This document shows, one piece after another, positions 1-64,000 of a stretch of 64,000 nucleotides of DNA. The stretch lies in the NCBI RefSeq assembly GCF_032678705.1, contig NZ_JAVTSS010000001.1, positions 1,674,001-1,738,000 of the forward strand, given 5' to 3'. Position 1 is the stretch's first letter; every line of letters starts with the position of its first letter. This DNA comes from Pedobacter frigiditerrae (GTDB lineage: Bacteria > Bacteroidota > Bacteroidia > Sphingobacteriales > Sphingobacteriaceae). Both the position numbers and the translations under genes were made by a program. The notes below the pieces were generated by a model. The model had not been told where the DNA came from. It searched no databases and worked only from the letters and a program-made list of their open reading frames with translations.

Positions 1-820
1 AAAAGTTGGATGGGATCAAGAATGGATAAACCGTTGCATCATCACTGGGGCGAAAGGCCGAGCAGATCAATCCTACTGGCTTAACAGGAAAACCATAACC
101 GTTCATTGGAAGCGAATCCGTAGGTTGTGTGGTCTGGCGTTGGAAGCGATATGGGCCTTTACTAGTTTTGCGTTGTTGTTCAGTGAAGGTTTGCAGCGTT
201 GCTTCAATCGCTTTTTTCCAATTGGCGTCAAAAGGTACCTTATCCCCTGTTTTTTTCCAGTAGTTATAGGCAAGCCTGATTGGGTAGCACAAGGAATCAA
301 TTTCCCATTTGCGCTCATGAACACCTGGTTGCATTGCCGTCCTGTCACTTTTCCATTCTCCCACCTTGTTTGGATCGTTGTAAAAGGCATTTGCATAGGG
401 ATCTTTCAAGATATACTGTGTTTGGCGGTTGATGACACCCGCAATCAGGTCCTTAATCTTTTGCTCCTCATTCACGAACTGTAGATACGGCCAAACCTGT
501 GCCGAGCTGTCTCTCATCCACATGGCATCAATGTCGCCTGTGATCACATAGGTGTCTGGCTTGCCATTTTTTAGGCCATAAGTCACCGTTGTATCCAATG
601 TGTTTGGGAAACAGTTCTCGAATAGCCAGCCCAGTTCCTTGTCGGCAACATTTGCCTTGAAGGTCTCAATGGCCTTGTCCACAGCAACGCTTCTAAAGTG
701 ACGCTTTGCAGCCTCAACCCTAACCACTGGGAAATCTGGCAATGCCGCAAGCGACCATTTTGGCACCAGTAAACCTGCACCAAGCAGGCCTGTATTTTGT
801 ATAAATGTTCTTCTTTTCAT
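1..820 (-). CDS. GH125 exo-alpha-1,6-mannosidase, partial (3' end beyond the window)
   Basis: I translated 273 residues from an ATG whose complement ends at 820; the frame stays open to the left edge, so the C-terminus is missing. The protein starts with a Tat-like twin-arginine signal (MKRRTFIQNTGLLGAGLLVP). Family signatures are ENCFPNTLDTT near residue 68, WMRDSSAQVWPYL near 101 and EIDSLCYP near 173. In GH125 the last motif is expected to hold the catalytic acid, here Asp175. Such enzymes remove alpha-1,6-linked mannose from yeast mannan or N-glycans in the periplasm. It lies 40 bp after the ROK kinase gene on the same strand, which fits a mannose-releasing operon. The second catalytic residue would lie outside the window and cannot be checked. 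Confidence 0.88.
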   Translation of the reverse strand, partial: MKRRTFIQNTGLLGAGLLVPKWSLAALPDFPVVRVEAAKRHFRSVAVDKAIETFKANVADKELGWLFENCFPNTLDTTVTYGLKNGKPDTYVITGDIDAMWMRDSSAQVWPYLQFVNEEQKIKDLIAGVINRQTQYILKDPYANAFYNDPNKVGEWKSDRTAMQPGVHERKWEIDSLCYPIRLAYNYWKKTGDKVPFDANWKKAIEATLQTFTEQQRKTSKGPYRFQRQTTQPTDSLPMNGYGFPVKPVGLICSAFRPSDDATVYPFLIPSNF

Positions 821-860
821 ATTATGTGTGATATATTGTTGGACATGTTTTATGCAAGTC

Positions 861-1751
861 TTAATTTCTTTCTTTTTTATTGGAATCTAAGTTCCAGCTA
901 CTTGCTGCACCAATAAGTGCTGCATACTCATTTAAAGCTGTCGCCTTAACAGTTGTATTAAGGTGAAAGGCTTCTAAATTGCCAATCAAGTGAGGTGCAA
1001 ATAGGTTAAAGGACCTTGAAATATTCCCACCCAGCACAACAATCTCTGATTTATTGGCATTGATAAAGTCTACAAGGAAATGTCCCAATGCTCGGCCAAA
1101 CTCGTTAAATACTTGCCTTGCAAAAGGATCTGTTTTTACAGCTGTAGCCAGTTCTTTAACTCCCTTTACTTCCTTTCCTGTTAATGTTTTGTACTTGTTC
1201 ACGAACCAGCGAGTTGACAGGTAGTCTTCCGCTATACCTCCTAGGAAACTGGAGTTCCAGAGGTCGGCATCTCTTGCTATTCCGTTAACGGCAATGGCAG
1301 AGCCTAGTCCCGTGCCCAATGTTAATCCAAGGGCATTTTGGTATCCCTTTGCCGCACCGCAAAACACCTCGCCCTGCATAAACGCAGTGGCATCGTTCAG
1401 GAACCTGATATTGGATGGATTGATGGCCAATCTCTTAGCAAGTTCTTTCTTGATGTTTACTTGATATAATGCCTTGAATTTATCCTGGTCCTTAATTAAA
1501 CAGATTCCATTTTCATAATCAAATGGGCCTGGAAAGGCAATACCTATATTTCTCTCGCTATTTTTAATATCGACAAGGGCATCATTTATTACGTTACACC
1601 ACGCCGTAAAGATTTCTTCGGCACTTTGCCTAGAATCCACAGCAGTTCTTTTAATGGAATTCTGGATTACCGTTCCCTCTTCTAAATTCACCATTGCGGC
1701 CGTAATATGCGAGCCACCGATATCTACCCCTAAAGCAACAGATTTTTCCAT
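861..1751 (-). CDS. ROK family sugar kinase
   Basis: A 296-residue cytoplasmic ROK protein, probably phosphorylating a hexose such as mannose or glucose with ATP. It has the N-terminal phosphate-binding motif DIGGSH (residues 10-15), the FLNDATAF segment carrying the catalytic Asp (about residue 119) and the GTGLGSA loop (about 147). The cysteine-rich zinc motif of many ROK repressors and kinases is absent, as is an N-terminal winged helix, so this is a kinase and not a repressor. It stands between susD and the GH125 mannosidase gene, which makes mannose the most likely substrate; that is inference from position. An intrinsic terminator separates it from susD. Confidence 0.8.
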   Translation of the reverse strand: MEKSVALGVDIGGSHITAAMVNLEEGTVIQNSIKRTAVDSRQSAEEIFTAWCNVINDALVDIKNSERNIGIAFPGPFDYENGICLIKDQDKFKALYQVNIKKELAKRLAINPSNIRFLNDATAFMQGEVFCGAAKGYQNALGLTLGTGLGSAIAVNGIARDADLWNSSFLGGIAEDYLSTRWFVNKYKTLTGKEVKGVKELATAVKTDPFARQVFNEFGRALGHFLVDFINANKSEIVVLGGNISRSFNLFAPHLIGNLEAFHLNTTVKATALNEYAALIGAASSWNLDSNKKERN

Positions 1752-1777
1752 TATTGATTGTTATTCCTTTTTAAATA

Positions 1778-1802
1778 AACAGGGGCTATTATAGCCCCTG
1801 TT
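1778..1802 (-). terminator. Intrinsic terminator after susD
   Basis: Perfect hairpin with 11-bp arms (AACAGGGGCTA / TAGCCCCTGTT) and a 3-nt loop. On the minus strand it is followed by TTTATTT. It begins 13 bp after the susD stop and ends before the ROK gene, so it should limit read-through from susCD into the kinase and mannosidase genes. Confidence 0.8.
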
Positions 1803-1815
1803 CGCTTGTTAATTA

Positions 1816-3468
1816 TTAATTGTATCCTGGGTTTTGAGCTAAATTTGCATTAAGTGTTCTTTGAACCTGAGGAATTGGGAACAATGTTCTAAAAGATTGT
1901 GAAGGTGTATGATCCCACCATGATGCTGTAGCAAATTTGCCAAAGCGAATAAGATCATCTCTTCTAAAGCCTTCGAAGATAAATTCTCTTCCTCTTTCGG
2001 CCAAAAACTCATCGTAAGTAAGTGTTGCGGCAGTATATGGAACAAAGTCTGCTGGAGCAAAAGCACGTTGTTTACAAGCATTAATTAAGGTTAAAGCCTC
2101 TGTATTAGCTACTCCTCCATTTTTGCGCATCAAAGCTTCTGCTTTTGCAAAATAAATCCAGGTTAACCTGTAAATGTTCCAATCTGTATTGTTATAGTTT
2201 GGATCAATTGGAACTGCAACACCATTTACAATACCTGGTACTGAGTTTCCAAGCTTGTATTTATTAAAACGCACACCACTGTTTTCTTCTCCTTCACTCA
2301 TGGTAGAAACTGTAGAACCAATTTTGTTTTTACGAATATTATCTACAAAAACCACTTGTGAACCACTATACTCATTACCACCACTTGCTAAGTTTGGCTG
2401 ACCATTATCAAACCTTACCATTGGACCTTCTAGCAACCATCCTCTTTTTCTTAAATCGCTATCGCTATAGGTTGTAAATACTCCTGGAATAACAACAACA
2501 CCATCATTACCATTACGAGTACCACCATAAATTGGTCCTTGTTGGAAGTGATAGAACTCCCCTGTCCATGAGGGCTCAAACACTGCTAATTTATATTCGT
2601 AAGCAATTGCGAATATGGCTTCTTTAGATAAATCATTAGTACTTTTAAATTGATCAAAAATATTAGGATCTAAAGCCATTGCACCATTCTGACCTCCAGC
2701 TGCGCCTGAGATTAATTTATCGGCAGCTGCAATACAATCGTCCCAACGTGCAGTACCTGTCCATACTTCTGCATTTAAGTATAATTCAACTAGCATTGCA
2801 TAGCCACCTGCTTGACTCATTCTTCCTGTCATTGCCTTTGAGTGTAATGGTGCTTTTGCAATATTATCTTTGATCTCTTTTTCAATAAAATTGAATACAT
2901 CTTTTCTAGCAACAGTTGCAGGTTTAGCTGGAGTACCCACCTTAGTAACGATAGGAATGTTACCAAATAGGTCCATTAACTTTAAGTAGTGAAATGCCCT
3001 AAGCAATTTCAGCTCTGCGATGTAGGCATCTTTTTCTACTTGTGTGATTCCCATTTTAGAAATGTCTCTTTTTTCTAGATTTTCAATTGGGTCATTACAC
3101 AATCCCATACCCCAGAACATTAGTGACCATGCATTATTTAATGGTCCATCATCACTTAACCAAGTATGGTAATGTAGTCGTTTCCACTTACCCCCATCTT
3201 CACCATGTTTACCTTTTGTTGGCCAAGCCAATTGGTCGCCAGAAAGTTCTGAAGGACGCCACCAGCCATCTTGTCCTGAGGGAGTTGCCCAAGCATTTGC
3301 GTGCGTATAAGGCCTTAGCACAGCTGATAGTACTTCGTTTTTGTTATTATAAAAATTATCAGATATTAACTGATCATATACGTTTTCGTCTAGTTTGGTG
3401 CAACTATTCATCAATAGCATTGGTGCAGCAACTAAACAAGTCAGAATTATTTTACTATATGTTTTCAT
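1816..3468 (-). CDS. SusD/RagB family outer-membrane glycan-binding lipoprotein
   Basis: A 550-residue SusD-like lipoprotein. The signal peptide ends in a lipobox (LLMNSC, Cys about 23), giving a lipid-anchored surface protein. The SusD fold is supported by the N-terminal TPR-like region (AELKLLRAFHYLKLMDLFG, near 150) and the typical C-terminal ERGREFIFEGFRRDDLIRFG block near 490, ending in FPIPQVQR and NPGYN. It acts as the lid and binding partner of the SusC channel encoded 11 bp upstream. With the ROK kinase and GH125 mannosidase downstream it probably binds mannose-containing oligosaccharides. SusD sequences do not show the sugar bound, so that part is inference from context. Confidence 0.93.
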   Translation of the reverse strand: MKTYSKIILTCLVAAPMLLMNSCTKLDENVYDQLISDNFYNNKNEVLSAVLRPYTHANAWATPSGQDGWWRPSELSGDQLAWPTKGKHGEDGGKWKRLHYHTWLSDDGPLNNAWSLMFWGMGLCNDPIENLEKRDISKMGITQVEKDAYIAELKLLRAFHYLKLMDLFGNIPIVTKVGTPAKPATVARKDVFNFIEKEIKDNIAKAPLHSKAMTGRMSQAGGYAMLVELYLNAEVWTGTARWDDCIAAADKLISGAAGGQNGAMALDPNIFDQFKSTNDLSKEAIFAIAYEYKLAVFEPSWTGEFYHFQQGPIYGGTRNGNDGVVVIPGVFTTYSDSDLRKRGWLLEGPMVRFDNGQPNLASGGNEYSGSQVVFVDNIRKNKIGSTVSTMSEGEENSGVRFNKYKLGNSVPGIVNGVAVPIDPNYNNTDWNIYRLTWIYFAKAEALMRKNGGVANTEALTLINACKQRAFAPADFVPYTAATLTYDEFLAERGREFIFEGFRRDDLIRFGKFATASWWDHTPSQSFRTLFPIPQVQRTLNANLAQNPGYN

Positions 3469-3479
3469 TATCTTAATTA

Positions 3480-6400
3480 TTAAAAGCCAAAATTAACACC
3501 GAACAAAAATTGTCTCGTACTTGGGTAAGGACTTCTTGAATCGATACCTGGGCCTAAACCTGTATCAGAAACAAAGTCTGGATCATTACCAGTATAACCT
3601 GTAATTGTCCATAAGTTTTGACCAGTTACATAAGCCCTTAAATTTCTAACTCCTTTTAATTTAAAGGTATATCCTAGCGTTACCTCATCCACTTTCAAGA
3701 AACTTCCTCTCTCTAAATAGTAATCTGAGTACATATAAGTATCCTTAATGGCAGCATATTTGGTAAATGTGCTATTTAACAGGTTTGTTCCAGCACCATT
3801 TTTATTACCATAAGAGATGGCCATGGTATTCAAGATATCGTAATCTAGTTTACTTCTTAAAAACACCCTCAAATCAAATGCTTTATACCTAAAGTTGTTA
3901 GTTAAAGACAAGTAATATTTAGGAATTGCATTTCCAATTACTGCTAAATCTGTTTGATCTCTAAAGGTTGAAGTATTAATTTGAGCATTAGGAACTACTT
4001 CATTATTCCTGTTATAGAATGTCCATTTTCCATCAGCTGTAAAACCCGCAAAACGCTTACCCCAAAACTCACCTAAGTCTCTTCCTTCGTAAGTACGAAT
4101 GGCGTCACCCAAAGCGCCAAAGCCACCAATGCCACCAAAAGTTTTTAAATCTCTTTTGTATTCATCATTTGAATAGCGATCAAGTCTATTTTTAGTTGTA
4201 CTACCTGTAAAATCGATATCCCAAGTGAAGTTTTCATTTTTTACCGCTAAATAACTTAAAGTAATCTCTATACCTTTTGCAGAAATTGTACCTACGTTTG
4301 TATTGATAGAACTTACAATAAAAGGAGGTTGTGGAGAAGTGTAAGTATCTAACAAATCTTTTGTTACCCGATTATATAATTCAATTGATCCTGATAGCTT
4401 ATTGTCAAGAACTGTAAAATCGATACCTAAGTTGGTTTCTTTTTTTCTTTCCCATCTAATATTTGGGTTCGGATTTCTATTTGGTCCATAAGTTTGCAAA
4501 TACTCTCCAGTTGGGAATAAATAAATACCACCACCACCTAGGGTAACCAGTGAAGCATAGTTAGCAAAACCAGAGTTCCCTGTTTCGCCATATCCTAATC
4601 TAACTTTCAAATTATTTACCCACCTTACATCTTTCATGAAATTCTCTTGCGTAACATTCCACGCACCAGAAACAGCAGGGAATGTTGCCCATTTATTGTT
4701 AGCTCCAAATCTTGATGAACCTTCTCTTCTTATGGTAGCTGTTAAGATATATTTATCATCATAAGAATAAAAACCCCTTGCGAAACCTGCAATTAAAGTA
4801 TTGTCATTTTTATTACTACCAATACCTATTCTGTTTACCACAACAGGTACACTACCCATGTTATTATCTTCGAATAAATCGTTTACGTAACCACGGTTGT
4901 TTGCATTAAAACCTTCGTTAACTTCATAACGGTACATGTACCCTGCAAGACCAGAAACTTTATGCTTTCCAAAAGATTTAGAATAATCTAATGTTGGCTC
5001 AATGTTAAAATTCTGACTTAAACCAGTAGCTCTAGCTGCATAACCGCCACCAGGCGCATTCGAATCTTCTAAAGAGTTCTGACTGTTTTTATCTCTATAT
5101 TCACTAGAAATTGTCCAATCACGTTGGTGAGCACCGAAAACAGATCCTGTTAATCCAGGAAAAATTTCTAAGGTTAATTTACCATCAACTGATGAAGTTT
5201 GTTGTTGCAACTTGTTTTTCTCTAAAGAAAGTCTAGCAATTTCATTCGTAATGGTACGTGTAAATAAAGGAGAACCATCAGGTTTAAAGTATGATTCGGT
5301 TGGGTTTTTAGTTAATACGTTTTCCCAACCGCCACCACCTAATCGGTTTGCATTGTTAAAGTTAGCTGCTACGTTAAACTGAGCTGTAAGTTTATCTTTT
5401 AATCCACGTTGTGTTAAACTTAAACGTAAACCATACTCCTTTCTGGCATTTTCTTTGGCAAAACCTTGAATATCCCTGTAGTTTCCACTCACCCTATAGT
5501 TAGCGTTTTGCGAACCTCCAGAAACTGCCAAATTATGGTTATGCGATAAATTATCATCATTAATTAAATCATTGAAATAATTAAAATCACCTCCTAAATC
5601 TGGAATTACGTATTCACCACTTTTAATTCTTTCCCTTAATTGGGTTGCACTCATGAAGTCAGGTCTTTTAACCAAACGCTCTGTTCGCACGTAAGAATTG
5701 TAATCGAACCTAGAAGGACCAACTTTACCTTTTTTAGTGGTGATGATAATTACACCAGCATTGGCTCTTGTACCATAAATAGCAGCTGCCGAACCATCTT
5801 TTAAGATACTAAACGATTCAATGTCATCTTGTTGAAGAAGGTCTAAGTTTCCTCCTGGAATACCATCTATAATAATTAATGGAGATTGAGATCCTGAGAT
5901 AGAGGTTACACCACGCAATTGGATGCTTACCCCTGAGTTAGGATTTGTACCTCCTGTTCTCGTTACTTGTAAACCAGCCACTTTACCAATAAGTAAATCC
6001 ATTGGATTTCTAGAGCCACTCTGTCTAAAACCAGAAGAATCAACTTTAGTAACTGCCGAAGAAATCTGGTCTTTGTTTAGGGATCCGTAACCTATTACCA
6101 CAACTTGATTTAAATTGGTAGAATCACTAAGCAGTTTAATAGATAAGGTAGTATTGCTACCTACTTTAACCTCTTGAGTTTTAAAACCAATAAAGGTAAA
6201 TTGAAGTACATCGTTTTCGCTATTGGTTTCGATGCTGAACCTTCCGTTAGCGTCAGTTACCGTAGTTTTACCTGTCGCTAGGTTTTTAACACCGACCCCT
6301 CCTGTGGGTGTATTGGTGTCATCAACAACGATACCCGTAACTGTTTTGCGCATTTGATCTCGCTGCAATAATCTTTTAATTTTCAAGGATTCTGTGTATA

Positions 6401-6488
6401 ATGTACCATCAGAATGCATTGAAAACACAGAGGTACTGAGCAAAACACTCGCACAGAGCCCTGTAATTTTGAGTAAATTAGTTTTCAT
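3480..6488 (-). CDS. SusC/RagA family TonB-linked outer-membrane transporter
   Basis: A 1002-residue SusC-type TonB-dependent transporter. After a signal peptide it has a carboxypeptidase-regulatory-like domain (TVTGIVVDDTNTP, about residues 48-125), the VVIGYG box (about 131), a plug domain with the SusC signature IIIDGIPGG and ILKDGSAAAIYGTRANAGV, and a long beta-barrel ending in FLFGVNFGF with a terminal Phe. It imports oligosaccharides with TonB energy, paired with SusD. About 685 bp separates it from the next gene upstream and holds a LacI-type palindrome and a direct repeat. An internal Met (MRKTVTG) lies near residue 46, but the first Met is followed by a good signal peptide and is preferred. 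Confidence 0.93.
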   Translation of the reverse strand: MKTNLLKITGLCASVLLSTSVFSMHSDGTLYTESLKIKRLLQRDQMRKTVTGIVVDDTNTPTGGVGVKNLATGKTTVTDANGRFSIETNSENDVLQFTFIGFKTQEVKVGSNTTLSIKLLSDSTNLNQVVVIGYGSLNKDQISSAVTKVDSSGFRQSGSRNPMDLLIGKVAGLQVTRTGGTNPNSGVSIQLRGVTSISGSQSPLIIIDGIPGGNLDLLQQDDIESFSILKDGSAAAIYGTRANAGVIIITTKKGKVGPSRFDYNSYVRTERLVKRPDFMSATQLRERIKSGEYVIPDLGGDFNYFNDLINDDNLSHNHNLAVSGGSQNANYRVSGNYRDIQGFAKENARKEYGLRLSLTQRGLKDKLTAQFNVAANFNNANRLGGGGWENVLTKNPTESYFKPDGSPLFTRTITNEIARLSLEKNKLQQQTSSVDGKLTLEIFPGLTGSVFGAHQRDWTISSEYRDKNSQNSLEDSNAPGGGYAARATGLSQNFNIEPTLDYSKSFGKHKVSGLAGYMYRYEVNEGFNANNRGYVNDLFEDNNMGSVPVVVNRIGIGSNKNDNTLIAGFARGFYSYDDKYILTATIRREGSSRFGANNKWATFPAVSGAWNVTQENFMKDVRWVNNLKVRLGYGETGNSGFANYASLVTLGGGGIYLFPTGEYLQTYGPNRNPNPNIRWERKKETNLGIDFTVLDNKLSGSIELYNRVTKDLLDTYTSPQPPFIVSSINTNVGTISAKGIEITLSYLAVKNENFTWDIDFTGSTTKNRLDRYSNDEYKRDLKTFGGIGGFGALGDAIRTYEGRDLGEFWGKRFAGFTADGKWTFYNRNNEVVPNAQINTSTFRDQTDLAVIGNAIPKYYLSLTNNFRYKAFDLRVFLRSKLDYDILNTMAISYGNKNGAGTNLLNSTFTKYAAIKDTYMYSDYYLERGSFLKVDEVTLGYTFKLKGVRNLRAYVTGQNLWTITGYTGNDPDFVSDTGLGPGIDSRSPYPSTRQFLFGVNFGF

Positions 6489-6687
6489 TAGCCGTTTTTT
6501 GTTTAATATTTGGTATAGGTTATCTGTATTCAGGTTATAAGAAGTTCTAATCTTATGTTTTGGATGAAAATTTGAGACTGACGGGCTGAAAAATTGGGGC
6601 TTTAAATAATTTACATAGGCTAGTTTTAGGATGGGCCTGCTCCATCACATTGAGAATTAAACTATTCATACTTTTTTGGTTAGTAAC

Positions 6688-6705
6688 TAGTAAAACGTTT
6701 TACTA
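6688..6705. promoter_or_regulatory. Perfect 18-bp LacI-type operator palindrome
   Basis: TAGTAAAACGTTTTACTA is an exact palindrome with a central CG, the usual layout of LacI/GalR-family operators. It lies about 200 bp upstream of the susC start. No LacI-family gene is in the window, so the regulator would have to be elsewhere, perhaps past the left edge. Confidence 0.6.
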
Positions 6706-6751
6706 ATTGGTACAAATAACATTAATAATGCTCTAATATTGGATGTCAAAT

Positions 6752-6786
6752 CGTACATATTTTTTGACACAGCGTACATATTTTTG
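6752..6786 (-). promoter_or_regulatory. Two direct repeats with 21-bp period, candidate activator site
   Basis: CGTACATATTTTT occurs at 6752 and again at 6773, exactly two helical turns apart, so both copies face the same side of the DNA. The first copy lies inside an inverted repeat, TGTCAAA (6744-6750) and TTTGACA (6763-6769). Spaced direct repeats upstream of susC genes fit binding by AraC-type or hybrid two-component regulators; the regulator is not in the window. Confidence 0.45.
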
Positions 6787-7173
6787 TGCTTATCGATCTA
6801 ATTCTTAATCACACAAATAACATAAATAACTGATCTTAAATTATTTAATCTAAAACTATCTGTTTAAACACATAATTTAGTCAGCCTATCAATAAAATTC
6901 TCTTAAACAACAATGGATATTTGAGTTGGCCTACAAAACTGGAGGAAGTACAGTTTAACTATTTTAAAAAATGATGGCTTAATTTGGCTTTAGCTAAGTA
7001 CGGTCATGAAGATTTACGCCTTAAAGAAGTTGACAATCATTATCAACCCAAATAGTATCTCTTTCTACTGATTTTTAAGCTTAAAAAATGAAAATAAGGA
7101 AAAACCAATATCTCATAACAGTTTAGGACTGAGTTCGATATTGGAATAACAAATATTTAGAGTAGATGATGTC

Positions 7174-8301
7174 TTATTTTTTGGCAACTAGCTTTTGGCT
7201 AACACTTGCTTTGTTTCCTTTTTTTAACCAAATGATAAAACCAGTTATAGGTAAACCTACAGCAATTAGGCTAGCCAAAAAAGCTAAAACCTTTCCAAAC
7301 ATTCCAAAAACACTCCCTGTATGCAAATCATAGTTTAGCGCAATGAGTTTTGGCGTTAGGCCAGTTGTTGCCATAGGATCGGCTTCCAATAACAATTTAC
7401 CAGAATATTGATCAAAGCGGTATTGTTTGCGATCATAAAGATGGTTTTTAGATTGATAAGCCGAGATATTTACCGTTCCGCTCTTTGCCGCTGGGAAATT
7501 ATAAAGAAAATAGGCTGTTTGAGGAGATTTTTGTAGTGATTGACTTAAAATTTTGTTGGCAGATGCTTTGGTATTTTGAGTAGTATCAGAAAGTATTTTT
7601 GATTTTTTATCGGTAGTGAACTCAAAAGACCAAGCTAAACCAGTAAGTGCAATTATAAGCAATGGAATTAATGTGTAAAAACCAAGTACATTGTGAAGGT
7701 CAAAATTAACTCTTTTGAATTTTCCGTTCCATTTAATGGCAAAGCTTTTTTTTAATTGCTTTCGTTTCCATTTTTTTGGCCACCAAAGCACTAGACCAGA
7801 AAGTAGCAATATAGTAAAACAAATAGTCGACCATTTGACGATTAAATGTCCTAATTCATCTCCCAACAACATATTCATGTGCAAGGCAAGCACAACCGTA
7901 AAAAACTCTTTACTAGCATCTTCTTTAAAAAGTACCTTTCCTGTATAAGGGTCTAAGTAAACTTTCAAGTAATAATCATAATAATTCCAATAACCAGAAC
8001 TCTTTTTATTAACCTTAAAAGCTCGGAACATATAGGTCCGCTCAGGATCTTGCCATAGCTCGGCCCTAGTAATTTTATGTTTCTTACCTAGCGACTGGGT
8101 TGCAATAGATAAAAGTGTATCGAGAGATAACTTTTTTGTGGAAGGCACAGTTTTAACATAACGTCTATCTCTGTAAACGACATCTTTAATTTCGTCAGAA
8201 AAGGTATAGATTGCACCAGTTAGTCCTAATATAACCACCACTAGCCCAGAGGTTAGTCCGAGCCAGAGGTGGATTTGTAATATGAGTTTTTTTAGAGTCA
8301 A
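7174..8301 (-). CDS. PepSY-associated transmembrane protein
   Basis: A 375-residue inner-membrane protein of the PepSY_TM type. The first membrane segment (IHLWLGLTSGLVVVILGL) begins near residue 10 with the typical HLWLGL start. Further segments lie near 155-175 (ending in LVLWWPKKWKR), 205-225 and 335-360. The loop between the first and second segments carries the PepSY-like region (DPYTGKVLF). Such proteins commonly accompany siderophore receptors and have been linked to reduction or handling of iron at the inner membrane. Its start lies 3 bp after the stop of the TonB receptor gene, so the two are surely cotranscribed. The exact reaction is not established for this subgroup. Confidence 0.88.
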   Translation of the reverse strand: MTLKKLILQIHLWLGLTSGLVVVILGLTGAIYTFSDEIKDVVYRDRRYVKTVPSTKKLSLDTLLSIATQSLGKKHKITRAELWQDPERTYMFRAFKVNKKSSGYWNYYDYYLKVYLDPYTGKVLFKEDASKEFFTVVLALHMNMLLGDELGHLIVKWSTICFTILLLSGLVLWWPKKWKRKQLKKSFAIKWNGKFKRVNFDLHNVLGFYTLIPLLIIALTGLAWSFEFTTDKKSKILSDTTQNTKASANKILSQSLQKSPQTAYFLYNFPAAKSGTVNISAYQSKNHLYDRKQYRFDQYSGKLLLEADPMATTGLTPKLIALNYDLHTGSVFGMFGKVLAFLASLIAVGLPITGFIIWLKKGNKASVSQKLVAKK

Positions 8302-8304
8302 TCT

Positions 8305-10764
8305 TTAGAACTTAAAGGTGATACCTGCTGCAACAGTTCTTGGTAATTGAGCACTTAGTGTACCCTGTCCAGTAAAATAACGTTCGTCTGTTAAGTTGTC
8401 TACTTTTACCCCAATTCGATATTTTGGTTGATCATAAAATAGTGTTGTTGTTACCAATGTGTAGCTTGGTAGCGTGAATACGCCTGTTACTAATGAATTC
8501 CCTGTTAGGTGTTTTCCAATGTAGTTTAATCCTGTTCCTATACCTAATCCTTTTAAGTTGCCAGATGGGATAGCATAACTGATCCATGAATTAATTAATG
8601 TAGCAGGGCCTGCCGAAGCTGGACGTCTTCCCTCTAGTGCTAAGGTTGATTTTGTAAGCTTACTATCATTATAACTATAGCCAGCAATAATATTAAGCCC
8701 ATCAATAGGGTTTGCAATTAATTCAAACTCTACTCCTTTGCTCTTCTGTGTTCCATTTTGCAAGGTAACAATGTAATTCGTACCACTTACATTCACTTCT
8801 TCTGTACGTGTCATGTTATCAACCTCGATGTTATAATAACTTGCCGTAAAGCTAAGTCTTCCTTGAAAAAGATCTGTTTTAACACCACCTTCATACTGAT
8901 TGGCTTGTTGTGGTTTCAAAGTACCTGAAACATTAGAACCTGCTGGTTGAGTAACTGGTGGCACATTCGCAAATCCATTCATGTAATTTCCGAATACCGA
9001 GATGCGATCAGGTAGTATTTGATATACAAGCCCTAACTTTGGAGATACAGCAGTTTGCTCATATTTCGAATTAACCACTATTTGGTTAGTTGCCTGATTT
9101 AGTATACCACGGTTCTGAAAACGATCAATGCGTAAACTTAGCATCGCTGTTAATCTATTGGTTAAGCTCAATACATCAGAAGCATAAGCACTGTAGATAT
9201 TTGCTTTAGTTGCATTTTTTGTAGGTGCGGCTGTACTGGCAGCTAATCTAGCTTCTACCGCTGCACGAGAGATTTTCACATAGTTTACATCAGCAGGATT
9301 ACGACCACTAACATTATCAAATACGATATAGGGAGAATTATCATTGTTGATAGTTTGGTTCAAATAATCAAGACCAACCACCATTCTATTGCGCAAGCCA
9401 ACAACCTTAAAATCGCCGATGAAATTCTGTTGAATATCAGTGGTCGTGTTTACGGTGTTTTGTAATGAAACGTTACGTTCAAGCATTTCATCGCTGGTAG
9501 CACCTCTTAAGAATGAATAGATATAAAATCCATCAGAACGACGTGAGTTTGCAGAATAAATTGTCTGAGAAGTCCAACTATCAGATAGTTTGTAATTAAT
9601 TTGGCCCTTAATGTTCATCGTAGGGTTTTTCATCACTAAATCATTACTTGTAAAAGAACGTTTCCAGTCGAAGTTTAATTCTTCAGGTGTAGTAGCAATA
9701 TATGGTCTTACCCTATTCAGGAAAATTGTTGAAGGACTGGTACCTTCTAGTGAATAGAAACCTGCCGTTAAGCTAATGTTCAGTTTTTCACTTGCACGAT
9801 ATTCTAAAGTAGGTGCAACAAAGATAGAACGTTTAAAACCTGCATCTTGGAAACTACCCTGGTTCTGATAAGCCGCATTTAGTCGGAAAAGCAGTTTTTT
9901 ATCTGCCTTTACTGGTCCATAGATATCTGCACTTAAACGATTAAGGCCATAACTACCAGTGGTAAAGTTTACCTCCCCTCCTAGCGTGTCTAGTGGTTTT
10001 TTGGTTACAATGTTTATTAATCCGCCAAAGGATACCACTGCACCGCCGAAAAGCGTACCTGATGGCCCTTTGATAAGTTCAACTCGCTCTATGTTTGCAG
10101 GTTCTATTTCTCCATTAGTTTGCGCCGGAACACCATCTACAAATGCTGCCTCTGTACGAAAACCCCTCATGGTATAAAAAGAAGCACCATCACTATTAAT
10201 CCCTCTATTATTCTGTATTTTGTATACTCCTGGAGAATTTTTTAATGATAAGCTGAATTCAGTAACCATTTGCTCTGTAAGTAGTGTTTTAGGAATGGTA
10301 GTATAAACCTGCGGGTTTTCTAAATTACCTAGTGGCATCTTGGCGGAGGTGGTTGTTTTTTTTACCGAAAACTTGTTGGTACTTCCTCCATTAACCACAA
10401 CCTCTTCCAATTGTTGGTTGCTTTCTGAAAGGGTGAAGTCTTGGGTAGATGTTTCCCCTTCAGCAATTATCACCTGACGTTGTTGAGGTTCAAGACCAAT
10501 ATAACTGGCTATAAGCGTAAAACTACCACTTTTGATGTCTTTAATGATATAATTTCCTTTGGCATCTACCTGAGCTGATTTTCCACCTTTAATGGCTACC
10601 GTTACAAATTCACCTGGTTTACCGTCACTTGTCTTAACGGTTCCTTTAATAATGGAGGTTCCCGTAGTCTGCTGAGCAAAGGAAACCAAGGGGCCAAATA
10701 AAAGGCAAATGGCCAAAATGGCTATAAATGTGTGTGTGTTCTTTGGGGTACGAATTTTGTACAT
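8305..10764 (-). CDS. TonB-dependent siderophore-type receptor
   Basis: An 819-residue outer-membrane receptor. It has a signal peptide ending in SFAQQ, a carboxypeptidase-regulatory-like domain (IIKGTVKTSDGKPGEF, about residues 38-115), a plug domain with MRGFRTEAAFVDGVP and ERVELIKGPSGTLFG (about 195-240), and a C-terminal barrel ending in AAGITFKF. The plug and overall length resemble ferric-siderophore receptors of the FhuA/FpvA type and not SusC. The partner PepSY gene follows after 3 bp. It probably imports a ferric siderophore or a related iron chelate; the ligand cannot be read from the sequence. A stem-loop lies in its leader region. Confidence 0.9.
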   Translation of the reverse strand: MYKIRTPKNTHTFIAILAICLLFGPLVSFAQQTTGTSIIKGTVKTSDGKPGEFVTVAIKGGKSAQVDAKGNYIIKDIKSGSFTLIASYIGLEPQQRQVIIAEGETSTQDFTLSESNQQLEEVVVNGGSTNKFSVKKTTTSAKMPLGNLENPQVYTTIPKTLLTEQMVTEFSLSLKNSPGVYKIQNNRGINSDGASFYTMRGFRTEAAFVDGVPAQTNGEIEPANIERVELIKGPSGTLFGGAVVSFGGLINIVTKKPLDTLGGEVNFTTGSYGLNRLSADIYGPVKADKKLLFRLNAAYQNQGSFQDAGFKRSIFVAPTLEYRASEKLNISLTAGFYSLEGTSPSTIFLNRVRPYIATTPEELNFDWKRSFTSNDLVMKNPTMNIKGQINYKLSDSWTSQTIYSANSRRSDGFYIYSFLRGATSDEMLERNVSLQNTVNTTTDIQQNFIGDFKVVGLRNRMVVGLDYLNQTINNDNSPYIVFDNVSGRNPADVNYVKISRAAVEARLAASTAAPTKNATKANIYSAYASDVLSLTNRLTAMLSLRIDRFQNRGILNQATNQIVVNSKYEQTAVSPKLGLVYQILPDRISVFGNYMNGFANVPPVTQPAGSNVSGTLKPQQANQYEGGVKTDLFQGRLSFTASYYNIEVDNMTRTEEVNVSGTNYIVTLQNGTQKSKGVEFELIANPIDGLNIIAGYSYNDSKLTKSTLALEGRRPASAGPATLINSWISYAIPSGNLKGLGIGTGLNYIGKHLTGNSLVTGVFTLPSYTLVTTTLFYDQPKYRIGVKVDNLTDERYFTGQGTLSAQLPRTVAAGITFKF

Positions 10765-11272
10765 ACTTTTGTAATTGTTAGTTGATTCTAAAATTGGTTA
10801 ACAACATTACCCGGTGTATTGGTTTGGCGACTGAGCACCGGGTTTTTCTTTAAGCCTAAGGAATTAAAGTTTTTGCAAAACTATAAATATTAATTGGAAT
10901 CAATCTAAATAAAAATAAAATTGTAATTAGCCTATTTTATATTTATAGATAAAGGTTAGATATTCATTCAATTACCCCTCAACTCACCCGTTATTAACCA
11001 TATATCAAATGGTTAAATTTTAAACCTTTTAGATCAAAATTTAAACTCTCATCAGGGTCATTTTAACTAGGTTAGCTAAACAATAACCCTACTGTACAAT
11101 TGCACTTAAGGGATATTGTTAATTAACCAAATATTAAATCATGCAGGCAATTACAAATTGTTGGCTTAAAACTTAAGGGCTATGAGATAAACTTTACTTT
11201 CCTACCAATACCTATCAATCATCCTTGAGGGGTCTTACCCTCTTCTTAAACCATTTATAAACTTTATTAAGT
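10765..11272. other. Divergent intergenic region between the siderophore receptor and the second susC
   Basis: 508 bp, very A+T-rich, without a credible gene. It contains the hairpin at 10809-10843 near the receptor start and a small GAGGG/CCCTC hairpin at 11227-11242 close to the susC start. Promoters for both divergent genes must lie here, but no exact TAnnTTTG element was found for susC. Confidence 0.55.
10809..10843 (-). promoter_or_regulatory. Stem-loop in the leader of the siderophore receptor gene
   Basis: Arms ACCCGGTG and CACCGGGT pair perfectly (8 bp, GC-rich in an AT-rich setting) around a 19-nt loop. The hairpin ends 44 nt upstream of the receptor start. Read on plus it is followed by TTTTTCTTT and would look like an intrinsic terminator, yet no plus-strand gene ends here. 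A cis-acting leader or the end of an unannotated small RNA are both possible. Confidence 0.45.
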
Positions 11273-14200
11273 ATGAATTTTAATCAATCATTTTTTGACG
11301 ATACCCATCGTCGACAAAAAATCCGTTTCACAAATCGAAGCTTTTTCCTAAGTATTTTATTTGTTTTGCTCATGATCACGCAACTCTTTGCGCAACAAGC
11401 TGGCAAAACCATTAATGGTACAGTTCGTGATGAGAGCGGAAAAAGCATACCAGGTGTCAGTGTAAAACTTAAAGGCACAACACTTGGAACAACTACAGAT
11501 ACCCAAGGTCGTTATACCTTAAAAATTACAGGAGAAGATGGTACATTAGAATTTTCCTATATCGGCTATGCCTTAAGCGAAGTAGTTATAGGCAACCGTA
11601 CTACAATTGATGCTACGTTAAAAGAAAGCAACAATACAATGAATGAGATTGTGGTTATTGGATATGGCACCGTTAAAAGAAGAGATTTAACAGGTTCTGT
11701 AGCTTCAGTTAGTGGAAAAGATATTGCTACCACACCCGTTGCCAGTGTGGCACAGGCCATGCAAGGTAAGTTACCAGGGGTAAAGATTGTTTCTCAAGAT
11801 GGTCGTCCAGGTGCCGATGTTGCCATTCGTATTCGTGGCGGAGGTTCAATATCTCAAAGCAATCAACCGTTAATTCTTATTGATGGAATCCCCGGCAATT
11901 TGAATGATATTGCTGGAGACCAAGTAGAAAGTATCGACGTTTTAAAAGATGCATCTTCTACGGCCATCTATGGCTCTCGTGGTGCTAATGGTGTTGTATT
12001 GGTAACTACAAAAGGTGCAAAAGCCGGAAAAACCATGATCAGTTACGATGGCTATTCTAAGTCTAATGAACCAACTAAATATTTAGAATCGCTTAGTCCG
12101 TATGATTATTTAAAATATGTATGGGCTAATACTGCTGCAAATGGTGTGGCTTATCAAACACCATTTGAGAAATTATATGGCATTGGAGCGTTTCCTGGAA
12201 CTAATTCAGGAGGAATTGAAAGCTACAGAAATTTAGCATCAGATGACATCCAAAACAAAGTTTATAACGCATCTCAATCATGGAGTCATGCCTTAACAAT
12301 GACTGGTGGAAATGACAAAACAAAAATCTTGTTTTCTTCTACCTATACCGATGACCAAGGGATGAAAGTAAACTCTTATGTTAAACGTGCAAATGCAGCC
12401 TTAAAAATCAATCATAAAGTTTTTGACAATGTTACATTTGACCTAAATACCCGCTATACTCGTACAACTGCCCTTGGAGATGAAGGAACAACCACTGGAT
12501 CGGGCTCTCTCCTATCTTCAGCTTACCGTTTTCGACCTATTGCAACCGAACATATTTTAGGTGATTTGGCTGCTTTAAGAACAGGTAATATCGAAAGTTA
12601 TGGAAAGAATTCTTTATGGGATGCTAACAGCCCACTTGCACGTTTATTGGATTTCGACCCTTATTCTAAAAATCAAAGTTTGGTGGCCATAGCATCCTTA
12701 AATTGGGGAATTATAAAAGGCCTAACCTACCACACAGATTTTAGTTTAAACACTACATGGGGATTGCGCCAATATTGGACGGGTGCTTTTTACAATAACT
12801 ATGCAGATGATGCAACAGGTAACAAAGTATTTTCAGGTGCTGCAGATTATCGCAAAAATGATGGTTGGGGTACACGTTGGACTAATATTCTGAAGTATGA
12901 ACTAGATATTAATAAGGCTAACAAAGTTGATGTTACTGGAGGTTATGAAATTGCAAACTCTGGCGGAACAAATCTATCGGTACAAGGAGCTCGTTTCCCT
13001 TCAAGTTTCACTAAGGAAACGGCTTTTGCTCAGATTAACCAATATGATAAACCAACCAATTCATTTGGCTTTTCTTCTAGTGTGTTATTTCCAAATCGCA
13101 TGATTTCTTACTTTGGAAGAGCAAACTATACCTTACTAGACAAGTATTTACTAACCTTAACCTTCCGTGCCGATGGCTCTTCAAGATTTGCCCCTAATAA
13201 CCGCTGGGGATATTTCCCTGCCGGAGCAGTTGCCTGGAGAATATCAGAAGAATCTTTCCTTAAAGATGTTAAATGGTTAGATAATTTAAAACTTCGAGCC
13301 TCTTATGGTGAAGTAGGTAATGATGGAATTAGTCCAAGTTTATGGACCCAAGCTTGGGGCTCTGTTACAGACGAGAGACAACAATACGCCATTAATCACG
13401 CCCGCCAATCTGCCTACCAAGTAGATGCCGTGTTAGCCAATAAAGATTTGAAATGGGAAACCACCGTTACACGTAACATTGGAACAGATTTCTCTTTATT
13501 TAAAAGTAAACTATCTGGTACGGTGGAGGTATACTGGAACACAACGAAAGACTTGTTAATGGATACCCCAGTTCCAGGAATCACAGGTTTTACCTCTACA
13601 TTTGCCAATATTGGGCAAACGAGTAATAAAGGGATTGAGTTCTCTCTTTTCGGAACAGTTTATCAAAGCGATAATTGGAAAGTTAGCGCAGGTGGTAACA
13701 TTAACTTTAACAAAAACAACATTGATGAATTGAAACCTGGTATCACTGGCCTATATGGCGCCAACTGGTCTGGTACGGCCTCATATCCATTAGGAGCAGA
13801 TTATATCATTAAAACAGGAAGTCCCGTTGGTTTGGTGAGAGGATTAACTTACAATGGTTTTTATACACCTGCTGATTTCAATTACAATGCTGGTATTTAT
13901 ACGTTGAAGCCTGGTATAACCGATGTTGGTGCTTTTGTTGGTATTGTGCATGGAATAACGAATGCCAATCGCCCTGCTGGCCAAATAGCTTACCCAGGGG
14001 TACCAAAATATAAAGACTTAAATAGCGATGGTAAAATAGATGAGAAAGATGTTTCTGTTATCGGAAACATGAATCCAAAACATACAGGCGGCTTAAATTT
14101 AAGTGTAGCCTATAAAAATATCGACCTAGGACTATACTTCAATTGGAGTTATGGTAACGACATTTATAACGCCACTAAATTATCAGATTTAAATGGCCCT

Positions 14201-14644
14201 AAAGAGGCAGGTGTGTATGAAAACAAGCTTTCTATCCTAAACAATGCTTATAAAATTTACGATGTAGTAAATGGTCAATTGGTGCGCTTAACAACGCCAG
14301 ACCAATTGAACGCCGCTAATGCAAATGCTACTTTACCGCTAGCTTATAACGAAGGTGGTGTAACTACTGATTACGGTATTGAAGATGGCTCTTTCTTACG
14401 CTTAAACACACTTACTTTAGGATACAGGTTACCTAAATCTATCCTATCAAAAGTGAAGTTGAATAACTTACGCTTATATGGTAGTGTTTTCAATGTGTTT
14501 ACAGTTACTGGTTACAGCGGGCTTGACCCAGAAGTTAGCGTAAATGACAACGCAAATAGTGCTAGATACCCTACCACTGGTTTAGATTATGGAGCATATC
14601 CACGTGCTAGGTCATTTGTCTTTGGTCTTAATCTTAATTTTTAA
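11273..14644 (+). CDS. SusC/RagA family TonB-linked outer-membrane transporter (pectin locus)
   Basis: A 1123-residue SusC homologue. A basic N-terminal stretch is followed by the signal peptide core (FLSILFVLLMITQLFAQ, residues 25-41). Then come the carboxypeptidase-regulatory-like domain (TINGTVRDESGKSIPGVSV, from about 46), VVIGYGTVKRRDLTGSV (about 128), the plug with LILIDGIPGN and VLKDASSTAIYGSRGANGV (about 200-240), and the barrel ending in FVFGLNLNF. It should import oligosaccharides through the outer membrane with the SusD encoded 17 bp downstream. Two pectate lyases follow, so the likely cargo is oligogalacturonide. The N-terminal extension before the hydrophobic core is longer than usual, so a later start is possible, but no better Met precedes the core. 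Confidence 0.93.
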   Translation: MNFNQSFFDDTHRRQKIRFTNRSFFLSILFVLLMITQLFAQQAGKTINGTVRDESGKSIPGVSVKLKGTTLGTTTDTQGRYTLKITGEDGTLEFSYIGYALSEVVIGNRTTIDATLKESNNTMNEIVVIGYGTVKRRDLTGSVASVSGKDIATTPVASVAQAMQGKLPGVKIVSQDGRPGADVAIRIRGGGSISQSNQPLILIDGIPGNLNDIAGDQVESIDVLKDASSTAIYGSRGANGVVLVTTKGAKAGKTMISYDGYSKSNEPTKYLESLSPYDYLKYVWANTAANGVAYQTPFEKLYGIGAFPGTNSGGIESYRNLASDDIQNKVYNASQSWSHALTMTGGNDKTKILFSSTYTDDQGMKVNSYVKRANAALKINHKVFDNVTFDLNTRYTRTTALGDEGTTTGSGSLLSSAYRFRPIATEHILGDLAALRTGNIESYGKNSLWDANSPLARLLDFDPYSKNQSLVAIASLNWGIIKGLTYHTDFSLNTTWGLRQYWTGAFYNNYADDATGNKVFSGAADYRKNDGWGTRWTNILKYELDINKANKVDVTGGYEIANSGGTNLSVQGARFPSSFTKETAFAQINQYDKPTNSFGFSSSVLFPNRMISYFGRANYTLLDKYLLTLTFRADGSSRFAPNNRWGYFPAGAVAWRISEESFLKDVKWLDNLKLRASYGEVGNDGISPSLWTQAWGSVTDERQQYAINHARQSAYQVDAVLANKDLKWETTVTRNIGTDFSLFKSKLSGTVEVYWNTTKDLLMDTPVPGITGFTSTFANIGQTSNKGIEFSLFGTVYQSDNWKVSAGGNINFNKNNIDELKPGITGLYGANWSGTASYPLGADYIIKTGSPVGLVRGLTYNGFYTPADFNYNAGIYTLKPGITDVGAFVGIVHGITNANRPAGQIAYPGVPKYKDLNSDGKIDEKDVSVIGNMNPKHTGGLNLSVAYKNIDLGLYFNWSYGNDIYNATKLSDLNGPKEAGVYENKLSILNNAYKIYDVVNGQLVRLTTPDQLNAANANATLPLAYNEGGVTTDYGIEDGSFLRLNTLTLGYRLPKSILSKVKLNNLRLYGSVFNVFTVTGYSGLDPEVSVNDNANSARYPTTGLDYGAYPRARSFVFGLNLNF

Positions 14645-14661
14645 CAATTAAAATTGAAAAA

Positions 14662-16704
14662 ATGAAAACGTTAATAAAATATATTACAGCGATTATCTTG
14701 TGTATCTCGCTTACTCAATGCAAAGAGAGCTTTTTAGATGCAAGGTCTCCATCTAGTGTGGATGATGAATTTGTAACCACCACACCCGCAGAAGCATTTA
14801 AGATACTTTCATGGTGTTATGCCAATTATCGCCAAAACTGTGTAATGGGTGGTTACCGCTGGAATGAACCTGTTGGTTCTGATGCAGAAATTTATCCAGA
14901 AGATGGTTCAGCTAATAACTTAAATGCCATCATGCGTGCTGATCAATTACCTGTAGATGCAAGTGTAGGTGGATTTAATGGTTTATATGCCACGCTTTCT
15001 AGGGCTAGCAAACTAGCATCCCTTATAGAAGAAAAAGCAGCTTACAAAGAAGATGTGGCGGCTGGTAGAACATCTAACTGGACCCATTTGTATGGTGAGT
15101 CCATGACCATGAAAGCATTTTGTTATTTCGAATTGGTTAAACATTTCGGAGACGTGCCTTATGGCTATGAAAATAAAGTGGTTGATGACTATGCATTAAC
15201 CTCTCGTTTTACGATTTATGACAACTTAATTAACGACCTTAAAAAAGTAGAGCCATTGATGTTCAAATTAGGCGAAGGAAGTATAAATGCAGAACGTTTT
15301 TCAAGGACATTCGCTAATGCCTTAATTGGTCAAATTGCACTTTTTTCAGGTGGATATCAAACCATACGCACTGATGTTGGTGACTTATATGGAAGTGTAA
15401 CCTTCAACAAAAAAGGTAGTGAAGCTAATAAATGTGTGTATGCTCGTCGCACTGACTATCTTACCTATTACCAAACGGCTAAAACCTATTTCCAGAGAGC
15501 TATCGACAACAAAGGATCTTCTCTTTTAATCGTTACAGATGGCAGAAGTACTGCTAACAATCCATTCCAAAAACATTTCCAATATGCCCATGATTTACAA
15601 GTAAGTCCTGAATCTTTATTTGAACTGGGCAATATCCAAGGAGGAGCTTTGACCACTACAAGTGAATATACCTATGCTTTTGGCAGACCATCGGATGGTG
15701 GTAGTGCCAATGCAGCACCACCTAAAGTGTTTGCAGCTATCCGTATTGTTCCTACTGTTTATTATGGCGAATTTCAGAAAGCAGATAAAAGAAGAGACGT
15801 GAGTGTTGCCATTACAGGTAGCAAGGGAGATGGTAACGAAATGATGCTTTCTTTTGTTCCTGGTAACAAAAATACTGGTGGTATTTCAACAAACAAATGG
15901 GATGACAACCGAATGAATCCTCCATTTGTTGCCTCACAAAGAAACTCTGGTATGAACTGGCCAATGTTAAGAATGGCAGATGTTATTTTAATGTTAGCTG
16001 AAGTGAAGGCTGAATTAGGAGAAAATGATGCAGCAGCTTTAGTTAATCAAATTCGCGAAAGGGCTTATGGCAACTCAAAATATAACATTGGTGCCTTATC
16101 AGGTCAGGCTTTAAAGGATGCGGTATTAAAAGAACGTAAACTTGAATTACTTGGCGAAGGAACACGCCGTTGGGATTTGATACGTTCAGGCACAATGTCT
16201 GAAAGGGCAGTTGCCGTTCAGCAAGAAATGGCTACAATGACCAATAGCTTAAGGTCTCAAGGCTTTTATCAGTTTGCAAATGGCAATGAAATCTCAAATT
16301 ACATTTGGGTTAAAATGGTAAATTTAACCAATCCATTAACGTTCGATTGTGCTGACTCCACCAATTTAGCCCTTTACCCAGCTTGGAGAGGTCAGTTTAA
16401 TTACAGCACACTTCCTACAATTGCGAGTAAGGTTGTGGGCACCAATCATAATGTCTCTATCCAAGGTTTATTCCGCTATATCAATCCAACAAGTGCAGAA
16501 GCTCTTGCGCTACAGGCTAGTGGATATGTAAAAACCAATTGGGCAATTGAACTGGTTAATTATGAAGCTGCTTATAAAAGAAACCTTCTTTCTGGAATAA
16601 CTGCTGCCGGCGATCCACCAAGATATTATTGGCCAATTCCTGCCGAAACCATCAGACAATCGAAGGGAAAAGTTACCAATGGTTATGGATTAGCACAGCC
16701 TTAA
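14662..16704 (+). CDS. SusD/RagB family outer-membrane glycan-binding lipoprotein (pectin locus)
   Basis: A 680-residue SusD-like protein, longer than the usual 500-600. The signal peptide ends in the lipobox LTQC (Cys20), followed by KESFLDARSPSS. It has the TPR-like FCYFELVKHFGDVPYG segment near residue 155 and the C-terminal block with LRMADVILMLAEVKAELG (about 435) and LKERKLELLGEGTRRWDLIR (about 490). It ends in YYWPIPAETIRQSKG. It partners the SusC immediately upstream and probably binds pectin-derived oligosaccharides at the cell surface. The extra length lies mainly in the last 180 residues, where the structure ends in an unusual tail. Confidence 0.92.
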   Translation: MKTLIKYITAIILCISLTQCKESFLDARSPSSVDDEFVTTTPAEAFKILSWCYANYRQNCVMGGYRWNEPVGSDAEIYPEDGSANNLNAIMRADQLPVDASVGGFNGLYATLSRASKLASLIEEKAAYKEDVAAGRTSNWTHLYGESMTMKAFCYFELVKHFGDVPYGYENKVVDDYALTSRFTIYDNLINDLKKVEPLMFKLGEGSINAERFSRTFANALIGQIALFSGGYQTIRTDVGDLYGSVTFNKKGSEANKCVYARRTDYLTYYQTAKTYFQRAIDNKGSSLLIVTDGRSTANNPFQKHFQYAHDLQVSPESLFELGNIQGGALTTTSEYTYAFGRPSDGGSANAAPPKVFAAIRIVPTVYYGEFQKADKRRDVSVAITGSKGDGNEMMLSFVPGNKNTGGISTNKWDDNRMNPPFVASQRNSGMNWPMLRMADVILMLAEVKAELGENDAAALVNQIRERAYGNSKYNIGALSGQALKDAVLKERKLELLGEGTRRWDLIRSGTMSERAVAVQQEMATMTNSLRSQGFYQFANGNEISNYIWVKMVNLTNPLTFDCADSTNLALYPAWRGQFNYSTLPTIASKVVGTNHNVSIQGLFRYINPTSAEALALQASGYVKTNWAIELVNYEAAYKRNLLSGITAAGDPPRYYWPIPAETIRQSKGKVTNGYGLAQP

Positions 16705-16753
16705 GCAAAGCTGATATTCAATTCCTATATCAGTTTTAGAAAAAACATATTTA

Positions 16754-16798
16754 AACTAAAAGAGCCTAACATCATGAAGATGCTAGGCTCTTTTAGTT
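16754..16798. terminator. Bidirectional intrinsic terminator between susD and a pectate lyase gene
   Basis: A 20-bp stem with a single A-C mismatch and a 5-nt loop (ATGAA). The arms run from AACTAAAAGAGCCTA to TAGGCTCTTTTAGTT. The T and A tracts in the arms allow it to serve both convergent genes, susD (plus) and the PL1 gene (minus). Confidence 0.85.
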
Positions 16799-16822
16799 GG
16801 TACCAATTATTAATCGTTCTAC

Positions 16823-18349
16823 CTAACTAATTGTATCTACATTATTCCCCAAATTGCGGTAATTGATTTTTTCTTTTGGATTGGTACCATTCAAGTATTC
16901 TTCAACATTGGTATAACCATCCCCATCCGTATCTAAAGCACCATCCTTGGCATCTTTTTGGTTAAGGTTATTTTTAACTTCCCAAGCATCTGGCATACCA
17001 TCGCCATCACTATCTACCAGTAATTTAGCTGCATCATACTTTAGTGTTGGATAGCCGCCAACTTCTGCAATATCCTTAATGATTCCAGTTGTAGTCAATG
17101 GTTTTCCCGTACGTACCATTTCAGTAACGCGAATATCAACAGCATCACGTTTAGGTAAGGTTGCTCCAGCCTTTGCTAATACAGACTCGTATGCTACATC
17201 GGCAGTTTGGTGTGGCGAAACTGGCCAGCCTTCAAAAGCTGTATTTACACGTGCGAGTTTTTCTGGCCCCTTCATCCCTGCCCAATTATTATTGATTATT
17301 TCTTGGTTATTGTACATGATATTACCTGCAACATACCATTTACCTGGGCGATTTGCTGCCTTGGTATACCAGTTACCTTCTGCCCAAGCACTTCCAGGCG
17401 AATACATGCTTCGCTGTTCGATACGAGCAAGAACACCCTTCATATCTTCATTAGTAGCAGGACCTGGTTTAAAGTAGTTGTTAATCAGGTTAACCATCGA
17501 AGTTTCATCTCCACCATCTATAGAACGGTGGCGCCAATTGAAAACAACATTGTATCTAAAATCAAACGCACCAGACATACCTATCGATGGGTTTCGGGCA
17601 GTATTGCTTGCAAAAAGATTATGATGGAATGTAGAAGGGTTTCCTCCCCAAGTACCACCAAAAGCATGGCCCTTTGCATCTAACGCTTCACTAGAAATAG
17701 TCCATTGTATAGTTATGTTTTCCGCAGGATCTTTGATTTGTGTTTTTCCATCGAAAGATGGCCTCATGTGGCGATAAAGTGAAATATTTTCATCCATACC
17801 CCAACTTGTAGAACAATGATCAATGATGATATGATGATGCGGATTACCGCCAATGTTGTCGTCGCCTTGCCCACCAGCAGGAACACCTCTTCGTACACGC
17901 AGGTGTCTAATGATAACGTTATGGGTGTTGATATTCAGTGTGCCTGCAATACATATACCGTCACCAGGAGCAGATTGACCTGCAATAGTAATATCAGGGT
18001 GATTGATATTTAAATCTCCTTCTACTTTAAGCGTTCCCGCTACTCGAAAAATAACAATGCGTGGACCTTCCGCTTCAAGTGCCGCTCGCAAACTACCTAC
18101 ACCACTATCATTTAGATTGGTAACTGCAATTACTTTACCTCCTCTTCCGCCAGTTGTAAACATACCTCCTCCCCATGCGCCAGGAAATGCAGGAATAACC
18201 GTTTCAGGTAAACGTGGTGGATGTGGGGGTATTTGTCCAGCTTCAGGTGTAGCAGCAACATTCTGTGCATTTACAACTAAGGATGGGCATAAAAAGATTA
18301 GCAAAAGTAAACTTGTACAGAAAATTTGCTGGAATGTATTCTTTTTCAT
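16823..18349 (-). CDS. Secreted PL1-type pectate lyase with calcium-binding C-terminal repeats
   Basis: A 508-residue secreted protein with a signal peptide ending VVNAQ. The parallel beta-helix domain (about residues 50-400) opens with FPGAWGGGMFTTGGRGG and VTNLNDSGVGSLRAAL, both typical of Bacteroidota PL1-like lyases. ITIAGQSAPG, VIIRHLRVR and IIIDHCSTSWGMDE follow. The C-terminus has two acidic calcium-type loops (DSDGDGMPDAWE and DTDGDGYTNVEEYLNGT, about 445-490), as in thrombospondin type 3 or dockerin-like repeats. The enzyme would cleave polygalacturonate by beta-elimination. It points away from the second lyase gene and converges on susD. Substrate within pectin is not resolved. Confidence 0.9.
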   Translation of the reverse strand: MKKNTFQQIFCTSLLLLIFLCPSLVVNAQNVAATPEAGQIPPHPPRLPETVIPAFPGAWGGGMFTTGGRGGKVIAVTNLNDSGVGSLRAALEAEGPRIVIFRVAGTLKVEGDLNINHPDITIAGQSAPGDGICIAGTLNINTHNVIIRHLRVRRGVPAGGQGDDNIGGNPHHHIIIDHCSTSWGMDENISLYRHMRPSFDGKTQIKDPAENITIQWTISSEALDAKGHAFGGTWGGNPSTFHHNLFASNTARNPSIGMSGAFDFRYNVVFNWRHRSIDGGDETSMVNLINNYFKPGPATNEDMKGVLARIEQRSMYSPGSAWAEGNWYTKAANRPGKWYVAGNIMYNNQEIINNNWAGMKGPEKLARVNTAFEGWPVSPHQTADVAYESVLAKAGATLPKRDAVDIRVTEMVRTGKPLTTTGIIKDIAEVGGYPTLKYDAAKLLVDSDGDGMPDAWEVKNNLNQKDAKDGALDTDGDGYTNVEEYLNGTNPKEKINYRNLGNNVDTIS

Positions 18350-18694
18350 ATTTGGTTTATAATTGTGTTCATTTATAAATTTCGCTTTTAAATATAAATA
18401 AACACCTGCTTAATTATTGTAACAATTAAGTTTAACAATTGCAAAACTTAGATTACGATAAAATCACATTCCATAAGATATCATTAACAGATTAAAATTT
18501 ATATATAAATGTTACCATTATATATAAGTAAATCAAGAAAATATTTGGTTACCTTTCGTTTATGAACATTTGCCTAACGGCAAAAAAACACTGAACAATC
18601 AACAGTTGCAAAAAACATCAAGGAACAATAATCGCATAAAAATTCACCTTGTATTTTTGGTCCTTGGTGGTTAAAAAATAAAAATATAAACCAA
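18350..18694. other. Divergent control region between the two pectate lyase genes
   Basis: 345 bp of A+T-rich sequence shared by two outward-facing lyase genes. It holds a plus-strand promoter element (separate entry) and an imperfect palindrome with perfect 7-bp arms CTTAATT (18409-18415) and AATTAAG (18424-18430), a possible common operator. No gene was seen. Confidence 0.5.
18652..18659 (+). promoter_or_regulatory. Bacteroidota-type -7 promoter element of the larger lyase gene
   Basis: TATTTTTG matches TAnnTTTG exactly and lies 35 bp upstream of the ATG, leaving a leader of roughly 30 nt. A convincing -33 TTG at the right distance was not found. Confidence 0.55.
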
Positions 18695-21184
18695 ATGAAA
18701 ACCAATTACGCTAACTTATTTGTCTTAGTCTGCTGTATACCAGCCATGGCCATCGCACAAAAACCCGTATTAAAAATTGACCTTAATACCGCCGAACGCC
18801 GTCAGGCTGAAGTGAATGAATTAGGCTACAATCCTTGGGCCATCAAAAGCGGGTCATCATATCAAAATACCTATAAAGGAATTAAAATCACTTTTAGTAA
18901 AAAAGGAGAAGCTGGTACTACACTTACTTCAAACTATTATAAAACAGGTATTCAGGCACCAAATTATGCCAGACTAGTAAGCGATGGTCTATCGGTTAAG
19001 GAAGGTAGTACTGGTGCGCAAATAGAAATGCGAATTAGCGGTTTACCAGCCGGACCTCAAACCCTACTTACTTTTCATAACAATATAGATGGTAAAAAAA
19101 CTGATGTTTTTAGTCCAATTAATATTTACGTAGATGGGGAATTACAAGTTGGCAAATTAGCACCTACGTTTAGGATTCATGAGAACAGCGAGGCCAAAAC
19201 AGCTTATCTGCAATTAAATGCACAAAAAGGCAAGGACATCGTGATTCGTTTTGAAGCTGACCTTTCAACAGTAGCAAACAATAAAAACATCATCATTAAT
19301 GGCTTTGAGCTGAACACTCCAAACGCGATTGACTTAGCCCGTCTACCTAGTCCTACACTTGGCGATGAGCATGCAGCTGCCGACAATGGCAAGATGACAT
19401 TAAAATGGAAGTCTGCCGCAAATGCGGTATCGCATGATTTATATTTCGGAACAGATTCTAATGCTATTGCTGCTGCAACCCATTCTTCAACTCTTTTCAA
19501 AGGAAACATTAAAACTACAGCCCATCAGGTGGATGGGCTATATGCCATGCTAACCTATTATTGGAGAGTGGATGAAATTAATGCTGCTGGAAAAATAACA
19601 AAAGGAAAGCTATGGTATTTTAGACCTAGGCAGCTTGCCTTTACAGATGCAGAAGGTTATGGCCGTTTTGCTCGAGGTGGCAGAGGTGGCAAAGTTGTAG
19701 AAGTAACCAACTTAAATGATGATGGGCCTGGTAGCCTTCGTGAAGCATTGAACAAAAACATTGGTCCGCGTACAATTGTGTTTGCCGTATCAGGTATCAT
19801 ACAGCTAAAATCGAGGTTAACCATTAGTCAACCTTATGTAACCATTGCTGGGCAAACTGCACCTGGAAAAGGAATATGTATCTCAAGAGCACCATTAGGC
19901 ATTGTGGCCGATGATGCAATCATTCGTTTCGTAAGAGTAAGATTAGGCGGTGGATCTACTTATGATGGGATGGGCATAACTGGTGCTGATCATAGCATTG
20001 TAGACCATTGTTCAATTAGCTGGACCATAGACGAAGGCTTCAGTTCGCGTGGTGCGCACAACATTACCTTGCAACGCACCCTTATATCAGAAGCTTTAAA
20101 TGTTGCGGGTCATGCTAATTATGAAAAAGGAAAATCACATGGATTCGCAGCCAGTATTGGTGGCGAAGTGGGTAGTTTTCACCATAACCTGTTGGCACAC
20201 AACGCAGGCAGAAACTGGAGCTTAGCTGGTGGTGTAAATGGAGATGGCGATTACCTTGGTAAAATGGACATCAGAAACAATGTAGTTTATAACTGGGATC
20301 ACCGCACTACAGATGGTGGAGCTCGTGAAGTTAATTTTGTGGGAAATTATTACAAACCTGGCGCAGCCACTCATTACATGTATGCTTTAAATGCACAACA
20401 TGAGGGTTATGGCGGTGGCATGCAACGTTACTTTTTTGACGGCAATGTAATGCCTGGTAAATTTGACGAAAAGAACCAAGCAGCGGGCAGAACCGAAAGT
20501 GGCAAAAAAGTCGACTATCAAACTTTTGTAGACAAGCCATTTTTTGAACCCTATGTTACTACTCAAAGCGCTTTAAATGCTTATAAAGATGTATTGTCTG
20601 ATGTAGGATGCAATCAACCAATTTTTGACGATCATGATATAAGAATCGTTAATGAAACATTAAATGGCACTTACACCTATTCGGGAAGCAAGTCTGGCAA
20701 ACCTGGCTTACCAGATTCGCAAGAAGATGTTGGTGGATTGGAGAATTACCCTGAATTACATCGTGCTGCAACATTTGATAGTGATCATGATGGTTTACCT
20801 AACTGGTGGGAAAAATTGCATAAACTTAATCCTAACTCAAAAATTGGTGATTTTAGTGATGCCAATGCTGACCTTGACCATGATGGATTTACCAACTTAG
20901 ATAATTACCTCGAATGGATGGCTACATCATATGTAACTGCATCGGTTAATAAAGTATCAACTATCGACCTCAAAAAACTAAGTAAAGCTTACATAGATCA
21001 ACCAACATATAACACATCAGCTGTGCTTAATGGAAAGGTAACAATTAACAAGGATGGATTAGCTCAATTTACACCCACTAAGGATGGATTGGGTTCTTTC
21101 CAATTCACCGTTACCGATGCAGCTGGCAGTAAATTTACGCGTAAAATAAATGTGGTGACAGGTATTGATACAGAAGGTAACTAA
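18695..21184 (+). CDS. Multidomain secreted PL1-type pectate lyase
   Basis: An 829-residue secreted protein with a signal peptide ending AIAQ. An N-terminal beta-sandwich region (about residues 25-205, with INGFEL near its end) and a fibronectin-like segment (LYFGTDSNA ... YYWRVDEI, about 215-310) precede the beta-helix. The lyase domain starts with YGRFARGGRGG and VTNLNDDGPGSLREAL (about 325) and has VTIAGQTAPGKGICIS, IIRFVRVRLGG and HSIVDHCSISWTIDEG. Acidic calcium-type loops (DSDHDGLPNWWE, DLDHDGFTNLDNYLEW) lie near 695-745, and a C-terminal Ig-like domain of about 80 residues closes the protein. It probably acts on pectin before or at the cell surface. The N-terminal domains resemble carbohydrate-binding modules but were not assigned to a family. 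Confidence 0.88.
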   Translation: MKTNYANLFVLVCCIPAMAIAQKPVLKIDLNTAERRQAEVNELGYNPWAIKSGSSYQNTYKGIKITFSKKGEAGTTLTSNYYKTGIQAPNYARLVSDGLSVKEGSTGAQIEMRISGLPAGPQTLLTFHNNIDGKKTDVFSPINIYVDGELQVGKLAPTFRIHENSEAKTAYLQLNAQKGKDIVIRFEADLSTVANNKNIIINGFELNTPNAIDLARLPSPTLGDEHAAADNGKMTLKWKSAANAVSHDLYFGTDSNAIAAATHSSTLFKGNIKTTAHQVDGLYAMLTYYWRVDEINAAGKITKGKLWYFRPRQLAFTDAEGYGRFARGGRGGKVVEVTNLNDDGPGSLREALNKNIGPRTIVFAVSGIIQLKSRLTISQPYVTIAGQTAPGKGICISRAPLGIVADDAIIRFVRVRLGGGSTYDGMGITGADHSIVDHCSISWTIDEGFSSRGAHNITLQRTLISEALNVAGHANYEKGKSHGFAASIGGEVGSFHHNLLAHNAGRNWSLAGGVNGDGDYLGKMDIRNNVVYNWDHRTTDGGAREVNFVGNYYKPGAATHYMYALNAQHEGYGGGMQRYFFDGNVMPGKFDEKNQAAGRTESGKKVDYQTFVDKPFFEPYVTTQSALNAYKDVLSDVGCNQPIFDDHDIRIVNETLNGTYTYSGSKSGKPGLPDSQEDVGGLENYPELHRAATFDSDHDGLPNWWEKLHKLNPNSKIGDFSDANADLDHDGFTNLDNYLEWMATSYVTASVNKVSTIDLKKLSKAYIDQPTYNTSAVLNGKVTINKDGLAQFTPTKDGLGSFQFTVTDAAGSKFTRKINVVTGIDTEGN

Positions 21185-21224
21185 AACTTGTTTGGAACAA
21201 TCGCTACATGTTATTTGATAAATC

Positions 21225-21253
21225 AAAGCCTTACAGAAATGTAGGGCTTTTGC
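21225..21253 (+). terminator. Intrinsic terminator after the larger lyase gene
   Basis: Arms AAAGCCTTACA and TGTAGGGCTTT pair over 11 bp with one U-G wobble around a 4-nt loop (GAAA), ending in a short T run. It lies 40 bp after the lyase stop codon. Confidence 0.65.
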
Positions 21254-21367
21254 ATTCTTATAAGCTATAATCATAAAAATTTAGTGCTTTTGTAAGGCGA
21301 TGTGAGGCAAGACCCTAAAAACTGAAAGATAATATCCGTAAATTCATTGCCAACAACAATACAATAA

Positions 21368-23230
21368 ATGGAGTTTCAAGACAATGCAAATCTTAACCTA
21401 GTAGTAGAAAGTGCACCAATTGGCATTTGCATTCTTGATGCTACAACCTTTGTGGCTGAACTACTCAACGAAAAGTTCTTGGAGATTGCAGGTAAGCCAA
21501 AGGATGCAATTATCGGTAAATGGTATTGGGAACCTTTTGCAGAAGCACGTATCTACTACGAAGATGCACTTAAGAGTGTTGCTCAAACTGGAAATGCCTA
21601 TTACGCCGATGAAGTTGAGCTTATGCTTATTCGTAACGGAAAACCAGAAAATATTTTTGTTACCTTTGTTTATGCCCCTGTTAAGAATAATAATGGAGGA
21701 ATTTCAAAAATTGCGGTATGGGTTCTTGAAAATACCAAACAAGTTATAGAACGACAAAAAGTTGCTGAGGCTAAATCCATTATCGAAAAAGAGCGTGACA
21801 AGCTCAACGAATTTTTCCTGAAAGCACCTGCCGGAATCTGTGTATGGTCTGGGCCAGAACTTACTTACGAACTCATCAACCCCACCTATCAGTCTATTTT
21901 ACCTGGTCGAAATCTTCTTGGCAGGCCCATATTAGAAGCTGTACCCGAACTTAAGGGAGCGCCACTAATTAAGGCCATGCAAGACACCTATAATCAAGGA
22001 GTTCCTTGGGAAGTGCACGAACTACATGTCCCCATATCAGAATATGAAGGCGGACCAACCGTAGACCGTTACTTTACCTTTAATTTTCTGCCAAGGTTTG
22101 ATATTAACGATAAGGTAGATGGTGTATTCAACTTTGTATTCGAAGTTACAGAGCAAGTTATTGCAAGAAAAAAGATTGAAGAAAGCGAAAGCCATTTTCG
22201 CCATTTGGCCGATCTTGTACCCTCAAAAATATCTAATGCATTACCTTCTGGCGAAGTCACTTTTTTTAACCAACACTGGCTAGATTTTGCAGGAATGGGT
22301 TTTGAGGAACTTCGTGATTTTGGCTATCATAAAATGATGCATCCTGATGAAATTGATGAGTTCCAACAAAAGTTACAAGAAGCTGCAAAAACGAAGAAAC
22401 CACTCGTTATGGAAATGCGTTTTAAGGATACCAATGGAAAGTACATTTGGCACCTTAACATCGCCTCGCCAATACTCGATGAAAATGAAGACATCTCTAT
22501 GTGGGTTGGTTCTACTACTGATATTCAGCAATTAAAAGATGAAGAACAGCGCAAGGCGGATTTTATCAGTATGCTGAGTCATGAGCTTAAAACGCCAGTT
22601 ACCTCTATAAAAGGGTACATACAACTTATGCAACGTGAGATTACTCGCGACACCTTCAAACCAGAAAAGTTTGTTCAATCACTTGATCGTGTTGATAGAC
22701 TGGTTATGCAACTCACCAACTTAGTTTCTGACATGCTCGATTTGAGTAGAATCGAATCTGCTAGACTAGATTTAAAGAAAAAACAAGAAGATATCAATGA
22801 ACTTGTTAAGGAAGTGGTACAAGATTTTACACTGACTAATCCTTCTAGAAAAATCGAACTCTATCAGGATGGAGATTTCTTTGCCGAAATTGACAGAGAT
22901 AAAATTGCTCAGGTAGTAATTAACCTAATTTCTAATGCCATCAAATACTCAAAGGAAAATAGCCCCATTAACATTGCCATTTTTCAAAAAGAACAAGAAA
23001 AAGTTTCAATCAGTGTTGCTGACCAAGGAATAGGCATAGATCAAAAAGAGCATGATAAAATTTTCGAACGTTTTTACCGTGTAGAAGGCAAGGCCGAAAA
23101 TCATTTCAGCGGTTTTGGTATCGGATTGTACCTAGCCCATTCTATCATGGCAAGACATAATGGCAACATAACGCTTGATAGCAAACCAGGTCTTGGCTCA
23201 ACTTTTACGATCTCAATTCCCATTGGATAA
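21368..23230 (+). CDS. PAS-domain sensor histidine kinase, orphan
   Basis: A 620-residue kinase without membrane segments, hence probably cytoplasmic. Three PAS-like domains occupy about residues 8-125, 148-265 and 272-388; the third carries the PAC-like end (ISMWVGSTTDIQQLKDEE). The HisKA domain has the phosphoacceptor in MLSHELKTPVTSIKGY, His405. The ATPase domain shows the N box (INLISNAIKYS, about 525), the G1 box (VADQGIGID), the F box (FERFYRV) and the G2 box (GFGIGLYLAHS). No receiver domain is fused, and no response regulator gene is nearby, so the partner is unknown. PAS domains suggest sensing of a small cytoplasmic ligand, redox or energy state. Confidence 0.9.
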   Translation: MEFQDNANLNLVVESAPIGICILDATTFVAELLNEKFLEIAGKPKDAIIGKWYWEPFAEARIYYEDALKSVAQTGNAYYADEVELMLIRNGKPENIFVTFVYAPVKNNNGGISKIAVWVLENTKQVIERQKVAEAKSIIEKERDKLNEFFLKAPAGICVWSGPELTYELINPTYQSILPGRNLLGRPILEAVPELKGAPLIKAMQDTYNQGVPWEVHELHVPISEYEGGPTVDRYFTFNFLPRFDINDKVDGVFNFVFEVTEQVIARKKIEESESHFRHLADLVPSKISNALPSGEVTFFNQHWLDFAGMGFEELRDFGYHKMMHPDEIDEFQQKLQEAAKTKKPLVMEMRFKDTNGKYIWHLNIASPILDENEDISMWVGSTTDIQQLKDEEQRKADFISMLSHELKTPVTSIKGYIQLMQREITRDTFKPEKFVQSLDRVDRLVMQLTNLVSDMLDLSRIESARLDLKKKQEDINELVKEVVQDFTLTNPSRKIELYQDGDFFAEIDRDKIAQVVINLISNAIKYSKENSPINIAIFQKEQEKVSISVADQGIGIDQKEHDKIFERFYRVEGKAENHFSGFGIGLYLAHSIMARHNGNITLDSKPGLGSTFTISIPIG

Positions 23231-23293
23231 CAAATTCTTCCTCATTTTGCCGATTTAAAAAATAAATTTAATTTGCAAGTTCATTAGCAAGCT

Positions 23294-23767
23294 ATGCCAA
23301 CGATCATCCACTTCGCCGACGAAAAACAAACTAAAATGATTCTTAAGAATGGAATAAAGCCTGGTAAATATAGCCATGGAATTTACTGTATGCCTGTCTT
23401 GCCAGATTTTTATGTAACTCACCAATGGCTTAGAGAACTTAAATCAACAGGGATAAAAACTTTAGTAGGTGTGTATTTCAAAATTAACACTGATGAATTG
23501 GTTTATGCTGGTAAATATGGTCAAAACCACAAGCATATTACATTGGGCAAAGCTATAGCAGAAATAATGGAAATTAAAGATCCTTTGGGTTACGAGCTTA
23601 TTATTGATAGGAAAATTGAAGCAAAAGAGATCACTAAAATAAAATTACTACCCCAAAATATAGGATGGCGTTATATGCCAGATAGCCACAACCGAAAACC
23701 CTGTATTTGTGAATATTGTATTAGAGGAACCATCAAAGCAGATCGATTGCGAAGGAAAAATGTTTAG
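23294..23767 (+). CDS. Small conserved-looking protein, possibly ADP-ribosyltransferase-like fold
   Basis: A 157-residue soluble protein I do not recognise by name. It opens with IIHFADEKQTKMILKNGIKPG, followed by HGIYCMPV and, about 35 residues later, LVGVYFKI. This order of a His in the first strand, a helix ending in NGI and then a Y-containing strand resembles the start of ADP-ribosyltransferase-like folds such as DarT, KptA or RES, but the similarity is by eye only. The C-terminus has clustered cysteines (PCICEYC, residues 137-143) that could bind a metal. There is no signal peptide. The gene stands alone after the histidine kinase, 63 bp away, and converges on the DUF1826 gene. No antitoxin candidate adjoins it. 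Confidence 0.4.
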   Translation: MPTIIHFADEKQTKMILKNGIKPGKYSHGIYCMPVLPDFYVTHQWLRELKSTGIKTLVGVYFKINTDELVYAGKYGQNHKHITLGKAIAEIMEIKDPLGYELIIDRKIEAKEITKIKLLPQNIGWRYMPDSHNRKPCICEYCIRGTIKADRLRRKNV

Positions 23768-23798
23768 ATTAAGAATGGCTAGCTCTTGAGTTTATTCA

Positions 23799-24497
23799 TC
23801 AACAAATCAAAAGCAGCCTGTATTCACCTTCGTTTTCCATAGGTGCTCGATGAACACAAGGTAAAACCTTTTGCTCAGGATGATCTACTGCCAATTTCCA
23901 TAGATGACCTTGCCCTAAATTTAGTGAATCAGCATTGGGTTTTGATTGATAATGCAAGTCGAAGAAATTTTCTTTCAAAAATCTTTCAAAACCTGCTGCT
24001 GGGCCCTTATATAAATCCTGAAGTTTTTGGCGGATTTCAGGAATTAACACTTTCTGCTCAACTTGATCATTAGGTATAATATCACTGGCAGCGCCATGAT
24101 AGGTGCATAAAAAGGTATCAGCAGCAATAGGCGAACGATCTACGTGAAAAGAATAAACATCAGTTGAAATGAAGTCAAATTCTTCATCTCGCTCATAATG
24201 TTTAAGTAAATTAAGAGTCGGCAATGCACCCAAATCTGTCAATAAATTAAAATCATTTAAGATAATATCCCTAGCCATACTACCTTCTGGTGATAATGTC
24301 AAGGTTAAAAGATCTTCAATAGAAACATCAGTCACATTTTCTTTTAACTGAAGCTTAGTTACAATCTCTTTAAAATCTCCTATCAAACTTCTCTGCCAGC
24401 AAATTGCGTTCATTGCTCCTTCAAATCGCGTATTTATTAATTCATCGAATGTTGAAACGATTCCAACTTGGCTGTTATCAGAAAATTTACTATTCAT
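23799..24497 (-). CDS. DUF1826-like protein
   Basis: About 232 residues when started at the Met of MNSKFSDN; an upstream Met (24527) would add ten residues with two odd features, Trp and Cys, and is less likely. The central part has FHVDRSPIAADTFLCTYHGAAS (two pieces, about residues 125-150) and the end has LPCVHRAPMENEGEYRLLL. This His-x-Asp, TYxG and HRxP pattern matches my memory of the DUF1826 family, whose function is unknown and which may be a metal-dependent oxygenase-like fold. It is soluble with no signal peptide. It converges on the 157-residue gene and has no evident operon partner. Confidence 0.55.
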   Translation of the reverse strand: MNSKFSDNSQVGIVSTFDELINTRFEGAMNAICWQRSLIGDFKEIVTKLQLKENVTDVSIEDLLTLTLSPEGSMARDIILNDFNLLTDLGALPTLNLLKHYERDEEFDFISTDVYSFHVDRSPIAADTFLCTYHGAASDIIPNDQVEQKVLIPEIRQKLQDLYKGPAAGFERFLKENFFDLHYQSKPNADSLNLGQGHLWKLAVDHPEQKVLPCVHRAPMENEGEYRLLLIC

Positions 24498-24677
24498 ATT
24501 TTGAGTTGAACAATGTAGCCAATCCATTTAAAAGAGACAAGTGATTTATCTAATTTTATACCTTTTTGGCGTATTCAAAGGCGTAACATACCTGCTGTAT
24601 TAATATGCTGAAGCGGGAAAAGAACAATAGATAAAAGTTCATTTCCGTTCAAAGATTGCGGCAGACTAGCACATCTT

Positions 24678-25868
24678 TCAAGAAAAACCCTTAACAATAA
24701 TTTTCAAATATTCCTTCTTATTTGTCCTATCAAACCTGATATCGTAGCACTGATTGAAAGCTACAAAATCTTTCAGCGCTGCTATAAATTTATCGATTGT
24801 TTCGCTACTCAGCTCCACTTCCTCGAAATGAATGTTATGCACTAATAATACCTTATTCTTTCGGTCGGCCTTAGAATCCATTCTGGCAATAAATACATCA
24901 CCAGCAAGTATTGGAAGGGAGAAATAACCGTACAAACGTTTTGGTGCTGGCACAAAACACTCAATCTGGTAATCAAAATCAAAAAAATCACGTAACCTAT
25001 TTCGGAACACATTCAGTATATCAAATGGCGAAAGGATAAAAACATCGCCTGAGACTTCAATATCTACATCCTGCCCTGCTATCATATACAAAGGGCCCTT
25101 TATCCCTTCAACGTTAACTGAAACAACCTCAACCTTTGCCACCATTTTTTCCAGTTCAGGTTTCACTAGGTTCCCCTTAACCCTCCTTGCTCGCCACGCT
25201 ATTTCCTTTACCGAAGCTATTCCCAAAGCACCAAGTGTCCTACTAATCGTAAACTTGGCAAACTGCTCAGCAGTCGGCATGGTCTGATCTATATCTTGCG
25301 GAACAAAGTTCAACGGCAGGTCATATCGCCTATGAAACTTCCGGTCACGGCTCACCATCAGTTTTCCGGCTAGATACAATCTTTCCAGTGCCACCTTTGC
25401 AGGCCGCCAGTCCCACCATCCAGTGCTAGCCTCAGCCCGGTCGTTCTCAAAATTCCCCACCATCACAGCGCCATCCCTTTCCACTTGATCCAAAATTTCC
25501 TGCATTAGATTTTCCATCCTTTTATCCACGGGTCGATCCTTCAAGCCGAAAGCTTCTTTAATGGGAAGGGAAAACCTGAAATCGTCCATAGGTAAAAAGC
25601 CAGCATCAGCAGTCAGGTATTCATACACACGACCATCTTCACAAAGTTCAGCAAGCCAGTTTATTTCATAATCTGGAACCCTTGCAAACAACACATGATG
25701 GTGCGCACGCTCTACCACATAATTGGTATCCAACTGTACAAAGCCTAAGTGGTTGATAAACTTATATACCGCATCAATACCAAGACCAAACTGCCCCCTT
25801 CTGGCAAGTCCAGCAGCATCGAGGATAATTTTACGAGCTTGAGATTTAGAAAGAAAAAGTGGTTCCAT
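24678..25868 (-). CDS. ycaQ: YcaQ/AlkX family winged-helix DNA glycosylase
   Basis: A 396-residue protein of the HTH_42 family (DUF1006), which unhooks DNA interstrand crosslinks and removes bulky N7-alkylguanine. The family signature FVQLDTNYVVERAHHHVLFAR (in two parts, about residues 42-63) is intact, including the catalytic Q-x-D motif, Gln44 and Asp46 by my count. WWDWRPAKVALERLYLAGKL (about 150) is the winged-helix segment. FVPAPKRLYGYFSLPIL (about 310) and the last 60 residues also fit the family. It is transcribed alone. DNA repair genes for alkylation also lie at the other end of the window, but nothing links the two in sequence. Confidence 0.85.
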   Translation of the reverse strand: MEPLFLSKSQARKIILDAAGLARRGQFGLGIDAVYKFINHLGFVQLDTNYVVERAHHHVLFARVPDYEINWLAELCEDGRVYEYLTADAGFLPMDDFRFSLPIKEAFGLKDRPVDKRMENLMQEILDQVERDGAVMVGNFENDRAEASTGWWDWRPAKVALERLYLAGKLMVSRDRKFHRRYDLPLNFVPQDIDQTMPTAEQFAKFTISRTLGALGIASVKEIAWRARRVKGNLVKPELEKMVAKVEVVSVNVEGIKGPLYMIAGQDVDIEVSGDVFILSPFDILNVFRNRLRDFFDFDYQIECFVPAPKRLYGYFSLPILAGDVFIARMDSKADRKNKVLLVHNIHFEEVELSSETIDKFIAALKDFVAFNQCYDIRFDRTNKKEYLKIIVKGFS

Positions 25869-26018
25869 TAGCCTAAATTAATTAAAATACCTGATGGTTT
25901 ACATAGTATCATTAGACCAGATATGGTCGAAATATCACTTATCTATTTTGCGGGATTGCAACTCTCAATGATATTTCTTAGACAGAAAGATGGGTATTTA
26001 TAGATGATTTAAAACTAA

Positions 26019-26600
26019 TTAATCCAACACAGCTACCGTCAACCTAATAATATTCCCAAAACTAGTAGCATCTGCGCTCGTTTTTGCTGTAACCTGCATA
26101 CCTTTCATCGCATTGAAAATAAACTTAGCCAGTATCAACGCATCTTGTGTATTTTTAATTTCTCCACGCTCCTGCCCTTTTTTAATTACTTGAAAAAAAG
26201 CGCTTTCCATTTGTCGTTCGTTTTGGCAAACCAGTTTGCTTACTTGTTGATCATGTGGCGCTACTTCTACTTCAGCATTAACCAGGAAACAACCTTTCTG
26301 CTGTTTATCACCTACTAAATCATTAGTGGCCAATTCCATCAATTTAATCACCGTTTCCTTTGCAGAAGTAGATTGATTTATAATTTCATTAATTTTTGCA
26401 TTTCCAGCTAACTGGTAGCTTTCTAATGCTTTTAGAAATAGCGTGTGTTTATCACTGTAGGTGTCGTACAAACTGGAGCGACTAATGCCCAGTGCATCTA
26501 CCAAATCTTGCATAGACGTAGCATTGTAGCCCTTGTGCCAAAAAAGTTGGATTGCCTTGGTCAGCACCTCATTCTCATCAAAATCTTTCGTTCTTGCCAT
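26019..26600 (-). CDS. TetR/AcrR family transcriptional repressor
   Basis: A 193-residue regulator. The N-terminal helix-turn-helix is clear: AIQLFWHKGYNATSMQDLVDALG then SRSSLYDTYSDKHTLF (residues about 16-55). The C-terminal half is the effector and dimer region, with the common QKGCFLVNAEVEVAPHD segment. It is encoded just after the SDR gene on the same strand. Twin inverted repeats in the promoter of the SDR gene are the obvious binding sites, so the protein probably represses its own operon until a ligand binds. A 13-bp hairpin sits 7 nt upstream of its start codon. Confidence 0.9.
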   Translation of the reverse strand: MARTKDFDENEVLTKAIQLFWHKGYNATSMQDLVDALGISRSSLYDTYSDKHTLFLKALESYQLAGNAKINEIINQSTSAKETVIKLMELATNDLVGDKQQKGCFLVNAEVEVAPHDQQVSKLVCQNERQMESAFFQVIKKGQERGEIKNTQDALILAKFIFNAMKGMQVTAKTSADATSFGNIIRLTVAVLD

Positions 26601-26607
26601 AACCAGA

Positions 26608-26637
26608 AATAGCTTTGCTTAATAAAGCAAAGCTATT
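26608..26637 (-). promoter_or_regulatory. Intercistronic hairpin just upstream of the TetR start
   Basis: Perfect 13-bp arms (AATAGCTTTGCTT / AAGCAAAGCTATT) around a 4-nt loop. It begins 33 bp after the SDR stop and ends 7 nt before the TetR ATG on the minus strand. It could act as a partial terminator or cover the ribosome binding region and so lower repressor synthesis. Confidence 0.65.
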
Positions 26638-26670
26638 CATTTTAAATTAATTCTTGTAAATGAAAGGCAT

Positions 26671-27420
26671 TTACCTTACACCACCACTTGCAATCAGGAT
26701 TTCTCCAGTTAACCAACGAGCATCTTCCGATGCCAAAAACACTGCGATATCAGCAATATCATCTGGGTTACCACCACGACCAAGAGGCGTTGATGCAATG
26801 GCTTCTTTTTGAAAATCGCTACCAATAAAACCAGCAGTATGTGTACCTTCAGTTTCTACCATACCTGGATTGATGGAGTTTACACGGATATTTTTTGTAC
26901 CTAGTTCTTTAGCCAATACTTGCGTAATCGAATCAACTGCACCTTTGGTTGCGGTATAAATTGAACTTTGTACAGGTGTAATGGCGGTTACAGCCGATCC
27001 AATGTTAATGATGCTACCACCAGCTGTATTGAAATGTTTCAATGCGCCTTGTGTGCTTAACAACAAACCAAGTACATTGGTGTCAAACTGTCGATGGAAG
27101 TCTTCTGCCGTAATTTCTTCGATGGCACCAAATTGATAAACTCCTGCATTATTTACCAAGATATCAACCGGACCGAAAGTCGTATTGGTCTCATCAAATA
27201 ATTTGGCTAGATCTGTTGCATTGCTTACGTTACCCTGAATGGCGATTGCTTTGCCACCTGCTGCAGTAATTTCTTCAACAACCTGATCTGCACCAGCTTT
27301 TGCCGAAGCATAATTTACAACTACACTTGCTCCTGCTGCTGCAAGACTTTTAGCGATACCTGCACCAATACCTTTTGATGCGCCTGTAATTACGGCTATT
27401 TTATTTTCTAATTTTTTCAT
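26671..27420 (-). CDS. Short-chain dehydrogenase/reductase (FabG-like)
   Basis: A 249-residue classical SDR. It has the cofactor motif TGASKGIG (residues 13-20), NNAG (about 90), the catalytic Ser in INIGSA, and YTATKG with the Tyr-x-x-x-Lys pair (about 155). An acidic residue does not follow the second strand (VVNYASA), which suggests NADP(H). It reduces a carbonyl group or oxidises an alcohol; the substrate is unknown. Expression is probably controlled by the TetR repressor encoded downstream. In this arrangement SDRs often detoxify reactive carbonyls or quinones, which is inference only. Confidence 0.88.
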   Translation of the reverse strand: MKKLENKIAVITGASKGIGAGIAKSLAAAGASVVVNYASAKAGADQVVEEITAAGGKAIAIQGNVSNATDLAKLFDETNTTFGPVDILVNNAGVYQFGAIEEITAEDFHRQFDTNVLGLLLSTQGALKHFNTAGGSIINIGSAVTAITPVQSSIYTATKGAVDSITQVLAKELGTKNIRVNSINPGMVETEGTHTAGFIGSDFQKEAIASTPLGRGGNPDDIADIAVFLASEDARWLTGEILIASGGVR

Positions 27421-27442
27421 ATTACATTCTTCATTCCCTTAT

Positions 27443-27458
27443 TGGAATAATCGTTCCA
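27443..27458. promoter_or_regulatory. TetR-type operator 1, SDR promoter
   Basis: TGGAATAATCGTTCCA is an inverted repeat with 5-bp perfect arms (TGGAA / TTCCA). It shares the pattern GGAAYRATYGTTCC with a second site whose centre is 34 bp away. It lies immediately downstream of the promoter -7 element. Confidence 0.75.
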
Positions 27459-27466
27459 CAAATATA
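27459..27466 (-). promoter_or_regulatory. Bacteroidota-type -7 element of the SDR-TetR operon
   Basis: On the minus strand the sequence is TATATTTG, an exact TAnnTTTG match, 38 bp upstream of the SDR start codon and placed between two operators. A TTG at -33 is not evident because the second operator occupies that position, which suggests activator-independent weak promotion or recognition of a variant. Confidence 0.65.
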
Positions 27467-27476
27467 TAATCTAATT

Positions 27477-27492
27477 CGGAACGATTGTTCCG
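27477..27492. promoter_or_regulatory. TetR-type operator 2, SDR promoter
   Basis: CGGAACGATTGTTCCG has perfect 6-bp arms (CGGAAC / GTTCCG) with a 4-bp spacer. It covers the expected -33 region of the SDR promoter and is the better of the two sites. It could also affect the divergent MOSC gene about 100 bp away. Confidence 0.78.
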
Positions 27493-27589
27493 TTATTATT
27501 TCTTATTATTTTTGGATGACAAATGAGCATTAAATTATTTGTGTGAATGTACTCAAGCTATTTCTACCAAATCTTGTTTATCTTTAAAA

Positions 27590-28402
27590 ATGGAGAAACT
27601 TTACCTTTCACAGCTATTCGTCTACCCAATCAAATCACTGGGGGGCATTGCGCTTCAGCAGGGCAATATCAGTACTCGTGGACTTGAACATGACCGAGAA
27701 TGGATGCTGATTGATCAAGAAGGCACTTTCATTACTCAACGAAAACACCACCAGCTTGCGCTCCTTCAAACAAGTATGACTGCTACCACAGTTACTGTGC
27801 AACATAAACACCACCCAGATCAAAACATTTCTTTTCCGATAGCCGAACACCTAGATTTGCCCATCGCAGTAACTGTATGGGATGATCATTGCACAGCTTT
27901 TGAAGTTAATACCGAGGTAAGCCAATGGTTTTCGATCTTCCTACAAATGGATGTCAAACTAGTAAAAATGCTACAAACAGAAAAACGTATAGTTGATCGG
28001 AGATATGCCTTGCATGAAGCAACCGTGGGTTTTGCAGACGCCTACCCTAACCTTATCATCGGAGAATCTTCATTAGACCTATTGAATACAAAGTTAGCGC
28101 ATCAAATTGGCATGGATCGTTTTCGCCCTAACCTCGTCTTTACTGGTGGTGATGCACACCTTGAAGATGAGCTAACTGAATTTTCTATTGGTGAAGTTCA
28201 ATTCTATAGCGCCAAACCTTGTACCCGATGTGTGCTGATCACCGTAAATCAACAGACAGGAGAAAAAGGTCAAGAGCCATTAAAAACATTGGCTACCTAC
28301 AGGAATTTTGGTCAAAAAATACTATTCGGACAAAATATAATGCATACTAACCAAGGCTTATTACGCATTGGAGATGAGATGAAGATTATTAAAAGAAGAT
28401 AG
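27590..28402 (+). CDS. MOSC domain protein (YcbX-like)
   Basis: About 270 residues from MEKLYLSQLFVYPIKSLGG; a longer frame begins at 27539, but its first 17 residues (rich in Cys and Ser) do not fit the family. The N-terminal MOSC_N beta-barrel region has GLEHDREWMLID, FITQRKHHQLALL. The C-terminal MOSC domain has RFRPNLVFTGGDAHLEDEL and the conserved Cys in KPCTRCVLITVN. MOSC proteins bind the molybdenum cofactor, and YcbX reduces N-hydroxylated compounds with partner reductases. No ferredoxin domain is fused here. It is divergent from the SDR gene, with TetR operators in between. Confidence 0.85.
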   Translation: MEKLYLSQLFVYPIKSLGGIALQQGNISTRGLEHDREWMLIDQEGTFITQRKHHQLALLQTSMTATTVTVQHKHHPDQNISFPIAEHLDLPIAVTVWDDHCTAFEVNTEVSQWFSIFLQMDVKLVKMLQTEKRIVDRRYALHEATVGFADAYPNLIIGESSLDLLNTKLAHQIGMDRFRPNLVFTGGDAHLEDELTEFSIGEVQFYSAKPCTRCVLITVNQQTGEKGQEPLKTLATYRNFGQKILFGQNIMHTNQGLLRIGDEMKIIKRR

Positions 28403-28622
28403 TTAAATCTATTTTTAGTTTTTAACAAGCTAAACGTAAAAAAAGAAAGCGACACCTAGAAACGAGTTCCAGCTACCGCTTATCTAAATTAACGCTCTCG
28501 GGAGCAAATATATTAGCATTGTACTTATAGAGTGGTCATTTTATTGTAAGACCAGTATATAATTCCTGTTACGCTCACCACCGCCTTTTTATCTTAGAAT
28601 TACTTGTTCTTACAAGGGTACT

Positions 28623-29291
28623 TTATTTTTTAGCCTTAAGGTTCAAACCAATTTCTACGTCTTTTGATATCATCCAGTTTTCAGGACTTCCCTCGGCTTT
28701 ATAATTAATTCCCCAGGCACTTCTATCAATTACAAACTTAGCAGTTGCACTAACACCCGTAGCAGAAACTTCTACTTTGGCTGGAAATGTGATGTTCAAA
28801 GTACTGTCTTTCAGGGTCAGGTTTCCACTAATCAAATAGTTAGGGTCAGCTAACAAGTTGGATGTTTGAGCGCCTGTAAACGGTTCAACTTTGGTAATCA
28901 CGAACTTTGCAGTAGGATATTTAGCTACATCGAAAAAATCAGGGCTTTTCAAATGTCCTTCCAAATCACTCACTTTTTTATCTTTTTCAGTAACAGAAGC
29001 TGGATCTACCTTTAGCGAACCTAAGTTAACGATAAACTCTCCACCAGTTAATGAATCCTTATCAACTGAGATAGAACCTGAATTGAGGGTAATTTTTCCC
29101 CATCGTGGAGCTAGACCACCTTTGTGGGTAGCTTTCCAATCAACTGAAGTACCAGTAGTGTCTAGTGTTAAGGTCTCACCTTTTTGTGCTGCAGCTGTTT
29201 GCTCCGTAGTTGTTTTCGCACTATCAGTTGAAGAGCCTCCGCAAGATGCGAGTAAAAGTAGCGCCGGTAGCGCAAAAAATAATTTTCTCAT
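28623..29291 (-). CDS. YceI family lipoprotein
   Basis: A 222-residue lipoprotein: signal peptide MRKLFFALPALLLLASCGG with Cys17, then a Ser/Thr-rich linker. The YceI beta-barrel domain (about residues 40-220) has LDTTGTSVDWKATHKGG, GGEFIVNLGSLK, HLKSPDFFDVAKYPTAKF and a C-terminal RSAWGINYKAEG block. YceI proteins bind isoprenoid-like lipids in a hydrophobic tunnel, and many are periplasmic stress proteins. Here it would be anchored in the membrane facing the periplasm. It appears monocistronic, with its own TACTTTTG promoter element upstream. Its natural ligand is unknown. Confidence 0.92.
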   Translation of the reverse strand: MRKLFFALPALLLLASCGGSSTDSAKTTTEQTAAAQKGETLTLDTTGTSVDWKATHKGGLAPRWGKITLNSGSISVDKDSLTGGEFIVNLGSLKVDPASVTEKDKKVSDLEGHLKSPDFFDVAKYPTAKFVITKVEPFTGAQTSNLLADPNYLISGNLTLKDSTLNITFPAKVEVSATGVSATAKFVIDRSAWGINYKAEGSPENWMISKDVEIGLNLKAKK

Positions 29292-29648
29292 AGCTTAAAA
29301 TTTTATTAATAATCAGGTTGATTTCTTGAACCTTTTAAGCTTCAAAAGTAGTGCCCAAATTTTATCTCTCCATTGATCTATGATAATAAATGTCTGTATA
29401 GAAATTATGATGGTTCTTTATTAAATACCTTGGGCTGGGATGGGTAATAAAAAGCGGGTTATTTCATGGTTACCAGTTTCATACGTGAAGCATACATGAA
29501 GCACATACTAAGCACCTTTTTGTATAATGCGTCTCAATACTGTTTTTGTTTGCCATGGACACTTCCAAATCTGTGAGATATCACAAACCTTTAGCAAATT
29601 TCAAAAAGCTCTAATTTTACCCAGTGCAGGAGTCGAAGCATTAGAAAC
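29292..29648. other. Intergenic region between the YceI gene and the tRNA terminator
   Basis: About 350 bp. Apart from the YceI promoter element near its left end I see no gene, tRNA or strong hairpin. The GAAGCATACATGAAGCACAT stretch (29490s) is a short imperfect direct repeat without evident meaning. Confidence 0.5.
29343..29350 (-). promoter_or_regulatory. Bacteroidota-type -7 element of the YceI gene
   Basis: Minus-strand TACTTTTG matches TAnnTTTG exactly, 52 bp upstream of the start codon. A -33 element at the proper spacing was not found. Confidence 0.5.
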
Positions 29649-29682
29649 AAAAAAGCCTAGCACTTACGCACCAGGCTTTTTG
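29649..29682 (-). terminator. Intrinsic terminator of the tRNA-Arg gene
   Basis: Immediately 3' of the tRNA on the minus strand: arms AAAAAGCCTGGTGC and GTGCTAGGCTTTTTT pair fully when G-U wobbles are allowed, around a GTAA loop, and end in a T tract. Confidence 0.8.
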
Positions 29683-29756
29683 TACACCCAATAGGATTCG
29701 AACCTATGACCTACGGTTTAGAAAACCGGTGCTCTATCCAGCTGAGCTATGGATGC
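29683..29756 (-). tRNA. tRNA-Arg (anticodon TCT)
   Basis: 74 nt folding into a cloverleaf. The acceptor arms GCATCCA and TGGGTGT pair with two G-U wobbles. The D arm is GCTC...GAGC, the anticodon loop TTTCTAA gives anticodon TCT (genomic 29720-29722), and the T arm ATAGG-TTCGAAT-CCTAT is perfect. The discriminator is A. CCA is not encoded. The lowest anticodon-stem pair (27-43) is a C-U mismatch. The tRNA decodes AGA and AGG, which are frequent in A+T-rich genomes. Confidence 0.93.
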
Positions 29757-29795
29757 ATAATTAAACAAAACGATAAATCATTCTATTTAATGGTG

Positions 29796-29828
29796 CAAAG
29801 ATATAATTTCTGAAGGATAATTTTCAAA
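29796..29828 (-). promoter_or_regulatory. Promoter of the tRNA-Arg gene
   Basis: Minus-strand -7 element TATCTTTG (complement at 29796-29803) and -33 TTTG (complement at 29825-29828) are 21 bp apart. Both match the Bacteroidota primary-sigma consensus. Transcription should start about 30 nt before the mature tRNA. This is the clearest promoter in the window. Confidence 0.75.
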
Positions 29829-29891
29829 TATTTTTAAAATTATCAGTCATTTAACTAGCCTAAAAAGCTATTGATATTGATTTATAGTCAA

Positions 29892-30755
29892 TTAAGGAAG
29901 AAATTTAGCATAACTAGCAGCATAAGCTTCGTTACGTGGCGCCAGTTGCGTAGCCAGTTTGTAATAATAAGCAGCATCAGTTAACAAATGATTCTCTTCT
30001 AGCATGAATGCTTTTAAATAGGCAGTTTCTGCAGGGCTTGTAGTAATTACATTAGCCAACACTTTATTACGCAATTTCTGATAAGCAACAGTATTTAAAA
30101 AGATAAACACTTTTTTATTCGCACTTTGCTCACCTTTGAAGTCCCAATAATACTTACCTGGTTTTTTTAGCTTTAAGGCAATAGAATCAAGCTTAGCGTA
30201 TTTAGCGGCCTTGCTCTTAAAAATCACATCACCATCTTGTGCGGCATTGTAAACTTCAACCTCGGCTATTCTACCTTGTTTCCAATAGAGTTTTAATGGA
30301 CCATTATTGTAATAAATCGTGTCGATATATAATTTCGAAAAGCTATTGCCCCTACTTACTGCACCATAAGTTTTCATATAAGACCTTGGGTCTTTATCTG
30401 GCGTTATGTGTTTATGCGCAAAAGAGTTCCAGATGTATTTAAAATAAGCTGTAGAAGCTGATGTACTTTGTTTGGCACAAGAAGGTAAATCGTTTACTGA
30501 TTTACTCATCTTGGTTTTTAACTGAACCACAGAGAAGTTTGCACAAACCAAAGCCAATTGTGTTTGATCTGGAATAGAAATCTGGTCTGTTTTATAAAGC
30601 TGGTCGCCCTTTTTAAGGATAACGGCTTTACCTAAAACTATTTTAGCTGCCTTGCCACTGTTATAAAAAACAACATAAGCAGGATCGTCTGCAAGTGATT
30701 GCAAACTGAAACAAATCAATAAGATGGGCAAAAGCCTAAAAATTTTACTAATCAT
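29892..30755 (-). CDS. Secreted FecR-like and TPR-like protein paired with CHASE2
   Basis: About 287 residues from MISKIFRLLPILLICF; the frame is open further upstream to 30833 but that part lies inside the CHASE2 gene and lacks a signal. A signal peptide ends near SLADDPAY. The next 80 residues (GKAVILKKGDQLYKTDQISI then TQLALVCANFSVVQL) resemble a FecR-type beta domain. The C-terminus (ETAYLKAFMLEENHLLTDAA then YYYKLATQLAPRNEAYA) looks like a TPR repeat. It would be periplasmic. Its start codon overlaps the CHASE2 stop by 8 bp (ATGATTAG), so translation is coupled. A role as partner or ligand-binding companion of CHASE2 is inferred from this and from FecR-CHASE2 association in other bacteria. 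Confidence 0.6.
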   Translation of the reverse strand: MISKIFRLLPILLICFSLQSLADDPAYVVFYNSGKAAKIVLGKAVILKKGDQLYKTDQISIPDQTQLALVCANFSVVQLKTKMSKSVNDLPSCAKQSTSASTAYFKYIWNSFAHKHITPDKDPRSYMKTYGAVSRGNSFSKLYIDTIYYNNGPLKLYWKQGRIAEVEVYNAAQDGDVIFKSKAAKYAKLDSIALKLKKPGKYYWDFKGEQSANKKVFIFLNTVAYQKLRNKVLANVITTSPAETAYLKAFMLEENHLLTDAAYYYKLATQLAPRNEAYAASYAKFLP

Positions 30756-31908
30756 GTTTGTGCGTAAAAATGGTTTTATATCCTTTTTTCTTATGTAACC
30801 AAGTAGCAAATGCCTCGTAGAAGTACAATACATCTACCGCTAAAATAATAGCAGCTAATGTAGCGGTCATGTTCATCTGCGTATCAAACTGATGGAAGAA
30901 CAACAATCCAATATACACAAAAAACACCGCCGAGATGATTTGCGCTATTTTAGCTAACAAATGAAACCAAATATGGTTGTCTAAATAATCCTTAATAAAT
31001 AATGACATGTGCAACCAGCAAAGCAAAAAGGCTATGCTCCACATCAACCAAGCTGGCATCCTATGTATATAGTCCTGATCTTGCACCATACCGATGATAT
31101 TAGCGTGTATAAAGACACCATTCATATCCGGCAATGCTCTACCAGTATATTTCTCGTTCATTGGTGTAAAGTGTTTATCCTCTACATCATTTACACTGTT
31201 AGAAACATAACCCAACAACACAATCTTATGAGCGAACACACTTGGAACTGCTTTGCCAGCAATTAAATCCATTCCATCAATAATTAAGTATTTATCCGCT
31301 TTGCGTTTGTAATTAATGATTTCTGTGGTGCTTTTGCGTTTTAAGATTCCTTTATAGTTATTAGGATCTGCAACTTTTAATACAGCAACAGCAAATGCAG
31401 GCACTTGTTCTTTTTTATCAACAGGCGTAAAATGCCTAATTACTCCTTCCTCCTGACCAACAAAATTGGCAAAACCTTTATTTGCACTTTGTTTATAGAA
31501 ATATCCTCTTCCACCTTGTGCATTGATATTATAGGCGCCTATTAATTTTTTATTGTTGCTAAACAGCTTTGATAATAGACTATCTCCAACTGCATCCTTT
31601 TTGTCATTAAACAAGATATCAACGCCTATTGCCTTTGGGTTTTGTGCATCAACAGCAACAATCATTGCCGCTATGTCTTGTCTATTACCTTGGCCAACAT
31701 TAACAATCACGATATTGGTATCTGTTGGCGTATTTTCGTTTTTATGCATTTTAGCATAGGCTAAATCATTATAATCGAAATCGCTCAGCGCCAAATGAAT
31801 AGGATCCAAGAAATGGGTATTGATAGGAATAAAAGAGAAAAAGCCCATCACTATAAATACGGCGATAGTGGCAAATAAAGTGTCTCTTTTAAAAAGGTAT
31901 TTAAACAT
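30748..31908 (-). CDS. CHASE2-domain membrane protein without an output domain
   Basis: A 386-residue inner-membrane protein. One membrane helix (about residues 12-30, FATIAVFIVMGFFSFIPI) precedes an extracytoplasmic CHASE2 domain (about 40-275), recognised by IVIVNVGQGNRQDIAAMI, KAIGVDILF, KIVLLGYV and DKHFTPMN...GVFIHANII. Three membrane helices follow (about 283-375). The usual kinase, cyclase or GGDEF output module after CHASE2 is missing; only about 15 basic residues remain. It is the first gene of a coupled pair with a FecR-like secreted protein. It may act as a scaffold or sensor that signals through another protein. A candidate -7 element (minus TATTTTTG, 32011-32018) lies about 100 bp upstream. 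Confidence 0.8.
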   Translation of the reverse strand: MFKYLFKRDTLFATIAVFIVMGFFSFIPINTHFLDPIHLALSDFDYNDLAYAKMHKNENTPTDTNIVIVNVGQGNRQDIAAMIVAVDAQNPKAIGVDILFNDKKDAVGDSLLSKLFSNNKKLIGAYNINAQGGRGYFYKQSANKGFANFVGQEEGVIRHFTPVDKKEQVPAFAVAVLKVADPNNYKGILKRKSTTEIINYKRKADKYLIIDGMDLIAGKAVPSVFAHKIVLLGYVSNSVNDVEDKHFTPMNEKYTGRALPDMNGVFIHANIIGMVQDQDYIHRMPAWLMWSIAFLLCWLHMSLFIKDYLDNHIWFHLLAKIAQIISAVFFVYIGLLFFHQFDTQMNMTATLAAIILAVDVLYFYEAFATWLHKKKGYKTIFTHKHD

Positions 31909-32086
31909 GTTGTTGCAATTTGAAGGCTATTAAAATAGATTGTGCCGCAAGATAGGATTTTATGCTTTTATGGGTAAATTTTAAAGCTAAAATACTTATT
32001 AATAATCCTACAAAAATACCTAGAAGTGGGTATTTTTTTTGGTGAAAATAGGCTGTAGTTTTAGCTAAACTTTAAAGAACAAAAAA

Positions 32087-32491
32087 ATGAAAACAAAAAA
32101 CTTAATTGTATGCGCAATGATCGCATTTATGGCAGTAGCATTCTCATCAACCAGTGCGTTTGCTCAAAAGACAGTAGAAGTTAAATCTACAGCAGCTGTT
32201 AAATCTAGAGGTGCGAACCCTAAAATTAAAGTAGATGCGCAAGCTTCTGATGCTAAACCAGTAGTTAAATCTCGTGGTGCTGCTTGTAGCGTTAAATTTG
32301 ACAACTACACTGGACTTTATGTAAAAGTTTACGTTGATGGTTACTACAAAGGTACTGTAAGTCCTTGGAGTGCTGGAACAGTTACTGTTGGTGATGGTTA
32401 TACTACTATTTACTGCGTAAGTGCGGGTGGTACTAGAGAGTGGAATGCAAGTGGAGATTGTAGAACATCATACGTTTACACGTTGAAATAA
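32087..32491 (+). CDS. Small secreted protein, paralogue 1 of a tandem pair
   Basis: A 134-residue exported protein of unknown function. The signal peptide ends in SAFAQ. The N-terminal linker (about residues 27-65) repeats the motif VKSRGA twice. The C-terminal domain of about 70 residues has FDNYTGLYVKVYVDGYYKGT, SPW, and VSAGGTREW...ASGDCRT. Two cysteines bracketing the domain (ACSVKF and GDCRT) may form a disulphide; a third (YCVSAG) is not shared with the paralogue. The strand pattern and VDGYYKG loop recall PEGA-type surface beta domains, by eye only. It diverges from the CHASE2 gene, 178 bp away. Confidence 0.65.
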   Translation: MKTKNLIVCAMIAFMAVAFSSTSAFAQKTVEVKSTAAVKSRGANPKIKVDAQASDAKPVVKSRGAACSVKFDNYTGLYVKVYVDGYYKGTVSPWSAGTVTVGDGYTTIYCVSAGGTREWNASGDCRTSYVYTLK

Positions 32492-32514
32492 ACGAGTTCG
32501 CTCTCAACATAAAG

Positions 32515-32546
32515 AAGTCCCCGCCTAATGGTTGGGACTTTTTTAT
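32515..32546 (+). terminator. Intrinsic terminator between the small secreted paralogues
   Basis: Arms AAGTCCC and GGGACTT with an inner CC/GG pair and a TTTTTT tail. A diverged copy of the same segment follows the second paralogue (about 33000-33030), where the stem no longer pairs well. Confidence 0.75.
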
Positions 32547-32583
32547 TGTTAAATTATTGGGAGATTATTTTTAAATTAAAACC

Positions 32584-32976
32584 ATGAAGAATAACTTACA
32601 AATCTGGTTAACTGTTATCATGATGCTTTTAGGAGCTAATGTTTTTGGTCAGCAAATAAAGAAAGTTGAGATACAATCTACAGCGGTTGTAAAATCAAGA
32701 GGTGCAAATCCAAAGATTAAAAGCGACATTCCTGCTGTTGATGTTCCTATTGCAAAAGCCAGAGGTGGTTGTACCATAAAATTTGATAATTACACTGGAC
32801 TTTACATCAGAGTATATGTTGATGGATATTATAAAGGTACAATTAGTCCTTGGGGTAATGCTACAGTCACTACAACCGATGGATATAGTTCAGTATATTT
32901 AGTAAGTGCAGGTGGTACTAGGGAATGGACAGCCAGTGGCGATTGCAGGACTATTTGGAATTATACGCTGAAATAA
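32584..32976 (+). CDS. Small secreted protein, paralogue 2 of a tandem pair
   Basis: A 130-residue exported protein, clearly a duplicate of the gene upstream. The signal peptide ends near NVFGQ. The linker again has VKSRGANPKIK and a second, changed copy (AKARGG). The domain has CTIKFDNYTGLYIRVYVDGY, SPWGN, YLVSAGGTREW and ASGDCRT, ending WNYTLK. The two cysteines in CTIKF and GDCRT are kept, which supports a disulphide; the third cysteine of paralogue 1 is Leu here. Function is unknown. The high domain identity against a less similar signal peptide suggests selection on the exported part. Confidence 0.65.
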   Translation: MKNNLQIWLTVIMMLLGANVFGQQIKKVEIQSTAVVKSRGANPKIKSDIPAVDVPIAKARGGCTIKFDNYTGLYIRVYVDGYYKGTISPWGNATVTTTDGYSSVYLVSAGGTREWTASGDCRTIWNYTLK

Positions 32977-33200
32977 ACAATTTGCTCTAAACATGATAAG
33001 TACCCGCCCCATTGGTTGGATTTTTTTATTACTATATATCTTCATTGTGCGGGATGTGCCCATTCGATTAGGCATTTTAAACCGTATTGCATTCTTATTT
33101 ACCTAGCGAACGCATTACGATTGCCGGTCGAGCTGGCAATGACGAAACGCATATTTCTAGCCGAAAACGATAATCTGCGAATCTGCGGCTTTACCATGGC
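32977..33200. other. Intergenic segment with decayed terminator copy and dispersed repeat
   Basis: After the second paralogue comes a diverged copy of the first paralogue's terminator region. At about 33111-33150 there is a repeat with hairpin arms ATTGCC (33120-33125) and GGCAAT (33135-33140) followed by GACGAA, related on the minus strand to the GTCATTGC family found elsewhere in the window. A 70-residue open frame crosses it and is not believed. Confidence 0.5.
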
Positions 33201-34232
33201 TTACAAAGAATTCCTCAAATTCAAATAAAATGGAACCTCTATCTTATCTGTCTTGTTTTCTAATATCAAGTTTGCGGCTTGTTCACCTAATTGTTTAAAA
33301 TCTGTAGAGATGGTAGTTACACCATCCAGTATAATGCGTTTTAATGGCGTTTCGTTATAAGAAATCACGCCCACATCCTTCCCTATTTTTAGTTGTAGGG
33401 CGATTAATCTTTCAATTAAAATCACCAGATCGTCTTCCATTAGGTTAATGTACACTTCGCCCACATTAATTTCTTCTTCCTTAATATTATGAATCACCTT
33501 GTGGTTAAAGGCATACTGCTGACAAAACCTATAAAAGCCTGTTAAAATTTCTTTTGGGAAATAACTGTCTTTAGGGAAAATGATTTTTAAGGTATGATAA
33601 TTAGATAATTTACTTAAGGCTTGCTCTAATGCCGCATAAATATCTTGAGAAAAGTTTTCGTACACTGCACCATATTCTCCTGTAATACCCGGCAATAACT
33701 TATCAAGGATAATTAATTTCTCTTTTGGGATAGTATTAATGATATCTGGTGCATTATCTCCTCCCTCATTAAAGTGTGGAATAATGACAAAATGAGAATA
33801 GTCGCTCTTTTTACTAATCAGCAATTTTTTAAACAGGGCGAAGTCATTGTTGTAAATGTAAAAATCGATTACCGCTTGCTCCCCAATTGCTTTTGTAAAT
33901 GAATCGTATATGATTTTTTTGTGTGTAGAAAGTTTGTTGAACAATAAACAAATCTTTAATGTTCTGGCAAAATCCGTATTCACTATAAAATAACCCTTAC
34001 CAGGAACAGATTCTACCACACCTAATTTACGCAAGTGCCTGTAGCCCTTTTCTGCGGTATCCCTAGAAATTTCTAATTGGAAACTTAGCTCGTTAATAGA
34101 AGGTAAAAGGCTGTTTTTCTTTAACTTACCACTTGCTATAGCAGATAAGATGGCGTTGGTTAACTGCTTATATTTAGGTGTCGATGAGTACTCATCAACG
34201 CTGATATGTGCTATTAAATCTTCTGGTTTCAA
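33201..34232 (-). CDS. GntR-type HTH regulator with periplasmic-binding-protein sensor domain
   Basis: A 343-residue regulator. Residues about 15-85 form a GntR winged helix (KYKQLTNAILSAIASGKL, LPSINELSFQLEISRDTAEK, VESVPGKGYFIV). The remaining 250 residues resemble the LacI-type sugar-binding core (LIILDKLLPG, GVISYNETPLKRII, GVTTISTDFKQLGEQAANLI). This GntR-plus-LacI-core build is that of AraR-like sugar sensors. It is the last gene on the side of the rhamnose catabolic genes, separated from them by an 827-bp repeat-rich gap, and is the best candidate for a rhamnose-responsive regulator. Ligand and operators are inferred; the sugar is not evident from the sequence. Confidence 0.83.
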   Translation of the reverse strand: MKPEDLIAHISVDEYSSTPKYKQLTNAILSAIASGKLKKNSLLPSINELSFQLEISRDTAEKGYRHLRKLGVVESVPGKGYFIVNTDFARTLKICLLFNKLSTHKKIIYDSFTKAIGEQAVIDFYIYNNDFALFKKLLISKKSDYSHFVIIPHFNEGGDNAPDIINTIPKEKLIILDKLLPGITGEYGAVYENFSQDIYAALEQALSKLSNYHTLKIIFPKDSYFPKEILTGFYRFCQQYAFNHKVIHNIKEEEINVGEVYINLMEDDLVILIERLIALQLKIGKDVGVISYNETPLKRIILDGVTTISTDFKQLGEQAANLILENKTDKIEVPFYLNLRNSL

Positions 34233-34281
34233 AGTATTTATATTTTCCCTAAGGTAAGTAAATTTTAGGATTTAAAGACTT

Positions 34282-34344
34282 CGTCATTGAGAAAGCCTGC
34301 TCCGTCATTGCGAGGTCGATTTTTCATAGCCCGTGGCAATCTGC
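34282..34344 (+). repeat. Dispersed CGTCATTGCGAGG-type element
   Basis: CGTCATTGCGAGGTCGA starts at 34303 and the element ends in GGCAATCTGC. A truncated first copy, CGTCATTGAGAAAGCCTGC, precedes it. Related copies on the minus strand lie at 34991-35047 and 48381-48427. Confidence 0.65.
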
Positions 34345-34475
34345 TTTGTTTTGAGGTTATATGAAAATCAGGAACAGCGGCTCTTTTTAACTGTAGTCGG
34401 GCTCATACGCTGCAATCTTTTTGTGCCTTCGCTTCACTACGGCTAAAAACAAAAAGGATTTTCGCTACTATCCCG

Positions 34476-34494
34476 CCTGCCTGCGGTAGGCAGG
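34476..34494. repeat. CCTGCCT/AGGCAGG palindromic element
   Basis: Seven-bp perfect arms around GCGGT. This GC-rich palindrome stands out from the AT-rich setting and is of a type often dispersed in Bacteroidota intergenic DNA. Confidence 0.55.
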
Positions 34495-34581
34495 TTTATT
34501 TAATGCAGGCTTTTGCTACTATTTAAGGTTGCATATCGGTTAAAGAATGTGGCCTAAAGCCTAAATTTATTTTTTTATTAT

Positions 34582-34601
34582 CCGTTGGCTAAAGCCAACG
34601 G
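34582..34601. repeat. CCGTTGGCT/AGCCAACGG palindrome
   Basis: Nine-bp perfect arms separated by AA. A partial copy of one arm (TTTAGCCAAC) lies about 40 bp further right, suggesting a repeated element. Confidence 0.6.
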
Positions 34602-34711
34602 CAATGAAATCCTTAATCTATTCATTCGGTTCTGCTTTAGCCAACCTTCATAGAGATGATGTTAAGGCATTACCACATCCCAAGAACTCCTAACTTTATT
34701 ATATAAACCTT

Positions 34712-34729
34712 TCCCGATAGCTATCGGGA
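34712..34729. repeat. Perfect 18-bp palindrome TCCCGATAGCTATCGGGA
   Basis: An uninterrupted palindrome without spacer. The CTCCCGAT that follows 12 bp later repeats one arm. It sits in the repeat-rich gap and far from any start codon, so a repeat element is more likely than an operator. Confidence 0.6.
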
Positions 34730-34907
34730 GAAATGGAAAGCTCCCGATTTAAGCTCAATTATCCATTGTTTTTAATTGTGTGCTTGCTTGTTTCACAGGT
34801 TTCATCGGGACTTGGAATGAAAAGAAGGGCTCAATTATCCTAAGAACCACTGAAGATGCTTTTCTAATAAAGAAATCACTTGCTTCAGCCTTAATAGTTT
34901 TATGGAA

Positions 34908-34946
34908 CCCCAAAAGGAACAAAATTAGCTTTTGCTCCTTTTGGGG
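34908..34946. repeat. Long stem-loop, 17-bp arms
   Basis: Arms CCCCAAAAGGAACAAAA and TTTTGCTCCTTTTGGGG pair with one mismatch around a 5-nt loop TTAGC. A terminator role is possible, but no gene ends nearby on plus and the kinase gene ends 114 bp to the right on minus, so it could act as a distal terminator for the rhamnose operon. Confidence 0.6.
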
Positions 34947-34990
34947 ATTATTTTAACAGGTATGATTGCATTATAGTCAGTTCCAATAAC

Positions 34991-35047
34991 AGGGAGATTG
35001 CTTCGCTCCCCATTTCTAAACACCCTTGCTTCAGCTCGCAATGACGA
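34991..35047 (-). repeat. Dispersed CGTCATTGCGAG-type element
   Basis: On plus it runs AGGGAGATTGCTTCGCTCCC through to TCGCAATGACGA. It is the same family as 48381-48427, with the same two ends and a different middle. It ends 12 bp before the kinase stop codon region. Confidence 0.7.
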
Positions 35048-35059
35048 AAAGTTTATACC

Positions 35060-36439
35060 TTACAACGTTCGCTGTATGGCCGAATAATATTTCAATTGAA
35101 TAATGTCTGTTGGTACTGGATTAGTGTTCCACACATCGTTAATGGCTAATGCTGTACCAATTGCTGTTGCTTGCGAAACCGATGAAGCATAAACTTCTAT
35201 ATGAGGGAATGCGATTGACAATAAGTGCATGTAAATAGCATTCTTACCAAAACCACCATCCACAAAAATCCTTTTTACCCCTTCATTTAAAATCAACTTC
35301 AATGAATAGGTTTGCTGTTTCACTAAATCAAAAATCAACTGGTGATAAGCTTCTTCTGCGGTTTTAAACAAACTTAAATCCCTAGCAACAAATGCGGAAA
35401 CTGCTGCGAACTCTGTTTGTGGGTTGGCATTTTCAGGCAACTTGGTGCTTAGCTTCAAGAACAAACCTGGATTAAATTTCAGGTGCTTAAAAAGATAAGC
35501 AGCCCTGTCATAATGCTCTGCAATTCTTTTTAACTGTTGCTCATGTTCGTTTCCTGCAAAAATCCTTGATGCTTTTACTGCCTTCCCCTTAAAGTGCATG
35601 TAACACAAACAATCCTTTTTTAATTGTTCGGCAGTTAATGGCTCTTGATTAAAAGGATTTAAAGCAATACACCAAGTTCCAGTAGAAAGCAATACAAATG
35701 GCGTATCAAAGTTAGCTAAATAAGGAATTAAGGCAGCAGAACTATCGTGAAGCCCTACCCCTACGTTAAATTTCTCACCTTTATATTCGGTTATGGAGCT
35801 TGTATCTCCAGGTGTAAATTCGCCAAACTTCTCAACTAAACCCTCATCAATTACCCATTGGTGATATTGGTTTTTGCTAAAATCCCACAAGTGGGTATGG
35901 CAACCGATGCTAGTAATATCAGCAACTGCTTTATTTGTAATTAAATAACTTAAATACTGTGGCAGGTGAAGGGCGTATTTTATTTTATTGTATAATTCTG
36001 GTCGCTCTTTTTTAATGCGATACAGCTGTAAGCCAGAATTTAAGCTACCTAAAACAGGAGAAGCGGTTTCTAGGGAAACCTTTTCTTCACCTCCATATTT
36101 GGCATAAAATTCTTGTTGCAAATCTTCTGGATAAGCTTTTAAGTAATTGTAAAGTGGTGTTAATGGTTCTCCATTTTCATCCAAGTAAACAAAACTTGCT
36201 CCATAAGTAGAGAAATTAATCGCTTTAATTTCAAACTCATTCATTTGCATCACTTGCGCCAAAGAATCATGAACTGAAGATATCAGGCTATCCAAGTTTT
36301 CACAAGGCTCGCCATCTTCATCTTCTGTTTCTATAAAACGAGCCGCTCTTTCGAAAACAATGTTATACTCTTCATCAATCAGGAATAACTTTTTATTGGT
36401 TTTTCCGACATCAAAGATTGCTATTACGGGTTTAGACAT
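35060..36439 (-). CDS. rhaB: FGGY-family sugar kinase, probable rhamnulokinase
   Basis: A 459-residue FGGY kinase. The N-terminal phosphate motif is IFDVGKTNKKLFLID (about residues 8-22). The middle has NFSTYGASFVYLDENG (about 85) and VGLHDSSAALIPYL with the catalytic Asp (about 225), and LLSTGTWCIALNPF. GGFGKNAIYMHLLSIAF near 395 is the ATP-binding glycine segment. It should phosphorylate L-rhamnulose to L-rhamnulose-1-phosphate with ATP. The product name rests on the position 10 bp after rhaI and beside rhaE/rhaW and rhaT; the FGGY sequence alone would also allow fuculose or xylulose. It is the last enzyme gene in the operon. Confidence 0.78.
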   Translation of the reverse strand: MSKPVIAIFDVGKTNKKLFLIDEEYNIVFERAARFIETEDEDGEPCENLDSLISSVHDSLAQVMQMNEFEIKAINFSTYGASFVYLDENGEPLTPLYNYLKAYPEDLQQEFYAKYGGEEKVSLETASPVLGSLNSGLQLYRIKKERPELYNKIKYALHLPQYLSYLITNKAVADITSIGCHTHLWDFSKNQYHQWVIDEGLVEKFGEFTPGDTSSITEYKGEKFNVGVGLHDSSAALIPYLANFDTPFVLLSTGTWCIALNPFNQEPLTAEQLKKDCLCYMHFKGKAVKASRIFAGNEHEQQLKRIAEHYDRAAYLFKHLKFNPGLFLKLSTKLPENANPQTEFAAVSAFVARDLSLFKTAEEAYHQLIFDLVKQQTYSLKLILNEGVKRIFVDGGFGKNAIYMHLLSIAFPHIEVYASSVSQATAIGTALAINDVWNTNPVPTDIIQLKYYSAIQRTL

Positions 36440-36449
36440 GTTATTTTTC

Positions 36450-37733
36450 TTATAAACCTGTAGCTACGGTATTTTGTCCGCGTTGCTGGATTAATGTTTT
36501 TCTACACCCTAAACTACGATATAAATTTAATGGAGACAAGGCTGCACCTGCTCTTAATCTTGCTTCAGCTACTAATGCTCTTAAATCGCTACGGAAGGTG
36601 TGTTGTAAAATCTCCTGACAAGCAACCACATCGTTGTTTTGTTGTGCAGCTACCAAGGCTTTTCTATCAACCAATAATGCTTGTGCATAAGCAATCATGA
36701 TGGCTTCAATTGATTGTAATAAGTCTTCTAGAGGATCTTTCACATTGTGAGAGGCGTCAATCATCCAGCCTAAGCCAGTTGCGTGGTCCATACCTTTTGC
36801 ATCCATACCTTCAACCAATTCATTAAAGATTAAGAACAATTGATAAGGTTTGATACTTCCAGTGGTTAAATCATCATCACCATATTTAGAATCGTTAAAG
36901 TGGAAACCGCCTAACTTACCTTCCATTAACAATAAAGAAACAATTTGCTCAATATTTGCATTTGGTAAATGGTGACCTAAATCTACCAAGGTATAAGCTT
37001 TATCGCCTAATTTGTTAGCATATAATAACGATTGACCCCAATCTCCAACAGTTGTTGAATAGAAGTTAGGTTCATAAGCTTTATACTCTACAAACATTTT
37101 CCAATCTGATGGTAATGCTGCATAAATTTCTTGCAAACTGCTTAAAGTGTTCTCAAAAGCTTGTCTGAAGTTTAATTGACCAGGAAAGCAAGAACCATCT
37201 GCTAACCAAACGGTTAAAGACTGTGAACCTAATGCAACACCTTGTTTAATTACTTCGATGTTATGTTCAATTGCTTGCTTGCGAACTGCTTTATCTACAT
37301 GTTGCAACGAACCAAATTTATAACTTACTGGAGAACCTGGTTGGTCTTGGAATGTGTTTGAGTTTACTGCATCGAATTTTAATCCGTAGCCAGCTGCCAA
37401 ACTTTTAATTTGCTCAGGGTTTTGAGGGATATCCCATGGAATGTGTAAAGAAATTGCACCACTTGAGTTATTTAAAGCATGCAATAAACCTACATCTTCA
37501 ATCTTCTGTTCCAAATTTGTTGGCTCACCACCACCAGTTGCAAAACGTCCGAAACGTGTACCTCCAGTTCCTAAAGCCCAACTAGGGATAGCAATCTGAA
37601 AATCTACTAGTTTTTTAAGGATTGCTTCAATATCGATATGTGACCACTCACTTTTTAAGTTATTAAATCTTTGTTGATGAGTGCTTGAAAGAGCGTCGTT
37701 GTGTTGTTCTATTTGATTTTTCTCAATGTTCAT
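36450..37733 (-). CDS. rhaI: L-rhamnose isomerase, Pseudomonas stutzeri RhaI type
   Basis: A 427-residue TIM-barrel isomerase that converts L-rhamnose to L-rhamnulose. It closely follows what I recall of the P. stutzeri enzyme: IPSWALGTGGTRFGRF (about residue 50), ISLHIPWD, FDAVNSNTFQDQPG, LTVWLADGSCFPGQ, VEYKAYEPNFYST with the metal-ligand Glu, LVDLGHHLPNANIEQIV and GGFHFNDSKYGDDDL with the His/Asp pair, then YAQALLVDRKAL. The Mn ligands expected in this type are present. This form is unrelated in detail to E. coli RhaA, which explains why its product needs the RhaE/RhaW-type lower pathway. It precedes the kinase by 10 bp. Confidence 0.92.
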   Translation of the reverse strand: MNIEKNQIEQHNDALSSTHQQRFNNLKSEWSHIDIEAILKKLVDFQIAIPSWALGTGGTRFGRFATGGGEPTNLEQKIEDVGLLHALNNSSGAISLHIPWDIPQNPEQIKSLAAGYGLKFDAVNSNTFQDQPGSPVSYKFGSLQHVDKAVRKQAIEHNIEVIKQGVALGSQSLTVWLADGSCFPGQLNFRQAFENTLSSLQEIYAALPSDWKMFVEYKAYEPNFYSTTVGDWGQSLLYANKLGDKAYTLVDLGHHLPNANIEQIVSLLLMEGKLGGFHFNDSKYGDDDLTTGSIKPYQLFLIFNELVEGMDAKGMDHATGLGWMIDASHNVKDPLEDLLQSIEAIMIAYAQALLVDRKALVAAQQNNDVVACQEILQHTFRSDLRALVAEARLRAGAALSPLNLYRSLGCRKTLIQQRGQNTVATGL

Positions 37734-37768
37734 GAGTACGGTTTGGTTATTAGGTTTTTAAAAAATAT

Positions 37769-37870
37769 CGTCATTTCGACAGAGCGAAGCGACGAGAAAT
37801 CTGTTAATTTCACCACTGGTATGTGGTAACAAACTTAGAGATTTCTCCTCGTACCTCGTTCGAAATGACG
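37769..37870. repeat. 102-bp inverted-repeat element within the rhamnose operon
   Basis: Outer arms CGTCATTTCGA and TCGAAATGACG and inner arms GAGAAATCT and AGATTTCTC are all perfect and nested, so the RNA would fold into a long hairpin on either strand. It fills most of the 147-bp gap between the rhaI and rhaE/rhaW genes. The sequence type is a common dispersed Bacteroidota repeat. Confidence 0.8.
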
Positions 37871-37880
37871 GACTGGAAAT

Positions 37881-40001
37881 TTATCTAGCGAATGCCATTG
37901 CTACGCCACCATCAACATTTAACATGTTTCCTGTAGATTTACTTAGCAAGCCACCTACAAATACAAAACAAGCATTTGCAATATCATCTGGTAATATAAT
38001 TTGATTTAACAAGGTACGTTTTGCATAATAAGCAGGCAATTCTGCAACGGTAATGCCGTATGCTTTTGCTCTACCTTCTGCCCAGCCACCTGCCCAAATA
38101 TTACTATCGCTAATTACAGCATCTGGATTTACCACATTTACACGGATATTATCCGCACCTAATTCTGCCGCATTTAACCTACTTAAATGTAATTGAGCTG
38201 CTTTTGCACTGCCGTAACCTGCATTATTTGGTCCGCTTACTAAAGCATTTTTACTTACAATGTTAATGATGTCGCCACCAATATCTTGTTTTTTCATTGT
38301 TGCTGTAGCAGCTTGAGTAACAAAGAATTGTCCTTTCACCAATACATCATACAATAAATCCCAATCTTTTTCGCCGTGATCAGCAATTGATTTAGAGATT
38401 GATAAACCTGCATTATTGATTACAATATCAATTCCACCGAAAGCTAAAGCTGCTGAATCGAAAGCTGTATTGATATCATCAGCGCTAGTTACGTTTAAAA
38501 CCGCTGTGCTGTAAGCATCTTTACCATATAATTTTAAGAACTCTGCTCCTGCTTCTTCCAATCGCTCTGCGTTCATGTCATTTAAAATAACAACACCGCC
38601 TTCTGCAACGAACTTTTTAGCAATTGCTTTTCCAATTCCGCCTGCACTACCCGTAATTAAGGCTATTTTACCTGTTAACGGTTTCGGCTTAGGCATACGT
38701 TGTAATTTAGCTTCCTCTAACAACCAATATTCGATGTTAAATGCTTCTTGATGTGGCAATGAGGTGTACTCAGAAATTGCTTCAGCACCCTTCATTACGT
38801 TAATGGCATTGGTATAGAATTCTGCAGCTACCCTTGCTGTTTGTTTATCTTTAGAAAAAGTAAACATGCCAATACCTGGATATAAAATTACTACAGGATT
38901 GGTATCGCGAATAGCAGGGCTATTTGGATGTTTACAGGTCTCGTAATAATCCGTATACATTTGTCTGTAAGCTTCAAAAGCTGGTGTTAAACTTGCTTTT
39001 AAAGCAGCAACATCAGATAAATCTGCATCGCTAGCTAAATCTAAAACCAACGGACTTATCTTTGTACGTAAGAAGTGGTCTGGGCAACTAGTACCCATTG
39101 GTGCTAAGCGACTTAAGTCATTCGAGTTAATGAATTCCAATACCCTAGCATCATCAGTAAAGTGACCGATCATGTGTTGTTTCGAAGAACATAAACCACG
39201 TAAAACTGGTGCTAAAGCAGCTGCTTGTTTTTTACGTAAATCTTCAGCGGCACTTTCTATTTTTTGTCCTCCGAAAACTGGACCTTTTTTACCGTAATTC
39301 TCATTTAGGTATTCTGAGCAAATCTCAATTACATCTAAAGTATTGATATAACTTTCGTAAGCTGTATCACCCCAAGTGAATAGACCATGAGAACCTAACA
39401 TGATACCTCTAATGCCTGGATTTTCATCTAAACATTTCTTTAGAGATAGACCTAATTCAAAGCCTGGTTTTTTCCATTCAACCCAACCAATTGTACCATT
39501 GAAAAGCTTTTCCGTAATTGCCTTACCATCTTTAGCTGCTGCAATTGCAATAGCTGCATCTGGGTGTAAGTGGTCGATATGCGCAAAAGGCAAGAACCCA
39601 TGTAGTGGCGTATCAATTGAAGGTGCTTTAGAACTTAAATCGAAAATACAGTGGTTAAATAATTCAACCATTTCATCTTCGTGTTCTACACCACGATAAA
39701 TATTTTTAAGACTTCTTAATCTATCAACGTAAAGTGCCGCTAAGCCACTTTTTTTCAAAGTACCTAAATCGCCACCAGAACCCTTAACCCACATTACTTC
39801 GGTTTCTAAACCAGTTAATGGGTCTTTTTCTTGCAACTTGCAAGAAGTATTACCACCACCGTAATTGGTTAAGCGTAAATCTGCACCTAATAAATTAGAA
39901 CGATAAATTAATAAGGCAACTTCATCACCTGCTAGTTTTGCAGCCTCAGCATCATCCCATAAATAACTTACGTATTTATAACTCTTTGTATCGATTGACA
40001 T
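37881..40001 (-). CDS. rhaEW: Bifunctional rhamnulose-1-phosphate aldolase / lactaldehyde dehydrogenase
   Basis: A 706-residue fusion. Residues about 25-400 form a class II aldolase domain (NLLGADLRLTNYGGGNTSCK near 32, FAHIDHLHPDAAIAIA with metal-ligand His near 140, MLGSHGLFTWGD near 200). Residues about 442-706 form an SDR domain with GSAGGIGKAIAKKF, INNAGLSI and the Tyr-x-x-x-Lys pair in YGSAKAA. The first half cleaves L-rhamnulose-1-phosphate to dihydroxyacetone phosphate and L-lactaldehyde; the second should oxidise or reduce lactaldehyde with NAD(P). Such RhaE-RhaW fusions are known in rhamnose pathways lacking E. coli RhaD. Operon position next to rhaT and rhaI agrees. Confidence 0.9.
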   Translation of the reverse strand: MSIDTKSYKYVSYLWDDAEAAKLAGDEVALLIYRSNLLGADLRLTNYGGGNTSCKLQEKDPLTGLETEVMWVKGSGGDLGTLKKSGLAALYVDRLRSLKNIYRGVEHEDEMVELFNHCIFDLSSKAPSIDTPLHGFLPFAHIDHLHPDAAIAIAAAKDGKAITEKLFNGTIGWVEWKKPGFELGLSLKKCLDENPGIRGIMLGSHGLFTWGDTAYESYINTLDVIEICSEYLNENYGKKGPVFGGQKIESAAEDLRKKQAAALAPVLRGLCSSKQHMIGHFTDDARVLEFINSNDLSRLAPMGTSCPDHFLRTKISPLVLDLASDADLSDVAALKASLTPAFEAYRQMYTDYYETCKHPNSPAIRDTNPVVILYPGIGMFTFSKDKQTARVAAEFYTNAINVMKGAEAISEYTSLPHQEAFNIEYWLLEEAKLQRMPKPKPLTGKIALITGSAGGIGKAIAKKFVAEGGVVILNDMNAERLEEAGAEFLKLYGKDAYSTAVLNVTSADDINTAFDSAALAFGGIDIVINNAGLSISKSIADHGEKDWDLLYDVLVKGQFFVTQAATATMKKQDIGGDIINIVSKNALVSGPNNAGYGSAKAAQLHLSRLNAAELGADNIRVNVVNPDAVISDSNIWAGGWAEGRAKAYGITVAELPAYYAKRTLLNQIILPDDIANACFVFVGGLLSKSTGNMLNVDGGVAMAFAR

Positions 40002-40022
40002 TTTTATATAATTTTTATTTTT

Positions 40023-41117
40023 TTAAACCTTAATTGAATTTCCGTAACCTACAATTAATACAGATAAGATAATCGTAGCTATACCTACTATAATTGTAAT
40101 TAATGTACCTTTTGACACACCTTTCCATTCTTTTAAAATTAGCCCCCAAGCGTTTGCAATTAAAATGATGAACGCCATGTGCAAAATCCAAGAACTTGCA
40201 CCATTACCCATTTTGCTCTCGCCCATGCCATAAAAGAAGAATTGTAAGAACCATGTTGTTCCAGCTAATGCTGAAAAGATATAATTTTTTAACAATGGAG
40301 TTTTTGCATTGGTATAATCTCCAAAAGTTTTATTTCTAGCATTTAAAATCATACACCAAATAAAGTTGGTTGTTAAACCACCCCAAAGGATAACGATATA
40401 AGTAACGTTATTTGAATAAAGGAAATTAGTGGTTTCAGTAGGATTAGCTGCTTTCCAAACCGTATTTACGGCATCAGAAATTGGCTTTCCAGCTTCGATA
40501 CCAAAATTGAAACAAGCACTTAATACACCTGAAACGATACCTACAAATAAACCTAATCCGAATTTATATTCAGTTTTAACTTCTAAACCATGAGGATCGG
40601 TAACAGCTGTTTTTAACTGTTTTTCTTTCATCATTCCGGCTTTACCGCAAATGATAATTCCTATCACACAAACTACCAATCCTAATAGTACCATCTGACC
40701 CCAATCCGTTGTCAAAAACATCGTAAAAGTGTCTTTACCTTCTTTTGGGAAAACATCAAAATATATTGATGGTAATATTGAACCTAGCACCATGCAAAGT
40801 CCTAAAATAATAGAACTACCCAGTGAAACACCAAGGTAACGAACGCCTAATCCATAGGTTAATCCTCCAATACCCCATAAAACACCAAAGAAATAAGTTA
40901 GCAATAAAACGCTTCCAGTTGTGCTACTTAAAAAGTCTGTAAAATCTGGAACAGTTAAATAAGCTGCCAATGGTGGAACAATTAACCATGAAAAGATACC
41001 ACCTACTATCCAATAACTTTCCCACGACCAGCCTTTAACTTTTTTGTACGGAATGTAAAAACTACCAGAGGCAAAGCCACCGATAAAATGAAAGAAAACA
41101 CCTAAAATTGCTTGCAT
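40023..41117 (-). CDS. rhaT: L-rhamnose/proton symporter RhaT
   Basis: A 364-residue inner-membrane permease with about ten hydrophobic segments. It opens with ILGVFFHFIGGFASGSFYIP YKKVKGWSWE, typical of RhaT, and later has YGLGVRYLGVSLGSSIILGL, LSACFNFGIEAGKPI and a C-terminal pair of helices. It carries L-rhamnose into the cell with protons. It is encoded 21 bp before the aldolase fusion and after a GH106 gene. Two tandem 10-bp direct repeats lie 49-68 bp upstream and may be a regulatory site. Length matches the family (about 340-360). Confidence 0.92.
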   Translation of the reverse strand: MQAILGVFFHFIGGFASGSFYIPYKKVKGWSWESYWIVGGIFSWLIVPPLAAYLTVPDFTDFLSSTTGSVLLLTYFFGVLWGIGGLTYGLGVRYLGVSLGSSIILGLCMVLGSILPSIYFDVFPKEGKDTFTMFLTTDWGQMVLLGLVVCVIGIIICGKAGMMKEKQLKTAVTDPHGLEVKTEYKFGLGLFVGIVSGVLSACFNFGIEAGKPISDAVNTVWKAANPTETTNFLYSNNVTYIVILWGGLTTNFIWCMILNARNKTFGDYTNAKTPLLKNYIFSALAGTTWFLQFFFYGMGESKMGNGASSWILHMAFIILIANAWGLILKEWKGVSKGTLITIIVGIATIILSVLIVGYGNSIKV

Positions 41118-41165
41118 AAATTATTTATATTTGGTTTGTCTAATGTAGAAATTGATTGAAATTTA

Positions 41166-41185
41166 ACTGTTATGTACTGTTATGT
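41166..41185 (-). promoter_or_regulatory. Tandem 10-bp direct repeat upstream of rhaT
   Basis: ACTGTTATGTACTGTTATGT is two exact adjacent copies of a 10-bp unit, one helical turn each, in the 124-bp gap between the GH106 stop and the rhaT start. It may be an operator for the AraC or GntR regulator; no matching copy was found upstream of susC or the AraC gene. Confidence 0.4.
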
Positions 41186-41241
41186 CGGTATTGTATATAA
41201 ATGATTACTTTAATAGTGAATATATGATAATATGCTAATAA

Positions 41242-44200
41242 TTAATAGTCTACCTTTAAAATAACTGGCCCTAACAATCCCGAAGGCAATAATTTATCTG
41301 TCTTTTTAAATACAATGTTGGTGTTGGTTAATCTTTTTTCAACTGGCAGTGCCACATCTCCAATTAAACGATTAGGCCATTGATTAATCACTTCAATTTC
41401 TAACAAATTGGCCGTTGGTTTAACCTCAGTAGTAATTTCAAGCATCCAAGGTGTTGTCCACACTGTGCCTAAATCTTTACCATTTAATTTAACACCTGCA
41501 ATGTCTTTAACTATACCTAAATCTATAAACAACCTTTGTCCTTTTTGAAAAGGTTTATTTAAATCGAATGTTTTAGTGTACAAGGCTTTACCAGAATAAT
41601 ACTTGATGCGCTCGTCAGTGCTTAAACTCCAATCTTGTAAAATTTCAAAAGTTACCTTTTCTGGCCCGCCCCATTTAGTGTCAAAATTAACTTGCCAAGC
41701 GCCATTAAGTTCTTGCAAGGCTGATAAGCTTGATTTGTTTTGAAACAATAAGCAATCGTTGGTTTTTGGCAAAGCTGATGCATCTTTTGGAAACACTACA
41801 AAAACAGACTGAAAGGCGTCAAATTCTAAGGATAAGGAAACTCCTTCGTTATGACTTTCATATTTTGGAGCTTTCATAATGGCGCCCGATACAGCATCCC
41901 ACAGTTGTGGCCTACGACCTTTAATTCTAAAAATAACTTCTGTTTTAGCCTTATTGTTATGCCTATTGGTTAAGAAATATACCTCAGCTTCTTTTGTAGT
42001 ACGATGAATGAAATCTATAAAATTGGTACTGCCTGTAAATCTGAAATCAGGTGTTACACCATCTTTTAACAAGATGTTCCTTGTAGTAACTCCAGTGAAA
42101 ACTCTACCACTACCGTAATGGTTTACTTTATTCTTGTCATCTATTTTACCCCAAAGTTCAGTAGCAATTTGTCTAATTTCTTGGTCGCAAAGCGGATAGC
42201 TTCTCAAACCAGTATCCATGACTGGCTTAATACCTGAAATTGTAGCTCCACCTTTTACCAATTCTTTTAACTTTTTTAGAACAGCTAAAGGCATTCTTTT
42301 GGTATCTGGTAAAACTAAAATGCGATAAGACATTCCATCTGGTAAAACAAGGCGACCGTTTTTAACATTTAGCCTAGTTAAAAGCACTTCTTCATTACAA
42401 ACATCATAATCGTAACCACTACCCAAATCTGGATTGATTTTTTTTACATCAACCAAGTTTGGTGCCCAATCTCCGTTATAATAAAGTACATCGGCTACAA
42501 ATTTCCCTGAGCGTAATAAATATTGGCAACGAGCCACATATTTAAAAAAGGCACCCGATTTTTCCCACCAAGTTACGTTTGGATTGAAATGTGTTCCTGC
42601 ACCATATTCATAGCCAGGTTTACCATCACTAGGTTTTGAAGCTGTTGAGGTATGCAGGGCGATTCTGTTAATTCCTTCACAAAAGGCTCTATCTAACGCT
42701 TGTTTTAATGTTCCAGGCGCATCCACCCAATGCCTATAACTTGTAAAAGCTTCGGCAGATGCCGTTTCCTTGCCATAAATATGCGAAGCAGTAGCGACCA
42801 TTTTAGTGGTTAAATTCTGCCCATCTGCACCTCCAACAATTCTGGTTGCCCCAAAAGAAAGATCTTCACTTAAACCACCTTCCTTATCGTGGTTAATCCC
42901 TAACCAAAATTCTCCCATTGGGAAATCGCTTCTGCCTAGATTTTTTAAACCATCTATACTTACCGTTGAAGACCGGCTTGGGCCTGCAGATTCATTTTGC
43001 ATTAAAATTCCTTGCTCATGGCATAAATCCGCAAAACGTTTATAATGTTCATCAGCCATACAATCGGCCAATGTTTTTCTATAGTCATGTAAAAAACGGT
43101 CAGAAACTTCGGCGCTGCCAATAATATAGCCTAATAAAGCTGGCATATATGGAACTGGATCGTAACCTCTATATTTCTTAAAAAAAGCTACAATGTTCGC
43201 TGTCCAATTTGGAAAACCATCTTCAAAGCTATCATCGCAGAAATATTTTGGCTTGGCACCAACTTTTGCAGCTTCTTCTATAAACACCTTTCCTAGGTTT
43301 TCAAACTGTATCTCAACCGATTTATGGTCAAACCAATCAATAGATAAACCATCGCCTTCTGGCTGAGCAACCATCACTTTAGAACCCGTCATCCTATGTC
43401 CAGTTCTAACAATTACCCATTTCCCCGGAGGAACATCCCAATTTAAAGTTCCATCCTTTGAAAATTTAGCAGTTAAATCAATGACTTGTGAAACAGGAAT
43501 AGGCTTATCTGCTGGATGATTTTGCCAAGGATATAAAGTTGGTCCGATAGAATCTGAAGCCCTTGACCAACTTGTAGCATCACGATGGTTATTTTTTGCA
43601 GGCAATACAAAAGAGCGCTCACCTGTAATCTGATTATTTATTTCATCGGTTACTGGAAATGCAACTACAGCTGTATCTCTATAATCCAATTTATCTAAAG
43701 GTAAATCGATATAATCTTTATAACCCGGTGGATTGAAAACGTTGTTATACCTGTCTCTAGGATTTGGCAATGGCAATTGAGCTGCAAATTTTTGAGGACC
43801 AGTTACCGTTAATTGCGATTGTAAATACCATCTCCCAGAAAATTCAGGCTTAATCCATGGTCCGCCCATTGACCAACCAGAGCATAGATTTATACCGACA
43901 TCTATTCCAACTCGTTTGGCTTCTTGCATCGCAAAGCGATATAATTCCTTCCATTCTTCGCCTAAAAAAGGTACGCCAGCTGGATAAGGAACACCACTTA
44001 ATCCACCTGCCGAATTAATCATGGCCACTTCAGCAATTCCTTTTTCCCTAAACTCAGTTAAATCTCTGGTAATTCCTTCTTTATCTACCCTTGCATTAAA
44101 CCACCACCAATAACAAGCAGATTTTGTCGCTTGAGGAGGACTTAAAAAACCTTTTTCTAAGCCAGAAACCACAGGATACTTTGATGTAGGTTCAACAAAC

Positions 44201-44289
44201 AATTCAGCTTTGCTCTCTAAATTTAGTAGCGGAATGCTTGCTGCAGCCACTGAACCTATTTTGATGAATTTTCTTCTAGAAGTTTTCAT
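41242..44289 (-). CDS. GH106 alpha-L-rhamnosidase
   Basis: A 1015-residue exported enzyme with a twin-arginine signal (MKTSRRKFIKIGSVAAASI). The GH106 domain begins ACYWWWFNARVDKEGITRDL (about residue 58) with MINSAGG, then YFCDDSFEDGFPNWT (about 350) and QNESAGPSRSSTVSIDG near 450, regions where GH106 catalytic acids are expected. A C-terminal beta-sandwich domain (LNGAWQVNFDTKWGG, GVKLNGKDLGTVWTTPW) binds or caps the sugar. It releases L-rhamnose from rhamnogalacturonan or other plant glycans in the periplasm. It abuts the GH39-like gene (TAA directly followed by ATG), so both are cotranslated. The linkage cleaved is not evident. Confidence 0.9.
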   Translation of the reverse strand: MKTSRRKFIKIGSVAAASIPLLNLESKAELFVEPTSKYPVVSGLEKGFLSPPQATKSACYWWWFNARVDKEGITRDLTEFREKGIAEVAMINSAGGLSGVPYPAGVPFLGEEWKELYRFAMQEAKRVGIDVGINLCSGWSMGGPWIKPEFSGRWYLQSQLTVTGPQKFAAQLPLPNPRDRYNNVFNPPGYKDYIDLPLDKLDYRDTAVVAFPVTDEINNQITGERSFVLPAKNNHRDATSWSRASDSIGPTLYPWQNHPADKPIPVSQVIDLTAKFSKDGTLNWDVPPGKWVIVRTGHRMTGSKVMVAQPEGDGLSIDWFDHKSVEIQFENLGKVFIEEAAKVGAKPKYFCDDSFEDGFPNWTANIVAFFKKYRGYDPVPYMPALLGYIIGSAEVSDRFLHDYRKTLADCMADEHYKRFADLCHEQGILMQNESAGPSRSSTVSIDGLKNLGRSDFPMGEFWLGINHDKEGGLSEDLSFGATRIVGGADGQNLTTKMVATASHIYGKETASAEAFTSYRHWVDAPGTLKQALDRAFCEGINRIALHTSTASKPSDGKPGYEYGAGTHFNPNVTWWEKSGAFFKYVARCQYLLRSGKFVADVLYYNGDWAPNLVDVKKINPDLGSGYDYDVCNEEVLLTRLNVKNGRLVLPDGMSYRILVLPDTKRMPLAVLKKLKELVKGGATISGIKPVMDTGLRSYPLCDQEIRQIATELWGKIDDKNKVNHYGSGRVFTGVTTRNILLKDGVTPDFRFTGSTNFIDFIHRTTKEAEVYFLTNRHNNKAKTEVIFRIKGRRPQLWDAVSGAIMKAPKYESHNEGVSLSLEFDAFQSVFVVFPKDASALPKTNDCLLFQNKSSLSALQELNGAWQVNFDTKWGGPEKVTFEILQDWSLSTDERIKYYSGKALYTKTFDLNKPFQKGQRLFIDLGIVKDIAGVKLNGKDLGTVWTTPWMLEITTEVKPTANLLEIEVINQWPNRLIGDVALPVEKRLTNTNIVFKKTDKLLPSGLLGPVILKVDY

Positions 44290-45783
44290 TTATAATTTTA
44301 TTACAGTTACAGCAAATGGTTTTACAACGAATGAGTCGCCTTTAATTTCTCCTTTTGCGATGGGGTTGTCCCCAGTTGTTACATCTACCGTTTCAAATTT
44401 AGCACCATTCAATTCTGTTAATGGCAGGGTCATTTCTTTATTGGTTTTGTTAATCAACAAAATCCTCTTACCAGCTTTGGTTATGTAGGCTTGCGCTATA
44501 ATTTCTGGATTATTTGAGTTTGCAGTATATAATTTATCGCCCACACCAAAGTTTTCCTTAAGCAATTTCAGAGCCCAGTATCTTGCATTTGGTTTGCCAT
44601 TTTTCCAGTTCATCATACTTACATCTGGAAACTGAGTTGGATAACCTACTAATTGCGATTCTCCAGCTACCTCTATTCCAATTTTAGAAAGCTCAACAAA
44701 AATATAGGCAAACATGGCGCCTGATAAATTCCAGTAATCTTCTGGAATAACTCCTTTAAAATCCCTGTTTTCTAAGATATTTCCAATTTCATTGATATGG
44801 GTGATGGTCTTTGGCGCTAATCTTTTACGTATATTTTCAATGTACCTTACCCTATCTAAAAAGCCATTGGCTTGGTCGAAGAATGAATATTGATAACTAT
44901 CGATAGTTTGGTTTTTTGAGGCTGGCCGGCCATAGAAATGATAAGAAATACCATCTAAGGGAACACCTGATTTATGGTTAGCAGGATTTAAAAAGTGTTC
45001 GAACCATTGCGGATTAGTTTCTAAAGCCACAGAAATACCAATAAATTTGGTTTCAGGAGCAATCTTTTTAAGTTCCAAAACTACAGCATCGTAAATTTTG
45101 GTGTACAGTTCGGGAGAAATTTTATGTTCTAAGTCTGGTTCATTTAGCACTTCCCAATAATCGAATTTATAATGATATTTTGAAGCGTGAAATTTCCCTA
45201 ACTCATCTGTAAAACCACCTTTTGTATACCAACTAAATAACCTTGCAAAATAGTTGGCTACTTCTTTAAAAGTTGGGTCTCGCAGTTCTTTTCCTTGGTT
45301 ATATTCCCAAAATGGAAGGTCTGGGTCTTCTGGATAGATAACCGGCTTAGGATTTTTGAACATCCATACTGGAATGGTGCTAAAGTTCATCACTACTGGA
45401 TGCCCTTTAGTAGCGAACATGAAATCTTCTACTATAGGGTCTGCATATTGAAAATCCCAGAAGGTTTCTGTTTTGGTTGGTTCTTTCAATTCTACCACTG
45501 CTGCTTTTGGATAGGGAAACCAAGGCACAAAACGCACATAATCGGCCTCCATCTCTTTTAATGCTTGAAAAGAAGACTGATGAATGGATGCTCCACGTTT
45601 TAACATCGGATTAACTACAACCTGTAGCGTTGGCGTTGTGTTAGATGTAAAAGTTGGTGTTTTCCAATTAATAGTTAACGGCTTAATTTGTGCAAAGATT
45701 GGATTTGTTATAGAAAAAATGATAACAATTGCGAAGATTTTGAAGGATTTTAAAGCCTTAAAATTTAAATGATAATATTTCAT
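44290..45783 (-). CDS. Secreted clan GH-A glycoside hydrolase, GH39-like
   Basis: A 497-residue protein with a long N-terminal signal region ending near NPIFAQ. The barrel (about residues 65-400) has the acid/base motif YWEVLNEPD with Glu215 and a nucleophile candidate in THINEIGN, Glu332. YHFYGRP (about 281) is the strand between them. These place it in clan GH-A; the WEVLNEP motif and length fit GH39 best, though GH5-like or newer families are possible. The last 100 residues form a small beta domain (KRILLINKTNKEMTLPL). It lies between an isomerase-like gene and GH106 and presumably removes another sugar from the rhamnose-containing chain. Confidence 0.65.
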   Translation of the reverse strand: MKYYHLNFKALKSFKIFAIVIIFSITNPIFAQIKPLTINWKTPTFTSNTTPTLQVVVNPMLKRGASIHQSSFQALKEMEADYVRFVPWFPYPKAAVVELKEPTKTETFWDFQYADPIVEDFMFATKGHPVVMNFSTIPVWMFKNPKPVIYPEDPDLPFWEYNQGKELRDPTFKEVANYFARLFSWYTKGGFTDELGKFHASKYHYKFDYWEVLNEPDLEHKISPELYTKIYDAVVLELKKIAPETKFIGISVALETNPQWFEHFLNPANHKSGVPLDGISYHFYGRPASKNQTIDSYQYSFFDQANGFLDRVRYIENIRKRLAPKTITHINEIGNILENRDFKGVIPEDYWNLSGAMFAYIFVELSKIGIEVAGESQLVGYPTQFPDVSMMNWKNGKPNARYWALKLLKENFGVGDKLYTANSNNPEIIAQAYITKAGKRILLINKTNKEMTLPLTELNGAKFETVDVTTGDNPIAKGEIKGDSFVVKPFAVTVIKL

Positions 45784-45826
45784 AACAGGATTAAAATATA
45801 TAGTTGGTTAGATTAATAGTTTAGTG

Positions 45827-47248
45827 CTAACATATCTTCACGGCTTCAATCCCTAACAGGTTAGCCAGTTTTATTAATTTAGTACTGATGTGGCCAACGC
45901 CTACCGCACAATGATGTGCAGGGCCTTGATTATTCCAATTCTCAACAAAAGCTCTTGCGCCTATAGAAAACCTATACCTGCTATTTGTATTTCCAATTTC
46001 TAAAATCGGACCAGCTACAGATTCACCTTCAGCTATTAAAAAGAATAATTTTCCCTTATCTTCTACCACAGATAGTAAAGTTACGGGGCCGTGTTTAACA
46101 GACATTTCTACAGACAAGCCACTTCCAACTTTGCCATGATAAACTTGCAAAGGTTTTACCTTAATTTTACCTTCTGCTATTGCCAAATGCCCAGGACCAT
46201 CGTGGCCCATTAAAACAATGTCATCTTCAAAATCCAGGGCATAATATTCTGTAAAAGAGCCACCAACCCCAAAGCTGTCCATTATTTTCATGGCTTGTGC
46301 GTTTTTAACTTCGTACTCTCCTGCTACCGGAATGCCTTTAGCAGTTAATAGCGAATTGCCCAAAATGATAGAACTCATCGTATCTGCGTTTACATTTCCT
46401 GTACCTTTGTGGTAATAAGCCATTGAGCCTAAATCATATCTTGCTACTAGTTTATCCAATGCAACTGCAGTTCTTGCTGCCCTATCTAATTCAAATGGGA
46501 TGCAAGACTCATCTATTTCAAAAACTGAGGCAAACTCAGCTAGTTTAGTGTCAATTTCAGTTTCAGCAACTTCATCACGCAAAGCGGAAAGTTCATCAGG
46601 TTCTATAATTTCTATATGGTTTCCAAAAACAGCGCATTGGAGGGTTACATCCGTATAAATATCTAACATACCACTGTAATAATTGCCCATTAAACCCAAA
46701 GTATTGTGGTTCATGATATTTGCAACCTTACTGGCTTCTACCCATTCTCCAATTTCTGTCCATATTTTTTCGTCTTCTAAAACACCTGTTACTTGTTGAA
46801 ACTGAATTCCAGAACGTTTAAATACATTGGCAATTTCTGGAACTGGGCAAGCCGAGCAAAATGCCAACCATTCACCAGTCATCTTTGTTCTGTTGTTTTG
46901 CTGATTGAAATTTTTATAATCGATTGCTTTTTGCGGAGCGAGATTTAAAATAATAACAGGCACCTTTGCCCTTCTTACTACAGGCAACACGGTTGATGAA
47001 AGTGCATAGGTAGTTACATATAGGAATATCACATCAACATCGCCTTTCCTAAAATCGTGACCAGCATTAAATGCCTTCTCTGCATTGTCTACTAAACCTA
47101 AGTTTAAAACTTCAGCACCAAAACTGCTCAAACGCTTTTCTACGTCATTTACATAGCCATTTAATCGGGCTTCTAATCCTTCAAATTGTGGCCAGTAAGT
47201 ATCTAATCCGATGCCGAATAATCCAATCTTTAAATTATGTTTAGTCAT
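45827..47248 (-). CDS. L-arabinose/L-fucose isomerase-family protein
   Basis: A 473-residue cytoplasmic protein. It starts with LKIGLFGIGLDTYWPQFEGL and has VDVIFLYVTTYALSSTVLPV (about 70), VIILNLAP, MGNYYSGMLDIYTDVTLQ (about 185), and in the C-terminal half EYYALDFEDDIVLMGHDGPG and QGPAHHCAVGVGHI. These match the fold and His positions of AraA/FucI relatives, whose reaction interconverts aldoses and ketoses with Mn. It is not the rhamnose isomerase, which is encoded separately. Its start directly abuts the AraC stop (TAA then ATG). A substrate such as L-arabinose or L-fucose liberated with rhamnose is plausible, but not shown by sequence. Confidence 0.7.
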   Translation of the reverse strand: MTKHNLKIGLFGIGLDTYWPQFEGLEARLNGYVNDVEKRLSSFGAEVLNLGLVDNAEKAFNAGHDFRKGDVDVIFLYVTTYALSSTVLPVVRRAKVPVIILNLAPQKAIDYKNFNQQNNRTKMTGEWLAFCSACPVPEIANVFKRSGIQFQQVTGVLEDEKIWTEIGEWVEASKVANIMNHNTLGLMGNYYSGMLDIYTDVTLQCAVFGNHIEIIEPDELSALRDEVAETEIDTKLAEFASVFEIDESCIPFELDRAARTAVALDKLVARYDLGSMAYYHKGTGNVNADTMSSIILGNSLLTAKGIPVAGEYEVKNAQAMKIMDSFGVGGSFTEYYALDFEDDIVLMGHDGPGHLAIAEGKIKVKPLQVYHGKVGSGLSVEMSVKHGPVTLLSVVEDKGKLFFLIAEGESVAGPILEIGNTNSRYRFSIGARAFVENWNNQGPAHHCAVGVGHISTKLIKLANLLGIEAVKIC

Positions 47249-48151
47249 TTATACTGTTGTTTTTGGTAAAATTTCTTTTCTGTAGTTTGATGGAGATTTG
47301 AACATCTTATTTTTAAAAATTCTTGAGAAATAATATTCAGATACAAAGCCGTTTTGATAGGCAATTTCTGATATACTTAAATCTGTCTCACTTAACATTC
47401 TACAGGCTTTTTGTATTTTTAAATTGAGTTGATATTGCCCTGGAGATTGCCCTGTAATTTCTTTAAAGGCTTTGCGAAACCAAGCATAACTTACATTGTG
47501 ATTAGCAGCCAACTCTTCAGGAGAAATATCGCTGTTTAAATTCTCGTGGATACTGTATTTTATATTATTTATTAATTGTGTTTTACGGTTGTTAGACTGG
47601 TTTTTTAGCAAAGCTGATGCATAAACTAATCCTAAAAGTTGAATGGTTAAACAAGCCGCCAATTGATTACTACCCAAACCACCAAACTTAATAGTGTCTA
47701 TCAGTTGGATAAAAATGTTAATGAACTCTGCATTAAATCCCATGTGTAACAATGGCTTTTCTGGGTTAAAGCAAGCCTGATTCATTAAGTGATTAGCATA
47801 ATGCCCCTCAAAGCCTACCCAATATTCTGTCCAGCCACTATCTAAATCTGGCTTAAACCGATGCCAAGTTCCAGGATAAAGGAAAAATAAAGTACCTGGT
47901 TGCACATCAACTTGTCCTATGCCCTTTGCTTCAAATGTGCCCTTGCCAGCAGCGATGTAAACCAATTGATACTCTTTTAAAACCCTACCCTTATTCCATT
48001 CAAAAAAGTAATCTTCAGGATGTTGCGCATCTGGATAAGATTTACCTGCTGGATGAATATAATGACCAACATCAAGCACTTTAATTCCCCAATCGGGTTG
48101 TGGCTCATCGGTTTCAAAATCAGATTTTATGTATTTACGAAAGGTGTCCAT
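47249..48151 (-). CDS. AraC family transcriptional regulator with cupin sensor domain
   Basis: A 300-residue regulator. The N-terminal cupin-like sugar-binding part (about residues 55-150) has AGKGTFEAKGIGQVDVQPGT and FFLYPGTWHRFKPDLD. The C-terminal two helix-turn-helix units (about 195-295) have PEELAANHNVSYAWFRKAF, ITGQSPGQYQLNLKIQKAC and SISEIAYQNGFVSEYYFSRI. It resembles RhaR/RhaS-like sugar activators. It is the first gene of the enzyme operon, downstream of the SusC/SusD unit and separated from it by a terminator and repeat. It likely activates the rhamnose genes when rhamnose or a glycan fragment is present. Confidence 0.9.
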   Translation of the reverse strand: MDTFRKYIKSDFETDEPQPDWGIKVLDVGHYIHPAGKSYPDAQHPEDYFFEWNKGRVLKEYQLVYIAAGKGTFEAKGIGQVDVQPGTLFFLYPGTWHRFKPDLDSGWTEYWVGFEGHYANHLMNQACFNPEKPLLHMGFNAEFINIFIQLIDTIKFGGLGSNQLAACLTIQLLGLVYASALLKNQSNNRKTQLINNIKYSIHENLNSDISPEELAANHNVSYAWFRKAFKEITGQSPGQYQLNLKIQKACRMLSETDLSISEIAYQNGFVSEYYFSRIFKNKMFKSPSNYRKEILPKTTV

Positions 48152-48380
48152 AATTTGGTTAGTTTAGAACATGTAACGTAAATCTAAAAAACGAATCCTC
48201 AACATTTGTTAATTGTGCTAAATAATATCAAAAAGTCTATTCAAAATAACAGATTGTACATATCGCTTTTTTGAGCTATGCAACCCTTAATAATTGCACA
48301 TTTTTTTTGGTCCTAAATCCTTTATTCAAAGCATCGTGAGGTAAAAGGCAATCTACTTTCGTTTATTGTGAAATTGAAAA

Positions 48381-48427
48381 AGGGAGATTGCTTCGGACGA
48401 TGAAAAATCGATCCTCGCAATGACGAA
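48381..48427 (-). repeat. Dispersed CGTCATTGCGAGG-type element
   Basis: On plus it runs AGGGAGATTGCTTCGGACGA to CCTCGCAATGACGA, closely matching 34991-35047 at both ends. The middle (AAAAATCGATC) matches the TCGATTTTTCAT segment of 34302-34344 in inverse orientation, so three copies form one family. Confidence 0.75.
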
Positions 48428-48450
48428 TATTTCTCAACATTTGCTTTTCT

Positions 48451-48486
48451 AAAAAAGAGCCATCCATCTAAGAACGAATGGCTCTT
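48451..48486 (-). terminator. Intrinsic terminator after susD of the rhamnose locus
   Basis: Minus-strand arms AAGAGCCAT and ATGGCTCTT (9 bp) around a 14-nt loop, followed by TTTTTTA. It starts 8 bp after the susD stop, separating the SusC/SusD transcript from the AraC-led operon. Confidence 0.8.
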
Positions 48487-48493
48487 ATCACAT

Positions 48494-50047
48494 TTAATTA
48501 GTATAACCAGGGTTTTGTATCAACGCAGGGTTTAAGCCAATGTCTGTTTGCGGAATTGGAAACAACAAATCGTGTGCATCTACAACATAAGCATCTGAGG
48601 CCAAATAAGTCAATTGCGCTCTTGTTGTTACACCAAAAGCATTAATCACAGCTACAGCATTACCAGACCTTACTAAATCGTGCCACCTGTGGTTTTCAAA
48701 AGCAAGCTCTACCCTTCTTTCATGCGCAATAATGGTGCGTAAAACCCCTTGGTCTGTTGTTGTTGTATTTAGCAAACCTGCTCTAAATCTCACTGCATTT
48801 AAAGCAGTTAAAGGAGATTTCCCTTGTTCGTTCTGTACTTCGGCCAATAACAACAAAGCATCTGAATACCTATAAATTGGAAAATTAACACTTGAGCCAG
48901 TAGTGCCAGTAAATGTATTTAGTAGGTATTTTTTAATGTATGGTACGCCAATTTTGCCGGCTGCTGGCACATAACCAACAATGCTTTTATTCGCCGAGTA
49001 AACCAATAAATCACTTCCATTATAAGTACCTTCTACTATACCAATTGAAATATCTAATCTTTTATCATTTGGCTCGAAAGTATTTATCAAATCTGTTGAA
49101 GGTGTATTCCAACCACCTGTTCCATTATTTGCTACTGCAGCACCAGTTACCAAAGCCGTGTTTGTAGAGGCTCTAGGCAAAAAGTGAGTTGGAATAATAT
49201 TAGGCGTTGTACCTGTGGTTGTGCCTTCTAAATACTGAACTTCAAATAAAGATTCTCTACTGTTTTTATTGGCAACGGTAAATGCATCAGCATAATTAGT
49301 ATTCAGGGCATAGCACATTGGGGCAAGGGTAAGCAATAAATCTTCTGCATCTTTCCATTTTTTCTGAGTAGCATAAACCTCGGCCAATAACATTGTTGCT
49401 GCTCCTTTTGTAGCTTCACCAGTTTGTTTGTTTGCTGTGAATACAGGATTTGAAAGTTCTGTGATGGCATCTTTTGCATCAGCAATAATTTGAGCATAAA
49501 CTTCTGCTTCTGATGAACGAGGTAAAAAAGCATCATCAGCTTTGGTTACTTCTTTTAAAAACAAAGGAACACCGCCAAATAAACGAACCAATTTGAAATA
49601 ATTTAGAGCTCTTAAAAACTTAGCTTGTCCGTCTATATTCGCTACTGAAGCGGCAGGAATTCCTGTAGCCGTTTTTAACCTTTCGATTACGATATTACAC
49701 CTAGAAATACCCGTATAACTGTGTTGCCAAGTTGCGGCAACATAAGCATTGGTAGATGTATTTCTAAAATCTGAGATGTTTTCTCTTTCTAGATAATTTG
49801 TTCCCCTATTTGAAGGAATTGGTTGATAGATGGTATTATCTGAATGCATTTCTGAGGTGAAATAATCATTCAATAACACATCTCTAAGTGGCGCATAAGC
49901 AGCTATTACAGCCGACTTAAATTGTGCCTCGGTTTTATAAAATGTTTCATCTGTATAAGCATCTTCTGGAGCCAAGTCAAGAAAGCTTTTTTTACAAGAT
50001 GTTGCCGTAAAAGTTATTAAGGCAATGATGATAAATATCTTTTTCAT
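48494..50047 (-). CDS. SusD/RagB family outer-membrane glycan-binding lipoprotein (rhamnose locus)
   Basis: A 517-residue SusD homologue. The signal peptide ends at lipobox ATSC (Cys18), followed by KKSFLDLAPEDAYTDE, typical of the family. It has the TPR-like FLRALNYFKLVRLFGGVPLF (about 140), a RYSDALLLLAEVQNEQGKS block (about 385) and HERRVELAFENHRWHDLVRS (about 435), and ends LFPIPQTDIGLNPALIQNPG YTN. It partners the SusC encoded 11 bp upstream. With GH106 and rhamnose genes nearby it probably binds rhamnose-containing pectic oligosaccharides, which is inference from context. Confidence 0.93.
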   Translation of the reverse strand: MKKIFIIIALITFTATSCKKSFLDLAPEDAYTDETFYKTEAQFKSAVIAAYAPLRDVLLNDYFTSEMHSDNTIYQPIPSNRGTNYLERENISDFRNTSTNAYVAATWQHSYTGISRCNIVIERLKTATGIPAASVANIDGQAKFLRALNYFKLVRLFGGVPLFLKEVTKADDAFLPRSSEAEVYAQIIADAKDAITELSNPVFTANKQTGEATKGAATMLLAEVYATQKKWKDAEDLLLTLAPMCYALNTNYADAFTVANKNSRESLFEVQYLEGTTTGTTPNIIPTHFLPRASTNTALVTGAAVANNGTGGWNTPSTDLINTFEPNDKRLDISIGIVEGTYNGSDLLVYSANKSIVGYVPAAGKIGVPYIKKYLLNTFTGTTGSSVNFPIYRYSDALLLLAEVQNEQGKSPLTALNAVRFRAGLLNTTTTDQGVLRTIIAHERRVELAFENHRWHDLVRSGNAVAVINAFGVTTRAQLTYLASDAYVVDAHDLLFPIPQTDIGLNPALIQNPGYTN

Positions 50048-50058
50048 TTTGTAGGTGA

Positions 50059-53000
50059 TTATTTAAATGTTGTTGAAATACCAATAGAAAATGTTCTTGG
50101 AACAGCATAGGCCTCTTCGTTAACACCAATTCCAAGTGTTGCATCTGAACCTGTTAAGTTTACTTCTGGATTTAAGCCAGAGAAACCTGTAATTACAAAA
50201 GCTTGCTGAACTGAAGCATAAACCCTAAGGTTTTTAATAACCAAATTGTCTTTAAGAGCAAATTTGTAGCCAAATGAAATGTTTTTTGCCGTTAAGTAAG
50301 AACCATCCTCTAACCACTGTGTGTTAACCGAACGCCCAATTGCTGTAGTACCAGTTTTTGTACGAGGGTAAACACCAGAACCTGGATTTTCAACAGACCT
50401 CCAACGGTCTACAACTGCTGCTAATGGTAAACGAGACCCATCCATATTGGTTTGATAAGCCCACTTAGCCGCATTTAAGATTTTGCCACCAACCGAGAAA
50501 GACATATTTATGTTTAAATCGAAGTTTTTGTAGCTGAAGTTATTCGTTATACCACCACTAAATTTCGGAGTTGGGTCACCAATGAAAGTACGGTCATTAA
50601 TATCATCAATTACACCATCGCCATTTAAATCTTTCATTTTTATGGTGCCAATGTCTGATGAACCATTTGGATTTGCTGGTGTAGCTAAATACTTCGCAGA
50701 ATTTGCTAAATCTGCAGCGTCTTTATATAGTCCTTGGAAAACGAAACCATAAAACTCGCCAAGGCTATGTCCAACTTGTTGGCGATAATAATCTGAGGTA
50801 ACGGTTACGTTTCTTCTGATAAAACCTGGGTCGACCAAATTGTTAATGATATTTCTATCTACTGAAAAATTTAAGTTGGTATTCCACTTTAATTTGCCTG
50901 TTGTATTTGTAGAGTTAATGGTAAACTCATGACCCCAGAATTCCACTTCACCAACGTTGAATAAAATTTGAGTAAATCCAGATGCTCTTGGAATTTGTCT
51001 TTGCTGAATTAAACCGTCTGATATTTTATGGTAATAATCATAGGTGAAACTGATTCTGTTATTCAGTAAGCCTAATTCTAAACCAATATCAAACTGTTTA
51101 TTTCTTTCCCATCTCAGTTCGCTATTTGCCAATCTGTTAATCGTTTGTCCTTGAGTAATTACTCCGTTAAAATCATAGTAGTAATTCCCAATTGTTGCTT
51201 GAGCATCGTAATTACCAACAAAGAAATTATTCCCTGTTATACCATAACTAGCACGTAATTTTAACATATCAATAGATTTGATACTCTTCATGAAACTTTC
51301 ATCACTAATAATCCATCCTGCAGATATTGAAGGGAAATTACCGAACTGCTCGTTTTTACCAAACCTTGAAGAACCATCTCTACGAATAGCAGCTGATAAT
51401 AGGTATTTCCCTTTGTAGTTATAGTTTAAACGTCCAATCGTAGACAGTAAACGGTAAGCATTATATCCGCTGGCCCCGGTTAAACTCGTTGCCGCAGATA
51501 GGTATGGAATATCATCACTTGCAAAACCAAGCCCAGTTAATGTATTACTTGTACCACTATATTCTTGAATTGAATAACCAGCCAATGCTTCGAAAGTATG
51601 GTCTTTGTAGGTTTTAGCATAGTTTAAATTTGCCTCTGCGGTATAAGAACCGTTATCTGCAGATTTACTTGTACCAGTCGTTTGTCCAGCTGTACCTGTT
51701 ACTTGGCCAGACTGGAAATAATCATTTGTTTCTGCACCTTTATCAACTCCTAAATTCGTTCTCAAGCTTAGCCCTTTTAATATTTCTAAGTTCAAATAAG
51801 CGTTACCAATAATTCTGGTCGTCTTATAATCGTCTTTAGTTAGGTTCAGCGTAGCTAAAGGATTAACATAGGTAGTCATTCCAGGTGAAGCCACATTTCT
51901 AATGTAATTTCCATTGGCATCAAAGGGAGAAATCAGAGGACTTGCCTCGAAAAAGCGTTCGAACAAACCGCCCACACCATCAGTTGCCAATCTATTGTTA
52001 TGGTCTATACGATAGCTTGGTGCTAAGTTAAATCCAATTTTAAGTTTGTTGTTTGCAAGGCTGATGTCTTGATTAAAACGAACCGAGTATAGTTTTGTAC
52101 TTGTATTGATTACTACTCCTTGCTGTTCTTGAAAACCTGCAATTAAGGTTGATGAAGACCTTTCTTTTGAAGATTGAAGGGTCAAATCATAATTTTGAAT
52201 TGGTGCAGACCTAGTTAACAAATCAAACCAATTGGTGCCTTCGCCATATTGGGTTAGGTCTGTATAGGCAGCTCTATAATCTGCCGCCACCGTATAAGCT
52301 GGGTCGTATTTAACACCATCATCCCAACGTTCTTTCATGAAAGTTGCAAATTCCCTTGCATTCATTGCTTTTGGCAATTTTCCAGTTGGGATTTTCTGAA
52401 TTCCGTAATTACTGTTAAACTCAATTTTAGTTTCTCCGCCTGTGGCGTGTTTGGTAGTAATTAAAATTACACCATTGGAGGCTCTTGAACCGTATAAAGC
52501 AGTTGCCGATGCATCTTTCAGAATACTGTAACTTTCAATTTCAGAAGGATTGATGTTATTTATACTTCCTGTTATTGGTACACCATCTATTACAAACAGG
52601 GGTTGGTTATTGGCATAAAATGATGCCGCACCTCTAATACGAAATTCTACGCCCCTACCTGGCTGACCGCTACTTTGCATTACCTGCACACCAGCTACCT
52701 TGCCTTGCAATTGCTGTGCAAATTGGCCAACAGGCATATCTTGCAAACTAGCAGCGTTAATAGTGGCGATTGAACCTGTAACTTCACGAGATTTTTGCTT
52801 ACCATACGTTACCGTTACTTCTTTTAGTTCTGTTGAACCTTCTAACTTAAAATTAACAATTGTTTCAGCTCCAGCTGTTGCTTTAATTTGTTTAGCAACA
52901 TTTCCATAACCCACAAAAGAGGCCGTTATGGTGTAATTACCTGGTTGTACCTTTAAAGTGTAATTACCGCTGGCATCTGCAGTGGTGCCATTTTTTGTTC

Positions 53001-53166
53001 CGTTAATGTTTATTGAGGCAGCAGCAAGTGGCCCCATCGAATCTGAAACATTTCCTCTTATTATACTTATGGCCTCTTGGGATGAAACTGTGCCAATAGA
53101 AATAATAAAAAGGAAGACCAAACTTAACAACCTGCAAAACAGTGATTTGTAAAGATTTTTTCTCAT
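50059..53166 (-). CDS. SusC/RagA family TonB-linked outer-membrane transporter (rhamnose locus)
   Basis: A 1035-residue SusC homologue. The signal peptide ends near TVSSQ. A carboxypeptidase-regulatory-like domain follows (IRGNVSDSMGPLAAASI, from about 36), with a VTYGKQKSREVTGSIATI box near 120, plug motifs PLFVIDGVPITGS and ILKDASATALYGSRASNGV (about 190-230), and a barrel ending FSIGISTTFK. Usually the box is VVVGYG; here the variant VTVTYG is present. It takes up oligosaccharides for the rhamnose locus. Its start is followed upstream by about 330 bp without a gene, where its promoter must lie. Confidence 0.93.
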   Translation of the reverse strand: MRKNLYKSLFCRLLSLVFLFIISIGTVSSQEAISIIRGNVSDSMGPLAAASININGTKNGTTADASGNYTLKVQPGNYTITASFVGYGNVAKQIKATAGAETIVNFKLEGSTELKEVTVTYGKQKSREVTGSIATINAASLQDMPVGQFAQQLQGKVAGVQVMQSSGQPGRGVEFRIRGAASFYANNQPLFVIDGVPITGSINNINPSEIESYSILKDASATALYGSRASNGVILITTKHATGGETKIEFNSNYGIQKIPTGKLPKAMNAREFATFMKERWDDGVKYDPAYTVAADYRAAYTDLTQYGEGTNWFDLLTRSAPIQNYDLTLQSSKERSSSTLIAGFQEQQGVVINTSTKLYSVRFNQDISLANNKLKIGFNLAPSYRIDHNNRLATDGVGGLFERFFEASPLISPFDANGNYIRNVASPGMTTYVNPLATLNLTKDDYKTTRIIGNAYLNLEILKGLSLRTNLGVDKGAETNDYFQSGQVTGTAGQTTGTSKSADNGSYTAEANLNYAKTYKDHTFEALAGYSIQEYSGTSNTLTGLGFASDDIPYLSAATSLTGASGYNAYRLLSTIGRLNYNYKGKYLLSAAIRRDGSSRFGKNEQFGNFPSISAGWIISDESFMKSIKSIDMLKLRASYGITGNNFFVGNYDAQATIGNYYYDFNGVITQGQTINRLANSELRWERNKQFDIGLELGLLNNRISFTYDYYHKISDGLIQQRQIPRASGFTQILFNVGEVEFWGHEFTINSTNTTGKLKWNTNLNFSVDRNIINNLVDPGFIRRNVTVTSDYYRQQVGHSLGEFYGFVFQGLYKDAADLANSAKYLATPANPNGSSDIGTIKMKDLNGDGVIDDINDRTFIGDPTPKFSGGITNNFSYKNFDLNINMSFSVGGKILNAAKWAYQTNMDGSRLPLAAVVDRWRSVENPGSGVYPRTKTGTTAIGRSVNTQWLEDGSYLTAKNISFGYKFALKDNLVIKNLRVYASVQQAFVITGFSGLNPEVNLTGSDATLGIGVNEEAYAVPRTFSIGISTTFK

Positions 53167-53495
53167 TTTAAATATATTTAGTTAGTCTAAACTATTTGAT
53201 GAGTGCTCCTTACCAGTTATGCGCCATCCTGTAGCAATTTGATATTTTTATCCCAAAAAATACATCTTTAACATTATTTTAACTTTCATTTTATGATTAT
53301 TTAATATTTCTTATGAATTTCGATATGTTTCATATTAAATTATCCTACCATAAGAATTATCATAAATTCAATTAAATATCAAATAAGACAAAAGAATCAT
53401 CAAATTGTACACATCTGATTTATTTACTATTTCTAAGCAAACTAGATAACCTATGATTTAAATTGATTGCCTATTTTAGCTCAAAATTCATCACC
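53167..53495. other. Intergenic region upstream of the rhamnose susC
   Basis: About 330 bp, very A+T-rich. It separates susC (minus) from a small plus-strand gene and must hold both promoters. I found no exact TAnnTTTG element and no strong palindrome, only short A/T repeats such as ATAAGAATTATCATAAATTC. Confidence 0.5.
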
Positions 53496-53804
53496 ATGAT
53501 TTATGCTAACAAAAAAGTAAATCTCAAAGGAAATTTAGCCCAACAGACCGCACAAATTATTGCTAACGTTACAGCCTTAGAAAGTAAAAATGTAATTAGG
53601 TTAGAAAGTGATACAGTTTTTCTATATCCGCAAATATGGAAAGATAAAATTGCTGCCATTAATTGGATAAACTGTTTACATCATTACTATTGTCTCAAAA
53701 AGCAGCTTAAGGGTTCATCACCCTTATATTTCAAAAATATAGAAACAGAAGAACTCATTGGTACGATGATAAATAAAAAACCTAAAGTTTTAATTTTTAG
53801 TTGA
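53496..53804 (+). CDS. Small hypothetical protein
   Basis: About 102 residues from MIYANKKVNLKGNL; an upstream Met (53463) adds eleven residues without RBS support. I do not recognise it. It is soluble, with a Lys-rich start, an aromatic middle (INWINCLHHYYCLKKQLKGS) and a C-terminal NKKPKVLIFS. No signal peptide, membrane segment or known motif. It lies 37 bp before the DUF1624 gene on the same strand and could be its short partner or simply an unrelated gene. Coding support is modest: A+T-rich composition, no visible homologue. Confidence 0.4.
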   Translation: MIYANKKVNLKGNLAQQTAQIIANVTALESKNVIRLESDTVFLYPQIWKDKIAAINWINCLHHYYCLKKQLKGSSPLYFKNIETEELIGTMINKKPKVLIFS

Positions 53805-53841
53805 TTATCGTAATTTTAGGTTAAATCAAATCGCTCCCATT

Positions 53842-55026
53842 ATGACAACTGAAAAAAAACGCATCCTATCTATTGATATTTTAAGAGGATTGGTAATGGT
53901 TATCATGGCCCTAGACCACACTCGTGATTTCTTTCATGCAAGTGGTATGAGCGACCCAATGAATCCAGACGGAACAACAATACCTTTGTTTTTTACCAGG
54001 TTGATTACTCATTATTGCGCACCAACTTTTGTCTTCCTTTCTGGTATTTCTGCCTATTTATCATCGCAAAACAAAGACCCTAAGCAAGCCAGCTTATTTC
54101 TAATTAAAAGAGGTTTTTGGTTATTATTTGTAGAGATTGTTATTATCACCTTTGGCTTAACCTTTAATCCTTTTTATAATCTCGTTATCCTTCAAGTAAT
54201 ATGGTCTATAGGTTGGAGTATGATTTTGCTAGGTCTATTGAGCAGAATCTCTTATCGCTTGGTAGCAGTTATTGGATTGATTTTATTCTTTGGGCATAAT
54301 ATCCTCAACTATATTTCAATAGACCCAAAAACATTTCTTGGTAGTTTTATTGATTTAACGCTTACTACAAGAGCTCAATTCATCCCAATAGGAGACCAAC
54401 ATATTATAGGTGTATTTTACACTATTTTACCTTGGACAGGAGTTATGTTTGTAGGTTTTGCTATTGGCAAATGGTACAGCGCTGCGTTTGATGAAGTTAA
54501 AAGAAAACGTTATTTATTCTATTCTGGCTTAGGGCTTTTTGTATCTTTTCTAGTATTAAGGTATTTTAGCTTATACGGCAATCCAGAGCCAAGAAAAGAT
54601 TATGGAGATGCCTTGAAGAACTTTTTTGACTTTTTAAACGTAAGCAAATATCCACCATCCTTACAGTATTTGGGAATGACATTAGGTCCTGCTTTAATGT
54701 TATTATCTGTTATAGAAAATGTGAAAAACAGATTTGCCAGAATAATGATGGTTTATGGCAAAGTTCCATTCTTTTATTATGTGTTACATTTTTATGTTAT
54801 CCATGTTATAGTGGTTATTTGCTTTTTTGCCCACGGTTATGGGACTAAAGACATTGCAGATCCTAACATTCCATTTTTATTCCGTCCTGCAACTTTTGGA
54901 TATGTTTTACCTATCGTTTATTTGATTTGGTTAAGTATTGTAGCTATACTTTATCGTCCTTGCGTTTGGTTTCAAAATATAAATCGACACATACACAATG
55001 GTGGCTTAGCTATTTGTAAAGTTTAA
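53842..55026 (+). CDS. DUF1624 / HGSNAT-like membrane acyltransferase family protein
   Basis: A 394-residue membrane protein with about ten hydrophobic segments. It starts with KRILSIDILRGLVMVIMALD HTRDFFH (two parts, residues 5-31). The charged DILRG and the His in LDHTRDF correspond to the conserved start of the heparan-alpha-glucosaminide N-acetyltransferase-like family, where the His acts in transmembrane acetyl transfer. Further segments include WTGVMFVGFAIGKWYSA and FYVIHVIVVICFFAHGYGTK. It may acylate a sugar or envelope glycan, but no substrate can be assigned. A separate transcript is likely, since 129 bp and a new promoter region lie before the next gene. Confidence 0.8.
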   Translation: MTTEKKRILSIDILRGLVMVIMALDHTRDFFHASGMSDPMNPDGTTIPLFFTRLITHYCAPTFVFLSGISAYLSSQNKDPKQASLFLIKRGFWLLFVEIVIITFGLTFNPFYNLVILQVIWSIGWSMILLGLLSRISYRLVAVIGLILFFGHNILNYISIDPKTFLGSFIDLTLTTRAQFIPIGDQHIIGVFYTILPWTGVMFVGFAIGKWYSAAFDEVKRKRYLFYSGLGLFVSFLVLRYFSLYGNPEPRKDYGDALKNFFDFLNVSKYPPSLQYLGMTLGPALMLLSVIENVKNRFARIMMVYGKVPFFYYVLHFYVIHVIVVICFFAHGYGTKDIADPNIPFLFRPATFGYVLPIVYLIWLSIVAILYRPCVWFQNINRHIHNGGLAICKV

Positions 55027-55155
55027 TCAACATTATTTAAATTTGTTGATAATTAACGCTGAAGTTATTACACAATTATTACGTCTTAAGTAACCTATTT
55101 GTTGCATTTTTTGTTTCTTTGGTAAATCAAAAAATTATCCTAAAACTCAAAGCTT

Positions 55156-55914
55156 ATGCCAGCAAAAACCAAGGTTCCACAGGGCGATATTTTATCAATA
55201 GACATTGGTGGCACCAATATTAAATCATGTTTACTAAGTCCAAAAGGTAAATTATTAACAGATTTTAAAAAAACACCTACGCCTAAAAATTCTACTCCTG
55301 AAGAAGTTTTAAAAGCTATTAAAAAACTTTGTGCCGATTTTAAAGCTTTTGAGAAGGTTTCAATCGGGTTTCCAGGCTATGTGAAAATGGGCATTGTACA
55401 AACCGCTCCTAACCTTGCAGAAAACAAATGGATAAATGTAAACTTGGCACAACAGGTGGCCAACTTATTCGGCAAACCTGTTCGTTTAATTAACGATGCA
55501 GACCAACAAGGTTTAGGCATTGTAAGTGGCAAGGGCTTTGAGATTGTATTTACATTAGGTACAGGATTTGGAACCTCATTACTATTTGACGGAGAATTAT
55601 TGCCTCATTTAGAATTGGCTCATTTACCTGTTAGTAAAACCGATGATTATGATGATTTTATTGGAGATAGAGGCTTTCTTAAAGTGGGTAAAAAGAAGTG
55701 GAACAAACGTTTACAATACTTAATTGAGATATATAAAACTGTTTTTAATTACGATAAATTGTATATTGGCGGCGGAAACTCAAATGAAATCAATTTTGAA
55801 CTAGAAAAAAATATCAAATTGGTTTCTAATAAAGACGGTATTAAGGGCGGAGCAAAATTATGGCTTGCCAAAGAAAAATATCATATCCATACTACATATC
55901 CTAATAAGAAATAA
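55156..55914 (+). CDS. ROK kinase, polyphosphate-glucokinase-like
   Basis: A 252-residue cytoplasmic kinase. Motifs in order: ILSIDIGGTNIKSCLL (about residue 12), the glucose-binding region VSIGFPGYVKMG and NLAENKWINVNL, the catalytic Asp in RLINDADQQGLG (about 117), LGTGFGTSLLFDGELLPHLE (about 137-156), KKWNKRLQY and LYIGGGN. This set follows PPGK, which makes glucose-6-phosphate from glucose using polyphosphate or ATP. The C-terminal third is shorter than in actinobacterial PPGK. Its TAATG stop/start overlaps the HAD gene, and gnd, zwf and pgl follow, so it feeds the oxidative pentose phosphate pathway. Phosphate donor specificity is not certain. Confidence 0.75.
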   Translation: MPAKTKVPQGDILSIDIGGTNIKSCLLSPKGKLLTDFKKTPTPKNSTPEEVLKAIKKLCADFKAFEKVSIGFPGYVKMGIVQTAPNLAENKWINVNLAQQVANLFGKPVRLINDADQQGLGIVSGKGFEIVFTLGTGFGTSLLFDGELLPHLELAHLPVSKTDDYDDFIGDRGFLKVGKKKWNKRLQYLIEIYKTVFNYDKLYIGGGNSNEINFELEKNIKLVSNKDGIKGGAKLWLAKEKYHIHTTYPNKK

Positions 55915-56522
55915 TGACAAACATTAAATTACTCTTCTTAGATATTGGAGGTGTTCTTTTAAGCGATGGCTGGAATCATAAATCAAGAATGCTGGCCATT
56001 GAAAAATTCGACTTAGAACCTATCCAATTTCAAAAAGACCATTCTGTGGCCTTTACGTTATTCGAAAACGGAAAATTAACTTTAGACCAATACCTAGATT
56101 GCGTTGTATTTAACGCTGAACGCTCGTTCACAAAGGAAGATTTTAAACAATTTATGTTCTCTAGAACTACAGAACTTCCAGATTTTTTACCTTGGTTAGC
56201 GGAGTGGAAAAAAAGAACAGGGATTAAAATCTTTTCTATCAATAATGAAGGAAAAGAGTTTAATGATTATCGAATTAAGAAATTCAACCTTCATCAAGTA
56301 TTCGATGCATTTATTTCATCATGTGAAGTAGGATTCTCAAAACCAGACCCTTCAATTTTCAAACTTGCACTAGGCATTGCGCAAGAAGAAGCTCAACACT
56401 GCATGTATTTTGACGATAGGGCAATTCACGTTTCAATTGCTAAACAATTAGGCTTTAATGCTTTCGTACACAAAGAATTTGAAGAAAGTAAAACAATTTT
56501 AGAAAGTATAAATAAATCATAA
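55914..56522 (+). CDS. HAD-superfamily phosphatase, YihX-like
   Basis: A 202-residue HAD-IA hydrolase. Motif I reads FLDIGGVLLSDGW (nucleophile Asp near 9); the usual second Asp is replaced by Gly, as in YihX-type enzymes such as E. coli alpha-glucose-1-phosphatase (FDLGN). Motif II is IFSINNEG, motif III Lys is SKPDPSIF, and the C-terminal acidic pair is YFDDRA. It may release glucose from glucose-1-phosphate, which would then be rephosphorylated by the ROK kinase encoded just before it. That is inference. It overlaps the kinase gene by 1 bp and precedes gnd by 1 bp, so it is translationally coupled to both. Confidence 0.78.
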   Translation: MTNIKLLFLDIGGVLLSDGWNHKSRMLAIEKFDLEPIQFQKDHSVAFTLFENGKLTLDQYLDCVVFNAERSFTKEDFKQFMFSRTTELPDFLPWLAEWKKRTGIKIFSINNEGKEFNDYRIKKFNLHQVFDAFISSCEVGFSKPDPSIFKLALGIAQEEAQHCMYFDDRAIHVSIAKQLGFNAFVHKEFEESKTILESINKS

Positions 56523-56523
56523 A

Positions 56524-57948
56524 ATGAGTAACGATAAAAAAGCTACGTTCGCTTTCGGAATGGTTGGTTTAGGAACCATGGGGCGCAACTTGCTATTAAA
56601 TATGGCCGATAATGGCTTTGCTGTAACTGGATATGACAAGAGCGAAAAAATGCTCCAAATATTTGAAGAAGAAGGTAAAGCACATGACCTTAAAGGATTT
56701 TCAGATATACAAGAGTTTGTAGATAGCTTACAAAGTCCACGTACTATTATTTTATTAGTACCTGCCGGAGCCATTGTTGACAGTGTAATTTCAGAACTAC
56801 AACCATTATTAACCAAAGGCGATATCATCATCGACAGTGGAAACTCTTACTTTACTGATACGAGCAGAAGATCTATTGAATTAGCCGAAAAAGGAATTCA
56901 TTTCTTCGGAATGGGTATTTCTGGAGGTGAAGAAGGAGCTAGATTTGGTCCGAGTATGATGCCTGGTGGAGATAAACAAGCTTATGCTGTAGTTAAGGAT
57001 ATGTTAGAGGCTGTTTCTGCAAAAGCAAATGGCGACCCTTGTGTAACTTACATTGGTCCAGGTGCTTCTGGTCACTTTGTTAAAATGACACATAATGGTA
57101 TCGAATATGCAATTATGCAATTATTAGCAGAGGCTTACGAAATCATGAAAAATGGTTTAGATTATGATAATGACCAAATCCAACAAGTTTTCGAGAAATG
57201 GAACAATGGTCGTTTAAAATCATTTTTAATGGAAATTACCAAAGATGTTTTCTTATTTAAGGATGTGAAAACTGGTAATTTATTAGTGGATGAAATTAAA
57301 GATGAAGCAAAATCTAAAGGAACTGGAAAATGGACTTCACAAGTTGCAATGGATGTTGAAACACCAATTCCAAGTATAGATGCGGCTGTTTCCACTAGAA
57401 ATCTATCAAAACTTAAGAAATTAAGAGTTCAGCTTGAAGAAGCTTACGGTGCTTCAGAAAAAATTAAAGCCAGTGCAGATTTTATTGATGATTTAGAAGA
57501 AGCATTCTATTTTGCAATGGCGAATGCCTATGCACAAGGAATGCACTTATTGTGGAAAGCATCCATAGAATATAAATACGAATTAAACTTATCTGAAATC
57601 GCCAAAATCTGGCGTGGTGGTTGTATCATTAGAGCAGAATTTTTAGAAGATATTTATCAAGCTTATAAAAAACAGCCAGATTTAGAGCATTTATTTGCCG
57701 ATGCTGGTGTTCAAGCTAAAATCAAAAAAAGTTTAAAAGGTACAAGAAATGTGGTTTCATCTGCAATTAATGCTGGTATTGCCACTCCTTGTTTCACTTC
57801 TGCCCTAACCTATTTTGACACATTAAAAACTGGCAGAATGCCTTCTAATTTAACACAGGCTCAAAGAGATTTCTTTGGTGCACATACTTTTGAAAGAATT
57901 GATAGCGAGGGAATTTTCCACGCAGATTGGAATCAAAAGAACTCATAA
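56524..57948 (+). CDS. gnd: 6-phosphogluconate dehydrogenase, decarboxylating
   Basis: A 474-residue enzyme, normal length for the long form. It converts 6-phosphogluconate to ribulose-5-phosphate, CO2 and NADPH. The N-terminal Rossmann motif is GLGTMGRNLLLNMADNGF (about residues 14-31). GISGGEEGARFGPSMMPGG (about 130) and GHFVKMTHNGIEYA (about 180), holding catalytic Lys, and the C-terminal helical domain with IWRGGCIIRAEFL (about 360) all fit. It is the third gene of the cluster and is followed by zwf after 11 bp. Confidence 0.97.
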   Translation: MSNDKKATFAFGMVGLGTMGRNLLLNMADNGFAVTGYDKSEKMLQIFEEEGKAHDLKGFSDIQEFVDSLQSPRTIILLVPAGAIVDSVISELQPLLTKGDIIIDSGNSYFTDTSRRSIELAEKGIHFFGMGISGGEEGARFGPSMMPGGDKQAYAVVKDMLEAVSAKANGDPCVTYIGPGASGHFVKMTHNGIEYAIMQLLAEAYEIMKNGLDYDNDQIQQVFEKWNNGRLKSFLMEITKDVFLFKDVKTGNLLVDEIKDEAKSKGTGKWTSQVAMDVETPIPSIDAAVSTRNLSKLKKLRVQLEEAYGASEKIKASADFIDDLEEAFYFAMANAYAQGMHLLWKASIEYKYELNLSEIAKIWRGGCIIRAEFLEDIYQAYKKQPDLEHLFADAGVQAKIKKSLKGTRNVVSSAINAGIATPCFTSALTYFDTLKTGRMPSNLTQAQRDFFGAHTFERIDSEGIFHADWNQKNS

Positions 57949-57959
57949 TCCCTATTAAA

Positions 57960-59471
57960 ATGAAGAAAAAAAGTAAACTTAATCCAACCATATTTGTAAT
58001 TTTTGGTGGCACAGGAGATTTAAATAAAAGAAAACTCGCCCCTGCCTTATATAACTTATTTACGGAAGGTTATATGCCAGAAAAGTTTTCAATAATTGGT
58101 ACTGGAAGAACAAAATTTACTGATAAAAAATATCAAGAAGTTATTTTAGAAAATGTAAATCAATTTTCTAGAAATGGCAAGGTTAAAAAAGAAAATTGGG
58201 ATAGTTTTGAAGAAAATATCCATTACTGCTCAACAGATGTTACTGTTCCAGAAACATTTGAAGGTTTAAAAACAGAGATCGAAAAGTATCAGTCTGAATT
58301 TGGCGCTGATACTCAGGTTATATTTTATCTAGCGGTTGCACCAAATTTCTTCCCATTAATTGCAGAATGTTTATGCAAATATAAATTAACTCAGAATGAA
58401 GATAATAGCAGAATTGTAATAGAGAAACCGTTTGGTAATGATTTAGAAAGTGCCAAAGAACTAAATTTATTGTTGAGCAAAATCTTTACTGAAAAACAAA
58501 TCTATCGTATAGATCATTATTTAGGTAAGGAAACAGTTCAGAACATGATGGCTTTCCGCTTTGCGAACTCGTTATTTGAGCCATTGTGGAATAGAAACTA
58601 CATAGAACACATACAAATTTCAGTTACAGAGCAATTAGGCGTTGGAGACCGTGGTGGTTATTACGAAGGAGCGGGTGCATTAAGAGACATGATCCAAAAT
58701 CACTTATTGCAATTGCTTTGTTTAGTTGGAATGGAAGCTCCTATTTCGTTTAATGCAGATGAAATTAGAGATAGAAAAGTTGAGGTTTTAAGAGCAATGC
58801 GCCCATTTAAACCTGAAGAAATTAGTTCAAATGCAGTTAGAGGTCAGTACAGCAAAGGTTGGGTAGAAGGAAAAGAAGTACCAGGATATAGACACGAAAC
58901 AGGTGTTGACCCTCATTCAAATACAGAAACCTTCGCAGCCGTTAAATTTTTTATAGATAACTGGCGTTGGCAGGGAATTCCTTTTTACCTACGTACCGGA
59001 AAAAGGATGAACCAAACTTCTTCAATTATTACTATCCAATTTAAGGATGTTCCCCATCATATCTTTTCATCAAGAGCTACAGAAACTTGGCAACAAAATC
59101 GCCTAATTATTAGCATTCAGCCAGAAATGAGTATTCGTTTACAAGTTCAAGCGAAAAGACCTGGTGTTAAAATGGTTTTAAATCCTGTTGATATGGTATT
59201 CGATTACAAAGGAACTTATGATACTGATACACCTGAGGCTTACGAAACCTTGCTTTTAGATGCAATGAATGGCGACCAAACTTTATTTATGCGTGGCGAC
59301 CAAGTAGAAGCGGCATGGGAATTAGTTATGCCAATCATCAATACTTGGGAAAGCAAAAAATCACTAAACTTCCCTAACTACCCAGCAGATAGCTGGGGAC
59401 CAGAAGATGCTGAGGCACTAATTGCTAAGGATGGTTTCCACTGGTTTACTTTGCCTTTAAAGGATAAATAA
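57960..59471 (+). CDS. zwf: Glucose-6-phosphate 1-dehydrogenase
   Basis: About 503 residues from MKKKSKLNPTIFVIFGG; an upstream ATG at 57927 lies inside gnd and adds 11 residues, so the later start is chosen. It oxidises glucose-6-phosphate to 6-phosphogluconolactone, making NADPH. The nucleotide motif is FGGTGDLNKRKLAPAL (about 13), the substrate-binding block is RIDHYLGKETVQNMMAFRF (about 190), and EKPFG and the Lys in QRGQYSKGW-like sequence follow. Length and motifs are normal. A dispersed repeat lies between it and pgl. Confidence 0.97.
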   Translation: MKKKSKLNPTIFVIFGGTGDLNKRKLAPALYNLFTEGYMPEKFSIIGTGRTKFTDKKYQEVILENVNQFSRNGKVKKENWDSFEENIHYCSTDVTVPETFEGLKTEIEKYQSEFGADTQVIFYLAVAPNFFPLIAECLCKYKLTQNEDNSRIVIEKPFGNDLESAKELNLLLSKIFTEKQIYRIDHYLGKETVQNMMAFRFANSLFEPLWNRNYIEHIQISVTEQLGVGDRGGYYEGAGALRDMIQNHLLQLLCLVGMEAPISFNADEIRDRKVEVLRAMRPFKPEEISSNAVRGQYSKGWVEGKEVPGYRHETGVDPHSNTETFAAVKFFIDNWRWQGIPFYLRTGKRMNQTSSIITIQFKDVPHHIFSSRATETWQQNRLIISIQPEMSIRLQVQAKRPGVKMVLNPVDMVFDYKGTYDTDTPEAYETLLLDAMNGDQTLFMRGDQVEAAWELVMPIINTWESKKSLNFPNYPADSWGPEDAEALIAKDGFHWFTLPLKDK

Positions 59472-59478
59472 TATTTTT

Positions 59479-59557
59479 ACCGCAAAGAGCACAAAGAATT
59501 ACGCAAAGAAGAAGAGCTTATTTTCTTCGCGAAAGTCTTGGCGTTCTTTGCGTTTAC
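59479..59557. repeat. Imperfect inverted repeat of the ACCGCAAAGA type
   Basis: ACCGCAAAGAGCACAAAGAA on the left and TTCTTTGCGTTTACC on the right are imperfect inverted arms around a CTTATTTTCTTCGCG centre. This is a common dispersed Bacteroidota element. It spans most of the zwf-pgl gap and runs across the upstream ATG of the longest pgl frame. Confidence 0.65.
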
Positions 59558-59571
59558 CTTTTTTTAGAATA

Positions 59572-60297
59572 ATGAACTTACACATCTTTAAATCGATCGC
59601 TGAACTTAACGAGAACTTAATTAAATACGTAATCGAAATTGCCAATGAGTCTATAGCAACAAAAGGCAGATTTGATTTTGTTTTAACTGGCGGAAACTCT
59701 CCTAAAGAACTTTATAAAGAGATATCAACCACGTTTAAAGACCAAATAGATTGGACCAAAGTATATTTCTTTTTTGGTGATGAAAGATATGTTTTGCCAG
59801 ACCATAAAGATTACAATGGGTTAATGGCAAAGGAAACCTTGTTTAATAACCTACAAACTCCAGAAGACCACATTTTTTATTTCGACACCACTTTACCTGC
59901 TGCAGATGCTGCAAAAGCTTATAAAGCAGCCTTAGACAAACATTTTGGCGAAGAAGAAATTATATTCGATTTAATCCTTTTAGGAATGGGTGATGATGCA
60001 CATACAGCCTCAATTTTCCCAAATACTGAGCTCATAAAAAGCATTCACCCTACAGTAGAATCTGTTTGGGTTGAAAAATTAGACACCTATCGCATCAGTT
60101 TAACTGCACCGCTAATCAATAAAGCTAAAAACATTGCCTTTATCACCTTCGGAGATAATAAAGCAAATGCCCTAAGACACGTAATTGGAGATGAACAAAA
60201 AGATTATTTTATTTATCCAGCGCAACTGATTAAACCTGTTGATGGCAATCTAGATTGGTTTGTTGATGATAAGGCTACAAGTTTATTGGACTTATAA
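59572..60297 (+). CDS. pgl: 6-phosphogluconolactonase
   Basis: About 241 residues from MNLHIFKSIAELNENL; the longer frame starting at 59548 is rejected because its first codons lie in a dispersed repeat. The protein hydrolyses 6-phosphogluconolactone to 6-phosphogluconate. Motifs are FVLTGGNSPKELYKEI (about 35), FFFGDERYVLPDHKDYNG (about 68) and LILLGMGDDAHTASIFP (about 135), the last holding the catalytic His. Length matches the SolR/DevB-type enzyme. It closes the oxidative pentose phosphate set. Confidence 0.94.
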   Translation: MNLHIFKSIAELNENLIKYVIEIANESIATKGRFDFVLTGGNSPKELYKEISTTFKDQIDWTKVYFFFGDERYVLPDHKDYNGLMAKETLFNNLQTPEDHIFYFDTTLPAADAAKAYKAALDKHFGEEEIIFDLILLGMGDDAHTASIFPNTELIKSIHPTVESVWVEKLDTYRISLTAPLINKAKNIAFITFGDNKANALRHVIGDEQKDYFIYPAQLIKPVDGNLDWFVDDKATSLLDL

Positions 60298-60337
60298 TAT
60301 TAGCAAGTATCGGGTTTTATACCACTTAGGCATCCCC

Positions 60338-60345
60338 TACTTTTG
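60338..60345 (+). promoter_or_regulatory. Bacteroidota-type -7 element of the alkylation-repair genes
   Basis: TACTTTTG matches TAnnTTTG and lies 20 bp before the start codon of the AraC/methyltransferase gene. The leader would be only 10-15 nt. A TTG at -33 was not found. Confidence 0.5.
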
Positions 60346-60365
60346 TATGTATCAAAACGAATCAA

Positions 60366-61217
60366 ATGAACACACAAGAGGAGTTAAACTACCATCGCAT
60401 TGCGGAAGCAATTAGTTACTTACAAGAGAATTTTAAGACTCAGCCAGATTTAGATTTAATAGCAGAGAAAGTAAATTTAAGTCCATTTCATTTTCAAAGA
60501 TTATTTACTGAATGGGCAGGCGTTAGTCCGAAAAAGTTCTTGCAATACCTTAGTTTATCTTATGCTAAAAATATGCTCAAAAATGAGCAAGCAACACTGT
60601 TTGAAGTAGCTTTTGAAACAGGTTTATCTGGAACAGGAAGACTCCATGACCTTTTTGTAAACATTGAAGGGATGACTCCAGGCGAATTTAAAAATGGTGG
60701 AGAAAATCTAATCGTAAATTACAATTACCACCATACTCCTTTTGGTAATTTATTAATCGCAGCTACAGCTAAGGGTGTTTGTTACATGGCATTTGCCGAT
60801 GATGAAGCTTTAGCATTTGGAGAACTTCATCAACAACTGCCAAAAGCAAATTTCAATAAACTAACTGATAAAAATCAAGAAGATGCCTTACAGATTTTCG
60901 GCAGCAATTGGAAGGAAACAAAAAGTCTTAAACTCCATTTAAAAGGCACACCTTTTCAATTAAAAGTTTGGGAAATGCTGTTAAAAATTCCAAAAGGAAG
61001 CTTTACAACCTATGGTTCAATTGCCCAAAAAATTGGAAATGCAAATGCATCAAGGGCAGTTGGTTCAGCTATTGGCAGCAATCCCATTGCCTTTCTAATC
61101 CCTTGCCACCGCGTTATTCAATCGTCTGGCAATTTTGGTCAGTACCACTGGGGAAGTGTTCGTAAAACTGCAATGCTAGGTTGGGAAGCAGCCCAAACTA
61201 ATTTAGCACAATTGTAA
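60366..61217 (+). CDS. AraC-type HTH / O6-methylguanine-DNA methyltransferase fusion
   Basis: A 283-residue Ada-like protein. The N-terminal AraC domain (about residues 5-112) has IAEKVNLSPFHFQRLF and a second helix pair ending GMTPGEFK. The C-terminal methyltransferase (about 120-275) has FQLKVWEMLLKIPKGSFTTY and IPCHRVIQSSG with acceptor Cys247. The Ada N-terminal Zn domain with the phosphotriester-accepting cysteine is absent. The protein repairs O6-methylguanine and may regulate repair genes, but how it would be switched on is not evident. The 2OG oxygenase gene follows after 2 bp. Confidence 0.9.
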   Translation: MNTQEELNYHRIAEAISYLQENFKTQPDLDLIAEKVNLSPFHFQRLFTEWAGVSPKKFLQYLSLSYAKNMLKNEQATLFEVAFETGLSGTGRLHDLFVNIEGMTPGEFKNGGENLIVNYNYHHTPFGNLLIAATAKGVCYMAFADDEALAFGELHQQLPKANFNKLTDKNQEDALQIFGSNWKETKSLKLHLKGTPFQLKVWEMLLKIPKGSFTTYGSIAQKIGNANASRAVGSAIGSNPIAFLIPCHRVIQSSGNFGQYHWGSVRKTAMLGWEAAQTNLAQL

Positions 61218-61219
61218 TC

Positions 61220-61930
61220 ATGGAAGCTTTATTTGATATAAAAAGCATTGATAGAGATGCTTTAGCAGAAGCAATGAATCAGAATGGTTATGCAATCATT
61301 AATAATAGCTTAGCCAATGAGCAATGCGATGAGTTGATTGCAAACTATAATCAAGCTGATTTATATCGAAAAACTGTAGTAATGGAACGTTATCGTTTTG
61401 GTTTGGGCGAATACAAATATTTCAATTATCCTTTACCTAACATCATTACCAACTTAAGAAACAGCTTATATCCATTACTCGCTCCAATAGCAAATAATTG
61501 GATGAAAGTATTGAACATAGATACCTCATATCCGTTAGTTTATAATGATTTTTTAAAACGCTGTCACGATAACGGACAAACCAAGGCAACTCCTCTAATT
61601 TTAAAATATGGAAAGGGTGGGTTTAATACGCTTCATCAAGATTTATATGGCGACATCTATTTTCCCATACAAATGGTTATATTTTTAAACGATGCAGATG
61701 TTGATTATACTGGGGGAGAATTTGTGTTGACTCAACAAAATGTAAGGGCACAATCGAAAGCGATTGTTTTAAAACCTAAAAGAGGTGATATTTTAATCTT
61801 CACGACAAACTTTAGACCTGTTAAAGGTTCAAAGGGATATTATAGAGCAATTATGAAACATGGTGTAAGTGAATTGCATAGCGGCGAACGTTATACTTTG
61901 GGCATTATATTTCACAATGCCTTGTCTTAA
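61220..61930 (+). CDS. 2OG-Fe(II) dioxygenase in the alkylation-repair cluster
   Basis: A 236-residue oxygenase. The Fe(II) ligands appear to be His and Asp in FNTLHQDLYGD (about residue 138) and a distal His in MKHGVSELHSG (about 213), with the 2OG-binding Arg in ERYTLGI. TGGEFVLTQQNVRAQSK is the strand between them. The protein resembles prolyl-hydroxylase-like oxygenases rather than AlkB itself. It is encoded 2 bp after the methyltransferase gene and 85 bp before alkB, so a role in alkylation damage is inferred. No signal peptide was seen, and its substrate is unknown. Confidence 0.72.
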   Translation: MEALFDIKSIDRDALAEAMNQNGYAIINNSLANEQCDELIANYNQADLYRKTVVMERYRFGLGEYKYFNYPLPNIITNLRNSLYPLLAPIANNWMKVLNIDTSYPLVYNDFLKRCHDNGQTKATPLILKYGKGGFNTLHQDLYGDIYFPIQMVIFLNDADVDYTGGEFVLTQQNVRAQSKAIVLKPKRGDILIFTTNFRPVKGSKGYYRAIMKHGVSELHSGERYTLGIIFHNALS

Positions 61931-61965
61931 AAACAGATGGTTTCTTTAATTAAAAATTTTAAACT

Positions 61966-62003
61966 TTGTCAAACTTATAACCTGCCTTAAAAAAGTTTGA
62001 CAA
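61966..62003. repeat. Inverted repeat TTGTCAAACTT/AAGTTTGACAA
   Basis: Perfect 11-bp arms around a 16-nt loop in the gap between the 2OG oxygenase gene and alkB. It ends 12 bp before the alkB start. It may be a dispersed element or a regulatory hairpin for alkB. Confidence 0.7.
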
Positions 62004-62015
62004 TTTGTCTCTAAA

Positions 62016-62624
62016 ATGGATTTATTCAACACTCAACCTGCTCAAAACATTAATCTTTTACCAGAAGGTGGAACAGTAAATTATTATGGAAAAATTATGT
62101 CTAATCAACAGGCTAATCATTATTATAATTGTCTTTTAGAAACCATTGAGTGGAAAAATGATGAAGCTGTGATTTTTGGAAAACATATCCTTACCAAAAG
62201 AAAAGTGGCTTGGTATGGAGATTATCCATTCGAATATACTTACTCTAATGTAACCAAACAGGCTTTAATTTGGACTAAAGAATTATTAGAATTAAAGGCA
62301 CTGGCAGAGGATAAATCTGGTGAAACCTACAATTCGTGTTTATTAAATTTATATCACAGTGGTGATGAAGGAATGGCTTGGCATAGCGATGGGGAAAAGG
62401 ATTTAAAGAAAAATGGAGCCATCGGTTCTATGAGTTTTGGCGCAGAGCGGAAATTTGCATTTAAACATAAAGAGACTAAACAAATTGTTTCTTTAATCTT
62501 AGAAAATGGAAGTTTACTGGTGATGAAGGATGAAACTCAAACCAATTGGCTGCATCGCTTACCGCCAACAAAGTTGATCAACAAACCAAGAGTTAATTTA
62601 ACCTTTAGAAGTATTGTTCGTTAA
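62016..62624 (+). CDS. alkB: AlkB-type DNA/RNA repair dioxygenase
   Basis: A 202-residue 2OG-Fe(II) enzyme that reverses N1-methyladenine and N3-methylcytosine by oxidative demethylation. The N-terminal part has VAWYGDYPFEYTYSN and NSCLLNLYHSGDEG. The iron site is MAWHSDGEKDL (His and Asp) with a distal His in NWLHRLPPTK, and RVNLTFR holds the 2OG-binding Arg. Length suits the short bacterial AlkB. It converges on rnz; only 1 bp separates the two stop codons. Confidence 0.93.
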   Translation: MDLFNTQPAQNINLLPEGGTVNYYGKIMSNQQANHYYNCLLETIEWKNDEAVIFGKHILTKRKVAWYGDYPFEYTYSNVTKQALIWTKELLELKALAEDKSGETYNSCLLNLYHSGDEGMAWHSDGEKDLKKNGAIGSMSFGAERKFAFKHKETKQIVSLILENGSLLVMKDETQTNWLHRLPPTKLINKPRVNLTFRSIVR

Positions 62625-62625
62625 A

Positions 62626-63537
62626 TTATATCTCAAAGGTTAATCCTTCAATAGCAAGCTCAGTTTTAGGGAATACTGTTTTTGCTTCATCCAATAACTC
62701 ACTTAAAGTCTTATATCTTGATGAAAAATGTCCAATCAGCAACTTCTTAGCACCAACTATTTGAGCGATTTCTGCTGCTTGTAGTGCAGTTGTGTGATGT
62801 GTTTCTTTTGCTCTATCTAACATTTCATGCAAGAATGTAGCCTCATGATAAAGTGTGTCGCAACCTTTTATGGTTTCGAAATAGCGTTCATCAAATAAGG
62901 TATCCGAACAATATGCATAAGATTTTGGTTCTGCAGAATCTGTAGTGTAATCTAAATTCTTAATGACATCACCATTGGGCAAATCTAAATCAACCCCTCG
63001 TTTTAATAATGGATATAATTCTACAGGGATATTATCTTGTTCCAATTTATCAATCAAGAGTTTTCTTAATCGCTTTTTCTCAGTAAACTTAAAACCAGTA
63101 CAAGGAATGCGGTGATTTAAAATAATCGTTTCTACAGTAACGTCATTATTTTGGAAAATTACACCACTTTGAGTGGTATCCGTATAAAAATATACCAGCT
63201 CATATTTCAAATGTGTATCTGAATGTTTAAACTGAAGCTCAAGTATTTCTTGTAAAGCCGCAGGGCCATAAATGTAAAGAGGTTTTATACGACCATTTAG
63301 ATGCATACTAGAAAGCAATCCAATTAACCCAAAGTAATGGTCGCCATGTAAGTGACTAATAAAAATATAGTCAATTTTAGAAGCTTTAAGGTTAAACTTA
63401 ATTAACTGCTGTTGCGTTCCTTCGGCACAATCAATTAAATAAAACTTTTCATTACAATTTAATAATTGAGCTGTTGGATTTCTATTGTGAACCGGAGTAG
63501 CCGAGCTGCTACCCAAAATGGTTACTTCAAATTTCAT
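62626..63537 (-). CDS. rnz: Ribonuclease Z
   Basis: A 303-residue metallo-beta-lactamase-fold endonuclease that removes tRNA 3' trailers. It has GSSSATPVHNRNPTAQLL at the N-terminus, the zinc motif ISHLHGDHYFGLIGLL (about residues 60-75), HRIPCTGFKF (about 140), the Asp of YCSDTLFDE (about 210) and HHTTALQAAEIA with the closing His. Length matches the bacterial short form. The tRNA-Arg in this window lacks CCA, and its 3' end would be matured by such an enzyme before CCA addition. A STAS-domain gene lies upstream on the same strand after 6 bp. Confidence 0.95.
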   Translation of the reverse strand: MKFEVTILGSSSATPVHNRNPTAQLLNCNEKFYLIDCAEGTQQQLIKFNLKASKIDYIFISHLHGDHYFGLIGLLSSMHLNGRIKPLYIYGPAALQEILELQFKHSDTHLKYELVYFYTDTTQSGVIFQNNDVTVETIILNHRIPCTGFKFTEKKRLRKLLIDKLEQDNIPVELYPLLKRGVDLDLPNGDVIKNLDYTTDSAEPKSYAYCSDTLFDERYFETIKGCDTLYHEATFLHEMLDRAKETHHTTALQAAEIAQIVGAKKLLIGHFSSRYKTLSELLDEAKTVFPKTELAIEGLTFEI

Positions 63538-63543
63538 TAGAAG

Positions 63544-63930
63544 TTATCCTTTATCTACACCTCCACGTAATTCTTTCTCTATTTCTTCCATAAAGATTAA
63601 ATCTGTGGCTTCATCTAATTTATTTACAAACGTAACTGAATTATGAAGGTTTGACATCTTAACAATTTTTGCAATTGAATTGTTAACCCCTGTAACAACA
63701 AAAACACCTCCAGCACTTTTACAAAGTCTATCTCCTACTAAAAGACAGCTTAAATCCTGTGAATCATTACATTCTTCTACAACAGATAAGTCTAAAACTA
63801 TATTACGATAGCCTTCAGTATTTAACAAAATAAATTCTGATTTTAATGCAGGCGTGTTGTCGTTGGTGAACCTTGGCTCGTCCAATTTTAGAACAACATA
63901 TTTTTCGTGTTTATCTGTAGAGAATTTCAT
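63544..63930 (-). CDS. STAS domain protein (anti-sigma factor antagonist-like)
   Basis: A 128-residue soluble protein with a STAS fold: HEKYVVLKLDEPRFTNDNTP (residues 8-27), a central NIVLDLSVVEECNDSQDLSC (about 42-61) with the Ser/Asp loop, and VTGVNNSIAKIVKMSN near 80. SpoIIAA-like proteins bind an anti-sigma factor or similar partner when unphosphorylated. The Ser in DSQDL is a possible phosphorylation site. No kinase or sigma gene is nearby. It ends 6 bp before rnz starts, so the two are cotranscribed; its link to tRNA processing is unexplained. Confidence 0.82.
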   Translation of the reverse strand: MKFSTDKHEKYVVLKLDEPRFTNDNTPALKSEFILLNTEGYRNIVLDLSVVEECNDSQDLSCLLVGDRLCKSAGGVFVVTGVNNSIAKIVKMSNLHNSVTFVNKLDEATDLIFMEEIEKELRGGVDKG

Positions 63931-64000
63931 GATATGGTATTTTATTTAAACGAAAGTAACGATTATTAATTTGATAATAAATCCTTAATAGCATTTATCA

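Follow-up and report, generated by a model that had tools for sequence, protein, structure and literature searches.

Small, predicted secreted proteins of Bacteroidota share an Arg-Gly motif with a co-occurring secreted caspase and are candidates for its substrates

Cysteine proteases of the families C11 and C14 both belong to clan CD. Caspase homologues are common in bacteria, and to our knowledge dedicated natural substrates of these enzymes are hardly known. Better described are the systems of other secreted proteases: in Bacteroidales, the secreted protein Fab1 is reported to be activated by a secreted clan CD protease of the fragipain/doripain type (PMC8406203), and for BcpT an activation of the fragipain/doripain type is described at two LTR sites (PMC9308784). 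The type V pilins FimA, Mfa1 and Mfa4 are exported beta-sandwich proteins with an N-terminal extension that is cut by gingipain, an Arg-specific cysteine protease, after an arginine at position 43-54 and that forms strands of the precursor (PMC4789730), while the C10 proteases of Bacteroides are transcriptionally coupled to staphostatin-like proteins of 116-138 residues (PMC3462683). As for the caspases themselves, animal enzymes are processed in the p20-p10 linker (PMC5756287), non-animal C14 enzymes (C14B) cut after Arg or Lys by means of an acidic pocket (PMC5756287, PMC6426788), a trypsin-like domain and DUF4384 are found with caspase domains in an alphaproteobacterial clade (PMC6426788), and caspase and CHASE2 domains occur in one Trichodesmium protein (PMC3501461, PMC2853523). 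Extracellular metacaspases have also already been discussed. In the titles, abstract beginnings and text passages of the open-access PMC literature covered by our search, we found no description of the small protein family reported here or of its tie to a caspase.

Here, we analysed a window of 64,000 nucleotides from a Pedobacter genome (the window being this whole stretch), in which two small proteins are encoded in tandem (Table 1). The original prediction regarded these as secreted paralogues with different signal peptides and a conserved exported domain with two cysteines, encoded divergently from a CHASE2 gene, with a doubled VKSRGA motif and a terminator region duplicated along with the gene, and all of this was borne out. 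Both reading frames are open and their products are 60% identical, with conservation in the exported part and different signal peptides. The two domains have two cysteines in common (C67 and C125 of copy 1, C63 and C121 of copy 2), and copy 1 has two extra ones (C110 in the domain, C9 in the signal peptide). We infer that both proteins are exported. Copy 1 contains VKSRGA twice, starting at residues 38 and 60; copy 2 contains it once, starting at residue 36, and reads AKARGG at the second place. In-register repeats of 186 nt (74%) and 64 nt (78%) link the copies at a spacing of 483-491 nt, and a 40-nt element 3' of the genes is repeated at 75% in the same register; neither of the two 3' hairpins was among the calls of a simple terminator scan. 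The Pfam match of the CHASE2 gene on the opposite strand is real.

Table 1. Features of the tandem genes and of their divergent neighbours, in window coordinates
Feature	Position	Strand	Remarks
CHASE2 partner	29892..30755	-	Likely start Met27 of listed ORF 29892-30833
CHASE2 membrane protein	30748..31908	-	PF05226, E 3e-24; also near family members outside the genus
Inverted repeat, 14 nt (AAAATACC..GGTATTTT)	32007..32042	+	Divergent upstream region of CHASE2 and copy 1
Copy 1	32087..32491	+	134 aa; signal peptide about 1-26 (assigned by eye), N-segment 27-50, linker 51-63, beta-domain 64-134
Copy 1, first Arg-Gly, R41-G42 (VKSRGANP)	32207..32212	+	Column is Arg-Gly in 30/40 family rows
Copy 1, second Arg-Gly, R63-G64 (VKSRGA)	32273..32278	+	Directly before beta-domain; lower-confidence linker in model
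Terminator-like hairpin 3' of copy 1	32515..32554	+	T-run; -24.8 kcal/mol, z -6.4
Copy 2	32584..32976	+	130 aa, paralogue; beta-domain 61-130
Copy 2, first Arg-Gly, R39-G40	32698..32703	+	
Copy 2, second Arg-Gly, R60-G61	32761..32766	+	
Decayed duplicate hairpin 3' of copy 2	32998..33037	+	z +0.3

The dN/dS values between the window genome and P. frigiditerrae, 0.07 (copy 1) and 0.14 (copy 2), show that both are under purifying selection and are thus genes rather than chance reading frames. The dS of copy 1 is unusually low (0.15, compared to 0.53-1.04 for four other genes). With a codon adaptation of 0.726, copy 1 ranks highest among the 43 window ORFs of at least 100 aa, next to a median of 0.717 in the ribosomal cluster and 0.620 for copy 2; the reference comprises all plus-strand ORFs below 460 aa in a 19.5-kb ribosomal cluster, which were taken mechanically, so that a few are not ribosomal. 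This codon usage suggests a high expression of copy 1. The inverted repeat upstream is largely conserved in the five Pedobacter loci aligned and could serve as an operator or attenuator. At 33100-33150 and 34280-34325, the window contains short sequences of the GTCATTGCGAGG type between genes, which are perhaps repeats dispersed in this genome.

As the original prediction had it, no known family was recognised: searches of Pfam, NCBIfam, PADLOC and PDB sequences gave no family match for either protein. With a profile built from seven relatives, the proteins were detected in 6 of the 301 genomes searched at the level of the taxonomic family and in 17 of 345 genomes of the class Bacteroidia, spread over 11 of 177 genera. 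One of these 17, G525, counts as family-bearing here and in the Fisher tests below, although its match (E 1.7e-4, in a 649-aa frame) is probably spurious and the site itself showed no recognisable family member; it is excluded from the 21 genomes on which the counts of proximity, trypsin-like proteases and CHASE2 are based. Nineteen family loci were found in a scan of named genomes, including Pedobacter frigiditerrae, P. planticolens, P. polaris, Spirosoma sordidisoli, S. lacussanchae and Bacteroidota metagenome bins. In one genome (G135), two identical family genes lie 1,052 bases apart (L057:9211-9642 and 10263-10694), which is either a fresh tandem duplication or an assembly effect.

Members consist of a signal peptide (by eye), in most cases an RGANPNIK theme, a linker, an Arg-Gly pair and a C-terminal domain of the pattern C-x-V-x-F-D-N-x-T-G-Y-Y-...-Y-V-D-G. 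Of 39 rows (the truncated L053 was left out of this count), 34 have both cysteines, four have neither and one has a single, unaligned cysteine; such a both-or-neither pattern is expected of a disulphide, which probably holds the beta-domain together. In the AlphaFold2 model of copy 1, residues 66-134 form a seven-stranded beta-sandwich, with a pLDDT of 86-95 for the blocks within 71-134; residues 31-50 reach 88-91, a short strand is formed by residues 28-32, and the linker (51-70) remains at 66-71. The proposed likeness to PEGA domains is not supported. No PEGA match (PF08308) was obtained among 23 family members at E<=0.1, nor for either window protein at E<=10, a threshold at which program filters drop most hits above 0.1, and the structure search gave just weak matches to common beta-sandwiches. 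The best of these (pVHL, HGSNAT and AlgF-like sandwiches; Foldseek E 9e-3, Z 6.7) we take as a common arrangement of strands that speaks against no particular family.

Other database hits were set aside. DUF6520, EF0750_LPXTG, phrog_33413 and similar entries of Pfam, NCBIfam and PHROGs were matched weakly by no more than 4 of the 23 members, for the most part in the signal peptide and far under the cut-offs where these exist. The PDB hits of phmmer were designed Cake propellers, matched over 25-26 residues (best E 0.0013), of which no stretch passes alone, and the family profile found nothing among PDB sequences at E<=1. The plasmid search with copy 1 gave no match, and the lone viral hit (L134), which spans 46 residues of the query and lies in a protein of 564 aa lacking an R-G linker, we take as chance. 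In PADLOC, the small proteins, CHASE2 and the CHASE2 partner matched nothing; the models matched by the proteases of the loci were caspase, RT-Protease and LmuA.

Is there a gene that accompanies the family? By clustering of the neighbouring ORFs, we found a recurrent class, CASPa, which combines a Peptidase C14 domain with a C-terminal DUF4384-like domain. PF00656 was over its cut-off in all ten CASPa scanned, and DUF4384 was found in the same ten at E<=0.0035, in six over its cut-off; for the CASPa of the window genome, PF00656 gave E 8.5e-18. A signal peptide, read by eye, points to secretion. The His, the Cys and both acidic pocket Asp are kept in 34 of 34 aligned CASPa, the pocket residues being assigned by alignment and by the TbMC2 positions. 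The 34 rows are 25 CASPa of less than 800 aa and nine further ones; excluded were three longer CASPa in which no D-x-CHSG was found (kept in the motif count), L117 and L119 (both with Cys and His) and three CASPa that are partial or truncated. Near family genes, we also observed long CASPa-like proteins of 848-1264 aa (L038:1311-3857, L043:2138-5932 and L045:1576-5370) with [STA]RG and without a recognisable D-x-CHSG active site, possibly inactive partners.

The small proteins are tied to secreted caspases by gene order and by co-occurrence. With a CASPa-specific profile that starts at residue 320 and thus lacks the C14 domain (E<=1e-10), CASPa was detected in 16 of 17 family-bearing genomes and in 7 of 328 other genomes of the class (Fisher p 3e-21); the profiles were seeded from linked loci, and without the nine seed genomes the numbers are 7 of 8 and 7 of 328 (p 3e-10). 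PF00656 as such is present in 17/17 versus 115/328 genomes (p 4e-8). All 21 family-bearing genomes, five of them from outside the class draw, have a CASPa match, in G619 and G438 as pieces at contig ends only. A PF00656 match lies within 10 kb of a family gene in 13 of the 21 genomes, with 0.45 expected. At the level of loci, CASPa is present in 22 of 36, and in 13 of 36 it is the immediate neighbour, encoded on the same strand at a distance of 35-193 nt. Six loci were dropped from this map as copies (L066, L069, L078, L081, L082 and L083, of L036, L037, L039, L042, L044 and L047, respectively), and the locus counts are not independent, since near-duplicates remain (L079/L080, L070/L071, L073/L074/L077/L039 and L048-L050). 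In P. planticolens, one ORF separates the family gene and CASPa; in the window genome (contig 1, ~948 kb), P. frigiditerrae and P. polaris, CASPa is unlinked, and in four other genomes the unlinked CASPa adjoins a trypsin-like gene. Elsewhere in the window genome, two adjacent caspase-TPR genes (L085:1211-7114; 1069 and 865 aa) resemble proteins found near the family in other genomes.

At the sequence level, the doubled VKSRGA is an instance of a more general motif, [ST]RG, which marks both the family and its partner protease, a point that the original prediction had missed. The motif occurs 58 times in 40 small proteins (10.5 per 1000 aa) and 91 times in 28 CASPa (4.4 per 1000 aa), i.e. about 40-fold and 18-fold over the 384 other ORFs of the same loci (30 occurrences, 0.25 per 1000 aa), the expectation after shuffling being 2.3 for the small proteins and 7.0 for CASPa; as the rows are related, this excess is descriptive and not a probability. 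Other caspase and TPR classes show 0.4-0.5 per 1000 aa, and no [ST]RG was found in the 10 trypsin-like, 10 CHASE2 and 8 small TPR proteins of the loci. Raised levels were also found for two further groups, namely the CHASE2 partner, with five occurrences in 9 proteins (1.8 per 1000), and cluster c8, with three in 4 proteins (2.3 per 1000); the single scanned member of c8 has no Pfam match. These two may be further targets, or the motif may not be exclusive to the pair of family and CASPa.

The positions of the motif would suit processing sites. All 40 rows of the small family have the Arg-Gly that immediately precedes the beta-domain. Of 25 CASPa rows, 24 have an Arg-Gly after the catalytic Cys (CHSGTATRG etc.), 19 of these as [ST]RG, and other Arg-Gly sites of CASPa lie often before p10 (e.g. 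ASRGNDKDLATYVVVSAA) or in the tail. In controls, no Arg-Gly was found at this place in the eight other locus caspases in which the place could be found, nor in four other caspases of the window genome. The model of the P. planticolens CASPa has a mean pLDDT of 65.8, and segments below 50 account for about a quarter of its chain; five of its six [STA]RG lie in these segments. The CASPa of seven class genomes without the family also have [STA]RG; thus, the motif would be the caspase's own, of which the small protein carries a copy. Beside CASPa in two family-less genomes, we noted probably exported proteins of 236 and 210 aa with an ARG motif (L117:2243-2953 and L115:4186-4818), which may be alternative CASPa substrates.

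Based on the shared motif and the co-occurrence, we propose that the small proteins are secreted proproteins and substrates of CASPa, a reading to which we assign a probability of about 0.5. A protein of the copy 1/2 type would be made in quantity and exported; CASPa would activate itself by cutting the R-G sites around its own p20/p10 loop, with the trypsin-like protease starting the cascade where it is present, and activated CASPa would then cut the small protein after the invariant R63 and, in many members, also after R41. A 71-residue beta-domain would thereby be separated from the N-terminal segment and could then serve extracellularly as an abundant effector, a signal or a building block. 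Both the cleavage by CASPa and the activity of the released domain are what we infer from the sequences. Against this speaks that a C14 match within 10 kb is lacking in 8 of 21 family-bearing genomes, including the window genome, P. frigiditerrae and P. polaris, that 14 of 36 loci are without CASPa, and that R41-G42, which lies in a well-ordered part of the model, is missing in 10 of 40 rows. In addition, since CASPa has the motif also in genomes without the family, the motif may serve the caspase alone and be shared for another reason, e.g. a common binding partner.

The main rival is that the small protein is a co-secreted inhibitor or bait, whose R-G loop binds the caspase in a substrate-like manner and keeps it off until needed. 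Staphostatins hold other cysteine proteases inactive by substrate-like binding. Small size, beta-fold, gene adjacency and the invariant R-G before the beta-domain fit this idea, and the small staphostatin-like proteins coupled to Bacteroides C10 proteases (PMC3462683) provide a precedent. However, the codon adaptation of copy 1 compared to that of CASPa (0.607) suggests an excess of the small protein over the enzyme, 14 of 36 loci have no CASPa, and two R-G sites in the linker resemble cut sites more than one rigid reactive loop. On balance, we regard inhibition as unlikely.

The original prediction suggested a possible surface or matrix protein, which would then be abundant and not cut by the caspase. 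Its export signal, disulphide-like cysteine pair and tandem duplication, as well as a codon adaptation of copy 1 like that of the ribosomal cluster and suggestive of high expression, are consistent with such a role, but the motif shared with CASPa and the co-occurrence are left unexplained, and none of the 40 rows has a lipobox or, by eye, another anchor; we thus consider it quite unlikely. A related speculation, by analogy with pilins, combines abundance with cleavage: the caspase would cut the linker of a beta-sandwich protein whose N-segment is docked on the domain, and the groove opened for the next subunit would allow the assembly of an extracellular fibre or matrix, as has been proposed for gingipain and the type V pilins. 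The R-G at the matching place and the N-terminal strand of the model (28-32) would suit such a scheme, whereas the VxV theme of this strand is missing in several members, which weakens the idea and makes it a long shot.

Apart from CASPa, other neighbours recur in the 36 loci: CHASE2 in 10, the CHASE2 partner in 9, a small TPR protein in 8, a trypsin-like protease (Trypsin_2) in 10, larger caspases with WD40 repeats in 9, and TPR proteins, some with C14, in 6. One of the ten trypsin-like proteins is an apparently decayed 93-aa remnant that adjoins a family gene (L056:9292-9573, G004). In the 21 family-bearing genomes, the trypsin-like protease is full length in 12 and split in one; the remaining eight, to which the four family-bearing genomes of the window's genus belong, give only partial hits of at most 140 bits and nevertheless keep the motif. 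Since these eight lack a full-length copy and the protease itself has no [ST]RG, it was rejected as a general sole reader of the motif; it may act upstream where it is present. The constant partner of the family is CASPa.

In the window, the listed start of the CHASE2 partner overlaps CHASE2 by 86 nt, and an internal Met (30755) would instead give an overlap of 8 nt and a signal peptide. The partner is probably exported with its likely start at this Met27, and the short overlap suggests translational coupling. Some of its relatives show a weak C-terminal TPR, and a scan of six members for FecR (PF04773) gave no hit at E<=0.1. It carries one SRG (residues 160-162, window 30348-30356), and [STA]RG is present at a similar place in 6 of 9 members; the partner may be another caspase substrate. 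Could the small protein be a ligand or sensory subunit of CHASE2 and its partner, with the caspase link secondary? The four family-bearing genomes of the window's genus, each with a single CHASE2 match beside the family gene or within ~5 kb, the CHASE2 genes in the loci, the motif of the partner and the metacaspase-CHASE2 fusion in Trichodesmium (PMC3501461) would favour this, but a CHASE2 match is absent from 9 of the 21 family-bearing genomes, compared to a CASPa match in 21 of 21, which renders it very unlikely.

If the proposed substrate reading is correct, a small, soluble protein that co-occurs with an enzyme and carries its putative processing motif at an invariant position provides a concrete enzyme-substrate pair in culturable Pedobacter and Spirosoma, from a family that is new to Pfam, NCBIfam and PHROGs. 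Should the doubtful fibre version apply, a genetically linked caspase would be dedicated to building or signalling and not to killing.

How does this pair compare to the described systems? With staphostatin-like inhibitors, the family shares that a small beta-rich protein is encoded beside a cysteine protease; it differs in the protease family, the Arg-Gly motifs of the linker and the many unlinked copies. The PDB search gave no sequence match at E<=1 and the fold search no clear match, and a relationship may exist even so. CASPa resembles the C14B orthocaspases and metacaspases in PF00656, the His-Cys dyad and the acidic pocket residues, and differs from these by its signal peptide (by eye), DUF4384, the dense [ST]RG and the small partner protein. 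With type V pilins, the family would have in common an exported beta-sandwich whose N-segment is cut after Arg, at a conserved R-G before the body, whereas the small proteins have no lipobox cysteine (0 of 40 N-termini match a PROSITE-like pattern), one small domain instead of two, and a protease of another family; among 23 members, no match to the Pfam families of fimbrillins was found at E<=0.1. Because of the other protease family, the absent lipobox and the absent sequence match, the sequences place the family with neither the type V pilins nor the fragipain-type proteins. In contrast to the fragipain/doripain systems, the protease is a C14 enzyme with DUF4384 instead of a C11 enzyme, and the small protein has 130 aa and no sequence family. 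Both systems would nevertheless combine a secreted cysteine protease of clan CD with a secreted proprotein, as far as sequence can tell, and, as in the fragipain type, an Arg motif is common to the small protein and to the putative activation loop of CASPa itself. If this likeness extends to function, C14 caspases would join the C11 and C25 proteases of clan CD that mature secreted proteins in Bacteroidota.
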